Shown here: in pieces, positions 1 through 64,000 of the stretch
Position numbering within the stretch: the stretch's first letter is position 1
Layout: each line of letters starts with the position of its first letter
Position numbers and translations under genes: made by a program
Source of the DNA: Rhodanobacter sp. FDAARGOS 1247
GTDB taxonomy: Bacteria; Pseudomonadota; Gammaproteobacteria; Xanthomonadales; Rhodanobacteraceae
DNA: 64,000 nt
Direction: 5' to 3'
NCBI RefSeq assembly: GCF_016889805.1
Contig: NZ_CP069535.1
Location: 1,984,001-2,048,000, forward strand
The notes under the pieces: model-generated
What the model saw: only the letters and a program-made list of their open reading frames with translations
What the model was told of the DNA's origin: nothing
Databases searched by the model: none

Positions 1-399
1 GGTGACTTCGACGCGGCCCTGCGCACCTTGCAGCAGCTTTCCGCGATCGGCTTCCGCCTGGCGCTCGACGACTTCGGCACCGGCTATTCCTCGCTCGCCT
101 ATCTGCAGCAACTGCCCCTGGACGAGTTGAAGATCGATCGCTCCTTCATCGGCGCGCTGCAGGCAACCATTGCCGATCCGCTGGCCAGCTTCGTGATCGA
201 CGTAGGCCGTCGCCTCGGCATGACCACGATTGCCGAAGGCGTGGAAACGGCCGAACAGGAAGCCGTGTTGCGCGAACTGGGCTGTGACCTGATGCAGGGC
301 TACTTCATCTGCAGACCGCTGGCGGCGGACGACTTCCGGCAATGGGTCGGTCAACGAGCCGCCGCACCTGCTGTCGATGCCGTCCCCGCCGGCGCCTGA
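1..399 (+). CDS. EAL-domain c-di-GMP phosphodiesterase, 3' fragment
   Basis: This is the C-terminal 132 residues of a gene whose start lies upstream of the window; the frame is open from base 1. It carries the second half of an EAL domain, with the loop motif DDFGTGYSSL, then LKIDRSFI and the AEGVET segment, followed by the conserved MQGYFICRPL end. These hold the metal-binding DD pair and the catalytic lysine of c-di-GMP phosphodiesterases. The EAL signature itself and any sensor or GGDEF module are outside the window, so whether the enzyme is active cannot be judged. The tail after the domain is about 25 residues rich in Ala and Pro. Its neighbour, transcribed toward it, is the tRNA-Cys gene. 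Confidence 0.9.
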   Translation, partial: GDFDAALRTLQQLSAIGFRLALDDFGTGYSSLAYLQQLPLDELKIDRSFIGALQATIADPLASFVIDVGRRLGMTTIAEGVETAEQEAVLRELGCDLMQGYFICRPLAADDFRQWVGQRAAAPAVDAVPAGA

Positions 400-443
400 C
401 TCCGGCTGCGACGCGAACACGCATGGCCAGCGACGTGGCCAAC

Positions 444-467
444 AAAAAACCCGCCAGCGGCGGGTTT
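444..467 (-). terminator. Rho-independent terminator after tRNA-Cys
   Basis: A 9-bp stem (447-455 with 459-467) with a 3-base loop is followed on the minus strand by a run of six T (449-444). It sits about 30 bases past the 3' end of tRNA-Cys. On the plus strand it could also stop the EAL gene, but there the T run is short. Confidence 0.8.
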
Positions 468-495
468 CAGGGCTGCATGGCAGCCAATCGGGCAA

Positions 496-569
496 TGGAG
501 GCCTAGGTCGGAATCGAACCGGCGTACGCGGATTTGCAGTCCGCTGCATGACCACTCTGCCACCAGGCC
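496..569 (-). tRNA. tRNA-Cys (GCA)
   Basis: A full cloverleaf is readable on the minus strand: a 7-bp acceptor stem with one G-T pair, anticodon stem GCGGA/TCCGC around loop CTGCAAA (anticodon GCA, 535-537), a T-arm with GGTTCGATTCC, discriminator T and an encoded CCA (498-496). It lies in the order pgsA, tRNA-Gly, tRNA-Cys, as in E. coli pgsA-glyW-cysT. No good promoter of its own is visible, so it may depend on read-through from the tRNA-Gly gene upstream. Confidence 0.95.
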
Positions 570-611
570 ATTGCTTCGATAAACGCGACCGGAATGATCG
601 CAGCTTGTCCC

Positions 612-641
612 GAAAAAACAAAACCCCGGAAAGCCGAGGTT
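612..641 (-). terminator. Terminator after the proximal tRNA-Gly
   Basis: Stem 622-629 with 634-641 (8 bp, one G-T pair) is followed on the minus strand by TTTTG and six more T (618-613). It lies 12 bases beyond the encoded CCA of the tRNA-Gly at 654-729 and before tRNA-Cys, so it should limit read-through into tRNA-Cys. Confidence 0.7.
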
Positions 642-653
642 CTGCGTTGAAAC

Positions 654-729
<76 letters not shown>

Positions 730-742
730 ATCGGAGCCGTGA

Positions 743-770
743 ATCATACCAGAATGAACTCGCTTGTGAA
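743..770 (-). promoter_or_regulatory. Sigma70 promoter for proximal tRNA-Gly
   Basis: On the minus strand, TTCACA (770-765) is spaced 16 bp from TATGAT (748-743). Each differs from consensus at one position. The tRNA begins 14 bases downstream of the -10 hexamer. Confidence 0.65.
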
Positions 771-820
771 TAGCCTTGAGGGCAAATTCGGCAAGGGATT
801 TCATCCGGCCCGAAAACGAC

Positions 821-845
821 GAGGCCCCGAACACGTCGGGGCCTC
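821..845 (-). terminator. Hairpin terminator after the distal tRNA-Gly
   Basis: A perfect 10-bp GC-rich stem (821-830 with 836-845, loop of 5) lies 11 bases past the distal tRNA-Gly. The T tract on the minus strand is short (817-814), so termination may be partial. Confidence 0.6.
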
Positions 846-855
846 ATCTTCGAAC

Positions 856-931
<76 letters not shown>

Positions 932-944
932 ATTGGAGCCGCGC

Positions 945-972
945 ATTCTAATACGTGATGGCGGATCGTCAA
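945..972 (-). promoter_or_regulatory. Sigma70 promoter for the first tRNA-Gly
   Basis: On the minus strand, TTGACG (972-967) is followed after 16 bp by TAGAAT (950-945), each 5 of 6 to consensus. The tRNA 5' end is 14 bases downstream. The promoter lies just past the pgsA stop. Confidence 0.75.
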
Positions 973-1003
973 GCCCGGATTTGCAACAACGCGAACCGCC
1001 TGC

Positions 1004-1615
1004 TCAGGACCCGGCCTTGTCGACCGGCGACGGCTCCTGCATGTCGCTGCTGAGCAGCGGCCACGCGGCGCGCAGATAGGTCAGTCCGGACCAGATCGTC
1101 AGCACGCCGGCAATCACCAGCAGCGCTTCGCCGATGTGATAGAGCCGCAACGCCTCGGCGGCCTTCTCGTGCTGCACGATCAGCACCACCAGCGCGACCA
1201 TCTGCATCACCGTTTTCAACTTGCCGATGAAGGCGACCTTCACCGTGGCGCGCATGCCGATGCCGGCCATCCATTCGCGCAGCGCCGAAACGCTGATTTC
1301 GCGCCCCACGATCACCGCTGCCGTCACCGCCATCACGATGCCCGGCCAGCCGCCGCGGTGTGCTTCCACCAGCAGGAACAGGGTCACCGCCACCATCAGC
1401 TTGTCGGCCACCGGGTCGAGGAACGCGCCGAAGGCCGAGGTGAGTTTCATGCGCCTGGCCAGATAGCCGTCCAGCCAGTCGGTGATCGCAGCCAGCACGA
1501 ACACGATCGCCGCGGTGATGTTGTGCCCGGGGAACGGCAGGTAGAACACCGCCACCATCACCGGCAGCAAGGCAACACGGAACAGGGTCAGCCAGGTCGG
1601 CAGGTTGATGCGCAT
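1004..1615 (-). CDS. pgsA: CDP-diacylglycerol-glycerol-3-phosphate 3-phosphatidyltransferase
   Basis: PgsA makes phosphatidylglycerol phosphate from CDP-diacylglycerol and glycerol 3-phosphate in the inner membrane, the committed step to phosphatidylglycerol and cardiolipin. The CDP-alcohol phosphotransferase signature is visible around residues 42-68 as DWLDGYLARR then FGAFLDPVADK, with all the conserved Asp, Gly and Arg. Four or more hydrophobic segments are present. I chose the ATG at 1615 (203 residues) because MRINLPTWLTLFRV lines up with the E. coli start and GGAAAG precedes it; an in-frame GTG at 1648 would add 11 residues. It follows uvrC and precedes tRNA-Gly and tRNA-Cys, the conserved uvrC-pgsA-glyW-cysT order. 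Confidence 0.96.
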   Translation of the reverse strand: MRINLPTWLTLFRVALLPVMVAVFYLPFPGHNITAAIVFVLAAITDWLDGYLARRMKLTSAFGAFLDPVADKLMVAVTLFLLVEAHRGGWPGIVMAVTAAVIVGREISVSALREWMAGIGMRATVKVAFIGKLKTVMQMVALVVLIVQHEKAAEALRLYHIGEALLVIAGVLTIWSGLTYLRAAWPLLSSDMQEPSPVDKAGS

Positions 1616-1687
1616 GATTCTTTCCAGTGGTTTGCGCCAGTTTCGCACGCCGATGCGCTACTGCCGAGTGAAAGGGTTTGCCGATGT

Positions 1688-3529
1688 TCAGCCATGCAGG
1701 CTGGCGTAGATCCGTTCGGCGAGGCCGCGGTCGATGCCCTTCACCTGCATCAGTTCCTCGACGCCGGCGCCCTCGACCCCCTGCATGCCGCCGAACGCCT
1801 TCAGCAGCGCCGAGCGGCGGCGGGCGCCCACGCCCGGCACGTCTTCGAGCACGCTGCGCTCGCGGGCCTTCTCGCGGCGCTTGCGGTGGCCGCTGATGGC
1901 GAAGCGGTGAGCTTCGTCGCGCACCGCGGCAACCAGATGCAACGCGGGCGACGACGAGCCCGGGTGCAGCTCGCGTCCCGGGCTTCCCGCTTCGATCCGC
2001 GCCAGCACCAGGGTTTCCTCGCCGGCGCGCCGCCCCGGCCCCTTGGCCACGCCGACCACCTCGATGCCGATGACGCCAAGCTCCTTCAGCACGTCCAGCG
2101 CCTGCGCCACCTGCCCGCCTCCGCCGTCGATCAGCAGCACGTCGGGGCGCGCGCCCTCGCCGTCGGCCACCTTGCGGAAGCGCCGGGTCAATGCCTGATG
2201 CATCGCCGCGTAGTCGTCGCCGGGCGTGATGCCGGCGATGTTGAAACGGCGGTAGTGCGACTTTTCCGGACCTTCGGGGCCGAACACCACGCACGAGGCA
2301 ACGGTGAGTTCGCCCATCGTGTGGCTGATGTCGAAGCATTCGATGCGGCGTGGCGGCGCCTCCAGCCCGAGCAGCTTCTGCAGGTCGTCGAAGCGCGTGC
2401 CCAGGGTCTGCCGGCTGGCCAGTCGCGCGGTCAGCGAGGCCTGCGCGTTGCGCTCGGCCATCTGCAGGAACTGCGCGCGGTCGCCCCGCACGCTGGACTT
2501 CAGCTCCACCGCGCGACCGGCATGCTGGCTCAGCAACTCGGCCAGGATCGCGCGATCCGCCAGCGCCTCGCCAAGGATCAGTTCCCGCGGCACCGGCCGG
2601 TCGAGGTAATACTGCGCGATGAACTGCGTCAGCACGTCGGCCGGCTCGGCATCCAGCGGCAACCGCGGGAAGAATTCGCGCGTGCCCAGGCTGATGCCGT
2701 TGCGGAAGAACAGCACGCTGACGCAGGCCATGCCCGCCTCGATGCGGCAGGCAATCACGTCCATGTCGGCACTGGCGCCCTGCACGTGGTGCTGCGCCTG
2801 CAGCTGGCGCAGCGCGGCGACCTGGTCGCGCAGCTTCGCCGCGCGCTCGAACTGCAGCGCCTTGCTGGCCTGCTCCATCGCCTCGGCCAGCTCGTCGATC
2901 ACCGCGTTGCTGCGTCCCTCCAGGAACATCTCGGCGTGGCGCACGTCGTTGCGGTAATCCTCCACGCTGATCAGGCCCACGCACGGCGCGCTGCAGCGGC
3001 CGATCTGGTACTGCAGGCAGGGGCGCGTGCGGTTGCGGAAATAGCTGTCCTCGCACTGGCGCACCTTGAACAGCTTCTGCATCAGGCTGAGGCTCTCGCG
3101 CACCGCGTAAGTGCTGGGATACGGCCCGAAGTAGCGTCCCGGCAGGTTTTTCGCACCGCGATGGAAGGCCAGCCGCGGATAGTCCTCGCCGCTGGACAGG
3201 TAGATGTACGGATAACTCTTGTCGTCGCGCAGCAGGATGTTGTAACGCGGCTTCAGCGACTTGATCAGCTGCGATTCCAGCAGCAGCGCCTCGCCCTCGG
3301 TACGCGTCACGGTGATCTCGACGCGGGCGATCTGCGCCACCATTGCCGCGATGCGCGGTTCCATCCGTGGCTTCAGGAAGTAGCTGCTGACGCGTTTCCT
3401 GAGGTTGCCGGCCTTGCCCACGTAAAGCAGCTCACCCGCTGCATCGAAGTGGCGATAGACACCGGGGGCGGAAGTGAGCGTACGGACGAAGGCCTTGCCG
3501 TCGAAGGGGGGCGGTTGCGCGGGCTGCAT
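1688..3529 (-). CDS. uvrC: Excinuclease ABC subunit C
   Basis: UvrC makes the 3' and 5' incisions around bulky DNA lesions after UvrA/UvrB loading. At 613 residues it is full length. A GIY-YIG nuclease domain opens the protein (GVY near residue 18, LYVGKA near 35), the UvrB-binding UVR motif lies near 205-240 (LQFERAAKLRDQVAALRQL), and the C-terminal RNase H-like nuclease holds IECFDISH near 370. The end carries tandem helix-hairpin-helix motifs (LEDVPGVGARRRSALLKAFG). It lies between kdsB and pgsA on the same strand with 38- and 72-base gaps. Confidence 0.97.
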   Translation of the reverse strand: MQPAQPPPFDGKAFVRTLTSAPGVYRHFDAAGELLYVGKAGNLRKRVSSYFLKPRMEPRIAAMVAQIARVEITVTRTEGEALLLESQLIKSLKPRYNILLRDDKSYPYIYLSSGEDYPRLAFHRGAKNLPGRYFGPYPSTYAVRESLSLMQKLFKVRQCEDSYFRNRTRPCLQYQIGRCSAPCVGLISVEDYRNDVRHAEMFLEGRSNAVIDELAEAMEQASKALQFERAAKLRDQVAALRQLQAQHHVQGASADMDVIACRIEAGMACVSVLFFRNGISLGTREFFPRLPLDAEPADVLTQFIAQYYLDRPVPRELILGEALADRAILAELLSQHAGRAVELKSSVRGDRAQFLQMAERNAQASLTARLASRQTLGTRFDDLQKLLGLEAPPRRIECFDISHTMGELTVASCVVFGPEGPEKSHYRRFNIAGITPGDDYAAMHQALTRRFRKVADGEGARPDVLLIDGGGGQVAQALDVLKELGVIGIEVVGVAKGPGRRAGEETLVLARIEAGSPGRELHPGSSSPALHLVAAVRDEAHRFAISGHRKRREKARERSVLEDVPGVGARRRSALLKAFGGMQGVEGAGVEELMQVKGIDRGLAERIYASLHG

Positions 3530-3567
3530 GGGACGATTCTAGAGGGCGGCCCGATCGATATGGTGGC

Positions 3568-4347
3568 TTAGTGCTGCGTGCGCAACCACTGCTCGGCGCG
3601 CTCCAGGTCGGCCTGGGTATCGATGCCGGGCGGGAACGGTTCGGGGGTCAGTCGCACCGCGATCGCGTGGCCGTGTTCCAGTACGCGCAATTGTTCCAGC
3701 GACTCGGCCTGCTCCAGTGGCGTGCGCGACAGGCGCGTGTAGCGGTCCAGGAAACCGGCGCGATAGGCGTAGATGCCGATGTGCCGCAGGAACGGCAGGC
3801 CCGACGGCAAGCTGTGTCGATCACCGGCGAACGCATCGCGCGCCCACGGTATCGGCGCACGACTGAAGTACAGCGCGTGTCCGTTCGCCGCACGAACCAG
3901 CTTCACCACGTTCGGATCGAACAGTTCCTCGGCGTCGATGATCGGCGTGGCCAGCGTGGCCATCGGCGCGTCGTCGCCGGCCAGCGCCTGCGCCACCGCG
4001 CGAATGCCCGCGGCCGGGGCGAACGGCTCGTCACCCTGCAGGTTCACCACGATGCTGTCCGCGCTCCAGCCGTAATGCAGCGCGCATTCGGCCAGCCGGT
4101 CACTGCCCGAGGCGTGGTCCGCGCGGGTCATGCAGATATCGATGCCGGCCTGCCCGGCCAGCGCATCGGCGATCCGCGCATCGTCCACCGCCACCACGAT
4201 CTGGGCGGCGCCGGCCTGCAAGGCGCGTTGTGCCACGCGCACCACCATCGGAATGCCGTCGATCTCGCGCAGCGGCTTGCCCGGCAGGCGGGTCGAGCCG
4301 TAACGGGCGGGAATCGCCACGATGAAGGGAGGTACGACGTTCGACAT
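3568..4347 (-). CDS. kdsB: 3-deoxy-manno-octulosonate cytidylyltransferase
   Basis: KdsB activates Kdo with CTP to give CMP-Kdo, the donor for the inner core of lipopolysaccharide. The 259-residue protein has the nucleotidyltransferase start [15 protein letters not shown] (residues 12-26) and the conserved VVNLQGDEP (near 100) that binds the substrate and Mg2+. The length matches the family. It is the third gene of a minus-strand run serC-pheA-aroA-kdsB, 57 bases past aroA. In many gammaproteobacteria kdsB is elsewhere, next to lpxK, so this placement is lineage-specific. Confidence 0.96.
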
Positions 4348-4404
4348 GGATAAAACCTTCAGCAGCCCGGACCAATGCCACCAAGATACAGCCTGCGCGG
4401 CGGC

Positions 4405-5715
4405 TCAGTCCGCATCGCGCAGGTCGAAACCGCAACCGTTGGACAGCGTCACGAAGCCCGGGAACGAAGTGGCGACATGGCTGCAGTCATTGATCCGCAC
4501 CGGTGCGTCGGCGACCAGCCCGGCCACCGCGAAGCTCATCGCGATGCGGTGGTCGAGATGGCTGTCCACCGCGCCACCGGCCAGCCGGCCGCCGTGGATG
4601 ATCGCGCCATCGGGCGTTTCCTCGATGCGCGCGCCGAGCGCCCGCAGGCCCGCGGCCATGGTCGCGATGCGATCGGATTCCTTCACCCGCAGCTCGGCGG
4701 CGCCCCGGATCACTGTACGACCGGAAGCCACCGCCGCCGCGATGAACAAGGCGGGGAACTCGTCGATCATGTCCGGCACGATCGACTCCGGCAGCTCGAC
4801 ACCGTGCAACGCGGCGTGGCGCACCACGAGGTCGCCGACGGGCTCGCCGCCGGCTTCGCGCTCGTGTTCGACGGTGATGTCCGCCCCCATCAGCCGCAGC
4901 GCCTGCAGCAGGCCGGTGCGACGCGGGTTGAGCCCCACGCCGGGCAGGCGCAACGCCGAACCGGGCACGATGCTGGCAGCGACCAGGAAGAACGCGGCCG
5001 AGGAAAAGTCCGCCGGCACGTCGACATCCCGGGCGCGCAGCACGTGTCCGCCTTCGAGTCTCGCCTGGCCCGGCGCAAACACGATCGGCCAGCCGAACGC
5101 CGCCAGCATGCGTTCGGTGTAGTCGCGGGTCGGGTGCGGTTCGATGATTTCCGTTTCGCCCGTGGCATACAGCCCGGCCAGCAGCAGGGCCGACTTCACC
5201 TGGGCGCTGGCCACCGGCAGCTCGTAGCGGATACCGCGCAGCGGCTGCCCACCATGGACGTCCAATGGTGGCAGGCCATCATGGCTATCGATGCGTGCGC
5301 CCATCAGCGCCAGCGGATCGGTCACCCGGCGCATCGGTCGTTTCGACAGGGACGCATCGCCGACCAGCGTGCTGTCGAACGCCTGCCCCGCCAGCAGGCC
5401 GGCGAGCAGGCGCATGCCGGTGCCGGCGTTGCCGCAATCCAGCGGCAGCGTGGTGCCGCGCAGACCGTGCAGGCCCACGCCGTGCACCACGCGCTCGCCG
5501 GCCGACGGCGTCTCGATGTGCACGCCCAGTTGCGCCAGCACGGCGGCGGTGGCCCGGGTGTCCTCGCCTTCGAGGAAGCCATGAATATGCGAGGTGCCCT
5601 CGGCGATGGCCGCCAGCATCAGCGCACGATGGGACACCGACTTGTCGCCGGGCACGGTGACGCTGCCTTGCAACGCGCCGCCCGGCCGGCTGCTCCAGTC
5701 GAGCCGGCCGCTCAA
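4405..5715 (-). CDS. aroA: 3-phosphoshikimate 1-carboxyvinyltransferase (EPSP synthase)
   Basis: AroA transfers enolpyruvyl from PEP to shikimate 3-phosphate, the sixth step of the shikimate pathway. The 436-residue protein carries the N-terminal GDKSVSHRALM motif (residues 23-33) and LDCGNAGTGMRLLAG (near 93-107), and the C-terminal RVKESDRI motif. The start is a TTG at 5715 that overlaps the pheA stop as TTGA, so translation is probably coupled to pheA; no nearby ATG gives an intact substrate-binding start. It sits between pheA and kdsB. Confidence 0.96.
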   Translation of the reverse strand: MSGRLDWSSRPGGALQGSVTVPGDKSVSHRALMLAAIAEGTSHIHGFLEGEDTRATAAVLAQLGVHIETPSAGERVVHGVGLHGLRGTTLPLDCGNAGTGMRLLAGLLAGQAFDSTLVGDASLSKRPMRRVTDPLALMGARIDSHDGLPPLDVHGGQPLRGIRYELPVASAQVKSALLLAGLYATGETEIIEPHPTRDYTERMLAAFGWPIVFAPGQARLEGGHVLRARDVDVPADFSSAAFFLVAASIVPGSALRLPGVGLNPRRTGLLQALRLMGADITVEHEREAGGEPVGDLVVRHAALHGVELPESIVPDMIDEFPALFIAAAVASGRTVIRGAAELRVKESDRIATMAAGLRALGARIEETPDGAIIHGGRLAGGAVDSHLDHRIAMSFAVAGLVADAPVRINDCSHVATSFPGFVTLSNGCGFDLRDAD

Positions 5716-6800
5716 GGCAGCGCCACCGGATACGAACCCAGCACGCGCACGGTGGCCGCCGAGGCGCCGATGTCCTGCACCGCGGCCTGCAGCGAGCCTT
5801 CATCGATATGCCCTGAAACGTCGATGAAGAATGCGTACTGCCACTTGCCGGTATGCGCCGGCCGCGACTCGATCCGGTTCAGGCTGACGCCGTGTTTCGC
5901 GAACGGGCTGAGCACGTCGTACAGCGCGCCGGGCTTGTCGTTGACCGTGATCAGCAGCGAGGTGCGGTCATTGCCCGAGGGCGGGAACAGCGACCGGCCG
6001 ATCACCAGGAAGCGCGTGGTGTTGTCGGCGCGATCCTCGATGCCCTTCGCCACGGTCTTGAGGCCGTAGACCTTGCCCGCGGTCTCGCCCGCGATCGCCG
6101 CCGCATCGTCGGCATGACGGGCCAGCCGCGCCGCTTCGGCATTGCTGCCCACCGCGATGCACTCCACCTCGGGCAGGTTGAGGCGCAGCCAAGTCTTGCA
6201 CTGCTGCAGCGACTGGGCATGGGCGTAGACGCGCCTGACGTCCTCCGGCTTCCCGGTGAGCGAATGCAGGCACTGGTGCACGCGCAGCTCGACCTCGCCG
6301 CAGATCGTGGCTTCGGAGGTGAGGAACATGTCCAGCGTCACCTGGATCATGCCCTGCCCCGAATTCTCCACCGGCACCACGCCGAAATCGGCATGCCCGG
6401 CGGCGACCTCCTGGAACACTTCCTCGATGCTGCCCAGCGGCAAGCCGTAGGCCGCGTGACCGAAATGCTTGCGCACCGCCTGTTCGCTGAAGGTGCCTTC
6501 CGGCCCCAGGAAGCCGATCTTCAGCGGGTCTTCCTGGGCCAGGCAGGACGACATGATCTCGCGGAACAGGCGCACCATCTCGGTATCGGAGAGCGGGCCG
6601 TCGTTGCGGTCCACCACCATGCGCAGGACATGCGCCTCGCGCTCGGGTCGGTAATAGTCGATCGCGGAAAGACCTTCGCCCTTCACCTTGGCCACCGTGC
6701 GCGCATGGTTGGCGCGCTCGGAGATCAGCTGCTGGATCTGCCGGTCGATGCTGTCGATGCGCTCGCGCATCTCGCCCAGCGGGGTTTTTGAATCGGTCAT
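5712..6800 (-). CDS. pheA: Bifunctional chorismate mutase / prephenate dehydratase (P-protein)
   Basis: This enzyme converts chorismate to prephenate and then to phenylpyruvate for phenylalanine synthesis. The 362-residue protein has an AroQ-type chorismate mutase at about residues 5-90, prephenate dehydratase at about 95-270 (starting IGFLGPEGTFSEQA), and an ACT domain at about 280-355 with the feedback-binding ESRP motif (NRIESRP). Phenylalanine inhibition is therefore expected. The gene overlaps aroA by 4 bases and follows serC after 93 bases. Two copies of the palindrome GGACGTCC lie just upstream. Confidence 0.97.
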   Translation of the reverse strand: MTDSKTPLGEMRERIDSIDRQIQQLISERANHARTVAKVKGEGLSAIDYYRPEREAHVLRMVVDRNDGPLSDTEMVRLFREIMSSCLAQEDPLKIGFLGPEGTFSEQAVRKHFGHAAYGLPLGSIEEVFQEVAAGHADFGVVPVENSGQGMIQVTLDMFLTSEATICGEVELRVHQCLHSLTGKPEDVRRVYAHAQSLQQCKTWLRLNLPEVECIAVGSNAEAARLARHADDAAAIAGETAGKVYGLKTVAKGIEDRADNTTRFLVIGRSLFPPSGNDRTSLLITVNDKPGALYDVLSPFAKHGVSLNRIESRPAHTGKWQYAFFIDVSGHIDEGSLQAAVQDIGASAATVRVLGSYPVALP

Positions 6801-6824
6801 GATGCGATCACTGTCTGAATGAAT

Positions 6825-6847
6825 GGACGTCCGGATGATGGACGTCC
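6825..6847. repeat. Two direct copies of a GGACGTCC palindrome upstream of pheA
   Basis: The decamer ATGGACGTCC occurs at 6823-6832 and 6838-6847, each containing the self-complementary octamer GGACGTCC, with centres 15 bp apart. They lie 25-47 bases before the pheA ATG, in the serC-pheA gap. The form suggests a dimer-binding operator or a hairpin, but no regulator can be named from sequence. Confidence 0.45.
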
Positions 6848-6893
6848 AAATGGAGAAGCTGCATCCTGCCTGAAAAACGCCGTCTGCGCCTGC

Positions 6894-7994
6894 TCAACCG
6901 TGCCGGCGGGCAAAATCGCCCATGAATTCGACCAGGGTCTCGACGGCCGCCAGCGGCACCGCGTTGTACAGCGAGGCGCGCATGCCGCCCAGCGCCTTGT
7001 GTCCCTTCAGCGCCAGCAGGCCGGCGGCGTCCGACTCCTGCAGGAACGCGGCATCCAGCGCCGTGTCATGCAGGTCGAAGCGGACGTTCATGCGCGAACG
7101 GGCGGCGGGATCGACCGGGTTGCGGTAATAGCCGTCCGAACCGTCGATGGCGCCGTACAGCAAGCCGGCCTTGGCCCGATTCAGGTCGGCCATCGCGGCG
7201 ACGCCGCCCTGCTCCAGCAGCCACTGGAAGGTCAGTCCGGCCAGGTACCAGCCCCAGGTGTTCGGCGTGTTGAGCATGGAGTCGGCGGCGGCGTGCTCGG
7301 CGTAGCGGAAGATCCGCGCCATCGGCCGGCCCGCGCGCTGCAGCAGGTCGCGGCGGATGATCATCACCACCAGGCCGGACGGCCCGATGTTCTTCTGCGC
7401 GCCGGCGTAGATCAGCCCGAAACGGCTGACGTCGAGCGATTCGGACAGGATGTTCGAGGACAGGTCGGCCACCAGCGGCACCGCCTCGCCGACATCGGGG
7501 ACGTCATGGAATTCGACGCCGTGGATCGTCTCGTTCGGCGTGTAATGCACATAGGCGGCGCGCGGATCGAGCTGCCAGCTGTCGCGCGGCGGCAGCCTGA
7601 GATAGTCGTCCGCGGCGCTGCTGGCCGCCACATTCACCCGCACGTACGCACCGGCTTCGCTGGCGGCCTTGGCGCTCCAGTGTCCGCTGACGATGTAGTC
7701 GGCGCCGTCGTCCGGGCCGGCCAGGTTCATCGGGATCTGCGCGAAGTGCTGGGTCGCGCCGCCTTGCAGGAACAGCACGGCGTAATCGGCCGGGATCTGC
7801 ATCAAGCTGCGCAGGTCGGCTTCGGCCTGGGCCGCCATCGAGATGAAGCGCTTGCCGCGGTGCGACTGCTCCATCACCGAGGCGCCACTGCCGTTCCAGT
7901 CCAGCAGTTCGCGCTGTGCGCGTTCGAGTACCGCCGGGGGCAAGGCCGCCGGACCGGCGCTGAAGTTCCAGACTCTGCTCACGTGCGCCTGCAT
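6894..7994 (-). CDS. serC: Phosphoserine aminotransferase
   Basis: SerC transaminates 3-phosphohydroxypyruvate to phosphoserine, and 3-hydroxy-4-phosphohydroxythreonine in PLP synthesis. The 366-residue protein begins with the family's [10 protein letters not shown] (residues 10-19), and the PLP lysine is in the [12 protein letters not shown] motif near residue 200. The ATG at 7994 is at the expected place before the NFSAGP box. The order serC-pheA-aroA is a widespread proteobacterial cluster supplying serine and aromatic amino acids. Confidence 0.97.
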
Positions 7995-8066
7995 CCCGTT
8001 GGAAGTGTGTCCGGCATTATGCCGCGGCGCAGCATGGCGCGGTCAACTGCCACGACGCAGGCAGGC

Positions 8067-8834
8067 TCAGAACCGGATCAGCAGGACCAGGGCGATGCCG
8101 AGAGCCAGCACGGCGGCGGTGACGATCAGCCACCAGACCTCGCTGGTCGGGCCCGCCGATTCTTCCGGCAGCGGCTGCGGCCACGATTCGGCCATCACGA
8201 TCTCCGGCTCCGGCTCCATGCCCGGACCGTCGATCACGAAGCGATGCATGGCCACGCCGATCTGGTCGCCGGGCAGCAAGGCCAGTTTCTGCACGGCCGT
8301 GCCATTGACCCGCAGCGGATGACGCTCGCAGGCACGCAGGTTTTCCAGCCACAACTGGCCGCTTTCCCAGAAAATACGCAGCACCACCACGTCGCCTTGT
8401 GGCAACTCCAGCGGGCAATGGCCTGGCGAGCCGAGTTCCAGCCCGCCTTCCAGCGACAGCACCCGGCCAGACAACGGGCCCGCGACGGCGCGCAAGGCCA
8501 CCGTGCAACGCCCCTGCCCGGAAACCTGCGGCGAGGCGCGCCCCGCGGGGTCTTCGTCGGAACGCAGCAGCATGCGGCAGTCGCCGACGCTGATCACGTC
8601 GCCCGCGCGCAACAGGGCCTGCTCACGCACCGGACGCGCGTTGACATGGATGCGATCCGCCGACGGCAGCACCTGCAACACCCAGCCGCGGCGATCCTGA
8701 TGAATCCGCAGATGTTCGGGCGCCGCCTGGCCGGAGGCCAGCACGAGGTCGTTGTGGGCAGCGCTGCCGATCCGCAACAGCGCCTGCGTCCAGTGAAAGT
8801 CTTCACGGGCCGCATTGGGAAATTCGATACGCAT
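8067..8834 (-). CDS. Tail-anchored FHA-domain protein
   Basis: A 255-residue protein with a forkhead-associated (phosphothreonine-binding) fold at about residues 15-95 (LRIGS, NDLVL, HLRIH, then VNARPV and LRAGDVISVG). A second, more degenerate FHA-like segment spans about 105-205, ending LLPGDQIGVAMHRFVIDG. A Pro/Glu-rich linker leads to one hydrophobic helix at the extreme C terminus (WWLIVTAAVLALGIALVLLI), so it is probably anchored in the inner membrane facing the cytoplasm. I start it at the ATG at 8834, where the FHA fold begins; an in-frame start at 8903 would add 23 residues without domain signal. Partner kinase is not in the window. Its start lies about 80 bases from the paired palindromes. 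Confidence 0.85.
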   Translation of the reverse strand: MRIEFPNAAREDFHWTQALLRIGSAAHNDLVLASGQAAPEHLRIHQDRRGWVLQVLPSADRIHVNARPVREQALLRAGDVISVGDCRMLLRSDEDPAGRASPQVSGQGRCTVALRAVAGPLSGRVLSLEGGLELGSPGHCPLELPQGDVVVLRIFWESGQLWLENLRACERHPLRVNGTAVQKLALLPGDQIGVAMHRFVIDGPGMEPEPEIVMAESWPQPLPEESAGPTSEVWWLIVTAAVLALGIALVLLIRF

Positions 8835-8918
8835 GGATGAACCGGTCAAAGGACCGCGAAACTCTATCATGTGACCCCGTGCCATCAAGGCAACGCTGAC
8901 CAAGTGTCACCACCGTCA

Positions 8919-9016
8919 CCCACCCTCTCTGTCCGCAGACCACAGGACCGTCGGCGAAGGCAGACTGGCCGTCTGTCGAGGCGACGGACCGAAGGTATGC
9001 GGACAGAGAGGGTGGG
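8919..9016. repeat. 98-bp palindromic element, unit 1
   Basis: A perfect 19-bp inverted repeat (8919-8937 with 8998-9016) encloses nested stems: CCGTCG/CGACGG (8948-8953, 8982-8987) and CAGAC/GTCTG (8961-8965, 8971-8975) around TGGCC. It is non-coding and lies between the divergent FHA and PHA-system genes. Its core AGACTGGCCGTCT reappears inverted in unit 2. It resembles an extragenic palindrome or small non-autonomous element. Confidence 0.8.
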
Positions 9017-9045
9017 CCTCAACCTTTGAATCTGAAATGAGGGGG

Positions 9046-9143
9046 TGATGACTGGCAGGCCCGCAGGCGGTGCCGCGCGGCTTGACAAGACGGCCAGTCT
9101 TGCCGGCGCCACGCAACACCACCTGCAGGCCTGCCAGTCATCA
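9046..9143. repeat. 98-bp palindromic element, unit 2
   Basis: A 27-base inverted repeat with 25 matches (9046-9072 with 9117-9143; the two mismatches are G-U in a minus-strand RNA) encloses an inner CAAGAC/GTCTTG stem (9086-9091, 9097-9102). It has the same total length as unit 1, lies 29 bp from it, and holds the inverse of the same 13-base core (9089-9101). Confidence 0.8.
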
Positions 9144-9215
9144 TGACGGCGGCGATACTTGATCAGCGTTGCCTTAAGATGCGCCTGCAGACGCCACCCC
9201 ATCCCCGGAATCCCC

Positions 9216-9491
9216 ATGCCCAAGATCGACATCCGCCGCCCCCACCAGCTTTCGATCGCCGAAGCCCGTTCCGTGGTCGAGCAGGTCGCCGCGCGCATGC
9301 ACGAAAAGTTCGGCATGGAAGGCCGCTGGCAGGACGACACCCTGCTGTTCTCGCGCCCCGGCGTCACCGGCTCCATCGCGGTAGCCGGCGATGCGATCCA
9401 GGTCAAGGCGGAGCTGGGCCTGATGCTGGCCCCACTCAAGGGCATGGTCGAGCAGGAAATCCGGCGCAAGCTGGACGAGCATTTCAGCTGA
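9216..9491 (+). CDS. Polyhydroxyalkanoic acid system family protein
   Basis: A 91-residue protein resembling the small family annotated as PHA-system or PHA granule region protein: MPKIDIRRPHQLSIAEAR start, a central FGMEGRWQDDTLLF strand, and a C-terminal amphipathic part ending EQEIRRKLDEHFS. Members are found next to PHA synthesis genes in some bacteria, but the biochemical role is not established and no PHA genes are visible here. The ATG at 9216 is chosen because the family starts with this M-P-K/I segment; an upstream in-frame start at 9159 would add a Pro/Arg-rich leader. It lies just after the palindromes and before infA. Confidence 0.8.
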   Translation: MPKIDIRRPHQLSIAEARSVVEQVAARMHEKFGMEGRWQDDTLLFSRPGVTGSIAVAGDAIQVKAELGLMLAPLKGMVEQEIRRKLDEHFS

Positions 9492-9523
9492 TCCGCCCCG
9501 GCGTTCCGCCTGCTTGATGATTC

Positions 9524-9552
9524 TTTAACCAGGCGCCCTTTCGTGGCATAAT
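9524..9552 (+). promoter_or_regulatory. Candidate infA promoter
   Basis: CATAAT (9547-9552) matches the -10 consensus at 5 of 6 and is preceded after 17 bp by the weak -35 TTTAAC (9524-9529). It is 46 bases upstream of the infA ATG. Confidence 0.5.
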
Positions 9553-9598
9553 CGTCGGCTTACGCGGCCATGACGGCTGCGCGTGAACCCCGGAACAC

Positions 9599-9817
9599 AT
9601 GGCCAAAGACGACGTCATCGAAATGGAAGGCACGGTCCAGGAGACCCTGCCCAACACCATGTTTCGCGTACAACTCGAGAATGGGCACGTCATCACCGCC
9701 CACATCTCCGGTCGCATGCGCAAGCACTACATCCGCATTCTCACGGGCGACAAGGTCAAGATCGAGATGACCCCGTACGACCTGAGCAAGGGACGCATCA
9801 CCTACCGCATGAAGTAA
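9599..9817 (+). CDS. infA: Translation initiation factor IF-1
   Basis: IF-1 binds the 30S A site during initiation. At 72 residues it has the exact usual length and is nearly the textbook sequence: [13 protein letters not shown] at the start, [19 protein letters not shown] in the OB fold, and LSKGRITYR at the end. In many gammaproteobacteria infA lies next to clpA and clpS, as here, though clpA is convergent. A strong bidirectional hairpin follows. Confidence 0.98.
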
Positions 9818-9873
9818 AGCGGTCGTGCCGCAGCCTTGCTGCAGCGAACGCGTGATGAGGTGCCAGACATGAC

Positions 9874-9898
9874 AAAGGCGGCGCAATGCGCCGCCTTT
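9874..9898. terminator. Bidirectional terminator between infA and clpA
   Basis: An 11-bp perfect stem (9874-9884 with 9888-9898) and 3-base loop, with AAA on one side and TTTGCTTTGCC on the other. It lies between convergent infA and clpA and can serve both. Confidence 0.8.
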
Positions 9899-9929
9899 GC
9901 TTTGCCTTGCATCCGGGCTTGCGGCCCGG

Positions 9930-12200
9930 TTACTCGACCACCGCCGGCACCTGCTCGGCCGCCTGGCAATCGACCTTCAGCTCGCCGTCGGCCACGCTCA
10001 GCCGCACCACGCCGCCGTCGGCCAACTTGCCGAACAGCAGTTCGTCGGCCAGTGCACGCTTCACCTTCTCCTGGATCACCCGCGCCATCGGGCGTGCGCC
10101 CATCTGCGGATCGAAACCGTGCTCGGCCAGCCAGCGGCGGGCGTCGGCGTCCACGTCCAGGCTGACCCGCTTCTCGGTCAGCTGGGTCTCCAGTTCGATC
10201 AGGAACTTGTCGACCACGCGCAGGATGTGCTCGAAATCCAGCGCGCCGAACTGGATGATCGCGTCCAGCCGGTTGCGGAACTCCGGCGTGAAGATGCGGC
10301 GGATCACTTCCATCGCGTCCGATTCGTGCTTCTGCTCGACGAAGCCCATGCTGCGCCGTGCCGCGATCGCCGCGCCGGCGTTGGTGGTCATCACCACCAC
10401 CACGTTCTTGAAGTTCGCCTCGCGGCCGTTGGTGTCGGTCAGCACGCCGCGGTCCATCACCTGCAACAGGATGTTGAACACGTCCGGGTGCGCCTTCTCG
10501 ATCTCGTCCAGCAGCAGCACCGCATGCGGATGCTTGGTCACCGCCTCGGTCAGCAAGCCGCCCTGGTCGAAACCGACGTAGCCCGGAGGCGCGCCCACCA
10601 ACCGCGACACCGAATGGCCTTCCATGTATTCGGACATGTCGAAGCGGATCATCTCGATGCCGAGCTGCATCGCCAACTGCTTGGTCACCTCGGTCTTGCC
10701 CACGCCGGTGGGGCCGGCCAGCAGGAAGCAGCCGATCGGCTTGGACGGATCGGCCAGGCCCGAACGGGCCATCTTGATCGATGCGGACAGCGCCTCGATC
10801 GCCTGGTCCTGGCCGAACACGACCATCTTCAGATTGCGCTCGAGGTTGCGCAGCACGTCGCGGTCGGAGGCGGACACCTGCTTGGCCGGAATGCGCGCCA
10901 TCTTGGCCACGATGTACTCGACCTCGCTGACGTCCACCGTGCCGGTGCGCTGCTCCTCGGGCAGCAGCCGCTGGCGTGCGCCGGCCTCGTCGATCACGTC
11001 GATCGCCTTGTCCGGCAGCAGCCGGTCGGGGATGTGCTTGACCGAAAGGTCCACCGCGGCCTTCAGCGCCTCGTTGGTATAAGCGACGTGGTGGTGTTCC
11101 TCGAAGCGCGAGCGCAGGCCCTTGAGGATCTCGATGCTGTCGGCCACGGTGGGCTCTACCACGTCGATCTTCTGGAAGCGGCGGGCCAGCGCGCGGTCCT
11201 TCTCGAACACGCCGCGGTATTCCTGGAACGTGGTCGAACCGATGCAGCGCAGTTCGCCGGAAGCCAGCATCGGCTTGATCAGGTTCGACGCGTCCATGGT
11301 GCCGCCCGACGCCGAACCGGCGCCGATGATGGTGTGGATCTCGTCGATGAACAGGATCGCGCCCGGCTGCTTCTTCAGCTGCGCGATCACGCCCTTCAGG
11401 CGCTTCTCGAAATCGCCGCGGTACTTGGTGCCGGCCACCAGCGCGCCCAGGTCCAGCGACCAGATGGTGGCGTCTTCCAGCACCTCGGGCACTTCGCCGT
11501 CGACGATGCGCTTGGCCAGGCCCTCGGCCAGCGCGGTCTTGCCTACGCCGGCCTCGCCCACGTACAGCGGGTTGTTCTTGCGCCGGCGGCACAGCACCTG
11601 GATGGTGCGCTCGATCTCGTCGGTGCGGCCGATCAGCGGGTCGATCTTGCCTTCCAGCGCCAGCTCGTTGAGGTTGCTGGCGAACTCCTGCAGCGGATTG
11701 CCCTTCGGCTCGCCGCCCTCCTCGCCCTCGCGCTCGCCGCCGGCCACGCCGGCGGCCGGCTCGTCGCCGATCTTGGCGATGCCGTGCGAGATGTAGTTGA
11801 CCACGTCGAGCCGGGTGATCTCCTGCTGGTGCATGAAATACACCGCGTGCGAATCCTTTTCGCCGAAGATCGCCACCAGCACGTTCGCGCCGGTGACCTC
11901 CTTCCGCCCGGAGGATTGCACGTGGTAAACCGCCCGTTGCAGCACGCGCTGGAAGCCCAGCGTGGGTTGCGTGTCGCGCTCGTCGCCCGCCGGCAGCACC
12001 GGCACCGTTTCACCGATGATGCGCTCCAGGTCGGCCGACAGGCGCGGCAGGTCCACGCCGCAGGCGCGCAGGGCGCCGAGCGCGGACTGGTTTTCGGTGA
12101 GGGCGAGCAACAGGTGCTCGACCGTCATGAACTCGTGGCGTTGTTCGCGGGCCTGCTTGTAGCAATGGCCGATGGTGACTTCCAGATCCTTGCTGAACAT
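9930..12200 (-). CDS. clpA: ATP-dependent Clp protease ATP-binding subunit ClpA
   Basis: ClpA is the AAA+ unfoldase that feeds N-degron and other substrates to ClpP. The 756-residue protein has the double Clp-N repeat at about residues 1-145, AAA1 with Walker A GEAGVGKTALAEG near 215, and AAA2 with GPTGVGKTEVTKQ near 495. The length is that of ClpA, not ClpB: there is no long middle coiled coil. Its adaptor gene clpS lies directly upstream with a 66-base gap. The ClpP subunit is elsewhere. Confidence 0.97.
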   Translation of the reverse strand: MFSKDLEVTIGHCYKQAREQRHEFMTVEHLLLALTENQSALGALRACGVDLPRLSADLERIIGETVPVLPAGDERDTQPTLGFQRVLQRAVYHVQSSGRKEVTGANVLVAIFGEKDSHAVYFMHQQEITRLDVVNYISHGIAKIGDEPAAGVAGGEREGEEGGEPKGNPLQEFASNLNELALEGKIDPLIGRTDEIERTIQVLCRRRKNNPLYVGEAGVGKTALAEGLAKRIVDGEVPEVLEDATIWSLDLGALVAGTKYRGDFEKRLKGVIAQLKKQPGAILFIDEIHTIIGAGSASGGTMDASNLIKPMLASGELRCIGSTTFQEYRGVFEKDRALARRFQKIDVVEPTVADSIEILKGLRSRFEEHHHVAYTNEALKAAVDLSVKHIPDRLLPDKAIDVIDEAGARQRLLPEEQRTGTVDVSEVEYIVAKMARIPAKQVSASDRDVLRNLERNLKMVVFGQDQAIEALSASIKMARSGLADPSKPIGCFLLAGPTGVGKTEVTKQLAMQLGIEMIRFDMSEYMEGHSVSRLVGAPPGYVGFDQGGLLTEAVTKHPHAVLLLDEIEKAHPDVFNILLQVMDRGVLTDTNGREANFKNVVVVMTTNAGAAIAARRSMGFVEQKHESDAMEVIRRIFTPEFRNRLDAIIQFGALDFEHILRVVDKFLIELETQLTEKRVSLDVDADARRWLAEHGFDPQMGARPMARVIQEKVKRALADELLFGKLADGGVVRLSVADGELKVDCQAAEQVPAVVE

Positions 12201-12266
12201 TCGGATCGTCTCCGCTTTGCAGTGGGAGCGGCCTTCAACGCCGCAATGAGCACGAAATGGGGTCGC

Positions 12267-12593
12267 TCAGAGCTTTTCCATAGTGCACAACAACGGGTGC
12301 TGATGGGAGCGTGAATATTCGTTGACGTGGGTAACCTTGGTTTCCGCCACCTCGCGGGTGAAGACGCCGCAGACGCCACGCCCGCGGGTATGCACGTGCA
12401 GCATCACCTGCACCGCCTGTTCCTGGTCGAGGTTGAAAAAGCTGCGCAGCACCTCGACCACGAAATCCATCGGAGTGAAATCGTCGTTCAGCAGCAGCAC
12501 CTGGAACAGAGGGGGCCGCGCCACCTCGGGTTTCGCGGTTTCCAGCGCCAGGCCGCGGCCGCTGTCGTGCTCATGTTCGGGTTCGTGGGCCAT
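12267..12593 (-). CDS. clpS: ATP-dependent Clp protease adaptor ClpS
   Basis: ClpS recognises N-end-rule residues and delivers substrates to ClpA. The 108-residue protein has a flexible His/Glu-rich N-terminal extension, then the fold [20 protein letters not shown] with the NDD residues that hold the N-degron, and the [13 protein letters not shown] strand. It heads a clpS-clpA transcription unit. A -10-like TATACT lies on the minus strand at 12627-12622, about 30 bases before the ATG. Confidence 0.97.
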
Positions 12594-12715
12594 GTTGGTC
12601 AGGGTCGTTTCTCTGGTTCGAAGTATACGCCGCGGCGGATGCGTCCCTGCCGCAACGGTGCGTCAGCAGAGGTGATGGCACAATGGGCACTTTTCCACCC
12701 CGGTATTGCCTGTCC

Positions 12716-13201
12716 ATGGCCGATTCCTCCCCCAACTCCGATATCTGGCGTCCGCACGTCACCGTGGCCTGCGTGGTGGCCAGGGGCGAACGCTATCTGA
12801 TGGTGGAGGAAGAAGTGGCCGGGCGACTGGTCTACAACCAGCCGGCCGGCCACCTGGACGACCACGAAAGCCTCGCCCAGGCCGCCCTGCGCGAAACCCT
12901 GGAGGAAACCGGCTGGACGGTGGAACTGCAGCACCTGATCGGCGTGCACCAGTGGCGCAGCACCGAGCATGGCGACGCGGTGGTCCGTTTCAGCTTCGCC
13001 GCTCGCGCGATCAGCCATGATCCCAACCGCCCGCTGGACAGCGACATCCGCCGCGCGCTGTGGCTGACCCGCGAGGAGATCGCCGCGCTGGGCGAGCGCC
13101 TGCGCAGCCCGATGATCCTGCAAAGTATCGACCTGTGGCTGGGCGGCCAGCGGCTGCCGCTGGAGACCCTGAGCCACCTGCCCGAAGGCGAGCCGTCGTG
13201 A
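12716..13201 (+). CDS. NUDIX hydrolase, NudJ-like
   Basis: A 161-residue NUDIX protein. The Nudix box is complete, [20 protein letters not shown] plus TGW, near residues 44-66, with the REXXEE metal-binding core. It resembles NudJ, a pyrophosphatase for HMP-PP and nucleoside triphosphates, which in E. coli also lies directly before mnmA and hflD. The ATG at 12716 is used; an in-frame start at 12683 would add 11 residues. Its stop overlaps the mnmA start as GTGA, so the two are translationally coupled. Confidence 0.9.
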
Positions 13202-14340
13202 AGGTGATGCTGGGCATTTCCGGCGGCGTCGACTCGTCGGTGGCCGGCTTGCTGCTGCAGCAGGCCGGCCACGAGGTCGAGGGCCTGTTCATGCAGAACT
13301 GGGAAGAGGACGAGCGCTCCGGCCCGTGCACCACCGACGCCGACCGCAAGGACGCCGTGGCGGTGTGCGGGCGCCTGGGCATTCCGTTCCACGCGCGCAA
13401 CTTCGCCGGCGAATACTGGGATGGCGTGTTCGAGCATTTCCTGGCCGAGTATCGCGCCGGGCGCACGCCGAACCCCGACGTGCTGTGCAATCGCGAGATC
13501 AAGTTCAAGACCTTTCTCGACGAAGCGCACGCGCTGGGCGCCGAGAAGATCGCCACCGGGCATTACGCCCGCGTCGACTGCGTGGATGGGCGTTACCGCC
13601 TGTTGCGTGCGGTGGACACGGCCAAGGACCAGAGCTACTTCCTGCATGCGCTGGGCCAGCAGCAACTGGCTGCCACGCTGTTCCCGCTGGGCGAGCTGCA
13701 GAAGCCTCGCGTGCGCGAACTGGCCCGCGAGGCCCACCTGCCCACCCACGCCAAGAAGGACTCCACCGGCATCTGCTTCATCGGCGAGCGCGACTTCCGC
13801 GGTTTCCTGTCGCAATACATACCGGCCCGCCCCGGCGAGATGCGCAGCCCGGACGGCGAGCTGATCGGCGAGCACGACGGGGTGATGTATTACACCCTGG
13901 GCCAGCGCAACGGGCTGGGCATCGGCGGCCGCCATGGCGCCGCCAGCGAGCCCTGGTACGTGGTCGGCAAGGACGTGGCGGCGAACGTGCTGTATGTCGC
14001 CCAGGGCGGCGAGAACCGCTGGCTGCATTCGCGGCGATTGCGCTCGGAAGCACCCACCTGGGTCGATGGCCGCGCGCCCGCGGACGAGTTCCGCTGCACC
14101 GCCCGCACCCGTTATCGGCAGGACGACCAGGCCTGCACGGTCAGCGTGACCGCCAGCGGCCTGGACATCCGCTTCGACGACGCCCAGCGCGCCGTCACCC
14201 CCGGACAGTCGGTCGTCCTCTACGATGGCGAGGTCTGCCTCGGCGGCGCGGTGATCGCCGCCACCGACGCAGCCTACGGCGGCCTGCTGCCGGCTTTCGC
14301 CTCCCCTTCCCCTGCAAGAGTGGCTCCAACCCGTGCTTGA
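13198..14340 (+). CDS. mnmA: tRNA-specific 2-thiouridylase MnmA
   Basis: MnmA puts sulfur on U34 of tRNA-Lys, -Glu and -Gln. The 380-residue protein has the PP-loop ATPase motif [11 protein letters not shown] at residues 5-15, catalytic cysteine in the first half within LCNREIKF, and the second in [12 protein letters not shown]. The start is a GTG at 13198 within GTGA, sharing 4 bases with the NUDIX stop; the PP-loop is then at the usual place. The gene is followed by hflD, again with close packing, matching the E. coli nudJ-mnmA-hflD order. Confidence 0.96.
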
Positions 14341-14350
14341 AACTTTTTCC

Positions 14351-14974
14351 ATGACCGAAGAGCGTGTGCTTGCCTTGGCCGGCCTGTTCCAGGCCTGCGC
14401 GCTGGCCCAGCAACTGGCCAATGACGGGCGTTGCGACGAAGGCGCGATGGAAGCCAGCGTGGCCAGCGTGTTCCGCATCGACGCGCCTTCCGTGGTCGCC
14501 GTGTACGGCGACGCCGCGAACGTGCGGCTCGGCCTGCGCACGCTGATCGCGCAGCTCGACGAAACCGGCCGCGACATGGCGGTGACGCGCATGACCGTCA
14601 CCGTGATGCGGCTGGAGCGCAGCCTGGCCGCACGTCCGGACCTGCTGGAGAAACTGCAGCAGGGCATCATCGCCGCGCAGCGGCAGGTCGAGCACTTCGG
14701 CCAGGATTCCAGCCAGGTCAACAGCCGGCTGGCCGAGCTGTACGCCTCCACCCTGTCGATCCTCAACCCGCGGGTGATGGTCAGCGGCAACCCGCAACAA
14801 CTGCAGTTGCCCAGCGTGGTGGAAAAGGTTCGCACCAACCTGCTCGCCGCAGTGCGTTCGGCGGTGCTGTGGCGGCAACTGGGCGGACGCCAGTGGCAGC
14901 TGCTGCTGTACCGGCGCCAGTGCAGCATGCTGGCGCGCGGCCTGCTGACCGGCTCCACGCTGGATCGGCGCTGA
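14351..14974 (+). CDS. hflD: High frequency lysogenization protein HflD homologue
   Basis: The product (207 residues from the ATG at 14351) belongs to the HflD/YcfC family, a membrane-associated helical protein that in E. coli binds lambda CII; its own cellular role is unclear. Family marks include LALAGLFQACALAQQLA near the start, VYGDAANVRLGLRTL, and the C-terminal VRTNLLAAVRSAVLWRQLGG. A GTG at 14333 inside the end of mnmA would give 213 residues; both are possible. It is the last gene of a NUDIX-mnmA-hflD operon and ends before a strong terminator. Confidence 0.9.
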   Translation: MTEERVLALAGLFQACALAQQLANDGRCDEGAMEASVASVFRIDAPSVVAVYGDAANVRLGLRTLIAQLDETGRDMAVTRMTVTVMRLERSLAARPDLLEKLQQGIIAAQRQVEHFGQDSSQVNSRLAELYASTLSILNPRVMVSGNPQQLQLPSVVEKVRTNLLAAVRSAVLWRQLGGRQWQLLLYRRQCSMLARGLLTGSTLDRR

Positions 14975-15001
14975 CCGCGGGTTTTCGCTTGGCGGAAAAG
15001 C

Positions 15002-15027
15002 AAACGGCGGGCAAGGCCCGCCGTTTT
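15002..15027. terminator. Bidirectional terminator after hflD
   Basis: An 11-bp stem (15002-15012 with 15016-15026) followed by TTTT on the plus strand and AAA on the other side. It separates hflD from the convergent porin gene. Confidence 0.85.
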
Positions 15028-15113
15028 CCTTCCCTGGGTGGAACTCCCTTGCGATAACCCTTGCGTCTGTCGCCGTCCGGATGGCCGCAGTATGCCGCGG
15101 CCGTGTGACAGTT

Positions 15114-16367
15114 TTAGAACCGCACCTCGCCGAATACGCCGATCTCGTTGGTCTTCACGTTCTGCACGTGCAGCGGTGCCGGCGTACCCACCGACTTGTC
15201 CGCCTTCTCGTGCTTCCACACGCCAGCGAGCTTGAAGCCCTTGGTCACCTGGAACTCGACGCCGGCGTTGTAGTAGACATCCTTGTTGGCGCTGTCCAGG
15301 GTCTTGCTGAGCTTGGCATTGTCGTAACGGGCGAACAGGTTGACGCCATCGGCGATCGCCACGCTGCCCCACAGCGAGTAGCCGTCGGCCTTGTCCGTCG
15401 CCGTGGTCAGCACGTTGTTCCAGTTCCTGGCGGTGAAATACTCGGCGCCCAGACGGAACGCGTCACTGGCGTAGGCCACCATCAGGTCGCCGCGCTGGGC
15501 GGTGTTCTGCGCGTCGGTCAACTGGGTTTCCTGACCGCGGTGGCCACTGTAGCCACCAACGGCCACGACCATGTTCTCGAACGGCACGAAGCCCACACGT
15601 CCCTCGACGTCCACGCCCTTGCTGCGGCCCGGGTTCTTGTAGCCGTTGCCGTTGACCACGGACACCGCGTAGTTGAGCGACTTGCCGGCACCGATGTCGC
15701 CGCCCAGGTGCAGGCCCCAGTCCGCCGAGTTGCCGTACTTCAGGCGGTCGGTCGTGGTGGGTTCCACGTAGCGGAAGCCGTAGTAGTTCTCGACGAACGG
15801 AATCCACGGCATGTCGGCCGAACCGATGCGGAACACGGCGGCCTGGTCGAACTTGCCCTGCACATACGCCTTCTTGACGAACAGGTTGGTTTCGCCATCG
15901 CTGCTGACGTAGTTGAAGTCGGTGGTCAGGTTCATCGACCAGATGTCGTTGAACTTGTGGTCGACGCCGAGGTAGAAGCGCTTCACGTCGATGCCGAGGC
16001 CGGACGCATTGGTCTTGCCGGTATCGCTGTTCTTCTGATCGATGCTGGTGACATCGAAATACATTCTGCCGGACAGCGTGGTGTTGTTGACCGCCTTTTC
16101 CAGCGCCGCGAACTTCTTGTCGCTGGCGGCCGTCACGTTGGTCGCCTTCTCCACCGCCTGGCCGGTGCTGACATTGATCTCGGATTGCGCGTCGGTGCGC
16201 TGTTCCAGTTCGTCCACCTTGGCCTGCAACGCGCTCAACTGGGCCTTGAGGAGTTCGATTTCGCTGCTGCTGGCGGCCGTGGTCGTGTGCTGCGGCGCCG
16301 CGGCGGCCGTGAAGCTGCTGACGCCCAGGCCAGCGGCGATCGCTACCGCAATCAATTTGGAACGCAT
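15114..16367 (-). CDS. Phosphate-selective porin O/P family protein
   Basis: A 417-residue outer-membrane porin. It has a signal peptide (residues 1-23, ending TAAAAP), a short coiled coil at about 35-60 (EIELLKAQLSALQAKVDELE), and then a beta barrel resembling Pseudomonas OprO/OprP, ending in the C-terminal phenylalanine typical of barrels. OprP-type porins bind anions through arginines in the constriction; which residues serve here cannot be settled by eye. A good Pho box lies 114 bases upstream, and pstSCAB-phoU is close by, so a phosphate or polyphosphate channel induced by phosphate starvation is likely. Confidence 0.88.
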   Translation of the reverse strand: MRSKLIAVAIAAGLGVSSFTAAAAPQHTTTAASSSEIELLKAQLSALQAKVDELEQRTDAQSEINVSTGQAVEKATNVTAASDKKFAALEKAVNNTTLSGRMYFDVTSIDQKNSDTGKTNASGLGIDVKRFYLGVDHKFNDIWSMNLTTDFNYVSSDGETNLFVKKAYVQGKFDQAAVFRIGSADMPWIPFVENYYGFRYVEPTTTDRLKYGNSADWGLHLGGDIGAGKSLNYAVSVVNGNGYKNPGRSKGVDVEGRVGFVPFENMVVAVGGYSGHRGQETQLTDAQNTAQRGDLMVAYASDAFRLGAEYFTARNWNNVLTTATDKADGYSLWGSVAIADGVNLFARYDNAKLSKTLDSANKDVYYNAGVEFQVTKGFKLAGVWKHEKADKSVGTPAPLHVQNVKTNEIGVFGEVRF

Positions 16368-16480
16368 GTCATTACTCCGAAAGTTGATGGGAAAATCTCG
16401 ATCGCCCCCTCGATCCGATGGCCGGCCAGCGATTCGTTAACAAGTTTGCCCAGCGATTTTTACTGTTGAATGCCGCTTTC

Positions 16481-16498
16481 ATGACACCACCATGACAG
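16481..16498 (-). promoter_or_regulatory. Pho box upstream of the porin
   Basis: On the minus strand, CTGTCATGGTGGTGTCAT contains two TGTCAT repeats 11 bp apart, the PhoB-binding layout (consensus CTGTCAT, 4 bp, CTGTCAT; 13 of 14 matched). A -10-like TAAAAAT lies about 18 bases further on. It faces the porin gene and also lies 55 bases from the divergent rnt start. Confidence 0.75.
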
Positions 16499-16552
16499 CT
16501 GCACCACGCTCCGCTGTCTCATGTCGCGCAGCACGACTGATATGCTTCGCCG

Positions 16553-17212
16553 ATGGAAATTCCCAACAACAGCGCCGCGCCACGCATGGCCGACCGGTTC
16601 CGCGGCTTTCTGCCGGTGGTGGTCGACGTGGAAACCGGCGGTTTCGACGCCGAACATGACGCACTGCTCGAAATCGCCGCCGTGCCCCTGTGCATGGACG
16701 CAGACGGCTTCCTGCAACGGCAGGCTACGGTATCCACGCACGTCGAGCCCTTCCCCGGCGCCAACCTCGATCCGCGTTCGCTGGAGATCACCGGCATCGA
16801 TCCGACCAATCCGCTGCGCGGTGCACTGGCCGAGCGGCAGGCACTGGATCACATCTTCCATGTGGTGCGCGAAGCGGTCCGCGAGGCCGGCTGCCAGCGG
16901 GCGATCCTGGTGGGCCACAACGCCGCGTTCGACCTGGGCTTCCTCAACCAGGCCGTGAAACGCTGCGGACACAAGCGCAATCCGTTCCACCCGTTCAGCT
17001 GCTTCGACACGGTCAGCCTGGGCGGGCTTGCCTATGGCCAGACCGTGCTGAGCAAGGCCGTGCTCGCCGCCGGTCATCCATTCGACAGCCGCGAAGCCCA
17101 TTCCGCCGTCTACGACACCGAACGCACCGCCGACCTGTTCTGCAGCGTGGTCAATCGCTGGCGCCAGCTGGAGCTGTTCGAGCAGGCGCACGTCGGGCTG
17201 GGCGGGGGCTGA
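16553..17212 (+). CDS. rnt: Ribonuclease T
   Basis: RNase T trims 3' ends of tRNA and other stable RNAs as a DEDDh exonuclease. The 219-residue protein has motif [11 protein letters not shown] (residues 22-31), motif [15 protein letters not shown] near 118, and motif [17 protein letters not shown] near 181, holding the general base His and last Asp. The segments FHVEPF-like and GQTVLSKA match E. coli RNase T closely. It stands alone between the divergent porin and pstS; a heptad-repeat hairpin follows its stop. Confidence 0.96.
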
Positions 17213-17215
17213 GGC

Positions 17216-17303
17216 GGGAACGGGGAACGGGGAACGGGGAACGGGGAACGGTAGAGCATCGCAGCTTTCGCTCTCGTTCCCTGTTCCCTGTTCCCCGTTC
17301 CCC
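17216..17303. repeat. Heptanucleotide tandem repeats forming a long inverted repeat
   Basis: Five tandem units of GGGAACG (17216-17250) face four units of GTTCCC(T/C) (17276-17303), so the two arms can pair over about 28 bp around a 24-base centre. It starts two bases past the rnt stop and precedes the pstS leader. As RNA it would fold into a long hairpin that may stop rnt transcription; as DNA, unit number could vary by slippage. Confidence 0.75.
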
Positions 17304-17309
17304 CGCCCC

Positions 17310-17338
17310 ATGTCATCTGCCTGAAACATTCATTTCAT
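17310..17338 (+). promoter_or_regulatory. Candidate Pho box upstream of pstS
   Basis: Three heptamers at exact 11-bp steps, ATGTCAT (17310), CTGAAAC (17321) and ATTTCAT (17332), match the CTGTCAT half-site at 6, 4 and 5 of 7. The position, 66 bases before the pstS start, fits PhoB control of the pst operon. Confidence 0.5.
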
Positions 17339-17403
17339 CCAATGGCAACACGAAGAGCCTGAAATGGCGGGGTCGCATCCGACCCCACTCGATAGGAGCT
17401 ACC

Positions 17404-18441
17404 GTGTTGACCATCCGCAACTTACCTGTCCGATTCGCTGCCGTCGCCACGCTGGCCGTGGCCTCGACTTTCGGCGCAGCCGCCGCGCAGGCCACCGACA
17501 TCACCGGCGCCGGCTCCAGCTTCGTCTACCCGGTCATGTCCAAGTGGTCGGCCGCTTATGCCGGGAAGACCGGCAACCGCCTCAACTACCAGTCGGTGGG
17601 CTCCGGTGCCGGCATCGCGCAGATCAAGGAAGGCACCATCGACTTCGGCGCTTCCGACGCCCCGATGAAGGCGGAAGACCTGCAGAAGTACGGCCTGGGC
17701 CAGTTCCCGATCGTGGTCGGCGGCATCGTGCCGGTGGTCAACATCGCCGGCGTGCAGGCCGACCAGGTCAAGCTGGACGGCGCCACCCTGGCCGACATCT
17801 TCCTTGGCAGGATCACCCACTGGAACGATCCGAAGATCGCCGCGCTGAACGCGGGCCTGGCCCTGCCCGCCGGCAAGATCACCGTGGTGCATCGTTCGGA
17901 CGGTTCGGGCACCTCGTTCAATTTCACCAACTACCTGTCCAAGGTCAGCAATGAATGGGCGACCAAGGTGAAGTTCGGCACGGCGGTTGAATGGCCGGCC
18001 GGCGTGGGCGGCAAGGGCAATGAAGGCGTGTCGCAGTACGTGCGCCAGATCAAGGGCTCGATCGGCTACGTCGAATACGCCTACGCGGTGAAGAACAAGC
18101 TCGCCTGGGTCGACCTGCAGAATGCCAGCGGCAACTTCATGAAGCCGAGCGCCGGAGCCTTCGCTGCTGCCGCCGCCACGGCCGACTGGACCAGCGCCAA
18201 GGACTTCAACCTGATCATGACCAATGCACCGGGCGAACAGGCGTGGCCGATCACTGCCACCACCTGGATGATCATGTACAAGTCGCCGAAGAACGCCGGC
18301 AACAGCAAGGTCGCCTTCGACTTCTTCAAGTACGCCCTGGAGCATGGCCAGCCGGCAGCCAGCGAACTCGACTACGTGCCGCTGCCGACCGCGCTGGTCA
18401 GCAAGATCGAGGCGTATTGGGCTTCCGAATTCAAGCATTGA
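17404..18441 (+). CDS. pstS: Phosphate ABC transporter substrate-binding protein PstS
   Basis: PstS captures periplasmic phosphate for the PstCAB importer. The 345-residue protein starts with a GTG preceded by TAGGAG 5 bases upstream, and has a signal peptide (to about residue 30, AAAQA then TDITGAGSSFVYPVMSKW). Binding-site motifs are visible: GAGSSF, SVGSGAGI, DFGASDAP and HRSDGSGTSF, which supply the Ser, Asp, Arg and Thr contacts to phosphate. It heads pstS-pstC-pstA-pstB-phoU. A hairpin follows it before pstC, which should favour a short, abundant pstS transcript. Confidence 0.97.
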   Translation: MLTIRNLPVRFAAVATLAVASTFGAAAAQATDITGAGSSFVYPVMSKWSAAYAGKTGNRLNYQSVGSGAGIAQIKEGTIDFGASDAPMKAEDLQKYGLGQFPIVVGGIVPVVNIAGVQADQVKLDGATLADIFLGRITHWNDPKIAALNAGLALPAGKITVVHRSDGSGTSFNFTNYLSKVSNEWATKVKFGTAVEWPAGVGGKGNEGVSQYVRQIKGSIGYVEYAYAVKNKLAWVDLQNASGNFMKPSAGAFAAAAATADWTSAKDFNLIMTNAPGEQAWPITATTWMIMYKSPKNAGNSKVAFDFFKYALEHGQPAASELDYVPLPTALVSKIEAYWASEFKH

Positions 18442-18455
18442 TGGTTTGATCGAAG

Positions 18456-18490
18456 CCGTTCTCCTCCGGATCGAGTCCGGGGGAGAACGG
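18456..18490 (+). terminator. Strong stem-loop between pstS and pstC
   Basis: A 15-bp stem (18456-18470 with 18476-18490, one G-U pair) with loop TCGAG. No T run follows, so it is more likely a transcript-end stabiliser or partial attenuator than a full terminator. It lies 15 bases past the pstS stop and 38 before the pstC ATG. Confidence 0.7.
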
Positions 18491-18527
18491 TGCGGTGAGG
18501 TTCACGAGTTCATTCACAGAGTCCCGC

Positions 18528-19535
18528 ATGACCACTGCCTCCACCACCGACATCCTCGAACAGCGCAGCCGCCGCGACGCCCGTCACGAGCGGCTGTTTC
18601 GCTGGCTGCTGAAGGGCTGCGCGCTGATCGTGCTGGCGGCCCTGCTCGGCGCCGCCGGCGCCACGCTGTGGGGTGGCCGCGAGGCGTTCGCCACGTTTGG
18701 CTGGCACTTCCTGGTCAGCTCGGAATGGGACCCGGGCAACGACGTCTACGGTGCGCTGGTGCCGGTCTACGGCACCCTCGCCACCTCGTTCATCGCGTTG
18801 CTGATCGCCGTGCCGATCAGCTTCGGCATCGCCGTCTATCTGTCCGAAGTCGCGCCGACCTGGCTGCGTACGCCGATCGCCTCGGCGATCGAACTTCTGG
18901 CCGGCATCCCCTCGATCATCTACGGCATGTGGGGGCTTTTCATCTTCGCCCCGTTCTTCGCCGAACACATCAAGCCGTGGCTGACCAACAACCTCGGCAA
19001 CAAGCCCGAAGACGGCCAGCTGTCGTGGGTGGCCGAACACGTACCCTTCGTGGGCAAGCTGTTCGGCAGCGACTATCCGTTCGGCGCCAGCATCCTGGTG
19101 GCCGGCATCGTGCTGGCGATCATGATCATCCCGTTCATCTCCTCGGTGATGCGCGAGGTGTTCCAGACCGTGCCGACCCGGCTGAAGGAGTCGGCCTATG
19201 CGCTGGGCTCCAGCACCTGGGAGGTGTCGTGGGACATCGTGCTGCCATACACCCGCTCGGCGGTGATCGGCGGCATCTTCCTCGGCCTCGGCCGCGCGCT
19301 GGGCGAAACCATGGCGGTGACCTTCGTGCTCGGCAACGCGGTGCACCTGTCGGCGTCGCTGCTCGATCCGGGTACCTCGATCGCCTCGACCATCGCCAAC
19401 CAGTTCAGTGAAGCGGCGGGCCTGCAGAAGTCTTCGCTGATGGCGCTGGCCTTCCTGCTGTTCGTGGTCACCTTCATCGTGCTGCTGATCGCGCGGCTGA
19501 TGTTGCGACGGCTGGCCAGCAAGGAGGGGCGCTGA
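18528..19535 (+). CDS. pstC: Phosphate ABC transporter permease PstC
   Basis: PstC is one of two permeases of the Pst importer. The 335-residue protein (ATG at 18528; an upstream in-frame ATG at 18495 would add 11 residues) has about six membrane helices and the ABC permease EAA loop around ESAYALGSSTWEVSWDIVLP. A 45-residue periplasmic loop, FAPFFAEHIKP to YPFGAS, is family-typical. It overlaps pstA by one base (TGATG). Confidence 0.96.
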   Translation: MTTASTTDILEQRSRRDARHERLFRWLLKGCALIVLAALLGAAGATLWGGREAFATFGWHFLVSSEWDPGNDVYGALVPVYGTLATSFIALLIAVPISFGIAVYLSEVAPTWLRTPIASAIELLAGIPSIIYGMWGLFIFAPFFAEHIKPWLTNNLGNKPEDGQLSWVAEHVPFVGKLFGSDYPFGASILVAGIVLAIMIIPFISSVMREVFQTVPTRLKESAYALGSSTWEVSWDIVLPYTRSAVIGGIFLGLGRALGETMAVTFVLGNAVHLSASLLDPGTSIASTIANQFSEAAGLQKSSLMALAFLLFVVTFIVLLIARLMLRRLASKEGR

Positions 19536-20401
19536 TGAACACCTTGTACCTGCGCCGCCGCATCGCCAACGCGCTGGCGATGGTGCTGAGCCTGCTGGCC
19601 ACCCTGGTCGGCCTGGCCTTCCTGGCATGGATCCTGTGGGAAACCCTGCGCCAGGGCATCAGCGCGCTGGATCTGAAACTGTTCACGAAGATCACCGCCT
19701 ATGGCGAGGACGGCGGCTTGGCCAACGCGATGGTCGGCAGCCTGGTGATCAATTTCATCGGCATCGCGATCGCCACCCCGATCGGCGTGCTGGCCGGCAC
19801 CTGGCTGGCCGAGTACGCGAACCGCACCAAGCTGGGCGAGTCGATCCGATTCCTCAACGACATCCTGCTGTCCGCGCCGTCGATCGTGATGGGCCTGTTC
19901 GTCTACACCATCATCGTGCTGCCCAGCACCGCCCTCACCCACGGTTCGACCACGTTCTCCGGTTTCGCCGGCGGCGTGGCGCTGGCGCTGATCGCGCTCC
20001 CGGTCATCGTGCGCACCACCGACGAGATGCTGCGGCTGGTGCCCTCCACCCTGCGCGAGGCAGCGCTGTCGCTGGGCGTGCCGCAGTGGAAGCTGACCCT
20101 GCAGATCCTGATCCGCGCCGCCCGTTCGGGCATCATCACCGGCGTGCTGCTGGCGCTGGCACGGATCAGCGGCGAGACTGCGCCGCTGCTGTTCACCGCG
20201 TTCGGCAACAACTACATGGCCGTCAATCCGCTGGAGAAGATGTCCAGCCTGCCGCAGATCATCTACCAGTACGCCAACGACCCGGGCGACGCGATGCATG
20301 CCCTGGCCTGGGCCGGCGCGTTCGTGATCACCATGTTCGTGCTGCTGCTGAGCCTGGCCTCGCGCCTGATCCTTTCCCGCACCAAGGTGTCCCATGACTG
20401 A
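19535..20401 (+). CDS. pstA: Phosphate ABC transporter permease PstA
   Basis: PstA is the partner permease of PstC. The 288-residue protein has six predicted membrane helices and an EAA motif ([20 protein letters not shown] near 180). It begins in the pstC stop (TGATG) and its last 8 bases overlap the pstB start, so the three genes are translationally coupled. Confidence 0.97.
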
Positions 20402-21203
20402 TTCCGCCCTCGCCACGAACCCGGCGCCGGTGGCGCCCGCAGCGGCGGCGGCGCCCAAGATCACCGTGCGCGACCTGCACTTTTACTACAACGGCTTCCA
20501 TGCGCTGAAAGGCATCAACATGGATATCCCGGAAAAGCAGGTCACCGCGATCATCGGCCCGTCCGGCTGTGGCAAGTCCACCCTGCTGCGCATCTTCAAC
20601 CGCATCTACGCGATCTATCCGAAGCTGGAGGCCAAGGGCGAGATCCTGCTGGACGGCGACAACATCCTCGACCCGCGCTATTCGATGAACCGCCTGCGCA
20701 GCAAGGTCGGCATGGTGTTCCAGAAGCCGGTGCCGTTCCCGATGACGATCTTCGAGAACGTGGCCTACGGCATCCGCCACCACGAGAAACTGTCGCGCAA
20801 GGACATGGAAGGCCGGGTCGAACAGGCCCTGCGCAACGCGGCACTGTGGGACGAGGTGAAGGACAAGCTCAAGCAGAACGCGCTCGGCCTCTCCGGCGGC
20901 CAGCAGCAGCGCCTGTGCATCGCCCGCGCGATCGCGCTGAAGCCCGAGGTGCTGTTGCTGGACGAACCCACCTCGGCGCTGGACCCGATCGCCACCGGCC
21001 GTATCGAACAACTGGTGGAAGAACTGAAAAGCCAGTTCACCATCGTCATCGTCACCCACAACATGCAGCAGGCCGCGCGCGTTTCCGACCAGACCGCCTT
21101 CATGTACCTGGGCGAGCTGATCGAGTTCGACCGCACCGAGAAGATCTTCACCAAGCCGGGCAAGAAGCAGACCGAGGATTACATCACCGGGCGGTTTGGC
21201 TGA
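20394..21203 (+). CDS. pstB: Phosphate import ATP-binding protein PstB
   Basis: PstB is the ATPase of the Pst importer. The 269-residue protein has Walker A GPSGCGKS at residues 55-62, the ABC signature LSGGQQQRL, Walker B VLLLDEP and the H-loop VTHNMQQA. An Ala/Pro-rich 20-residue N-terminal extension precedes the core. After it comes a dRS3-like inverted repeat and then phoU. Confidence 0.98.
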
Positions 21204-21223
21204 GAGCCCGGGACCCTTTGCGG

Positions 21224-21310
21224 CGTCATTCCCGCGAAAGCGGGAATCCACCTTGACCCGACTCTTTCGCACGAAAGCAAAATGGATTTCCCACTTTCGC
21301 GGGAATGACG
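21224..21310. repeat. dRS3-like inverted repeat between pstB and phoU
   Basis: The unit GTCATTCCCGCGAAAGCGGG plus AATCCA (21225-21250) is repeated in inverse form at 21283-21310 with small changes. Each unit is itself a hairpin with the ATTCCC...GGGAAT frame of the dRS3 repeats of Neisseria and similar dispersed repeats in other proteobacteria. Between them is a second small CTTTCG/CGAAAG stem. The whole 87-bp block splits the otherwise continuous pst-phoU operon. Confidence 0.7.
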
Positions 21311-21344
21311 GCTCAGAAAGCTGATTGAACACTTCGAGGCAACC

Positions 21345-22067
21345 ATGAACACCGGCACCGACCACATCATCAAGAGTTACGACAGCGAGCTGACCCGGCT
21401 CACCGGCGAGATCGTGCGCATGGGCGAGCTGTCGGTGAGCCAGCTGGAAGCAGCCATCGACGTGCTGGAACGCCGCGACGAGCGCGCCGCCCAGCGGGTG
21501 GTCGGCAACGACGAGGCGATCGACCAGCTGGAGCACGAGATCGGTCACGACGTGGTGCGCCTGCTGGCGCTGCGGGCACCGATGGCCGGCGACCTGCGCA
21601 ACGTGTATGCCGCGCTGCGGATTGCGTCGGACATCGAGCGCATCGGCGATTACGCGGCCAACGTGGCGAAGCGCTCGATTCCGCTGTCGATGGTGGCGCC
21701 GGTCGCCCCGGTCCACGGCCTGAACCACCTGGCCAGGCTGGCCGCCGAGGAAGTACGCGAGGTGCTGGCCGCCTACCGCGACCGCGACGTCGAACGCGCC
21801 TACCAGGTGTGGAAGAACGACGTGGTGCTGGACGAGGCCTATACCGGCTACTTCCGCCAGTTGCTAACCTACATGATGGAAGACCCGCGCAACATCACGC
21901 CGTGCACCCATCTGCTGTTCATGGCCAAGAACATCGAGCGCATCGGCGACCACGCCACCAACATCGCCGAGAACATCTGGTTCCAGGTCACCGGCGAACC
22001 GCTGGACAAGCAGCGCAGCAAGCGCGATCTCACCTCGAGCCCGGAGATCACCAAGCTCGGCGAGTAG
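21345..22067 (+). CDS. phoU: Phosphate signalling complex protein PhoU
   Basis: PhoU links the Pst transporter to PhoR and keeps the Pho regulon off when phosphate is sufficient. The 240-residue protein is two three-helix PhoU repeats, each with the metal-binding E/DXXXD-type motif (YAALRIASDIERIGDYAANVA near 90; LLFMAKNIERIGDHATNIAEN near 195). The length is standard. It closes the pst operon; the PhoB/PhoR pair is not in the window. Confidence 0.97.
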   Translation: MNTGTDHIIKSYDSELTRLTGEIVRMGELSVSQLEAAIDVLERRDERAAQRVVGNDEAIDQLEHEIGHDVVRLLALRAPMAGDLRNVYAALRIASDIERIGDYAANVAKRSIPLSMVAPVAPVHGLNHLARLAAEEVREVLAAYRDRDVERAYQVWKNDVVLDEAYTGYFRQLLTYMMEDPRNITPCTHLLFMAKNIERIGDHATNIAENIWFQVTGEPLDKQRSKRDLTSSPEITKLGE

Positions 22068-22084
22068 GCGTTTGCCTGCTCCTG

Positions 22085-22402
22085 CTAGCTCGCGGTGAGC
22101 TTGAGGCCGACGATGCCGACCAGGATCAGCGCGACGCACAGCAGCCGCGGCAGCGTGGCCGGATCGCCGAACAGCACGATGCCCAGCGCCACCGCGCCGA
22201 CCGCGCCGATGCCGGTCCAGATCGCATACGCCGTGCCGATCGGCAGCATTTTCACCGCCATCGCCAGCAACATGATGCTGACCGCCATGGCCGCCAGCGT
22301 GCCGATCGTGGGCCACAGCCGGGTAAAACCTTCGGTGTACTTGAGGCCGATGGCCCAGACCACTTCGAACAGGCCGGCCAGCAGCAGATAGATCCACGCC
22401 AT
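22085..22402 (-). CDS. sugE: Small multidrug resistance family guanidinium exporter (Gdx/SugE)
   Basis: A 105-residue four-helix SMR transporter of the SugE/Gdx branch, which exports guanidinium as a dimer in exchange for protons. The essential Glu13 lies in [19 protein letters not shown], and the Gdx-type [19 protein letters not shown] helix is present; EmrE-type residues are not. The start is the ATG at 22402. A guanidine-II riboswitch directly upstream supports this assignment over a drug pump. It is convergent with phoU. Confidence 0.93.
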
Positions 22403-22422
22403 GTGGTGTTCCTCTGTGTGTG

Positions 22423-22467
22423 GCAGGGCCGTCCCCGCGATGGAAAAGTGCACAGGGTCGTCCCTGC
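22423..22467 (-). ncRNA. Guanidine-II riboswitch (mini-ykkC)
   Basis: On the minus strand two hairpins have ACGR tetraloops: CAGGG-ACGA-CCCTG (22466-22453) and GCGGGG-ACGG-CCCTGC (22438-22423), joined by 14 bases. This is the mini-ykkC layout, in which each loop binds one guanidinium and the loops kiss. The AGAGGA Shine-Dalgarno lies 10 bases past the second hairpin, 6 before the sugE ATG, so control of translation is likely. Confidence 0.88.
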
Positions 22468-22478
22468 TCACGCTACCG

Positions 22479-22748
22479 CTACGGCAGCCCGCGCGTCTCG
22501 CGTCGACGCTTGATGCCGCGCACGATGCCGTAGCTGCCGATCAGCAACCAGGCCACCTGCATGATGAACGCCGACAGGTTGAAGCTACCGAAGCCCAACG
22601 ACAGCATCACGCCGATCGCACCCAGCACATTCATCAGCTGGTAGACCAGTCCGCTGCCCTGCAGCTTGCGCTCCTGCAGCAGGAAAAACGCCAGCAGCAC
22701 CAGCGCCACGCCGAGGTAACCGGCCCAGTCGTACCAGAAGAAACTCAT
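22479..22748 (-). CDS. CBU_0592-like small membrane protein
   Basis: An 89-residue protein with three hydrophobic helices: [39 protein letters not shown] and [17 protein letters not shown], then a basic tail. It resembles the CBU_0592 family of uncharacterised membrane proteins (transporter-like fold); no function is known. Its ATG overlaps the rlmB stop (ATGA), so it is the last gene of rnr-rlmB-this unit. The guanidine-II element begins 12 bases beyond its stop. Confidence 0.8.
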
Positions 22749-23491
22749 CGCTTCGCGCTCCGCTGACGCAACGCCTCGAACAGCACCACGCCGGTGGCGA
22801 CGGAGACGTTGAGGCTTTCCATCGTGCCCGGCATCGGGATCTTCGCCACGAAATCGCACAACTCGCGGGTCAGCCGGCGGATGCCCTCGCCTTCGCTGCC
22901 CAGCACCAGCGCCACCGGCCCCTTGAAGTCGACGCCGTAGATGGTGGTGTCGGTATCGCCGGCCAGGCCGGTGATCCACACGCCCGCGTCCTTCAGTTCA
23001 CGCAGCGTGCGCGCCAGGTTGGTCACCGCGATCAGCGGCACCCGGTCGGCACCGCCGGCCGAAGCGCGGCGCACCACCGGTGTCAGCCCGACCGCGCGAT
23101 CCTTCGGCACGATCACCGCGGTGACCTTGGCGGCCGCCGCACTGCGCAGGCAGGCACCGAGGTTGTGCGGATCGGTGACGCCGTCCAGCACCAGCACCAG
23201 GGCATCGCTGCCGTCGCGTTCCAGCAGGCCGGCCAGGTCGTTCTCGTGCGCCGCGGGCGCGGCTTCATAACGTGCCGCCACGCCCTGGTGGCGCGCTTCG
23301 CCGGCATGCTTGTCCAGCTCGTCGCGCGGCCGGTGCAGCACCGGGATGTTCAACTTCTTCGCGCGTTCGGCCAGCTCCAGCACGCGGGCGTTGCGCTGGC
23401 CATTCTCGACCAGCACTTCGCGCACCCGCTCGGCATCGTTGCTCAGCGCACCTTCGACCGGGTTGATCCCGACGATCCAGCTCTCACTCAT
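22745..23491 (-). CDS. rlmB: 23S rRNA (guanosine-2'-O-)-methyltransferase RlmB
   Basis: RlmB methylates the ribose of G2251 in 23S rRNA. The 248-residue protein has an N-terminal SpoU substrate-binding domain (GINPVEGAL, residues 8-16) and a SPOUT knot with the three motifs LDGVTDPHNLGACLRSA, LVLGSEGEGI and IPMPGTMESLNVSVATGV. It overlaps both neighbours by 4 bases. The rnr-rlmB pairing is the same as in E. coli. Confidence 0.97.
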   Translation of the reverse strand: MSESWIVGINPVEGALSNDAERVREVLVENGQRNARVLELAERAKKLNIPVLHRPRDELDKHAGEARHQGVAARYEAAPAAHENDLAGLLERDGSDALVLVLDGVTDPHNLGACLRSAAAAKVTAVIVPKDRAVGLTPVVRRASAGGADRVPLIAVTNLARTLRELKDAGVWITGLAGDTDTTIYGVDFKGPVALVLGSEGEGIRRLTRELCDFVAKIPMPGTMESLNVSVATGVVLFEALRQRSAKR

Positions 23492-26172
23492 GACTTGCCT
23501 TTCGGTTTGGGACGACGCCGCGAAGCCTTCTTCGCGGTGGGCGCGGCGGCCGGAGCGTGGCCACGCTTGGGCGAAGCCTCCTTGCGCGGACCACGGGAGG
23601 AGGACGCATCAGCCTTGCGGGCCGGACGCTGCGCGCCGCGTGCCGTTGACGACGAACGCGGCGGCGGATTATCGCTCACCGCCGCCTTGCGCGGAGCCGG
23701 TGTTGGCGCAGGCGCGGCAACTTCAACTTCCTTGCGCCCGAACGCGCGGCCGATCGCCTTGGCCGCGCGGCCGAACACGCCTGGTGCCTTGGCGGTTGCC
23801 GCGGCTTTCTTCGGCAGCGAATAGCGCTCGCCGCTGGCCGCATAGTCGTACGCCTTGCCACTGCCGGTCGGCGGCGTCGCCGGGGTACGCGGTGAGACCA
23901 GCCGGAAGTCGATCTTGCGGTCCTCCAGGCTGGCGCGCAGCACCTGGATGCGCACGTGGTCGCCCAGGCGGAACTGTGCGCCGGTGCGCTCGCCCTTGAG
24001 CAATTTGCGGGTGGCGTCGAAGTGGTAGTAGTCGTTGGCGAGCTGGCTGATGTGGACCAGGCCGGACACCTTCGACTCGTCCAGTTCCACGAACAGGCCG
24101 AACGAGGTGACGCCGGTGACCACGCCGTCGAACTCGCTGCCGATGTGCTTTTCCATCCACGCGCATTTGAAGCGCTCGTCGACGTCGCGCTCGGCTTCCT
24201 CGGCGCGGCGTTCGCGCTGCGAGCAGTGGATCGCCATCGCCGCCATGTCGCTGGGGCTGTAGGTGTAGTCGGCCGGCTTGCGACCGGTCAGCGCATAGCG
24301 GATCGCCCGATGCACCAGCAAGTCCGGATAGCGGCGGATCGGCGAGGTGAAGTGCGCGTAGGCGGTGAGCGCCAGGCCGAAGTGGCCGCGGTTGTCGGGC
24401 TGGTACGCGGCCATGCTCTGCGAGCGCAGCAGCACGTTCTGGATCAGTTCGCGCTCGGGGCGGTCGTGCACCATGCGCAGGATCTCGGCGAAGTCCGCCG
24501 GGGTCACCTCGTCGACCGGCGGCATGCGCAGCTTGAACTCGCGCAGGAACTGCTGCAGGTCTTCGTACTTCTCGGCCGGCGGCGGCTCGTGGGCGCGGAA
24601 CAGCGCGGGGACTTTCTTCTTCTCGAGGAACAGCGCCGCCTGCACGTTGGCGGCGATCATGCATTCCTCGATCAGCTTGTGCGCGTCGTTGCGCTCGGTG
24701 GCGCCCATCGACTCGACGCTGCCGCTCTGGTCGAGGCGGAACTTCACTTCCGGCGTCTCGAAGTCGATCGCGCCGCGCCGCTTGCGCTGGCCGGCCATCG
24801 CCTTGTACAGCGCGTGCAGGTTTTCCAGCTGCGGCAGCACGTCGGCCACTTCGTAGCGGGCGTCCTTGTCGCGCAGGCCGACCGCCTGCCACACCTTGTC
24901 GTAGGTGAGCCGGGCGTGCGACAGCATCACCGCGTCGTAGAACTTCGACTTGGTGACATTGCCCTCTGCATCGACCAGCATGTCGCAGACCATGCACAGC
25001 CGTTCGACGTTCGGGTTCAGCGAGCAGATGCCGTTGGACAGCGTCTCCGGCAGCATCGGCACCACGAAGCCCGGGAAGTAGGTCGAGGTGCTGCGTTCGT
25101 AGGCCTCGCGATCCAGCGCGTTGCCGACCTGCACGTAGTGCGACACGTCGGCGATCGCCACGATCAGCCGCCAGCCACCGCCACGCTTCGGCTCGGCATA
25201 CACGGCGTCGTCGAAGTCGCGTGCGTCGGCGCCGTCGATGGTCACCAGCGGCAGCTTGCGGATGTCGGTGCGGCCTTCGCGCTCGGCGGCGGTCACCACC
25301 GCTTCCACCTGGGCCGCGTCGCGCAGCACTTCGGCCGGCCATTCGTGCGGCAGGTCGTGGCTGGCGATTGCCATCTCCACCACCAGCGATGGCTGCAGGC
25401 GTTCGCCCAGCACGGCGCGGATTTCGCCCACCGGACCACGCTGGGCGGTGGGCGGCGCGGTGATCTCGACCACCACGATCTGGCCCGACTTCGCGCCCTG
25501 CTCCGTGCCTGGCTTGATCATCACGTCATGATTGAGGCGGCGGTCGTCGGGCGTCACCAGGGTCACGCCGTCATCGATCACCACCCGGCCGACCAGTCGC
25601 GGCGAACGCCGCTCCAGCACTTCGGCGATCGCGCCCTGCTTGCGGCCGCGGCGGTCGATGCCGACCACGCTGGCCAGCACGCGGTCGCCATGCATCACCG
25701 CGCGCATCTGCTGCGGCGACAGGTACAGGTCTTCGCCGCCCTCGTCCGGGCGCAGGAAGCCATAGCCTTCGGCATTGGCCAGCACGCGGCCGGCGATCAG
25801 GTCCAGCTTCTGGGTCGGCGCGTAGCCGCCACGGCGGCCAAGCAGCATCTGGCCATCGCGCACCATCGCGCCGAGGCGCTTGCGCAGGGCTTCGAGATCG
25901 GTTTCTTCGTGGATGCCGAGCGCTTCGGCAATGCGCGCTTCGGTCAACAGCTCGCCGCGCTCTTCAAGCAGGGCGAGGATCGCCTCGCGGCTGGGGATCG
26001 GGCGCGCATAACGCTGCGCCTCGCGATCGGCATGGGGATCACGCACGGCGCCTGCGGCGGCCCGGGTGCGCTTGTCCGGCGTGGCTGCAGCGCGCGGTGT
26101 CCGCTTGGCGGATTTCTTCGCGGGATGCGAGTCCTGGGGATGGCCGGACTTGGGGGGAGTTTTTCTGGTCAC
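23488..26172 (-). CDS. rnr: Ribonuclease R
   Basis: RNase R is a processive 3'-5' exoribonuclease that degrades structured RNA and helps in rRNA quality control. The 894-residue protein has a basic N-terminal tail (1-55), a winged-helix domain (about 60-120), two cold-shock domains (about 125-260), the RNB domain with DGADARDFDDAV at 313-324 (metal-binding Asp residues), an S1 domain (about 670-755), and a Lys/Arg/Ala/Pro-rich tail of about 140 residues. The tail is long for the family, and probably disordered and RNA-binding. It leads the rnr-rlmB-membrane protein unit. Confidence 0.96.
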   Translation of the reverse strand: MTRKTPPKSGHPQDSHPAKKSAKRTPRAAATPDKRTRAAAGAVRDPHADREAQRYARPIPSREAILALLEERGELLTEARIAEALGIHEETDLEALRKRLGAMVRDGQMLLGRRGGYAPTQKLDLIAGRVLANAEGYGFLRPDEGGEDLYLSPQQMRAVMHGDRVLASVVGIDRRGRKQGAIAEVLERRSPRLVGRVVIDDGVTLVTPDDRRLNHDVMIKPGTEQGAKSGQIVVVEITAPPTAQRGPVGEIRAVLGERLQPSLVVEMAIASHDLPHEWPAEVLRDAAQVEAVVTAAEREGRTDIRKLPLVTIDGADARDFDDAVYAEPKRGGGWRLIVAIADVSHYVQVGNALDREAYERSTSTYFPGFVVPMLPETLSNGICSLNPNVERLCMVCDMLVDAEGNVTKSKFYDAVMLSHARLTYDKVWQAVGLRDKDARYEVADVLPQLENLHALYKAMAGQRKRRGAIDFETPEVKFRLDQSGSVESMGATERNDAHKLIEECMIAANVQAALFLEKKKVPALFRAHEPPPAEKYEDLQQFLREFKLRMPPVDEVTPADFAEILRMVHDRPERELIQNVLLRSQSMAAYQPDNRGHFGLALTAYAHFTSPIRRYPDLLVHRAIRYALTGRKPADYTYSPSDMAAMAIHCSQRERRAEEAERDVDERFKCAWMEKHIGSEFDGVVTGVTSFGLFVELDESKVSGLVHISQLANDYYHFDATRKLLKGERTGAQFRLGDHVRIQVLRASLEDRKIDFRLVSPRTPATPPTGSGKAYDYAASGERYSLPKKAAATAKAPGVFGRAAKAIGRAFGRKEVEVAAPAPTPAPRKAAVSDNPPPRSSSTARGAQRPARKADASSSRGPRKEASPKRGHAPAAAPTAKKASRRRPKPKGKS

Positions 26173-26238
26173 TCAGTATCCTTGTGATGTTTGCGCCGCG
26201 GAGAATGCCACGTCGCGAGAGATGGTTGTGAAAAAGTG

Positions 26239-26267
26239 TTGACAAGCCGTCGGCAGATGCCTAAATT
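26239..26267 (+). promoter_or_regulatory. Sigma70 promoter for tRNA-Leu
   Basis: A perfect -35 TTGACA (26239-26244) is followed after 17 bp by TAAATT (26262-26267). The tRNA-Leu 5' end is 38 bases further on, which leaves a leader of about 30 bases. Confidence 0.85.
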
Positions 26268-26304
26268 ACGCGGCTCACGCAGCTCGCTGAGCAACGTGAC
26301 ACCT

Positions 26305-26391
26305 GCCCAGGTGGCGGAATTGGTAGACGCACTAGCTTCAGGTGCTAGCGGGGGCAACTCCGTGGAGGTTCGAGTCCTCTCCTGGGCACCA
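26305..26391 (+). tRNA. tRNA-Leu (CAG)
   Basis: An 87-base class II tRNA: acceptor GCCCAGG/CCTGGGC, D-arm GGCGGAATTGGTAGACGC, anticodon stem CTAGC/GCTAG around loop TTCAGGT (anticodon CAG), a long variable arm GGGGGCAACTCC, T-arm GGTTCGAGTCC, and encoded CCA (389-391 of the 26 kb block). It decodes CUG, the dominant leucine codon in this GC-rich genome, and has a strong promoter and terminator of its own. Confidence 0.97.
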
Positions 26392-26400
26392 ATTGTAAAC

Positions 26401-26433
26401 GAAGGCCGCCTAACAAGGCGGCCTTCGTCTTTT
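26401..26433 (+). terminator. Terminator after tRNA-Leu
   Basis: A 10-bp stem (26401-26410 with 26417-26426), 6-base loop, then GTCTTTT. It starts 10 bases past the tRNA and also lies at the end of the convergent VOC gene. Confidence 0.85.
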
Positions 26434-26468
26434 CCGGGTTTGATTGAAGTCAGGAAGGCCGATGGCAC

Positions 26469-26876
26469 TCAAGCAGTCGGCGGCCCCTTCAACTCGACCA
26501 TGTTTCCCTGCGGGTCGTACAGATAGATCGACGGACCCTCGCCCTGCGCGCCGTAACGCGAGCCCAGTTCGCCGACGCGCACGCCGTGCGACTTCAGGTG
26601 GGCCAGGATCGCCGCCTCGTCGTAATCCTCCACGCGCAGGCACAGGTGATCCATGTTGTGGCCTTGCGCGCCCGGCGCGGCGCCGCCGTGGCGACCCAGC
26701 TTGCCGTCGATGGCGACCAGGTCGATCAGCGAACGGCCGGCGCGCAGTTGCACCAGGCCGATCTCGTCCTGCCGACGCTCCTCGCGGCAGCCAAGCACGT
26801 CGCAGTAGAAACGCTGCATGGCGTCGCTGTCGATGACACGCAACACCACATGGTCGATGTCGGCGATCCGAATCAT
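26469..26876 (-). CDS. VOC family protein (glyoxalase/dioxygenase superfamily)
   Basis: A 135-residue single-module pair of beta-alpha-beta-beta-beta units: IDHVVLRVIDSDAMQRFYCDVLG at residues 6-28, and MDHLCLRVEDYDEAAILAHL near 79. Metal-ligand candidates are His8, His81 and the late Glu in GNMVELKGP. The fold covers glyoxalases, fosfomycin and bleomycin resistance proteins and dioxygenases; which activity applies is not clear. The ATG at 26876 is chosen because the first beta strand begins there. It is divergent from the gcvP leader. Confidence 0.88.
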   Translation of the reverse strand: MIRIADIDHVVLRVIDSDAMQRFYCDVLGCREERRQDEIGLVQLRAGRSLIDLVAIDGKLGRHGGAAPGAQGHNMDHLCLRVEDYDEAAILAHLKSHGVRVGELGSRYGAQGEGPSIYLYDPQGNMVELKGPPTA

Positions 26877-26954
26877 GCGCACTCCCGATCGATGAGGCAG
26901 TCGAGCATAACCCAGGGTGGTCCGGCAGCTCCCTGAACCGGGCGCCGGCGGGCC

Positions 26955-26982
26955 GCGACAGCCCTCGTTCCCCCTGTATAAT
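26955..26982 (+). promoter_or_regulatory. Promoter of the gcvP riboswitch transcript
   Basis: A perfect -10 TATAAT (26977-26982) has GCGACA (26955-26960) 16 bp upstream (4 of 6 to the -35 consensus). The predicted start is about 6 bases before the first base-paired strand of the glycine riboswitch. Confidence 0.7.
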
Positions 26983-26994
26983 CGCCGCGGTAAA

Positions 26995-27176
26995 CGCATG
27001 GTGGGAGAAGCGGCCCGTCCCTCGCAGGACACGGCCGCTGCCGAAGACGCAACGCCCGTAATCGCTCAGGCCCCCATACCACCATGCGTGAACACTCTGG
27101 AGAGAGCGGCTGAAGCCGCCGCCGAAGGGGCACGAGACGCCGCCGCGTTTCCAAACTCTCAGGCAAAAGGACAGAG
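26995..27176 (+). ncRNA. Tandem glycine riboswitch
   Basis: Two aptamers in series. Aptamer 1 is closed by an 8-bp stem CGCATGGT/ACCATGCG (26995-27002 with 27081-27088) and holds GGGAGA and GCCGAAG. Aptamer 2 is closed by CTCTG/CAGAG (27095-27099 with 27172-27176) and has the textbook GGAGAG, GCCGAAGGGGC and the 3' signature ACTCTCAGGCAAAAGGACAG. The gcvP ATG is 47 bases after. By the known class, glycine binding should switch gcvP on. Confidence 0.95.
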
Positions 27177-27223
27177 GGGCGCCCCGCGTGCGGCACGACA
27201 CGCCAGTCTTCGGATGCCCAGCC

Positions 27224-30145
<2,922 letters not shown>

Positions 30146-30168
30146 CCATCGGTCGATCGTCCGATGCG

Positions 30169-30196
30169 AAGGCCCCGCCACGGCGGGGCCTTTTTT
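30169..30196 (+). terminator. Terminator after gcvP
   Basis: An 11-bp perfect stem (30169-30179 with 30182-30192) with a run of six T from 30191 to 30196. It ends between the convergent gcvP and the multidomain hydrolase gene. Confidence 0.92.
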
Positions 30197-30213
30197 ATGG
30201 TGGAAAACCCCGG

Positions 30214-33069
30214 CTAGAACCCGCGCAGGTCGTCCACCGGCAGCGCCAGCTTCGCGCCGGTGATGCGTTCCAGGGTGCGACCCAGCACCTCGACGTTGTT
30301 GTCGAAGCTGCCATGCCCCGCGTCGATGGCGACCTCCGGGTGCAGGCAGGTGGGCACCTTGTCCACATCGATGACTTCGGTGCGCTTGCCCAGGCCGGTC
30401 TGCTTCGCCACTTGGCGCCAGTTGCCCAGCGCCTCGGCCGTGCTGGACGAACCGTCCCAGCCCTTGTACCCGGCGTCCATCACGTTCGCCAGGCCGAGGA
30501 TCGGCGTGCGCACATCCAGCTCCAGGGCGTTGGACACCAGGTACAGCAGCGACTTGCGATAGATCGCCGCGGTGTTGTCGTCACGCTCGTTGCGGTCGGA
30601 CAGGATGCCCAGGTAAAGCCGCTGCATCAGGGCATCGTGTGGCGCGTAGTGGCGGTTGGCGAACTGCACGGTGCAGGCCGGCGCGTACAGGTGGATGGAT
30701 GCGGTCTGCGCCTCCAGCCCGCGCGCGGCCAGCAGGTCGACCAGGTAGCCATGGAAGATCGAACCGGCGGAGTGGCCGACCAGGTGGATCTCCAGCTGGT
30801 CGCCCCAGGTCTTGGCCAGGTTCTGCAGCGCCGTCACCAGCAGGTCGCCGCCCCGCGTGGGCAGGCTGGCGGCTTCGGCGTTTTCCTTCATCTCGCTCCA
30901 GATCGGCCGCGCCAGCGGACGGCCGACGGTGCGCTCGACGAGGATGTCGGTGGCGTCGCTGATCTTCTCGCGAATGCCGCCGGCCCGCGGCGGCTCGCGC
31001 CGGAACTTGTCGGCGAAGATGTCGCCGATCGATTCGAGCATGCCGGTCTTCCAGATCACGAACAGCGGATAGCAGCCGTTGCCGATGAAGTAGCGCCCCA
31101 TCGCCCGCGCGCGTTCGATCGCCGCGGCCTCGCTGTTGAGTCCGCCGTGGGCATAGATCACCAGCCGCTTGGTCGTCGCCTTCTGCTGGCGGAACCACTG
31201 GTCCGGCAGCGTGCAGGCCTGGAACAGCAGCGAGCGACTCATCTCGTCCTGGGTGAGGTAGCGCGTCACCCGGCCGTCGTTGCCCAGCACCACGCTGTGC
31301 TCGTAGGCGGTGGCCTCGTCCCACCACAGGCTGCGGTTGGTGCCGACACGGCTGCTGCCACCCTTGCTGCCCGCCGCGAGCTGGCCCAGCACCACGCCCG
31401 ACACGCCCATCGCGGCCACCCATGCGTCCATGCCGTTGGCCAGCCAGTCGGCGTAGGTCAGCACGGCGAAACCGCCGCAGCCCCAGCTCTTGCCCCAGGA
31501 GTTCTGCACCACGAAGCCGTCGGTGTTGAAACCGACCAGGGCGAAGGCGTGGCCGTCGTCGTGCGAGGGTTTGCCGTCGAACGCGATCACCGGCAGGCTG
31601 TCGTGCCCGGCCAGCTTCCGGCGCACGGTCGGCACGTCCTGCCAGCCCTGGTGCGTGTTGGCCGACACGTAGATCGCGCCCACTTCGTGGATCGCCGCCT
31701 GCAGGTCGCTGATCGTCTTCAGCTCGATCCGGTAATACACGCCCAGCGTGTTGGCGGTGGCGCGGGTGGCGTAACCGAACTTCGGCGGCTGCGTGTCCTC
31801 CTGCCGATACGGCCAGTCGACCTCCATGCAGACGCCGTGGTGATACCAGCCCTTCAGCGCGCCACGGCAGCTCGAACCGTCGTAGTTCTCGCCCGCGTAT
31901 TCGTCGTAGCGGCGGGCGAAGTTGTAGAACATGCGCGGGCTGACCGAAGCCAGTCGACCCGGCATCCCGCTCTTGCGCCAGCGCAGGTAGTTGACCACGC
32001 AGGCCAGGCCGAAACCGGTGCACGCGCCTTCCTGCCCTTGGTCGAGGATCAGGCCGGCCCCGGTATAGGCCGGCAGGAACTCGTTGATCTGCGCATCGGT
32101 GGGGTAACGATCCGGCAGGCTGGCCGGCGGCGGCTGGTAGGCGCGATCGCGCAGGTCGACCGGGTCCTTGCTGGCGTCGAGTTTCGCCGCGCCCGTCGCC
32201 GCCGCTGCGACGGCCTTGCGAGCCGCGCCGGCCTTGCGAGTCGCACCCACGCCGCGAACGGCCACCGGCCAGACCGACGCGGCCAGCTGGAACACGTTGC
32301 GGAAGCTTGCCAGTCCGTAGCTGCCGCCGTTGACCAGCTTGCGTGCCGCCGCGTAGTTGTTCGCCGCCAGCGCCGTGCGCATCCTGTCCGCCGCGTGCGC
32401 CAGGAACAGCGCCAGCAGCACGGCCGCCACCTCGGGCGCGTTGGCCAGGTCCGGAAAGGCTTCGATGTCGACGCCGATCAGGGCCGCGTAGGTGTGGTAG
32501 TTCGCCCGCCCCGTCAGCTGCACGAAGCCGCGGCCCCGATAGCGCGCGCCGTCGCCGGGCTGGTCGTTGCCCAGCGACTTGCGTCCGTCGTAGGCACTGA
32601 ACGCGGGCAGCCCCGGCGTGGTGTTGAAGTGCGAGGGAAACTCGGCGATCGGCACGAAGCCTTCGCTCTCGGCGCGGATAGTGCCCAGCGCGGCGCAGAT
32701 CATCATGCGGTCGCGCAGCCCTGCCGCGCCCAGCGCTGCCGCCACGTAAGGCAGGTAGCGCACGATGTTGGACTTCTTGGTGGCCGGGAACAGCCGCTGC
32801 ACCGCGTCCACCGTCAGCGGTACCGCCATCGGTTGTGGTTGCATCATGCCGAGCAGGCCCTGGCAGCACGGCCCGATCACCGCATCGGCGACCATCCCGA
32901 TGCCGGCCTGCCATCGCCGCGCCGCCGCGTCGACCTGCTCGTCGAAAATGTCGCCCGTCGCCAATCCCGGAAAGTCGCGCGCGTCGTCGCCGAGTACCCC
33001 GGCCAGGCGCTTGCGCAGCGTGGCGACATCGTTCCCGGAATTCCCCTTGACCAGCAGCAGTGTTGCCAT
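30214..33069 (-). CDS. Four-module hydrolase: PG-binding, GH19-like, papain-like peptidase, alpha/beta hydrolase
   Basis: A 951-residue protein with no signal peptide, started at the ATG at 33069 behind GGGGAG. Modules in order: a peptidoglycan-binding-like domain (about 8-75); a GH19/COG3179 chitinase-endolysin-like domain (about 100-260) with IRAESEG (Glu134) and RYRGRGFVQLTGRANY; an Ala/Lys/Arg linker (270-300); a C1 papain-like domain (about 335-560) with oxyanion Gln344, Cys350 in QGQEGACTGF, His507 in GHAFALVGF and Asn523 in NSWGKSWG; and an alpha/beta hydrolase-like domain (about 630-925) with YAHGG, nucleophile Ser767 in GHSAGS, and His919 as a possible base. All key residues look intact. 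The combination suggests an enzyme against cell walls, proteins and lipids or esters. Neighbours give no secretion system or immunity gene, so its target is unknown. Confidence 0.85.
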   Translation of the reverse strand: MATLLLVKGNSGNDVATLRKRLAGVLGDDARDFPGLATGDIFDEQVDAAARRWQAGIGMVADAVIGPCCQGLLGMMQPQPMAVPLTVDAVQRLFPATKKSNIVRYLPYVAAALGAAGLRDRMMICAALGTIRAESEGFVPIAEFPSHFNTTPGLPAFSAYDGRKSLGNDQPGDGARYRGRGFVQLTGRANYHTYAALIGVDIEAFPDLANAPEVAAVLLALFLAHAADRMRTALAANNYAAARKLVNGGSYGLASFRNVFQLAASVWPVAVRGVGATRKAGAARKAVAAAATGAAKLDASKDPVDLRDRAYQPPPASLPDRYPTDAQINEFLPAYTGAGLILDQGQEGACTGFGLACVVNYLRWRKSGMPGRLASVSPRMFYNFARRYDEYAGENYDGSSCRGALKGWYHHGVCMEVDWPYRQEDTQPPKFGYATRATANTLGVYYRIELKTISDLQAAIHEVGAIYVSANTHQGWQDVPTVRRKLAGHDSLPVIAFDGKPSHDDGHAFALVGFNTDGFVVQNSWGKSWGCGGFAVLTYADWLANGMDAWVAAMGVSGVVLGQLAAGSKGGSSRVGTNRSLWWDEATAYEHSVVLGNDGRVTRYLTQDEMSRSLLFQACTLPDQWFRQQKATTKRLVIYAHGGLNSEAAAIERARAMGRYFIGNGCYPLFVIWKTGMLESIGDIFADKFRREPPRAGGIREKISDATDILVERTVGRPLARPIWSEMKENAEAASLPTRGGDLLVTALQNLAKTWGDQLEIHLVGHSAGSIFHGYLVDLLAARGLEAQTASIHLYAPACTVQFANRHYAPHDALMQRLYLGILSDRNERDDNTAAIYRKSLLYLVSNALELDVRTPILGLANVMDAGYKGWDGSSSTAEALGNWRQVAKQTGLGKRTEVIDVDKVPTCLHPEVAIDAGHGSFDNNVEVLGRTLERITGAKLALPVDDLRGF

Positions 33070-33247
33070 GACGTATCTCCCCTCGTCCGTGGTGAAGGCT
33101 ACGAAACACGGCGGCAGCATACGCTCGGTTCGGGGGCGGCACATGGCCCGCGGCGCCGGGAAAAACCGGCCACGGCAACGCGCACGAAGCGTGCCAGCGA
33201 ACGCGATCTGCCGGCGTCGATCGCCGGTCCGACAGGCCTGGCGCCGG

Positions 33248-34186
33248 TCAGCTTGCCGCCACGATGCAGTCCCGGCCCTGCTGCTTGGCCCGGTACAGCC
33301 GCTTGTCGACGCTGTCGAGGAAGCCGCGCAGCTCGTCGGCGTGCGCGGGAATGCAGGTGGCCGCGCCGACGCTGATGGTCAGCACCGGGCCGACCGCGGA
33401 CTGCGCATGGGGAATCTGCTCGGCCAGGATCAGGTCGCGGCAGCGCGCGGCCAGCTTGTGCGACGCCGCCTCGTCGGTTTCCGGCAGCAGCAGCACGAAT
33501 TCCTCGCCGCCGAAACGCGCCAGCAGGTCGCGTGCGCGGGTCGCGGCGGAAGCCAGCAGCCAGGCGACGCGCTTCAGGCAGGCGTCGCCTTCGAGGTGGC
33601 CGTAGCAGTCGTTGTACTGCTTGAAGTAGTCGATATCGATCATCAGCAACGACAGCGGCTGGCGGTTGCGCCACGCGTTGCTCCATTCCAGTTCCATCAG
33701 CGCATCGAAGCGGCGCCGGTTGGCCACGCCGGTGAGGCCGTCGCGGAAGGACAGTTCCTCCAGTTCCTTCTGCAGGCTCGCCAGTTTCTGTTCGGTCTGC
33801 TTGCGTTCGCTGATGTCGAACATGAAGCCGATCAGCGAATCGACCGAACCGTCCGCCCGGCGCACCACGTGCACCACGTCGCGAATCCACACGTAGTGGC
33901 CGTCGCGGGTCAGCGCCCGGTAGTCGGCTTCATGATCGACACCGGCCTGCGATTGCGCCACGCAGAAATTCAGCACCCACTCGCGATCCTGCGGATGCAT
34001 GCGGCTGGCCCAGTCGCCCACCGTCTGCCAGCTCGCCGGCGTCCAGCCCAGCAGCGCCTCGATCTGCGGTCCGATATAGGCGAACTGCTTGCTGTCCCAG
34101 TCGATCTTCCAGGGAATGGCCTTGGTGGACTCCAGCAGTGTGCGGTAGACGGTGCTGTCGGGTTCCAGCTTTTCGAAATCGGCCAT
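33248..34186 (-). CDS. PAS-GGDEF diguanylate cyclase
   Basis: A 312-residue protein with a PAS sensor (about residues 10-140, PAS_3-like, with FAYIGPQIEALLGWTP and the PAC end FMFDISERKQTEQ), a short coiled-coil signalling helix, and a GGDEF domain (about 155-312). The active site is GGEEF, intact, and RARD five residues before it is a complete inhibitory I-site, so product inhibition is expected. There is no signal peptide or membrane helix, so it is a cytoplasmic sensor. The ATG at 34186 is used; a start at 34267 would add a low-complexity leader. Confidence 0.93.
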   Translation of the reverse strand: MADFEKLEPDSTVYRTLLESTKAIPWKIDWDSKQFAYIGPQIEALLGWTPASWQTVGDWASRMHPQDREWVLNFCVAQSQAGVDHEADYRALTRDGHYVWIRDVVHVVRRADGSVDSLIGFMFDISERKQTEQKLASLQKELEELSFRDGLTGVANRRRFDALMELEWSNAWRNRQPLSLLMIDIDYFKQYNDCYGHLEGDACLKRVAWLLASAATRARDLLARFGGEEFVLLLPETDEAASHKLAARCRDLILAEQIPHAQSAVGPVLTISVGAATCIPAHADELRGFLDSVDKRLYRAKQQGRDCIVAAS

Positions 34187-34342
34187 CGCTCTCGGACTCA
34201 AGCATGAAGACGGGTCGCCGCAGCTGCGCGGCGATCGCGCCAGCCGGCGCGCAGACGCAAGGTACATCGTCCGCCGGGCGTATCGCCAATCGCACCAGGC
34301 GGCGCCCGCTGGTGCAAGCGGGCGCCGTCACGGGCAAGCGGA

Positions 34343-37000
<2,658 letters not shown>

Positions 37001-37164
37001 GAGTATCTTCCGTGTCAGGGTGGGCGAAGTGCGGAATGCCGCGGGCCGACGGAAACCCGGCGCCGAGGCGGTCATTCCCGCGATGGTGGCGCGCATGCCC
37101 CGGCGCCGGAAAGCGCCGGAAGTCATGGGCGAGCCTGGTCGACCTTCGCGGGCCAGCGCCCGGT

Positions 37165-37497
37165 TCAGCGCGCCCGCGCCAACGCCCGGCCCAGGTGCAG
37201 GCTGCGGTTGCGGCAGATGTCGAAGCCCTGCACCGTCATCCGCCGCCCGTCGACAAAGTCCACGCGGAAGTCGCGGCGGCAGCCGCCTTCGCGCTGCACC
37301 GCCAGCGTGGTCACGCTGTTCGCCTGCAAGGAGCGGTAGCCGACGGCCAGCGGCTCCCAGCGCATGCCGTCCATCGTGGCGGACACCGCCGTCACGTTGC
37401 TTGCCGAATCGTTGACCACGTCGACGTAGTGGACCGAGGCGGCCTGCGCCATCGACAACACGCCGCCAGACAACAGCAGAACCAGAAGTGCACGCAT
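37165..37497 (-). CDS. Small exported protein of unknown function
   Basis: A 110-residue protein with a clear signal peptide (residues 1-19, MRALLVLLLSGGVLSMAQA). The mature part has beta-rich, Val/Asn/Asp-containing sequence and two cysteines, GGCRRDF and FDICRNR, that could form a disulfide. I do not recognise a family. It lies 164 bases upstream of the M1 aminopeptidase gene on the same strand and could share its transcript. GC and codon use are like the neighbours. Confidence 0.72.
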   Translation of the reverse strand: MRALLVLLLSGGVLSMAQAASVHYVDVVNDSASNVTAVSATMDGMRWEPLAVGYRSLQANSVTTLAVQREGGCRRDFRVDFVDGRRMTVQGFDICRNRSLHLGRALARAR

Positions 37498-37844
37498 CAG
37501 TCATACCTCGCGGAGTCATTCGGGGGAACCGGCCGGCGTCTTCGCGGCGCCGCCGGGCGATCGGGCAGATCCTTCGTGACGCGCGCGAAACACCTGCAAG
37601 CCGCGCCACACATGGATCATGGATGCGACTGGAGCGCGCGGGGTTGCGCGTGACTGATGGCACGGGTTCGTCGCGGGCACCGCCAGAACCGGCCTGTCGC
37701 GGCGCTGAACCGCAACGTTTGCGATGACCCGCCACGCCGTCAACGCGTGGCGCCGAACGGCGTTCTCCTTCCGGCATGCCGCCGTTCGTCCGGCACGACA
37801 TGGCAGTACCCCACCGCCGGGCTCACACACTGAAGGACACCGTC
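37498..37844. other. Intergenic region with no recognised gene
   Basis: This 347-base stretch lies between two divergent small exported-protein genes. It has a 6-bp hairpin CCACGC/GCGTGG near 37731-37751 and GC-rich mixed sequence. Open frames across it are arginine-rich and lack family resemblance. Promoters for both neighbours must lie here, but none is clear. Confidence 0.5.
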
Positions 37845-38192
37845 ATGAACCACGCTTCGATGATCCGCCTCGGTCTGCTCAGCCTGATCGCCTGCACCGC
37901 GTTCGCCAGCGCCAGCGCGATGGCCACCGACACCACCGTCCCCGGTCACCCCCGCGTCAACGAGGTCAACCAGCGCATCGACAACCAGCAGGCGCGCACC
38001 GCCAAAGGCGTCGCCAACGGCACCATCACGCCGCAGCAGGCAGCCAACGACCAGCGCCGCGCCGCCAACATCGCCCAGCGCGAAAGCGCCGCCGAAGCGA
38101 AGCACAACGGCCACCTGACCAAAGGCGAAACCCGCCGCCTCAACCGCGCGGAAAACCGCAACAGCCGCGCGATTCATCGCCAGCGTCATTGA
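37845..38192 (+). CDS. Small exported basic helical protein, uncharacterised
   Basis: A 115-residue protein with a signal peptide (to about residue 27, ending ASAMA) and a mature part rich in Asn, Gln, Arg and Ala: HPRVNEVNQRIDNQQART and later ITPQQAANDQR, KGETRRLNRAENRNSRAIH. The repeated pattern of short amphipathic helices resembles hypothetical exported proteins of Burkholderia and Xanthomonadales. AAGGA is well placed 9 bases before the ATG. The function is unknown; a periplasmic or surface role is inferred only from export. Confidence 0.78.
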   Translation: MNHASMIRLGLLSLIACTAFASASAMATDTTVPGHPRVNEVNQRIDNQQARTAKGVANGTITPQQAANDQRRAANIAQRESAAEAKHNGHLTKGETRRLNRAENRNSRAIHRQRH

Positions 38193-38305
38193 TCGGTGGC
38201 GCAGGAGAGGTCTCGATGCCGGGGCCTTTTCCTATTGCTTTGGCGCAACCATGACGGCATTTCGCCGCCGTCAGAAGCTTCTGCCCCGATGCAGTTGGCG
38301 CAGCC

Positions 38306-38785
38306 TCAGCCGGGCGCCGCGTCCACCGGCAAGACCAGGCCGCGCTTGAGCGTGTCCAGCGCCACGCGGGTACGAAAGCGTTTCACATTGGCGTTGGCGG
38401 CGACCAGCCGTTGCATCAGCGCATCGTAGTCGTCGACATCGCGCGCGGTCACCACCAGCACGTAGTCGCCATCGCCGGTCACGTACCACGCCTGCTGGAT
38501 CGCCGGCTCCGCCGCGATCCACTGGCGCAGGCTGGCCAGCAGCTCGGGCCGTTCGCGCTCGACCTCGAGATCGGCGATCACGGTGAGCCGCCGGTCCACG
38601 CTGCGCGGATCGATCAGCGCCACCTCCGCCACGATCACGCCCTCCTCCCGTAGCCTCGCCATGCGACGCTGCACGGCCGACGCCGACAGGCCGATGTCGG
38701 CGCCGATCATCTCGGCGGAGCGTCGCGCATCGCGCTGCACGATCGCGAGGATCCGGCGATCGAATTTGTCCAGTTCGGCAGGCAT
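38306..38785 (-). CDS. Lrp/AsnC family transcriptional regulator
   Basis: A 159-residue Lrp-type regulator: helix-turn-helix at about residues 5-60 (LDKFDRRILAIVQRDARRS, then IGLSASAVQRRMARLREEGVI) and a RAM ligand-binding domain (about 68-150, with ACT-like AWYVTGDGDYVLVVTA). It is divergent from a PLP lyase gene with a 122-base gap, which suggests it controls that enzyme in response to an amino acid. That link is an inference from layout. Confidence 0.93.
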   Translation of the reverse strand: MPAELDKFDRRILAIVQRDARRSAEMIGADIGLSASAVQRRMARLREEGVIVAEVALIDPRSVDRRLTVIADLEVERERPELLASLRQWIAAEPAIQQAWYVTGDGDYVLVVTARDVDDYDALMQRLVAANANVKRFRTRVALDTLKRGLVLPVDAAPG

Positions 38786-38907
38786 CGGGCGAAAACACCT
38801 CGTGGTGCGGGAAGAAAACCCGTTTCGCGGGCGAACAACGCCACTTCGCCGCGCCGCGGAAACCTAGCATAGGTCGTCGCCTCCCACGTCATTGCGAGCC
38901 CTCGCCC

Positions 38908-39858
38908 ATGCCCACGCACACCCGCATCGAACACGTCCTCGACGCCTCGCACCACATCGATCCGGTGTTCCTGGATTCGCCCACGCTCACCAACGTCGCC
39001 TTCGACGCGGCGCTGCACTGCCAGCTGGTCGCCAAGGACGAAACCGCCAACCCGATCGGCTCGTTCAAGGGCCGCGGCACCGAGCTGTTCGCCGCGCTGG
39101 CGCTGCCGCCGGGCGAACCGGTGGTCTGCGCGTCCGCCGGCAATTTCGGCCAGGGCCTGGCGCGTGCAGCGATCCGGCGCGGCCACACCTGCACCGTGTT
39201 CGCCGCGGAAACCGCCAACCCGGTGAAGCTGGACGCGATGCGCCGGCTGGGCGCCGAGGTGCGGCTGGCCGGCATCGATTTCGACGCGGCCAAGGACGCC
39301 GCTCGCCACCATGCCGCCGCCGGCCTGCGCTTCGTCGAGGACGGCAGCGAGGCCGAGCTGGCCGAAGGCGCCGGCACGCTCGCACTCGAACTCGCCGCGT
39401 CGACGTCGTTCGACGCCATCGTGGTGCAACTGGGCAACGGCGCACTGCTGGCCGGCGTCGGCACCGCGATCCGGCACGTGGCGCCGCACGCGGAAATCAT
39501 CGCGGTGGTGGCGGCCGGCGCGCCGGCGATGAAGCTGTCGATCGACGCCGGCCACGTCGTCGAGACCGCCCGCACCGACACCATCGCCGACGGCATCGCG
39601 GTGCGCGTGCCGATTGCCGCCACGCTGACGCACCTTCGTACGTGCTGCGACGACGTGGTCGCCGTGTCCGAGGCGCGGATCTTCGAGGCGATGCGTCTCA
39701 TCCACCACCACCTCGGCATTGCAGTGGAACCATCCGGCGCGGTCGGCGTGGCGGCCATCCTCGACGACCCGGAGCGCTTCGCCGGCCGCCGCGTGGCGAC
39801 GATCCTCTGCGGCGGCAACCTGTCGCCAGCGATGCGCGAGCGCCTGCTGGCGGCGTGA
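38908..39858 (+). CDS. PLP-dependent threonine/serine dehydratase-like enzyme
   Basis: A 316-residue fold-type II PLP enzyme. The PLP lysine is Lys54 in GSFKGRG, phosphate binding is likely by the ASAGNFGQG loop near 113, and the C-terminal CGGNLS motif holds the PLP ring. The order and length fit catabolic threonine dehydratase or serine racemase-like enzymes without an ACT domain. The exact substrate is not certain. It is divergent from an Lrp regulator and followed after 30 bases by a GST gene. Confidence 0.88.
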   Translation: MPTHTRIEHVLDASHHIDPVFLDSPTLTNVAFDAALHCQLVAKDETANPIGSFKGRGTELFAALALPPGEPVVCASAGNFGQGLARAAIRRGHTCTVFAAETANPVKLDAMRRLGAEVRLAGIDFDAAKDAARHHAAAGLRFVEDGSEAELAEGAGTLALELAASTSFDAIVVQLGNGALLAGVGTAIRHVAPHAEIIAVVAAGAPAMKLSIDAGHVVETARTDTIADGIAVRVPIAATLTHLRTCCDDVVAVSEARIFEAMRLIHHHLGIAVEPSGAVGVAAILDDPERFAGRRVATILCGGNLSPAMRERLLAA

Positions 39859-39888
39859 GCACACCCTTCTCCCGGAGCACGCACACCG

Positions 39889-40518
39889 ATGAAACTCCTC
39901 TACCAGACGCACTCGCCCTACGCCCGCAAGGTGCTCGTCGCCGCCCACGAACTCGGCCTGCAGCACCGGCTCGAGGTGATGCATCACGACACCAGCCCCA
40001 CCCGCCGCAACGACGAAGTGTTTGGGCTCAACCCGCTCGGCAAGGTGCCCGTGTTGATCGTCGACGACGACCTGGCGCTGTTCGACTCCAGCGTGATCTG
40101 CGAATACCTCGACGGCCTGCACAGCGGTGCGAAACTGATCCCGACCGAGCACGGCGGCCGCTACCGCGCCCTGCGCCGGCAGGCACTCGCGCTGGGCATG
40201 GCCGACGCCGGCATCGCCGCGCGCTGGGAGTCCGAGCGCCGTCCCGAAGCCTCACGCTGGCCGCCTATGCTGCAAGGCCAGCTTGAAAAGATCGCCGCCG
40301 CCTGCGATTTCCTCGAGCAGGAAATCGGCGAGGCAACAGTCACGGAAACCGTCCCCGACATCGGCGACATCGCGCTGGCCACCACGTTGAGCTGGATCGC
40401 CTTCCGCAACGTCTACCCCTTCGCGGCAGGACGTCCCCGCTTGTCATCCTGGTACAACCGCTTCAGCGCGCGGCCGTCGATGCAGGCCACCACGCTCGTG
40501 GGCGACACCTGCGACTGA
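39889..40518 (+). CDS. Glutathione S-transferase family protein
   Basis: A 209-residue GST with an N-terminal thioredoxin-like domain (SPYARKVLVAAHELGL near residues 9-24; NPLGKVPVLIVDD, cis-Pro region; FDSSVICEYLD, the gamma-glutamyl-binding Ser) and an all-helical C-terminal domain. The active-site Ser or Tyr is near SPYARK. It follows the dehydratase-like gene, which it may share a transcript with. Substrate unknown. Confidence 0.92.
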   Translation: MKLLYQTHSPYARKVLVAAHELGLQHRLEVMHHDTSPTRRNDEVFGLNPLGKVPVLIVDDDLALFDSSVICEYLDGLHSGAKLIPTEHGGRYRALRRQALALGMADAGIAARWESERRPEASRWPPMLQGQLEKIAAACDFLEQEIGEATVTETVPDIGDIALATTLSWIAFRNVYPFAAGRPRLSSWYNRFSARPSMQATTLVGDTCD

Positions 40519-40559
40519 GCGCGCCGCTCGCTTCACTCCCTCCCTCAACGGATATCCCC

Positions 40560-40748
40560 ATGAGCTCCCTCTGGACCGAGCTGCTGATCCTGCACGGCCA
40601 CATCGCCGACCCGCGCCTGCTGCGCAGACTGGCGTCGCCCGAATCATCCACGCCGCCAACGATCGTGACGCACACGGCCAGGCCGTCGACACGCTGGTGG
40701 TGGCGGCTCTGCCTCGGCGTCGGCGATGGAATTCTCCGCCGGCAGTGA
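40560..40748 (+). CDS. Possible small protein of 62 residues
   Basis: An open frame with ATG 41 bases after the GST stop, weak Shine-Dalgarno GGAT upstream. The N terminus SLWTELLILHGHIADPRLLRRL is a good amphipathic helix and the C terminus WRLCLGVGDGILRRQ looks protein-like, with an ordinary Ser/Thr/Pro-rich middle. I could not match it to a family with certainty. It may be a real small protein, a remnant, or chance. Confidence 0.4.
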   Translation: MSSLWTELLILHGHIADPRLLRRLASPESSTPPTIVTHTARPSTRWWWRLCLGVGDGILRRQ

Positions 40749-40832
40749 ACCACCGACCTGGATCGATGCACCGGTTGGCTGCCGACGAGTGGCGCGACGC
40801 CGACATCCACACCACAACGAACCCATTCAAGG

Positions 40833-40854
40833 AAAAGCCCCGAATCCGGGGGCT
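40833..40854 (-). terminator. Terminator after the 88-residue hypothetical gene
   Basis: A GC-rich 6-bp stem AGCCCC/GGGGCT (854-849 with 841-836, in the 40 kb block), followed on the minus strand by TTTTCC. It lies 22 bases past the stop of the minus-strand gene. Confidence 0.7.
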
Positions 40855-40876
40855 CTTCCTCGCATCAGCCAAACCG

Positions 40877-41143
40877 CTACGCCTCCGGCGGTGGCTGCAT
40901 CTTCACCAATACATCCTCGAACTCGGCGATGGTCGTCTCCAGCGCATCGTGCAATTTGCTCTGCTGGTCCATCAGGTTCGCAATCCGGTCCGCCTGCTTC
41001 AGCTTCGACAACTCGCCGTCGTACAACAGCCAGGCTGCGGTCAGCGCCTCCACATTGTTCTTGGAGTAATGCCGCATCTCCTTCAACTGCGCCAGCGTGT
41101 CGCCAATGTGGTCGATCGGTGTCTTGACGTGTTCGTCGGACAT
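40877..41143 (-). CDS. Conserved-looking 88-residue cytoplasmic protein, function unknown
   Basis: An 88-residue acidic, fully helical protein, MSDEHVKTPIDHIGDTLAQL to VKMQPPPEA, with leucine spacing that would support a coiled coil or small helical bundle. A strong GGGAGAA lies 8 bases before the ATG at 41143, and a terminator follows, so it looks like a monocistronic real gene. No signal peptide or membrane helix. I do not recognise a family. Confidence 0.75.
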   Translation of the reverse strand: MSDEHVKTPIDHIGDTLAQLKEMRHYSKNNVEALTAAWLLYDGELSKLKQADRIANLMDQQSKLHDALETTIAEFEDVLVKMQPPPEA

Positions 41144-41294
41144 GGTGTTCTCCCGCTGCGGTTGATCCGGTCGCGGGCACCGTAGATCGGCGGATGCGAA
41201 GTTCAGGTCAACACGCTGCGGCAGGGAAAGCGTCGACGCCCCTTCGAACATGCCAACCAATGGCTGGAGCGGATCTCCTCGCTAAAGCACCATG

Positions 41295-41319
41295 AAAAAG
41301 CCCCGCGATGCGGGGCTTT
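41295..41319 (-). terminator. Terminator after purA
   Basis: An 11-bp perfect stem (41295-41305 with 41309-41319), with five A on the plus-strand left arm giving a T run on the minus strand. It ends the hfq-hfl-purA block. Confidence 0.88.
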
Positions 41320-41337
41320 TCTCAACGACATTCGCGA

Positions 41338-42871
<1,534 letters not shown>

Positions 42872-42881
42872 CGGCCGCGAC

Positions 42882-43751
42882 TCAGCGCTTGGAGCTGGAT
42901 TGTTCGAAGTAGCGCAGGAACTCGTCGTCGGGCTTCAGGATCATCACGCCCTTGCCGTCCTCGAACGAACTGCGATACGCCGACAGGCTGCGGTAGAAGT
43001 TGAAGAACTCCGGGTCCTGGTTGTAGGCCTGCGCGTAGATGGTGGCCGCCTGGGCGTCGCCCTCGCCGCGGACCTTGGCCGCATCGCGCTGGGCGTCGGC
43101 ACGCAGCACCTGGCCCTGGCGGTCGGCGTCGGCCTGGATCGTCTCGGCCGATTCCTGGCCGGTGAAGCGCAGCTCGTTGGCCAACTGCAGGCGCTCGGCG
43201 CGCATGCGCTTGTACACCGATTCGCTGACCTCGTTGGGCAGGTCGATGCGCTTGATGCGCACGTCGACCACGGCGATGCCGAGGTTCTTGCGCGCCGACG
43301 CGTCGGTCTGCGCGCGCACGCGCTCGGTGATGTCCTTGCGGCCACCGGAGATCAGGTCGGGCAAGGTGCGGGCGTTGAACTCGAAGCGCAGCGCGTCCTT
43401 CACGATCGGAGTCAGCCGCTGCGCGGCCTGCAGCTGGTCGCCGCCGGTGGCGCGGTAGTAGGCGGCGTTGTCGGCGACGCGCCACTTCACGTAGAAGTCG
43501 ACGTTGACGCTCTTCTTCTCGGAGGTGAAGTAGCGCTCCGGCGGCGCGTCCAGCGACAGGATGCGCTTGTCGAAATTCATCACCTGCTGGATCACCGGCA
43601 GCTTGAAATGCAGGCCGGGCTGGTAGTCGGTGCGCACGATGCGACCGAACTGCAGCAACAGGGCGCTGTGCCCTTCGCTGACCACGAACATGCTGTTGAT
43701 GCCCAGCAGGGCGACCAGCACGGCGAGGACGATGGAGCCGATCTTCATCAT
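42882..43751 (-). CDS. hflC: HflC, protease modulator of the SPFH family
   Basis: HflC forms with HflK a large membrane cage round the FtsH protease. The 289-residue protein has one N-terminal membrane helix (IGSIVLAVLVALLGINSMFVV) and a band-7/SPFH domain (about 25-200, with FGRIVRTDYQPGLHFKLP), followed by a coiled coil with AEAIQADADRQGQVLRADAQ-like sequence. The start ATG overlaps the hflK stop as ATGA; a second ATG follows at 43748. Confidence 0.96.
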   Translation of the reverse strand: MMKIGSIVLAVLVALLGINSMFVVSEGHSALLLQFGRIVRTDYQPGLHFKLPVIQQVMNFDKRILSLDAPPERYFTSEKKSVNVDFYVKWRVADNAAYYRATGGDQLQAAQRLTPIVKDALRFEFNARTLPDLISGGRKDITERVRAQTDASARKNLGIAVVDVRIKRIDLPNEVSESVYKRMRAERLQLANELRFTGQESAETIQADADRQGQVLRADAQRDAAKVRGEGDAQAATIYAQAYNQDPEFFNFYRSLSAYRSSFEDGKGVMILKPDDEFLRYFEQSSSKR

Positions 43752-44818
43752 GGCTGTGCTCCCTTGCTGGCCGCATCGCTGCTGGCGGGCGCGACCACCG
43801 TGCCCACCACCGCCGATTCGGGCGAGGTGGTCGTTGCGCTGCCCTGCAGCGTCGGCAGGTTGATGATGTTGCGACCGCCGGAGCCGTCGATCACCTTCGG
43901 GTTCTTCGCCATCACCTGTTCCATCGTTTCCAGCCACAGCCGCTTGCGGGTCACTTCCGGCGCGGCCTTGTATTCCTTCAGCAGCAGGTCGAAGCGGGCC
44001 GCGTCACCCTGGGCGCGGGCGATGCGTTCGGCCTTGTAGCCGGCCGCTTCGGCCGCGATGCGGGCGGCGTCGCCGCGGGCCACCGGCACCACCTTGCTGG
44101 CGTAGGCCAGGGCGCCGTTCTCGATGCTCTGCTTGTCTTCGCGGGCGTTGTTGACGTCGTCGAAGGCGTCCTTCACCTCGTTCGGCGGCGCCACGTTCTG
44201 GAAGCTGACCTCGGTGACGCGCAGGCCGGAGTCGTAGCCGTCCAGCGTTTTCTGCAGCGCCTGCTGCGCCTGGGCGACCAGGCTGGCACCGGCGGCGGAC
44301 AGGATCTGGTCCATGTCGCTGCCGCCGATCACCGAACGCACGGCGGCCTCGGCCGCAGCGCTGATGGTGCCGTCGGGGTCGTTCAGCGAGAACAGGTATT
44401 TGCGCGAGTCGTCCACCTGGTACTGCACGGTGAAGTCGATCGTGATGATGTTCTCGTCGCGGGTCAGCATGGCCACCTTGTCGGTGACCGAGCGGATGCG
44501 GGTGGCCTCGACCTTGTTCACCGACTCGATCGGCTGCGGCAGCTTCAGGTGGAAGCCCGGTGCTAGGGTGCGCGAATACTGGCCGAACCGCAGCACCACG
44601 CCCTGCTGGCGCGCGCCGATGATGGTGTAGCTGCTGAACAGCAGGCCGACCACCAGCAGCACCACGATGCCGGTGAGGATGCTGCCCGGTCCCTGCCCCA
44701 TCTTGCCGACGCGGTTCCTGGCCTTGTTCAGCAGGTCATCCACCGGCGACTTGCCGCCCTGGCGGTTTCTGTTCCACGGATCTTTTTGCCCGTTGTTGCC
44801 GGGTTCATTCCATGCCAC
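43748..44818 (-). CDS. hflK: HflK, protease modulator of the SPFH family
   Basis: The 356-residue partner of HflC. It has the Gly/Asn/Lys-rich cytoplasmic start typical of HflK (WNEPGNNGQKDPWNRNRQGG), a single helix near residues 47-65, then the SPFH domain with LRFGQYSRTLAPGFHLKLP and a long coiled coil. The C-terminal tail is Ser/Thr/Ala-rich. It lies 180 bases after hflX and overlaps hflC by 4. Confidence 0.96.
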   Translation of the reverse strand: MAWNEPGNNGQKDPWNRNRQGGKSPVDDLLNKARNRVGKMGQGPGSILTGIVVLLVVGLLFSSYTIIGARQQGVVLRFGQYSRTLAPGFHLKLPQPIESVNKVEATRIRSVTDKVAMLTRDENIITIDFTVQYQVDDSRKYLFSLNDPDGTISAAAEAAVRSVIGGSDMDQILSAAGASLVAQAQQALQKTLDGYDSGLRVTEVSFQNVAPPNEVKDAFDDVNNAREDKQSIENGALAYASKVVPVARGDAARIAAEAAGYKAERIARAQGDAARFDLLLKEYKAAPEVTRKRLWLETMEQVMAKNPKVIDGSGGRNIINLPTLQGSATTTSPESAVVGTVVAPASSDAASKGAQP

Positions 44819-44998
44819 GAGTCAGTCTCCTTTGGGGACGTCCGGGGGCCGGCAACCACGGTCGAAACACGTGTTGCACCGGGTTGCATTGAGATTCAGC
44901 CGAGGCTGTCGAAAGTCCTGTGCGAGCCGCCTTTCGCGACCGCGCAAACATCGGGGATTCTATCAGAGCGCGCCCGTCGCCGCGCGCCGGGAACGGCG

Positions 44999-46300
44999 TC
45001 ATTCCGCCACGGCCAGCAGTTCCTGCAGCAGTTTCGCCTCGGCCGGATCGCCGCCGCCAAGCGGGGCGATGACACTGCGCGGGGCGTCGATGTGCAGCTG
45101 CCAGCCATGTTCGTCGATCGACTCGCCGCTGATGGCTCCCGCCGCCTTGAGCCGGGCATGCAGGCGCCCGGCCGACAGCGGCAGGTGCAGCGGCGAACGC
45201 ACCCGCTCGCCGCCCAGCAGCTCGCCCAGCGCCTGGCGCAGCAGGTCGAGGCCGACGCCGGTGGCGGCGGACAGCCAGACCCGCACCGGCTTGCCGCTGG
45301 CGTCGCGTTCGATCCGCGGCTCGGCGCCGGCCAGGTCGATCTTGTTCATCACCCGCAGTTGCGGCACGTCGCCCGCGTCGATTTCCTCCAGCACGTTGTC
45401 GACCACCCGATGCAGCCGCTCACGCTCCTCGTCGGCGGCATCGCTGACGTGCAGCAGCAGGTCGGCATCGCGGGCCTCGGCCAGGGTGGCGCGGAAGGCG
45501 GCGACCAGGTCATGCGGCAGTTCGCGGATGAAGCCCACCGTGTCCGCGATCACCGCCGGACCGCAGCTGAGATCCTCCAGCTTGCGCACGGTGGGATCGA
45601 GGGTGGCGAACAGCAGGTCGGCGGCGAACACGTCACCGGTGGTCAGCGCGTTGAACAGGGTCGACTTGCCGGCGTTGGTGTAACCGACCAGGGCCACCCG
45701 CGGCACCGTGTTGCGCATGCGCGCACGGCGCTGCTGGCCGCGCTGGACCTGGACCTTTTCCAGGCGTTTGGTGAGCTGCTTGACCCGCTCGCCGAGCAGG
45801 CGGCGGTCGGTTTCCAGCTGGGTTTCGCCGGGGCCGCGGTTGCCGATGGCGCCGCCGCGCTGGGCGTCCAGATGGGTCCAGCCACGCACCAGCCGGGTGG
45901 CCAGGTGCTTGAGCTGGGCCAGTTCCACTTCCAGCTTGCCCTCGTGCGAACGGGCGCGCTGAGCAAAGATGTCGAGGATCAGCCCGGCGCGGTCGACCAC
46001 GCGCACGCCGAGGTGCTTTTCGAGGTTGCGTTCCTGCACCGGGGTCAGCAGGTGATCGACCAGCACCAGGTCGGCGTTCAGCGCACGCGCCGCCTCGGCG
46101 ACCTCGTTGGCCTTGCCGCTGCCGATGTAGTAACGGGGGTTGGGATCTTCGACGCGGGCGCTGATCACGGCGAGCACCTCGGCGCCGGCGGACTTCACCA
46201 GTTCGGCGAACTCCTCCGCACGGCGTGCCGTGTCGCCCTCGCCACGCGAATGCGGCAGGACGAGGACGGCACGATCGCCTTTCTTTTGACGGTCAAACAC
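44999..46300 (-). CDS. hflX: GTPase HflX
   Basis: HflX is a ribosome-splitting GTPase acting under stress. The 433-residue protein has an N-terminal HflX domain (about 10-190, ending RGPGETQLETDRR), and a G domain with P-loop VALVGYTNAGKSTLFNAL near 200, G3 in DTVGFIRELP and G4 NKID. The length and layout are standard. It lies between hfq and hflK on the same strand. Confidence 0.97.
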   Translation of the reverse strand: MFDRQKKGDRAVLVLPHSRGEGDTARRAEEFAELVKSAGAEVLAVISARVEDPNPRYYIGSGKANEVAEAARALNADLVLVDHLLTPVQERNLEKHLGVRVVDRAGLILDIFAQRARSHEGKLEVELAQLKHLATRLVRGWTHLDAQRGGAIGNRGPGETQLETDRRLLGERVKQLTKRLEKVQVQRGQQRRARMRNTVPRVALVGYTNAGKSTLFNALTTGDVFAADLLFATLDPTVRKLEDLSCGPAVIADTVGFIRELPHDLVAAFRATLAEARDADLLLHVSDAADEERERLHRVVDNVLEEIDAGDVPQLRVMNKIDLAGAEPRIERDASGKPVRVWLSAATGVGLDLLRQALGELLGGERVRSPLHLPLSAGRLHARLKAAGAISGESIDEHGWQLHIDAPRSVIAPLGGGDPAEAKLLQELLAVAE

Positions 46301-46357
46301 GAGTGGGCGTGATCCTTCGGGAGCAAACCTTCTTCATGCGGGCTGACCGCCGCTGTA

Positions 46358-46642
46358 TCAAGCGTCGGCGTCGGCGCCGCCCGAGGCATCTGCCGGATGG
46401 TCGTGGCCATCGTGGCCGTCATGACCATTGCCGATGCGCACATTGCGACTGGGCACCACGGTGGAGATGGCGTGCTTGTAGACCATCTGGCTGACCTGGT
46501 TGCGCAGCAGCACCACGAACTGGTCGAACGACTCGACGGTCCCCTGCAGCTTGATGCCATTGACCAAGTAGATGGCCACCGGCACCCGTTCGCGCCGCAA
46601 AGCATTCAAAAATGGATCCTGCAACGATTGCCCCTTGGACAT
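46358..46642 (-). CDS. hfq: RNA chaperone Hfq
   Basis: Hfq pairs small RNAs with mRNAs as a hexameric ring. The 94-residue protein has the Sm1 motif region [20 protein letters not shown] and the Sm2 motif [12 protein letters not shown] (residues 56-67). After the core, the C-terminal tail has three His-Asp steps, [10 protein letters not shown], and an Ala/Asp end. GGGGAG precedes the ATG. It lies in miaA-hfq-hflX order. Confidence 0.97.
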
Positions 46643-46676
46643 TTCTTGTTCTCCCCTTGCACCAAACAGACCGGAG

Positions 46677-46693
46677 AAAAAACGCCAGTGGCG
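46677..46693 (-). terminator. Terminator-like hairpin between miaA and hfq
   Basis: On the minus strand a short CGCC/GGCG stem with loop ACT (46693-46683) is followed by TTTTTT (46682-46677), about 35 bases before the hfq ATG and 82 past miaA. The stem is only 4-5 bp, so it may be a weak terminator or a leader structure. Confidence 0.4.
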
Positions 46694-46774
46694 CCCCGGC
46701 CCAACATGACTCGATGTTAACTGCTTTCAAATGCTTGATGAAAGAAGATTTTTGCGCCCCGCAAGTGCGTGGCG

Positions 46775-47743
46775 TCACATTGGCGGCACGGGCTCTCCCG
46801 GGGGATCGACAAACAGCTGCACCGCGCCGGCAACGCGCCTCGCCATGCCGGCCTGATCGGGCTCGAACAGGCGTGCGCCATGATCGCTGCGCAGCCAGGT
46901 GATCTGGCGCTTGGCCAGCTGGCGGGTGGCGAAGATGGCCCGGTCGCGGAACTGCGCGGCATCGCTGCGGCCATCCAGGTGCTCCCATGCCTGTCGATAG
47001 CCGACGGCGCGGATCGCCGGCAGGTCGGCATCGAGATCGCCCCGGGCACGCAACGCGCGCACCTCGTCGAGGAAGCCTTCGGCCAGCATGGCGTCGAACC
47101 GCTGCGCGATGCGCCGGTGCAGCAGTTGCCGGTCGGCTGGCAGCAGCGCGATCTTCAATACCCGCCACGGGAATACCGCGCCCGCCCCGCCCCGCTGCAA
47201 CTCGGACAATGGACGGCCGGTCAGCTCGAACACTTCCAGCGCACGCTGCAGGCGCTGGGTGTCGTTGCTGTCGATGCGGCTTGCTGCGACCGGATCGACC
47301 TGGGCCAGCCGGGCATGCAGCGCCGGCCAGCCAGACTGCGCCGCCTCGGCGCCCAGTCGCGCCCGCGTGGCCGGATCGGCCTCGGGCAGGTCGGACAGGC
47401 CGAACTGCAACGCGCGGAAATACAACCCGGTGCCGCCGACCAGCAGGGGCACCCGGCCCCGCGCGCTGATCCGTTCCATCACCGGCACCGCATCGGCACA
47501 AAAATCCGCGGCCGAGTACGGCTGCGCAGGATCACGGATGTCGACCAGCGCGTGGGGATAACGTGCCAGCGTCGCCGGATCGGGCTTGGCCGTACCGATA
47601 TCCATGCCGCGGTAGACCAGGGCCGAATCGACACTGACCAGGTCCAGCGGGAAACGCTCGCTCAATTCGCACGCCAGGGCGGTCTTGCCCGAGGCGGTGG
47701 GGCCCATCAGGAAGATGGCGAGGGGACGGTGATCGACGGGCAT
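46775..47743 (-). CDS. miaA: tRNA dimethylallyltransferase
   Basis: MiaA isopentenylates A37 of tRNAs that read U-starting codons. The 322-residue protein has Walker A GPTASGKT at residues 14-21, [18 protein letters not shown] near 37, and the DxxQ/R and [13 protein letters not shown] segment near 275 that contacts tRNA. Length is standard. It opens the conserved miaA-hfq-hflX block. Confidence 0.97.
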
Positions 47744-47821
47744 GGCGCTAGTTTAGAGGCTGCCGCAACGCAAAAGGCCCGCGTCGACGACGCGGGCCCG
47801 GTACTTGCGCGAACCAGCGCG

Positions 47822-49984
47822 TTACTTCGCCGGCACGCCCATTTCCTTCAGCAGGTTGTCGGCGTGGTCGAGGTGATGCATCACCCACAGCATGTAGCGC
47901 ACGTCGACCTGGATCGAGCGGTTGAGCTCGGGATTGAACAGCCAGTCACCGCTCACCGATTCCCAGTTGCCGTCGAACGCGAGGCCGACCAGCCGGCCGT
48001 TCGCGTCCATCGCCGGCGAACCGGAGTTGCCGCCGGTGATGTCCAGGTCGGCCAGGAAGTTCACCGGCAGCGTGCCCAGCTTCGGCGACGCATAGCTGTC
48101 GAACGCCTTGGCCTTGATCGCCGCCAGCTCGGCCTTCGGCGCATCGAACGGTTCGGCGCCGGTGTACTTCTCGACGATGCCCTGGGCAGTGGTGAACGGC
48201 GCGTAGCTGACGCCATCACGGGGCGCCACGCCCTGCACGTTGCCGAAGGTGACGCGCAGCGAGCTGTTCGCATCCGGGTAGACCGGCAGCTTCTGCGAAT
48301 CCTTCCAGGCGATCATCGCCTGCATGTAGCGCGGGCGCAGTTTGCTCATCTCGCCGTCGCGGGCGTCGCCTTCGTCTTCCAGCGCCTTCAGCTGCGGCTG
48401 CACCGCGCGGGCGAGCCTGAGCATGCTGTCGCTGCTGGCATCGATCGCCTTGCTGTCGGCAGTGAACCACTTCATGCGCTCGTCGACGTTGCCGAGCTTG
48501 CTGCCGGCATACAGCGCGGCAACTTTCTGCCTGAGCTGGACTTCGGTCTTCGCGCCATCCAGCCAGGCGTCGAGCGCGGGCAGACGCTGCGCCTGCGGCA
48601 AGGCCACGTAGCGCGCGAGGCCGTAGACCATGAACTGCTGGTCGACGCCCGGATCGAAGCGGCGATCCATCTGCTTCAGGCCGCCTTCGATGCGCACCCA
48701 GTCGCGCTGCTGGTAACCGGCATCGCGTTCGAGGTCGACCTTCGGCCGCTCCTTCGCCAGATGAGTCAGGCGCACCGCCGTGCTGAACATCGACGCGCGG
48801 GTCACCAGACCGATGGCCAGGTCGCGATCGCGAGTGGCCTGATTGGCGGCGATCTGCTGGCGCAGCTTGCCGATGTCCGCCGCCAGCGCGGCGTTTTCCG
48901 CGCCGCCCTGCTGCTTCAGCCAGGTTTCCAGTGCCGCTTCCTGGGTACGCTTGACCTCGACTGCGTCGGCACGACGCAGGCCTTCGAGCTGGCCGCCGAA
49001 ATTCTTCAGGTAGTTGTTGAGGCCAGCGACCATGCTGGCGTATTTCACCGCCACCTTCGGGTCAGCCTTGCCGGCGGTGTTGATGATGTTCAGCGTGTCC
49101 TGGTAGATCTTGATCTGGGTCGGGTAACGCCAGTCGATCGCGTCCTGCACTTCGTCGGCAAGGCGATAGCGATTGGTGCGCCCCGGGTAGCCGACCACCA
49201 TCACGTAGTCGCCTGCTTCCACGCCCTGCGGGTTCACCTTGAGCACGTGCTTCGGGTGATACGGCACGTTGTCCTTCGAGAAAGTGGCCGACTTGCCGTC
49301 CTTCGAGACGTAGGCGCGCAGGTAGCCGAAGTCGCCGGTGTGGCGCGGCCATATCCAGTTGTCGACGTCGCCGCCGAACTTGCCGATGGAATCCGGCGGC
49401 GCGTAGACCAGGCGCACGTCCTTGATCTCCATCTGCCTGATCAACTGGTAGCTGTAGCCGCCGTGGAAGGTGTAGACGTCGCAGCGGTAGCCTTCGCTCT
49501 CGCAGGCCTTGACCTGTTCCTTGATCGCCAGCTCGATCGCCTTGTAGCGCTCGGCGCCGCTCATGCCGTCCGTGAGTTTGGCGGTGATCGCCTTGGTGAC
49601 GTCGCGGATTTCCTCGGTGACGAAGATCCGCGAGGTGGGGCCGGCGGAGAGTTCTTCGGCTTGCGTCTTCGCCAGGAAACCCTTCTCGATCAGATTGTTC
49701 TCCGGCGTGGAGTTCAGCTGCAGCGCGCCGTAGACGCAGTGATGGTTGCTCACCACCAAGCCTTCGGGCGAGACGAACGAAGCGGTGCAGCCGCCCAGGC
49801 TCACGATCGCGCCCATCGGGTAGGCGGTCAGGTCGGTCAGGCTGGCCGGGTCCAGCTTCAGCCCATGCTGTTTCAGGGTGGCGGCGATTTTCGGCAACTG
49901 GGCGGGCTGCCACATGCCTTCGACGGCATGGGCGGTACCGGCGAGACCGGCGGTCAGCGCGGCAGCAAGCAGGACACGACGCAT
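47822..49984 (-). CDS. S46 family dipeptidyl peptidase, DPP7-like
   Basis: A 720-residue exported serine peptidase of family S46, which removes dipeptides from peptide N termini. There is a signal peptide (1-20, MRRVLLAAALTAGLAGTAHA), then GCTASFVSPEGLVVSNHHC with the catalytic His (81-82), and the late GGNSGSP with the catalytic Ser near residue 650. The substrate-side motif reads AFDGNWE: Gly here is what I associate with DPP7 (hydrophobic P1), while DPP11 has Arg; that reading is from memory and moderate. Xanthomonadales carry such enzymes. It is divergent from tdh. Confidence 0.94.
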   Translation of the reverse strand: MRRVLLAAALTAGLAGTAHAVEGMWQPAQLPKIAATLKQHGLKLDPASLTDLTAYPMGAIVSLGGCTASFVSPEGLVVSNHHCVYGALQLNSTPENNLIEKGFLAKTQAEELSAGPTSRIFVTEEIRDVTKAITAKLTDGMSGAERYKAIELAIKEQVKACESEGYRCDVYTFHGGYSYQLIRQMEIKDVRLVYAPPDSIGKFGGDVDNWIWPRHTGDFGYLRAYVSKDGKSATFSKDNVPYHPKHVLKVNPQGVEAGDYVMVVGYPGRTNRYRLADEVQDAIDWRYPTQIKIYQDTLNIINTAGKADPKVAVKYASMVAGLNNYLKNFGGQLEGLRRADAVEVKRTQEAALETWLKQQGGAENAALAADIGKLRQQIAANQATRDRDLAIGLVTRASMFSTAVRLTHLAKERPKVDLERDAGYQQRDWVRIEGGLKQMDRRFDPGVDQQFMVYGLARYVALPQAQRLPALDAWLDGAKTEVQLRQKVAALYAGSKLGNVDERMKWFTADSKAIDASSDSMLRLARAVQPQLKALEDEGDARDGEMSKLRPRYMQAMIAWKDSQKLPVYPDANSSLRVTFGNVQGVAPRDGVSYAPFTTAQGIVEKYTGAEPFDAPKAELAAIKAKAFDSYASPKLGTLPVNFLADLDITGGNSGSPAMDANGRLVGLAFDGNWESVSGDWLFNPELNRSIQVDVRYMLWVMHHLDHADNLLKEMGVPAK

Positions 49985-50134
49985 GGAGCACTCCTTGGGA
50001 AAACGGGAAAGTGGGCCGAATCGCATTTTCTTGCGATCTGGCCGACCTTTATGCCGCAAACCCATCGTTCATCGGTAGTGACTTTCGGCAGGGTGGGACC
50101 GCCTGCCACAGCCGGTCCCTTGGTGCCGCCATCT

Positions 50135-50163
50135 TCGGCGCCGGCTTCGATCAATCTATAATT
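50135..50163 (+). promoter_or_regulatory. Promoter of tdh
   Basis: A perfect TATAAT (50158-50163) with a poor -35, TTCGGC (50135-50140), 17 bp upstream. A small GCCCG/CGGGC hairpin lies between it and the tdh ATG. Confidence 0.5.
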
Positions 50164-50206
50164 GCCGCTTCCCTGCCCGCCGCGCGGGCCAACCGATGGA
50201 TTCCCC

Positions 50207-51241
50207 ATGTCGCAGACGATGAAAGCCCTGGTCAAGCGCAAGCCCGAACAGGGCATCTGGATGGAAGAGGTGCCGATGCCCGTGGTCGGCCCGAACGAAG
50301 TGCTGATCAAGATCGAGAAAACCGCGATCTGCGGCACCGACCTGCACATCTACAAGTGGGACGAGTGGAGCCAGCGCACAATCAAGCCGGGCCTCACCAT
50401 CGGCCACGAGTTCGTGGGGCGCATCGTGGAGATCGGCCCGGGCGTGACCGGCTACAAGATCGGCGACCGCGTCTCCGCCGAAGGCCACATCGTCTGCGGC
50501 CACTGCCGCAACTGCCGCGCCGGCCGCCAGCACCTGTGCCCGAACACCATCGGCATCGGCGTGAACCGCAACGGCGCGTTCGCCGAGTACATGACCATGC
50601 CGGCCTCGAACCTGTGGCCGATCCCGGACCAGATCCCGTCCGAGCTGGCCGCGTTCTTCGACCCGTATGGCAACGCGGCGCACTGCGCGCTGGAATTCGA
50701 CATGATCGGCGAGGACGTGCTGATCACCGGTGCCGGCCCGATCGGCATCATCGCCGCCGGCATCGCCAAGCACATCGGCGCGCGCAACGTGGTGGTCACC
50801 GACGTCAACGACTACCGCCTGAAGCTGGCCGCCGACATGGGCGCCACCCGCGTGGTCAACGTCACCAACCAGTCGCTCAAGGACGTGATGAAGGACCTGC
50901 ACATGGAGGGCTTCGACGTGGGCCTGGAAATGAGCGGCAACCCGCGCGCGTTCAACGACATGCTTGAATGCATGTACCACGGCGGCAAGGTCGCCATGCT
51001 CGGCATCATGCCGCGCGGCGCCGGCATCGACTGGGACAAGGTGATCTTCAAGGGCCTCACCCTGCAAGGCATCTATGGCCGGCGCATGTACGAGACCTGG
51101 TACAAGATGACCCAGATGGTGCTGACCGGCTTCCCGCTGCAGAAGGTGCTGACCCACCAGATCCACATCGACGACTTCCAGAAGGGCTTCGACCTGATGG
51201 ACGCCGGCACCTGCGGCAAGGTCGTCTGTTCCTGGCATTGA
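50207..51241 (+). CDS. tdh: L-threonine 3-dehydrogenase
   Basis: Tdh oxidises threonine to 2-amino-3-ketobutyrate with NAD+. The 344-residue medium-chain dehydrogenase has the catalytic zinc ligands [10 protein letters not shown] (Cys) and GHEFVG (His-Glu), the structural zinc cluster [15 protein letters not shown], and a Rossmann motif [13 protein letters not shown]. The ATG at 50207 is used. Kbl, which takes the product, is 3.9 kb downstream past a giant gene instead of adjacent as in E. coli kbl-tdh. Confidence 0.97.
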
Positions 51242-51413
51242 GCCACGAGGCGGCAGCCGCTCGTCAGCTCCCGGATTGACCGCTCGCGACCGGCCGCAAG
51301 GTCGCGAACGGTGTCCCCGCGTTAAGCGCGGTCGCTGTAGATTCGTCATCAGCCCACCTGCACCCCATGCAGGGCGGGTTGAATCAACCATTCAGCGTTT
51401 CCAGGGAGTCGGT

Positions 51414-54400
51414 ATGTCCGGGTCGAGCTTGTCGCGGCTGCGCGTCTCCTTGCGTGCAGCCTGGGGTTCCGCACGAACGCGTGCCCGGCAGTTGGGTCAA
51501 TCGTCCCGCGCCCGCCGTATCGCCGGCATCCTCGCGTCCGTGCTGCTGGTCTACGCCCTGCTCGGCTTCCTTGCCGCTCCGCCACTGCTGCGCAACTACC
51601 TGCAGAACCACTCCGCGGAGATGCTGGGGCGGCCGCTGAGTCTCGGGCAGGTGCGCTTCAATCCGTTCACGCTGAACCTGCGGGTCGGCCAGCTGCACCT
51701 GCCCGAGGCGGACGGCCAGACGCCCTTCGTCGACATCGACCAGCTCACGCTCAACGCCTCGTGGAGCTCGCTGTTCCGGCTGGCCCCGGTGCTGGACGAA
51801 CTGCGACTCGATCAGCCGCGGATCGCCATCACGCGAGGCAAGGACCAGCGGTTCAACTTCAGCGACCTGGTCGAGCGCTTCATCGCGAAGCCGGCACCGC
51901 CGGACAGCAAGCCGGCGCGTTTCTCGCTCTCCAACATCAGCGTCCACGGCGGCGACATCCGCTTCGACGACCGCCTGCTGGGCGCACGGCACCGCATCGA
52001 GAAGCTCGAACTGGGCATCCCGTTCCTGGCCAACCTGCCCAGCTCCACCGACATCTTCGTGCAGCCGCTGCTGGCCATGACGGTGGACGGCAGCCCGCTG
52101 CGCATCGACGGCCAGACCAAGCCGTTCGCCAGCAACCGCGAGTCGACCATCGGCTTTCAGCTCGACCGGCTCGACCTGCCGCGCTACCTGGGCTACGTAC
52201 CGGCGGCGATGCCGGTGACGATTCCCAAGGGCCTGCTCAGTGGCAGGCTGTCACTGCACTTCGTGCAGACGCAGCCGACGCCGCAGCTGCAGCTCACCGG
52301 CAACCTGCAACTGGATGATTTCGCGCTCGACAGCAGCCGCGGCGAGCCCATCGCCAGGTTGGGACACGGCAACATCGAACTGACCGACGTGCAACCGCTG
52401 GCCTCGCGCTACCACCTCGGCGCGATGCAGCTGGAACGCGCCGCGTTGTTCTACACCCAGCGTGCCGGCGGCCATAGCAACTTCGACACGCTGATGCCGC
52501 CCGCGGCCAGGAACGATGACAGCAAGATCGATGACAAGGCGCCGCCGACCGACCTGCGCATCAGCGCGCTCACGCTGCAGGACAGCGCACTCACCTACGC
52601 CGACGCCAGCCAGGCCAAGCTGCAGCTGACCCAGCTGCACGGCAGCCTGCTCGGCCTGAGCACACTCGCCGGGCCGTCCGCCAAACTCGACCTGGCCAGC
52701 CAGCTCGCCGGCGGCAGTCTCAGCGCGCGTGGCGATGTCGACCTCGCCGCCAGCCACTATGCCGGTGCACTCGAACTGAAACAGGTGTCGCTCGTGCCGC
52801 TGCAGGCGCTGGCCGCATCCGCCACGGCGGCGCGCATCGCGAAAGGCAAGCTCGACGCCAGCGGCCAGCTGCGACTGGACTGGGGCAAGGCATTCAACCT
52901 GCATATCGAACCGGCCCAACTCGGCATCAGCGACTTCGCGCTGGAGCCGCAGGCCAGGGGGCTGGCTGCACCGGTGGCGTGGCGCCAACTGGATGCCGGC
53001 ATCACCCGGCTCGATCTGGCCACCCGCAACGCACAACTGGGCAAGGTCACGGCGAACGGTCTGCAGGTCGACGCCGTGCGCGAACGCGACGACCGGATCA
53101 ACCTGACCAGCCTGTTTGCCGACAAGCACCCCGTACCTGCCAGCGGTGACGAAGGTCCGGCCTGGCGCTGGAGCATCGCCCATCTTGGCGTCGAACAGGG
53201 TTCACTGCGCCTCACCGATCGCAGCATCGCTGGTGCCAGGCCGACATCGCTGCTCATCGAGGCACTCAACGGCAATGTCGAAGCGCTCAGCGACAAGCTC
53301 GACCAGCCACGCCGGGTCAAGCTGGAAGGCCGTATCGGCAAGGGCAGCTTCGCCACCACCGGCACGCTGCAGCCACTGCCCGCGGTCGCCGACCTGCAGC
53401 TGACCACCAAACGACTGGACATCGCCGGTTTCGTGCCTTACGCCAGCGTGCCACTGAACGTGGATGTCACCAGCGCCCGTGTCAGCAGCGACGGCAAGCT
53501 GCATTACGACGGCCGCCGGTCCGAGCCGCGCTTCGACTACGCGGGCGACGCCGCGTTCGAGCGCGTGCGCATGCAGGACAAGGTCACCGGCGACGACTTC
53601 ATGCGCTGGCGTTCGCTGCGCGGCTCGCGCATCGACCTGCGCTACGGCAGCGGCACGCCGCGCGTGCATCTGGGCGCGCTGGTGCTGGACGCGTTCTACG
53701 CGCGCGTCATCGTCAACAGCAACGGACGCCTGAACCTGTCCGACGTGATCGCCAACGGCGAACAGGCGCCGGTATCGGTGACCCGCGCCGCGAACACCAC
53801 GCCGGCGGCGCCGCAACCGGTGTCCAGCGCATCCACGGCGCCCGCCGCCGACATCCGCATCGGCGAGGTCACCCTGGCCAATGGCCAGCTCAACTACACC
53901 GACAACTTCATCAAGCCGAACTACACCGCCAACCTCACCAGCCTCAGCGGCAGGATCGGCGCGTTCGGCACCACCGCCGGCGAGCCGCCCGCCGAACTCG
54001 TGGCGCAGGCGAAACTGGACGATGCCTCGCCGGTGGACATCAGCGGCAGCATCAACCCGCTGCTGCCGGTGGCCTTCCTCGACATCAAGGGCAAGGCGAC
54101 CGACGTCGAGCTGACCCGGCTCAGCGCCTACTCCGGCAAGTACACCGGCTACCCCATCAGCAAGGGCCGGCTGACCGCCGACGTGCACTACCTGCTGGAC
54201 CAGGGCAAGCTCAATGCAGACAACCACCTCTTCATCACCCAGCTGACCTTCGGCGAGCGCTCGAACAGCCCCGGCGTGTCGCACCTGCCGGTGAAGCTGG
54301 CGGTGGCCCTGCTGAAGGATACCGAGGGCAACATCGACGTGAACGTGCCGGTGTCCGGCTCGCTGGACGATCCGCAGTTCAGCCTCGGCGGCATGATCAT

Positions 54401-55052
54401 GCGCGCGTTCGGCAACCTCATCGCCAAGGCCGCCACCGCGCCGTTCCGCCTGCTCGCCTCCGCGTTCGGCGGTGGCCACGAGGATCTCGGCCATGTCGAG
54501 TTCGCCCCTGGCTCGGCGGTGCTGGATGGCCCCGCCAAGGACCGCCTCGGACAGATCGTGCAGATGCTCAACCGCAAGCCCGCGCTCACCCTGGACATCA
54601 GCGGCCGGGTGGATCCGTCGCTGGACGAAGCCGGCTTGCGCAAGGTCACCGTGGATGACCAGATCCGCCGCGAGAAGCTGGCCAAGGAATCAGGCGACAA
54701 GATCGCCGCGGACGCCTCGGCAGCGACGCTGGCCGAGGTGACGGTGACACCGGATGAACACGAGCGCTATCTGCGGCGCGCTTACCGGCACGCCGACTTC
54801 GAGAAACCCAAGAACGTCCTCGGCCTCAGCAAGTCGCTGGAGCCGGAGGAGATGCGCAGCCTGCTGGAAACCCACGTGAACACGGACGCCGCCGCGATGC
54901 GCGCGCTGGCCGAGCGCCGCGCCGCCGCCGTGCAGGAGTGGCTGCATGGCAAGCTGGACGACAAGCGGATCGCGATCAAGCCGCCCAGGCTCGACGCCTC
55001 GGGCATCAATGACAAGGGCAAGAGCACGCGCGCGGATTTCGGCCTGCACTGA
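51414..55052 (+). CDS. AsmA-like DUF748 protein, 1212 residues, OmpA-like end
   Basis: A very large envelope protein with a cytoplasmic basic start, a single signal anchor (about 36-57, [20 protein letters not shown]) and more than 950 residues of repeated beta-strand-rich DUF748 sequence facing the periplasm. The AsmA/DUF748 group is related to bridge-like proteins that move lipids between membranes. Near residues 1020-1070 is a segment [19 protein letters not shown] followed by LDISGRVD, resembling an OmpA-like fold, with a charged helical tail to 1212. The ATG at 51414 follows AGGGAG. It lies between tdh and kbl, co-oriented. Confidence 0.88.
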
Positions 55053-55132
55053 TCGCCCGCGCAGCACGACCGCATGCGCAGCGATCGACTGGCGTCCTAC
55101 AATGGCGCTTTGTCCAACGCCCGGAATTCCCC

Positions 55133-56332
55133 ATGAGCTACTCAGCCAAGGCGCGCTACGCCAGCGAACTCGACGCCATCCGCGAACAAGGCCTGTTCAA
55201 GGCCGAGCGCATCATCACCTCGCCGCAATCCGCCGAGATCGAGCTGGAAGGCGGCCGCAGGGTGCTGAACTTCTGCGCCAACAACTACCTGGGACTGGCC
55301 GACCATCCCGAGGTGATCCAGGCCGCCAAGGACGCGCTGGACACGCACGGCTTCGGCATGGCCAGCGTGCGTTTCATCTGCGGCACGCAGGACCTGCACA
55401 AGCAGCTGGAAGCGAAGATCGCCGCGTTCTTCGGCACCGAGGACACCATCCTCTACGCCGCCTGCTTCGACGCCAACGGCGGCCTGTTCGAGCCGCTGCT
55501 GGGCGAGGAAGACGCGGTGATCTCCGATGCGCTCAACCATGCCTCGATCATCGACGGCATCCGCCTGTGCAAGGCCAAGCGCTTCCGCTACGCCAACAGC
55601 GACATGGCCGACCTGGAGAAGCAACTGCAGGCGGCCGACGCGGCCGGCGCGCGCACCAAGCTGATCACCACCGACGGCTCGTTCTCGATGGACGGCTTCA
55701 TCGCCAAGCTCGACCAGATCACCGCACTGGCAGCGAAGTACAACGCCATGGTGCACATCGACGAATGCCATTGCACCGGCTTCCTCGGCGACACCGGCCG
55801 CGGCGCGGCCGAGGTCAACGGCGTGATGGACAGGATCGACATCTTCACCGGCACCCTGGGCAAGGCGCTGGGTGGCGCTCTGGGCGGCTTCACCACCGGC
55901 CGCAAGGAAGTGATCGAGCTGCTGCGCCAGCGCTCGCGTCCCTACCTGTTTTCCAACTCGCTGCCGCCGCACGTGGTCGCCGCCGCGATCAAGGTATTCG
56001 ACATGCTGGCCAGCGCCGGCGACCTGCGCGAGCAGCTCAAGGAGAACACCCGCTACTTCCGCGAGCAGATGACCGCGGCGGGCTTCGACATCAAGCCCGG
56101 CGTGCACCCGATCGTGCCGGTGATGATCTACGACGCACCGAAGGCCCAGGCGATGGCCACGGCCTTGCTGGAGGAAGGCATCTACGTCACCGGTTTTTTC
56201 TACCCTGTTGTGCCGCAGGGCCAGGCGCGCATCCGCACGCAGATGAGCGCGGCGCATACCCGCGAGCACCTCGACCGGGCGATTGCCGCGTTCACCAGGG
56301 TGGGACGAAAGCTGGGCGTGATCGCCGGCTGA
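55133..56332 (+). CDS. kbl: 2-amino-3-ketobutyrate coenzyme A ligase
   Basis: Kbl cleaves the Tdh product with CoA to glycine and acetyl-CoA. The 399-residue alpha-oxoamine synthase has the substrate segment [14 protein letters not shown] (near 45), [20 protein letters not shown], and the PLP lysine in [15 protein letters not shown] near residue 244. With tdh and the glycine cleavage gene it forms a threonine to glycine to C1 route. A TACAAT hexamer (55098-55103) 30 bases upstream may be its own -10. Confidence 0.97.
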
Positions 56333-56360
56333 TCGCTTCCGGCGCAGGCCGCGGGCGGCC

Positions 56361-57134
56361 CTATGACTTCGTGACGAGGGCTCGCACTTCGTCTTGGTCG
56401 AGTCGCCGCCACTGGCCTTTCGCCAACTCGCCCAGGGCAAGTGGGCCAATCGCCACCCGGATCAGTCTCAGGACGTCGAAACCCAGGGCAGCCAGCAACC
56501 GGCGGATATGCCGGTTGCGTCCTTCGTCCAGCACCACTTCCAGCCACGCATTCTTGTCGCCCAGGCGCAGAAGCGCGGCCTTGCGCGCCTTCAGCCGATC
56601 ACCCGCATCGTCGACGCCGGCCAGCATCGCCTGCAGCACGGAGGCGTCGGGTTGACCGGCCACCTGCACGTGGTAGGTCTTCTCCAGATGCGTCGCCGGG
56701 TCGGTGATGCCCGCGGCCCAGGTCGTGTCGTTGCTCAGCAGCAGCAAGCCTTCGCTGGCCTTGTCCAGACGACCGACCGGCCCCAGCCACGGCAAACCGG
56801 CTGCGGCCAGGGCGGTATAGACCGTCGCCCTGCCATGTTCGTCGGCCGCACTGACCACGATGCCGCGCGGTTTGTTGAAAGCCACGTAGACGCTTTCACT
56901 TCGCTGCACCGGCTGGCCATCGACCGCCAGACGATGCCGGTCGATCAGGGTGGGCTGATAGGGATCGCGAACCACGTGGCCATCCACGCTGACCCGACCG
57001 GCGCGAATCCACTGCTCGGCCTGGCTGCGCGAACAGGCACCCAGTTTGGACAGCACACGAGCCAGACCATGCCGCGGCGACTGCGCGGATGGAGTCGCTG
57101 CGGATGCACGACGGAAAGAAGGGGGACGGGGCAT
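56361..57134 (-). CDS. RsuA/RluE-type rRNA pseudouridine synthase
   Basis: A 257-residue pseudouridine synthase of the RsuA/RluB/E/F group. An S4 RNA-binding domain lies at about residues 25-75 (GLARVLSKLGACSRSQAEQWI), and the catalytic domain has GRLDKASEGLLLL with the essential Asp (near 120), plus the RNRHIRRLLAALGF segment. Which rRNA uridine is modified cannot be told by eye. The ATG at 57134 is used. It is convergent with kbl, and is upstream of an OmpA gene on the same strand. Confidence 0.92.
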   Translation of the reverse strand: MPRPPSFRRASAATPSAQSPRHGLARVLSKLGACSRSQAEQWIRAGRVSVDGHVVRDPYQPTLIDRHRLAVDGQPVQRSESVYVAFNKPRGIVVSAADEHGRATVYTALAAAGLPWLGPVGRLDKASEGLLLLSNDTTWAAGITDPATHLEKTYHVQVAGQPDASVLQAMLAGVDDAGDRLKARKAALLRLGDKNAWLEVVLDEGRNRHIRRLLAALGFDVLRLIRVAIGPLALGELAKGQWRRLDQDEVRALVTKS

Positions 57135-57201
57135 CGCGCTAGCGTATAAGGCTGCGCCGTGGTGCGCCAACCCGACTCGCGCCCGTTCGGGGCCGGCAGG
57201 C

Positions 57202-57230
57202 AAAAAAAACCCGGCCGAAGCCGGGTTTTT
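57202..57230 (-). terminator. Terminator after the OmpA-family gene
   Basis: A 7-bp ACCCGGC/GCCGGGT stem with T runs on both strands (eight on the minus strand side, 57209-57202). It is 25 bases past the OmpA stop. Confidence 0.88.
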
Positions 57231-57254
57231 CCTTGCTGATTTACCGCGGTTCGA

Positions 57255-58373
57255 TTACTGCTGAACCTGCAGTTCCGTACGACGGTTCTGCGCGCGACCC
57301 GCATCGGTCTCGTTGTCACCGATCGGGTTGCTTTCGCCGTGACCGATCGGGCCTTCCAGACGGCTGGCATCGATGCCGTGGCTGGTCAGGTAGTTGTAGA
57401 CGATCGAGGCGCGACGCTCGGACAGGCTCTGGTTGTACTCGTCGGTACCCTTCGAGTCGGTGTAACCGGCCACCGTCACCTTGACCTGCGGGTAACGCTG
57501 CAGGGTATCGACGGCCTGGTTCAGCACCGCGATGGAGTCAGCGCTCGGCTCGGCCAGCGACTTGGAGATGTCCGTCTCACCCTTCTTCGGGCGGTCGAAC
57601 TTGAAGTTAACGCCACGCAGGTCGATCACGACCTTCTGCGCGCAACCATCAGGGCCGACAATCGTGCCGGCGGCGGTGGCCGGGCACTTGTCTTCGCAGT
57701 CGTTCACGCCATCGCTGTCGCTGTCCATCGTCGAGCAGTCAGCCGGGGGCGGAGTGGCGGCGACCGGAGCAGCCGGAGCGGCAGCCGGGGCGCCGAAGCG
57801 CGAAACGATGCTGAAGCCCAGGAACCAGTCACCGTAGCCGTCCATGGTCGGCTGGCTGTCGTTGTCCCAGTCATAACGGTAGCCGGCTTCCACGCGGAAG
57901 TCGGAGCTGTCGTCGATGGTCTTGGACAGACCGCCGCCCAGCTCGGCAGCCGGGGACCAGCCACTGCCATGCACGCCGTGATGGTTGCTGCCCATCACGC
58001 CAGCCAGCAGGTACGGACGCCAGGCGTTCCAGTCGCCCGCGTAGAAGCGCACAGCGGCGCCCACGCTGTTGTTGGACCAGCTGCCGCCACCGTCAGCGTC
58101 ACGCTTGGTGCGATCGACGAAGATGTCGATCGAGGTGTTCGACGAAATGAAACGACCAACGCCCAGACCGTAGTAGATCTGACGGCTGTTGGTGTTGCGG
58201 TCGGTATCGTTGTAGTAACCGCCGACCGTGGGGGCGATGTACCAGCGACCGTCGTAGGACGGCGAGGTCATCGAGCTGGCGGTGTCGGCCGGAGCGGCTG
58301 CGTCCTGAGCATGAACGGCACCTACGCCGCCCAGGGCCAGCGCGATCAGAAAATACAAGCCCTTACGTTTCAT
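57255..58373 (-). CDS. OmpA-family outer membrane protein with thrombospondin-3-type calcium repeat
   Basis: A 372-residue protein: signal peptide (1-23, ending AVHA), an eight-strand-type barrel (about 40-200), an Ala/Pro linker, a TSP3-type calcium motif DSDSDGVNDCEDKCP (about 220-240), and a C-terminal OmpA peptidoglycan-binding domain (about 255-372) with VAGYTDSKGTDEYNQSLSERR. This is the Xanthomonadales OmpA/OprF layout and should link outer membrane to the cell wall. ATG at 58373 follows GAGGAG. A long leader of about 120 bases is likely. Confidence 0.96.
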   Translation of the reverse strand: MKRKGLYFLIALALGGVGAVHAQDAAAPADTASSMTSPSYDGRWYIAPTVGGYYNDTDRNTNSRQIYYGLGVGRFISSNTSIDIFVDRTKRDADGGGSWSNNSVGAAVRFYAGDWNAWRPYLLAGVMGSNHHGVHGSGWSPAAELGGGLSKTIDDSSDFRVEAGYRYDWDNDSQPTMDGYGDWFLGFSIVSRFGAPAAAPAAPVAATPPPADCSTMDSDSDGVNDCEDKCPATAAGTIVGPDGCAQKVVIDLRGVNFKFDRPKKGETDISKSLAEPSADSIAVLNQAVDTLQRYPQVKVTVAGYTDSKGTDEYNQSLSERRASIVYNYLTSHGIDASRLEGPIGHGESNPIGDNETDAGRAQNRRTELQVQQ

Positions 58374-58684
58374 CAGGTGTCTCCTCAATTATTAGAATTT
58401 CGCGTCCGTTCAACCCTGACCGGAAGTCCCGCATCAGACTGAACTACGTCACTCAGAGCTTTTAAAGCCCCTGCTTGGCGTTTATGCGACAAGCGGCGGG
58501 GATTGTAGCAAAAGCGTTAAGCCGTGATCGAATTAACACTATTCAGAACAACTACCGGTGAGGTTTCATTCAGGAAAGTCGGATTTGAACGGAATATGGC
58601 ATTGGCTGGAACATGGAAACGCAGGGACGAAGAAATGCCCATCCCGGCGCCCGACCCTGCGTTAATTTTCCACTCACGTCGTCT
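58374..58684. other. OmpA leader and promoter region, no gene
   Basis: The 311-base gap holds the OmpA 5' leader and promoter region (minus strand), and lower-GC sequence to the prpD stop. One short plus-strand open frame (58524-58712) has no Shine-Dalgarno and no family resemblance. Confidence 0.5.
58502..58530 (-). promoter_or_regulatory. Promoter candidate for the OmpA-family gene
   Basis: On the minus strand, extended -10 TGCTACAAT places TACAAT at 58507-58502, about 130 bases before the ATG. A weak -35 CGATCA sits 17 bp upstream, so activity may lean on the extended -10. Confidence 0.5.
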
Positions 58685-60136
58685 TTACAACGTGAAGAGC
58701 TCCAGGAAGTGATGCAGAGGCATCGCATCCAGCTGCGCGGGGTCCCGGGTTGCCGCCATGATGGCCTTGACCTTGTGGGCGGGCATGTGGCCCTGCATCG
58801 CGGCTTCGAACTTCTGCAGAAGCACCGGTATGCCCTCGGCGCGACGCTTGCGATGACCGATGGGGTAATCGATCGAAACCTTTTCCGTGCTGCTGCCGTC
58901 CTTGAAGAACACCTGGACCGAATTGCCGATATAACGCCTGGCCGGATCGAAGTAGTCCCGGGTGAATTGGGGGTTTTCGACGACTGTCATCTTCTCGCGC
59001 AACGCATCGATGCGCGGATCGGCGGCGACGTCGTCGTTGTAATCACTGGCCACCAGTCGACCGTGGATCAGCGGCACCGCCACCATGTACTGGATGCAAT
59101 GATCGCGATCGGCGTAATTCGCCAGCGGACCGGTCTTGTCGATGATGCGACAACCGGCTTCCTGGGTCTCGATGGCGATCCTTTCAATCTGGTCGATCCG
59201 ACCCGCCACCTGCGAATGCAGCTGCATGGCGCACTCCACCGCTGTCTGCGCGTGGAATTCGGCCGGATAGCTGATCTTGAACAGCACGTTTTCCATCACG
59301 TAGCTGCCGAACGGACGCTCGAACTCGAACGGTTTTCCGCCAAATGCCACGTCGTAGAAGCCCCAGGTCTTCGCCGACAGCGCCGACGGATAGCCCGCCA
59401 CGCCGCGGTAGACCGCATTGATGGCGTGGGTCACCGCGCGACGGCACGCGTCACCGGCAGCCCAGCTCTTGCGCGGACCCGTGTTCGGCGCATGGCGATA
59501 GGTACGCAGCGCGCCGTTGTCGATCCAGCTGTGCGACAAGGCCGTTGTGACTTGCTCCCTGCTCCCGCCAAGCATGGCGGTGGCCACGGCGGTCGACGCC
59601 AGCCGCACCAGAATCACGTGGTCCAGGCCAACCTGGTTGAAACTGTTCAGCAGCGCGTAGCAGCCCTGGATCTCATGGGCCTTGATCGCGTAACCCAAGA
59701 CATCGCGCACGGTCAGTGGCCGTCCGCCTTCACGCTCGGCCTTGCGGCTCAGGTAGTCCGCCACGGCGAGGATCGCGCCGAGATTGTCCGAAGGATGCCC
59801 CCACTCCGCCGCCAGCCAGGTGTCATTGAAATCCAGCCAGCGGATCTGCGTGCCGATCGCAAACGCCGCCTGTGCCGGGTCAAGCTCATGGTGGGTCCCC
59901 GGGACGCGCGCACCACCCGGCAAGATGGCGCCCGGCACCAACGGCCCGAGATGCTTCACGCACTCGGGGAACTTCATCGCCATCATCGCCGTGGCCAGCG
60001 AGTCCAGCAGCATGTAGCGCGCGGTGTCGTACGCTTCGGCAGAGTCGATCTTGTAGTCGACGACATAGTTGGCGACGTCGACCATCGGCTGGTCGGGATC
60101 TGGGCGCTTGGCGGAGCGGATGTCGTGCGTACTCAT
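58685..60136 (-). CDS. prpD: 2-methylcitrate dehydratase PrpD
   Basis: PrpD dehydrates 2-methylcitrate to 2-methylaconitate in propionate use, without an Fe-S cluster. The 483-residue MmgE/PrpD protein has DFNDTWLAAEWGHPSDNLG (near 100) and RTYRHAPNTGPRKSWAAGDA (near 220), both typical. The length equals E. coli PrpD. The ATG at 60136 follows CAGGAGA. It is 137 bases past prpF and co-oriented with acnD-prpF, as in Pseudomonas clusters that keep all three. Confidence 0.96.
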   Translation of the reverse strand: MSTHDIRSAKRPDPDQPMVDVANYVVDYKIDSAEAYDTARYMLLDSLATAMMAMKFPECVKHLGPLVPGAILPGGARVPGTHHELDPAQAAFAIGTQIRWLDFNDTWLAAEWGHPSDNLGAILAVADYLSRKAEREGGRPLTVRDVLGYAIKAHEIQGCYALLNSFNQVGLDHVILVRLASTAVATAMLGGSREQVTTALSHSWIDNGALRTYRHAPNTGPRKSWAAGDACRRAVTHAINAVYRGVAGYPSALSAKTWGFYDVAFGGKPFEFERPFGSYVMENVLFKISYPAEFHAQTAVECAMQLHSQVAGRIDQIERIAIETQEAGCRIIDKTGPLANYADRDHCIQYMVAVPLIHGRLVASDYNDDVAADPRIDALREKMTVVENPQFTRDYFDPARRYIGNSVQVFFKDGSSTEKVSIDYPIGHRKRRAEGIPVLLQKFEAAMQGHMPAHKVKAIMAATRDPAQLDAMPLHHFLELFTL

Positions 60137-60273
60137 GAGTGCTTGGTCTCCTGACGGCAGGAAAGCCGTCATTGCTCGGGATGAACCATCCTTGTCGCTT
60201 GACGCCTATCTTGTCAGAAGCCACCTGAGCATGTGGTGGCACCGAAGGGGAAACTGCCCCGCTCTGCGCGGAA

Positions 60274-61458
60274 TCACCCTGCGGGCGCGCGCACCCAGCC
60301 TTCCATCAGCACGCGCGCGCTTCGGCTCATGATCGCCTTGGTGACGGTCCATGCACCATCAACCAGCGTTGCCTCCGCACCCACGCGCAAGGTGCCCGAC
60401 GGATGACCAAAGCGCACGGCCTGTCGCTCACCACCGCCTGCCGCAATGTTCACCAGCGTGCCCGGAATGGCCGCGGCGGTACCGATAGCCACCGCCGCCG
60501 TACCCATCATGGCGTGGTGCAGCTTGCCCATCGACATCGCGCGCACGAGCAGGTCGATGTCATCCGCCTTGACGGGCTTGCCGCTCGATGCGACGTAGTC
60601 GGCCGGCCTGGCGACAAATGCGACCTTGGGCGTGTGCTGCCGCGTGGCGATCTCGTCGAGTGACTTGATCAGCCCCATGCGCAGCGCGCCATGTGCGCGA
60701 ATGGCCTCGAACATCGCCAGAGCCGTGGCGTCGCCATTGACGGCCTCCTGCAGCTCCGTGCCGGTGTAGCCGATCGCGTCGGCCTGCACAAAAATCGTGG
60801 GAATGCCGGCGTTGATCATGGTCGCCTTGAGCGTACCGACACCCGGCACTTCCAGGTCGTCCACGAGATGACCGGTGGGAAACATGGCCCCGCCAGCGCC
60901 GTCTTCCTCAGCTGCCGGATCCAGAAATTCCAACTGCACTTCGGCGGCAGGGAACGTCACGCCGTCCAGCTCGAAGTCGCCGGTTTCCTGCACCGCGCCG
61001 TCGGTCATCGGCACATGGGCGATGATGGTCTTGCCGATGTTGGCCTGCCAGATGCGCACGGTGGCGATGCCGTCGCGCGGAACGCGCGCGGGATCCACCA
61101 GGCCGCCCGCGATGGCGAACGGACCGACCGCCGCCGAGAGGTTGCCACAGTTGCCGCTCCAGTCGACGAAGGCCTTGTCGATCGCCACCTGGCCGAACAG
61201 GTAATCCACGTCGTGATCCGGCCGGGTGCTGCTGGAGACGATCACCGCCTTGCTGGTGCTGGAGGTGGCGCCGCCCATGCCGTCGATCTGCTTGCCGTAG
61301 GGATCGGGGCTGCCGATCACGCGCTGCAGCAGCGCATCGCGCGCGGCGCCCGGTACCTGCGCGGTCTCGGGCAGGTCCTGCAAGCGGAAGAACACGCCCT
61401 TGCTGGTGCCGCCGCGCAGGTAGGTGGCGGGAATGCGGAGCTGGGGGAGCTGTGCCAT
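60274..61458 (-). CDS. prpF: 2-methylaconitate cis-trans isomerase PrpF
   Basis: PrpF isomerises the trans form of 2-methylaconitate made by AcnD to the cis form. The 394-residue protein has the family start LRIPATYLRGGTSKGVFFR, a DAP-epimerase-like two-lobed fold, and GGATSSTSKAVIVSSS near 65. It is 105 bases after acnD. Together AcnD and PrpF do the same overall step as PrpD. Confidence 0.96.
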   Translation of the reverse strand: MAQLPQLRIPATYLRGGTSKGVFFRLQDLPETAQVPGAARDALLQRVIGSPDPYGKQIDGMGGATSSTSKAVIVSSSTRPDHDVDYLFGQVAIDKAFVDWSGNCGNLSAAVGPFAIAGGLVDPARVPRDGIATVRIWQANIGKTIIAHVPMTDGAVQETGDFELDGVTFPAAEVQLEFLDPAAEEDGAGGAMFPTGHLVDDLEVPGVGTLKATMINAGIPTIFVQADAIGYTGTELQEAVNGDATALAMFEAIRAHGALRMGLIKSLDEIATRQHTPKVAFVARPADYVASSGKPVKADDIDLLVRAMSMGKLHHAMMGTAAVAIGTAAAIPGTLVNIAAGGGERQAVRFGHPSGTLRVGAEATLVDGAWTVTKAIMSRSARVLMEGWVRAPAG

Positions 61459-61563
61459 GTATCTGTGATCCTGTGGTGACTGTGCCGCGCCGGCAAATCA
61501 TGCAGGCGCAACCGCCAACCGCATGGCGATGCCTCGTGGCATCACCCGCGGAACAACGCGCGG

Positions 61564-64000
61564 TCAGGCCGCCTGCGAAGCCTCGATGAAGTCCTGCGCG
61601 AAGCGTTGCAGCACACCGCCCGCTTCGTAGATCAGCACTTCCTCGGCGGTGTCCAGGCGGCAGATCACCGGCACCTCGACGCGTTCACCATGCTTGCGGT
61701 GGATGACCAGAACCAGCTCCGCCAAGGGGCTGCGTACGCCGACGACGTCAAAGGTTTCGGTGCCATCGATGCCCAGCGTCTTGCGATTGGTGCCCGGCTG
61801 GAACTCCAGTGGCAGCACTCCCATGCCGATCAGGTTGGTGCGATGGATCCGCTCGAAGCCTTCAGCCGCGATCGCCTCCACGCCCGCCAGGCGCACGCCC
61901 TTCGCCGCCCAGTCACGCGACGAGCCCTGACCGTAGTCGGCGCCGGCGATGATGATCAGCGGCTGCTTGCGCTCCATGTAGGTTTCGATCGCCTCCCACA
62001 TGCGCATGACCTCGCCTTCCGGCTCCACGCGGGCCAGCGAACCCTTCTTCACTTCGCCATCGAACACCGCCATTTCATTCATCAGCGTGGGATTGGCGAA
62101 AGTGGCGCGCTGCGCGGTCAGGTGGTCGCCGCGATGGGTCGCGTACGAATTGAAGTCCTCTTCCGGCAGGCCCATCCTTGCGAGGTATTCGCCCGCAGCG
62201 CTGTTACGCATGATCGCGTTCGACGGCGACAGGTGATCGGTGGTGATGTTGTCGCCAAGCACCGCCAGCGGACGCATGCCAGTGAGCGTGCGCTCACCCG
62301 CAAGGGCGCCCTCCCAGTACGGCGGGCAACGGATGTAGGTGCTCTGCGGGCGCCAGTCGTACAACGGCGCGGCGCGGGTGCCGGCGTGGCCGGTGCGCGC
62401 GAACATCGGCTCGTAGACCTTGCGGAACTGCTCCGGCTTCACGCTGGAGGAGACGATCGCGTCGATCTCTTCATCCGTGGGCCAGATGTCTTTCAGCGTC
62501 ACCGGCTGGCCGTTGGCGTCCAGACCGAGCACGTCCTTCTCTATATCGAAACGGATGGTGCCGGCGATGGCGTACGCGACCACCAGCGGCGGCGAAGCCA
62601 GGAAGGCCTGCTTGGCATACGGGTGGATGCGACCATCGAAGTTGCGGTTGCCCGACAGCACGGCAGTCGCGTAAAGATCGCGATCGATGATCTCCTGCTG
62701 GATCGCCGGATCGAGCACGCCGGACATGCCGTTGCAGGTGGTGCACGCGAACGCGACGATGCCGAAGCCGAGCTTCTCCAGCTCGGGCAGCAGGTTCGCT
62801 TCTTCCAGGTACAACTGCACCGCCTTGGAACCCGGTGCCAGCGAGCTCTTCACCCAGGGCTTGCGCGTGAGTCCGCGCGCATTGGCGTTGCGCGCCAGCA
62901 GCGCAGCCGCGATCACGTTGCGCGGGTTGCTGGTGTTGGTGCAGCTGGTGATGGCGGCAATGATCACCGCGCCATCGGGCATCTGGCCCGGTTGTTCTTC
63001 CCACTCGGCAGCGATGCCGCGCGCGGCGAGATCCGATGTCGGCAGGCGCTTGTGCGGGTTGGACGGGCCAGCCATGTTGCGCACCACGGAGGACAGGTCG
63101 AACGTCAGCGTGCGCTCGTACTGGGCATGCAGCAGCGTGTCGGCCCACAGGCCCGCAGCCCTGGCGTAGGTTTCCACCAGCCGGACCTGCTCGTCGCTGC
63201 GGCCGGTGAGGCGCAGGTAGTCGAGGGTCTGCCCGTCGATGAAGAACATCGCCGCGGTGGCACCGTACTCGGGTGCCATGTTGGAGATCGTCGCGCGATC
63301 GCCCAGGGTAAGGCTGGCGGCGCCTTCACCGCGGAATTCCAGGTACGCGCCGACCACCTTCTGCTTGCGCAGGAATTCGGTGAGCTCAAGCACGATGTCG
63401 GTGGCGGTAATGCCGGGCCGGCGCTTGCCGGTGAGCTCCACGCCCACGATGTCGGGCAGGCGCATCCACGAGGCGCGGCCAAGCATCACGCTCTCGGCTT
63501 CCAGGCCGCCGACGCCGACGGCGATCACGCCCAGCGCGTCCACGTGCGGCGTGTGGCTGTCGGTGCCCACGCAGGTGTCCGGATAAGCCACACCGTCCTG
63601 TACCTGCACCACCGGCGACATCTTCTCCAGGTTGATCTGGTGCATGATGCCATTGCCTGGCGGAATCACGTCGACGTTTTCGAACGCCTGCTTGGTCCAG
63701 TCGATGAAGTGGAAGCGGTCTTCGTTGCGGCGATCCTCGATCGCGCGGTTCTTCGTGAACGCGTTCGGGTCGAAGCCGCCGCACTCCACCGCCAGCGAGT
63801 GATCGACGATCAACTGCACCGGCACCACCGGATTCACCTTGGCCGGGTCGCCGCCGCGTTCGGCAATCGCGTCGCGCAGACCGGCCAGGTCCACCAGCGC
63901 CGTCTGGCCAAGGATGTCATGGCACACCACACGCGCCGGGAACCACGGAAAATCACGCTCGCGCTTGCGCTCGATGATCTGCTTCAGCGATTCGACGAGA
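61564..64000 (-). CDS. acnD: Fe/S-dependent 2-methylisocitrate dehydratase AcnD, 5' end outside window
   Basis: The gene runs off the right edge; about 811 residues of roughly 865 are visible, starting inside at LVESLKQIIERKRERDFPWF. AcnD is an aconitase-family enzyme that dehydrates 2-methylcitrate. Cluster ligands are visible in ITSCTNTSNP and CTTCNGMSG, and the substrate-binding GADYGQGSSRDWAAKG near the end. The C-terminal swivel domain ends FIEASQAA. It leads acnD-prpF-prpD; prpB and prpC are presumably just outside. Confidence 0.97.
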   Translation of the reverse strand, partial: LVESLKQIIERKRERDFPWFPARVVCHDILGQTALVDLAGLRDAIAERGGDPAKVNPVVPVQLIVDHSLAVECGGFDPNAFTKNRAIEDRRNEDRFHFIDWTKQAFENVDVIPPGNGIMHQINLEKMSPVVQVQDGVAYPDTCVGTDSHTPHVDALGVIAVGVGGLEAESVMLGRASWMRLPDIVGVELTGKRRPGITATDIVLELTEFLRKQKVVGAYLEFRGEGAASLTLGDRATISNMAPEYGATAAMFFIDGQTLDYLRLTGRSDEQVRLVETYARAAGLWADTLLHAQYERTLTFDLSSVVRNMAGPSNPHKRLPTSDLAARGIAAEWEEQPGQMPDGAVIIAAITSCTNTSNPRNVIAAALLARNANARGLTRKPWVKSSLAPGSKAVQLYLEEANLLPELEKLGFGIVAFACTTCNGMSGVLDPAIQQEIIDRDLYATAVLSGNRNFDGRIHPYAKQAFLASPPLVVAYAIAGTIRFDIEKDVLGLDANGQPVTLKDIWPTDEEIDAIVSSSVKPEQFRKVYEPMFARTGHAGTRAAPLYDWRPQSTYIRCPPYWEGALAGERTLTGMRPLAVLGDNITTDHLSPSNAIMRNSAAGEYLARMGLPEEDFNSYATHRGDHLTAQRATFANPTLMNEMAVFDGEVKKGSLARVEPEGEVMRMWEAIETYMERKQPLIIIAGADYGQGSSRDWAAKGVRLAGVEAIAAEGFERIHRTNLIGMGVLPLEFQPGTNRKTLGIDGTETFDVVGVRSPLAELVLVIHRKHGERVEVPVICRLDTAEEVLIYEAGGVLQRFAQDFIEASQAA

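Follow-up and report, generated by a model that had tools for sequence, protein, structure and literature searches.

A widespread four-module enzyme in Rhodanobacter and related bacteria as a candidate cell-demolition protein built around a shared alpha/beta-hydrolase

We analysed a stretch of 64,000 nucleotides from Rhodanobacter sp. FDAARGOS 1247 (hereafter the window), which carries on its minus strand one intact frame of 951 residues (30214-33069). It encodes a protein with peptidoglycan-binding (PGB), GH19/endolysin, papain and alpha/beta-hydrolase modules, and a Shine-Dalgarno-like GAGGGGAG (33077-33084, minus strand) lies 7 nucleotides 5' of its ATG at 33069. The plus strand is also open opposite the gene (29689-33375), and this frame was taken for a probable high-GC shadow because the conserved protein and the low dN/dS belong to the minus frame, in which every module of the protein is under purifying selection. 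The gene is flanked on one side by the convergent gene gcvP, encoding glycine dehydrogenase (27188-30145, plus strand), and on the other by a PAS-GGDEF-type diguanylate cyclase gene (33248-34267, minus strand). A GC-rich hairpin that is terminator-like on the plus strand (30168-30193) separates the gene from gcvP, although it is a weak candidate, as 2 such sites occur in the region versus 1.9 expected by chance. The source genome (3.9 Mb) holds a single full copy of the four-module gene, and among named relatives Rhodanobacter spathiphylli B39 is nearest, with about 98% identity in the four-module protein, gcvP and the cyclase alike. A second GH19-like stretch lies outside the window in the same genome (C1:3727278-3727478, minus strand), within a 337-codon frame and with 42% identity to residues 156-222 of the window protein.

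Module 1 (residues 1-78, 32836-33069, minus strand as for all modules) is probably of the peptidoglycan-binding type PF01471, as judged by structure prediction (pLDDT mostly 88-97) and by the domains of relatives; PF01471 is precomputed for many of these, P0010 and P0011 among them, and gave no hit at E<=1 in the window protein itself. Module 2 (residues 84-268, 32266-32820) is GH19/endolysin-like in sequence and fold, with conserved Glu134, Glu143 and Thr186. PF00182 stays below threshold here (16.7 versus a cut-off of 25.5 bits) and is precomputed for some close relatives; the module nevertheless has both the GH19/endolysin fold and the conserved glutamates, presumably the catalytic pair of GH19-type endolysins. 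After a low-confidence linker (residues 273-291, 32197-32253, pLDDT <50) follows module 3 (residues 295-556, 31402-32187), a papain-like, xylellain-like module with PF00112 above cut-off (31.8 versus 20.7 bits) and fold matches to papain, in which Gln344 (oxyanion), Cys350, His507 and Asn523 are kept in 61 of 61 aligned rows. By these features module 3 is a member of peptidase family C1 (papain) and a predicted protease. Module 4 (residues about 575-951, 30217-31347) has the fold of the alpha/beta-hydrolase superfamily, a G-x-S-x-G nucleophile elbow (GHSAG 765-769, with Ser767), a late histidine (His919), an HGG motif at 641-643 and a helical insertion at about residues 677-758; its best Foldseek match was middling (1.4e-3), with none below 1e-3 in the fold lists. 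DUF900 (PF05990) was absent from the window protein in a Pfam scan and is weak elsewhere, being sub-threshold in the scanned relatives and precomputed for P0134 and P0226. The caspase C14 domain PF00656 gave no hit at E<=1 in the window protein, and the NCBIfam library gave no match to it. The initial annotation had placed four modules in one open frame with Cys350, His507, Asn523 and Ser767 intact, and both statements hold; the key catalytic residues are invariant across the 61 rows.

The four-module combination is widespread, yet named only generically where it is named at all. A search returned 2,477 hits to any part of the protein at E<=1e-3, and 119 of the best 120 listed cover at least 95% of it, with 62-98% identity. 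Named carriers among these 120 are Gamma- and Betaproteobacteria, including Rhodanobacter, Dyella, Pseudomonas, Variovorax and Klebsiella; many of the entries are nameless and others are labelled C1 family peptidase, peptidase C1, predicted chitinase or hypothetical protein. All four modules are spanned in 39 of 47 genome-contig loci, contig ends truncate 3 more, and 5 match from residue 284 or later only (1 of these also contig-cut). The initial annotation knew each family but not this combination, and the rarity so implied was contradicted by these end-to-end hits and four-module loci. Nearer to the source genome the distribution is patchy: a match at E<=1e-50 was obtained in 12 of 120 relatives, a set that includes the source genome itself, and 5 of these 12 hold the full form, while the papain-hydrolase core, whole or partial, was matched in 16 of 398 genomes of the phylum. 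The E. coli genomes gave no DNA match to the gene.

Within Rhodanobacter, the four-module gene is placed between gcvP and the diguanylate cyclase gene. The genus offered 28 further loci for comparison: in 10 of them gcvP and a cyclase of at least 64% identity stand about 60-540 bp apart with the four-module gene absent, and in the remaining 18 the cyclase hit was weak or outside the 1.5 kb compared. Because the gcvP-cyclase site thus occurs without it, the four-module gene is accessory and, in the genus, occupies one site. Inspection by eye of the window ORFs around it revealed no integrase, and composition gave no island signal. At the locus of Rhodanobacter Soil772 (L015 9604-9858) the gene adjoins gcvP and the upstream cyclase is recognisable only as a C-terminal part, as if cut by insertion or later deletion.

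We then considered the neighbours of the four-module form, picking 149 ORFs from 27 loci and scanning the nearest 103 with Pfam and PADLOC. No Pfam family occurred in more than 3 of the 103 ORFs, and therefore no dedicated partner gene recurs, on a scan that would miss an immunity protein differing locus by locus. PADLOC 2.0.0 matched 0 families at E<=1 in the window protein and revealed no consistent defence context among the 103 neighbours, where it matched SspA, DndA and mad2 twice each and TRIP13, NucC, DrmC, IetA, PD_DExK, mad3 and mad8 in single proteins. We take the SspA and DndA matches to be probable housekeeping homologues. The one TRIP13 and the one NucC match had strong E-values, and both are presumably CBASS-type proteins. 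Large recurring neighbour clusters look, from their coordinates, mostly like shadow ORFs antisense to the gene or like synteny among near relatives, and GAF/cyclase proteins near a few loci were dropped as partners, the similarity being at domain level only. No caspase was found at E<=1e-8 in the six full-form genomes (G000, G022, G033, G055, G062 and G180).

The papain and hydrolase modules also occur alone, as a core of about 620-750 residues with the catalytic residues kept, and a search with one core-only member from Sinorhizobium returned 6,034 hits of any part. Other N-terminal modules found on the core are a GH19 of another lineage (3 proteins), an N-acetylmuramidase, PF11860 (2 proteins), and, in proteins whose hydrolase is only putative, a trypsin (2 proteins, by Pfam). 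The same hydrolase is joined with Amidase_2 and a caspase in two proteins that match Magnetococcales records P0243 and P0244 exactly or closely. Searching with one of these amidase-hydrolase-caspase proteins gave 1,827 hits, counting those to any part; both PF01510 and PF00656 are present in 118 of the best 120 listed, with Massilia, Azospirillum, Azotobacter, Hymenobacter, Nitrospira and others as named hosts. An alignment of amidase-caspase proteins to the window protein shows the motifs HGG, HSAG, KSL and HGxF kept in 9 of 9, and by sequence the two kinds of protein share one hydrolase subfamily.

A tree of the hydrolase domains grouped the PGB-GH19 form (support 92/94) and the amidase-caspase form (100/98), and set the second GH19 form and the muramidase form apart from these, beside one core-only protein each. 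It contains 38 domains from 40 sequences; L087 was too short for placement, and L085 and L143, both of the trypsin type, were dropped with no detectable hydrolase domain, such that the hydrolase is at most putative in trypsin-papain proteins. Because the wall-hydrolase forms occupy separate branches, wall hydrolases probably joined the core at least three times, on an unrooted tree in which losses could mimic repeated gains. The predicted C-terminal hydrolase is on this comparison the shared hub of muramidase plus papain, another GH19 plus papain, and amidase plus caspase builds. A stand-alone PGB-GH19 protein, with 42% identity to residues 35-271 of the window protein, is encoded in Caballeronia sp. 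M1242 (L054 7926-8738), where its gene adjoins one for an N-acetylmuramoyl-L-alanine amidase.

Gene neighbourhoods were compared for 36 loci without the window's exact architecture, comprising 7 with a fused wall hydrolase, 3 of the trypsin type and 26 with a stand-alone papain-hydrolase; the counts are minimum counts, only part of the neighbours having been scanned. A caspase gene is adjacent in at least 5 of the 36, 3.7 kb off in 1 and fused in 2, both among the 7 with a fused wall hydrolase; beyond those 7, a wall hydrolase is nearby in at least 5. At least 8 of the 26 stand-alone loci have a caspase or wall-hydrolase gene close by. The caspase lies directly downstream of the core gene in S. 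mexicanum, S. terangae and Rhizobium CC1099 (the last with a CHAP wall hydrolase nearby), near the core together with a CHAP wall hydrolase in S. meliloti, and at a distance of 3.7 kb in R. leguminosarum, where trypsin and YLATT genes accompany it. In genome G349 the neighbour at 22 bp encodes a GDSL lipase, a caspase and an M15 peptidase in one frame, and this protein, whose M15 part is counted among the nearby wall hydrolases, is the sole caspase found in that genome. R. etli has an amidase-PGB wall hydrolase near the core, S. fredii (L083) a PGB neighbour with a CHAP hit below cut-off, and G215 a GDSL-trypsin gene (GDSL by homology) and an animal-type peroxidase gene followed by the core; the loci of other relatives, e.g. 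Ideonella and Eleftheria, showed nothing special. Rhizobia account for 5 of the 6 caspase-near cases, including 3 near relatives, and so this is a pattern rather than a statistic. The caspase-linked loci are remote from the four-module clade. Of 26 carrier genomes, 12 lack a caspase.

Two further features were observed at these loci. The trypsin-papain genes of Roseivivax and two Paracoccus each have as neighbour a divergent gene some 2,350 codons long, and the three such genes are related (L085 1-4674, L087 1-4648 and L143 1-4894, all minus strand); in the two scanned, the first approximately 1,600 residues had no Pfam match over the cut-off. Animal-type haem peroxidases (PF03098) lie beside or near the papain-hydrolase gene at L086 4187-5899, L105 6020-7918 and L145 9668-11353, and L082 has an annotated peroxidase plus a P450 near it.

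The main rival to the reading that we favour below is that of an antibacterial effector, exported by a type VI secretion system (T6SS) or another Sec-independent route and acting on a neighbour's wall, membrane and proteins. In a crude 19-residue hydropathy scan 0 of 61 rows reached 1.6 within the first 45 residues (the whole-protein maximum is 1.63 for the window protein, and 6 of 61 rows reach 1.8), and the lack of a Sec-type N terminus so indicated is compatible with such a route. The source genome has the T6SS sheath gene VipB (C1:2695672), T6SS entry 8xcl appears at rank 50 of the fold matches, and multi-enzyme T6SS wall effectors exist (TseP; available text of PMC11893102). However, the T6SS marker VipB/TssC was present in 4 of 12 carriers versus 36 of 108 non-carriers among the 120 relatives, in 6 of 26 genomes with a core or hydrolase-only match, and was missing from 3 of the 6 full-form genomes (G022, G055 and G062), in contrast to WHIX effectors, for which T6SS is found in >98% of genomes (available text of PMC12135965). 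The WHxxxH motif occurred in 0 of 61 aligned rows, and no neighbour recurred as a candidate immunity gene in the 103 ORFs of 27 loci. The contact-dependent or exported effector first proposed is not supported, since a Sec-type N terminus, a recurrent neighbour of the immunity kind and a T6SS link are all lacking, and we consider it less likely than self-lysis.

We regard as less probable again a lytic or digestive enzyme that is released by lysis of a few producers, in a bacteriocin- or predation-like manner, and acts outside on other bacteria. The PG-binding N terminus, the solitary position of an accessory gene among housekeeping genes and the presence of the full form in only 5 of 120 relatives would all suit it, but a look by eye through the window neighbours revealed no release gene, and the association of relatives with caspase and trypsin would be left unexplained. 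An ordinary envelope housekeeping or recycling enzyme, as strong purifying selection and the lack of a known toxic phenotype might suggest, is improbable given the patchy presence, the gcvP-cyclase adjacency without the gene in relatives, the several predicted degradative activities in one chain and the joining of the same hydrolase with caspases. The endolysin-like GH19 module is what would recommend a phage lysis gene or prophage remnant, which we judge very improbable: a search for close relatives found none in viral contigs, 0 of 154 matching phage records cover 80% of the query, the 30 listed phage matches all fall within residues 68-267, and no phage gene was recognised by eye around the gene. 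Plasmids are similar, with 38 matching records and none over 80% of the query.

The reading to which we give nearly an even chance is that of a cytosolic, normally latent cell-demolition enzyme, most likely serving self-lysis or suicide defence of the abortive-infection type. Relatives that combine similar activities, some with a caspase, suggest a built-in cell-dismantling device: a wall hydrolase, a thiol protease and a lipase-like hydrolase come together in several unrelated builds, and the simplest reason would be that all have one target, the bacterial cell. The four-module protein would be kept latent in the cytosol until triggered, upon which the lipase-like C-terminal domain would attack the inner membrane, the PG-binding/GH19 half could then reach and cut peptidoglycan, and the papain domain might degrade proteins or cut flexible linkers, freeing the modules. 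The producer's own cell would be the most likely target because of the caspase and trypsin ties of some relatives and the lack of an export signal, an immunity-like neighbour or a T6SS link. We count in favour of self-directed demolition the invariant catalytic residues, the purifying selection in all modules and the parallels published as a death device (PMC3501461) and as conflict systems (PMC7159879), both as far as their available texts go. Against it count the solitary window gene with no regulator, recurrent partner or consistent defence context beside it, the absence of caspases from the full-form genomes, the distant and mostly rhizobial caspase links of relatives, a wall-binding domain that is odd on a protein waiting in the cytosol, and the middling best fold match of a hydrolase whose activity is a prediction. 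The initial annotation had offered an exported effector or a lysis enzyme, and the latter is the better half of that guess, the exported half being unsupported.

More tentatively, we propose a so far unrecognised superfamily of cell-demolition enzymes around one alpha/beta-hydrolase hub that may have been joined several times to a wall hydrolase and a thiol protease. Its partners would be GH19 twice, muramidase and amidase on the wall side and papain or caspase on the protease side, with GDSL-caspase(-M15) as a parallel build, and its members may be compact executioners of bacterial programmed lysis with papain in the place of the caspase. If so, a large set of bacterial genes that now go nameless or under 'C1 family peptidase' and 'caspase family protein' would form one multi-enzyme lysis class, the role of bacterial caspase-type proteins at death would become directly testable in a one-gene system that has no regulators, and the enzymes would be natural multi-activity lysins.

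The open-access literature, as far as its matches were listed, yielded no paper that deals with either the papain-hydrolase or the four-module protein, and the words chitinase, lipase and xylellain occur 0 times in the available text of a papain classification (PMC10318531). The closest precedent is the amidase(-GDSL lipase)-metacaspase proteins of 2012: Asplund-Samuelsson et al. described four amidase-metacaspase sequences, one with a GDSL lipase, and proposed a death role (PMC3501461, available text). These likewise unite a wall hydrolase and a thiol protease in one chain, once with a GDSL lipase, whereas the window protein has papain for caspase, PGB-GH19 for amidase and another module order. 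The amidase-caspase proteins aligned here carry its alpha/beta-hydrolase in 9 of 9 cases, and the available text of PMC3501461 mentions neither this hydrolase nor a papain version. Kaur et al. 2020 (PMC7159879, available text) described the pairing of alpha/beta-hydrolase and caspase in conflict systems and predicted an attack on peptidoglycan by papain-like and lysozyme domains; their caspase/trypsin/alpha-beta-hydrolase systems also pair a protease with an alpha/beta-hydrolase, likened here by fold class, but are multi-gene, in contrast to the solitary window gene. T6SS chimeric effectors resemble the window protein in having several toxic enzyme domains per protein (TseP, PMC11893102; WHIX, PMC12135965; available texts), and differ in that the latter has no T6SS co-occurrence, immunity-like neighbour or WHxxxH. 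For single modules, xylellain of Xylella fastidiosa (PDB 3ois) is a papain-like protease in a 291-residue chain without wall or lipase modules, and the GH19-type phage endolysins (9ms7, 8p8e and SPN1S 4ok7) are like module 2 in sequence and fold but, unlike the window protein, are short lysis proteins with no protease or hydrolase; mycobacteriophage endolysins offer a modular parallel (PMC3314691, available text). Each module family is thus already known and the lipase-amidase-protease idea dates from 2012, from one of the four amidase-metacaspase sequences; new here, relative to the listed open-access literature, are the version with papain, how widely it occurs and the hydrolase hub common to the builds.
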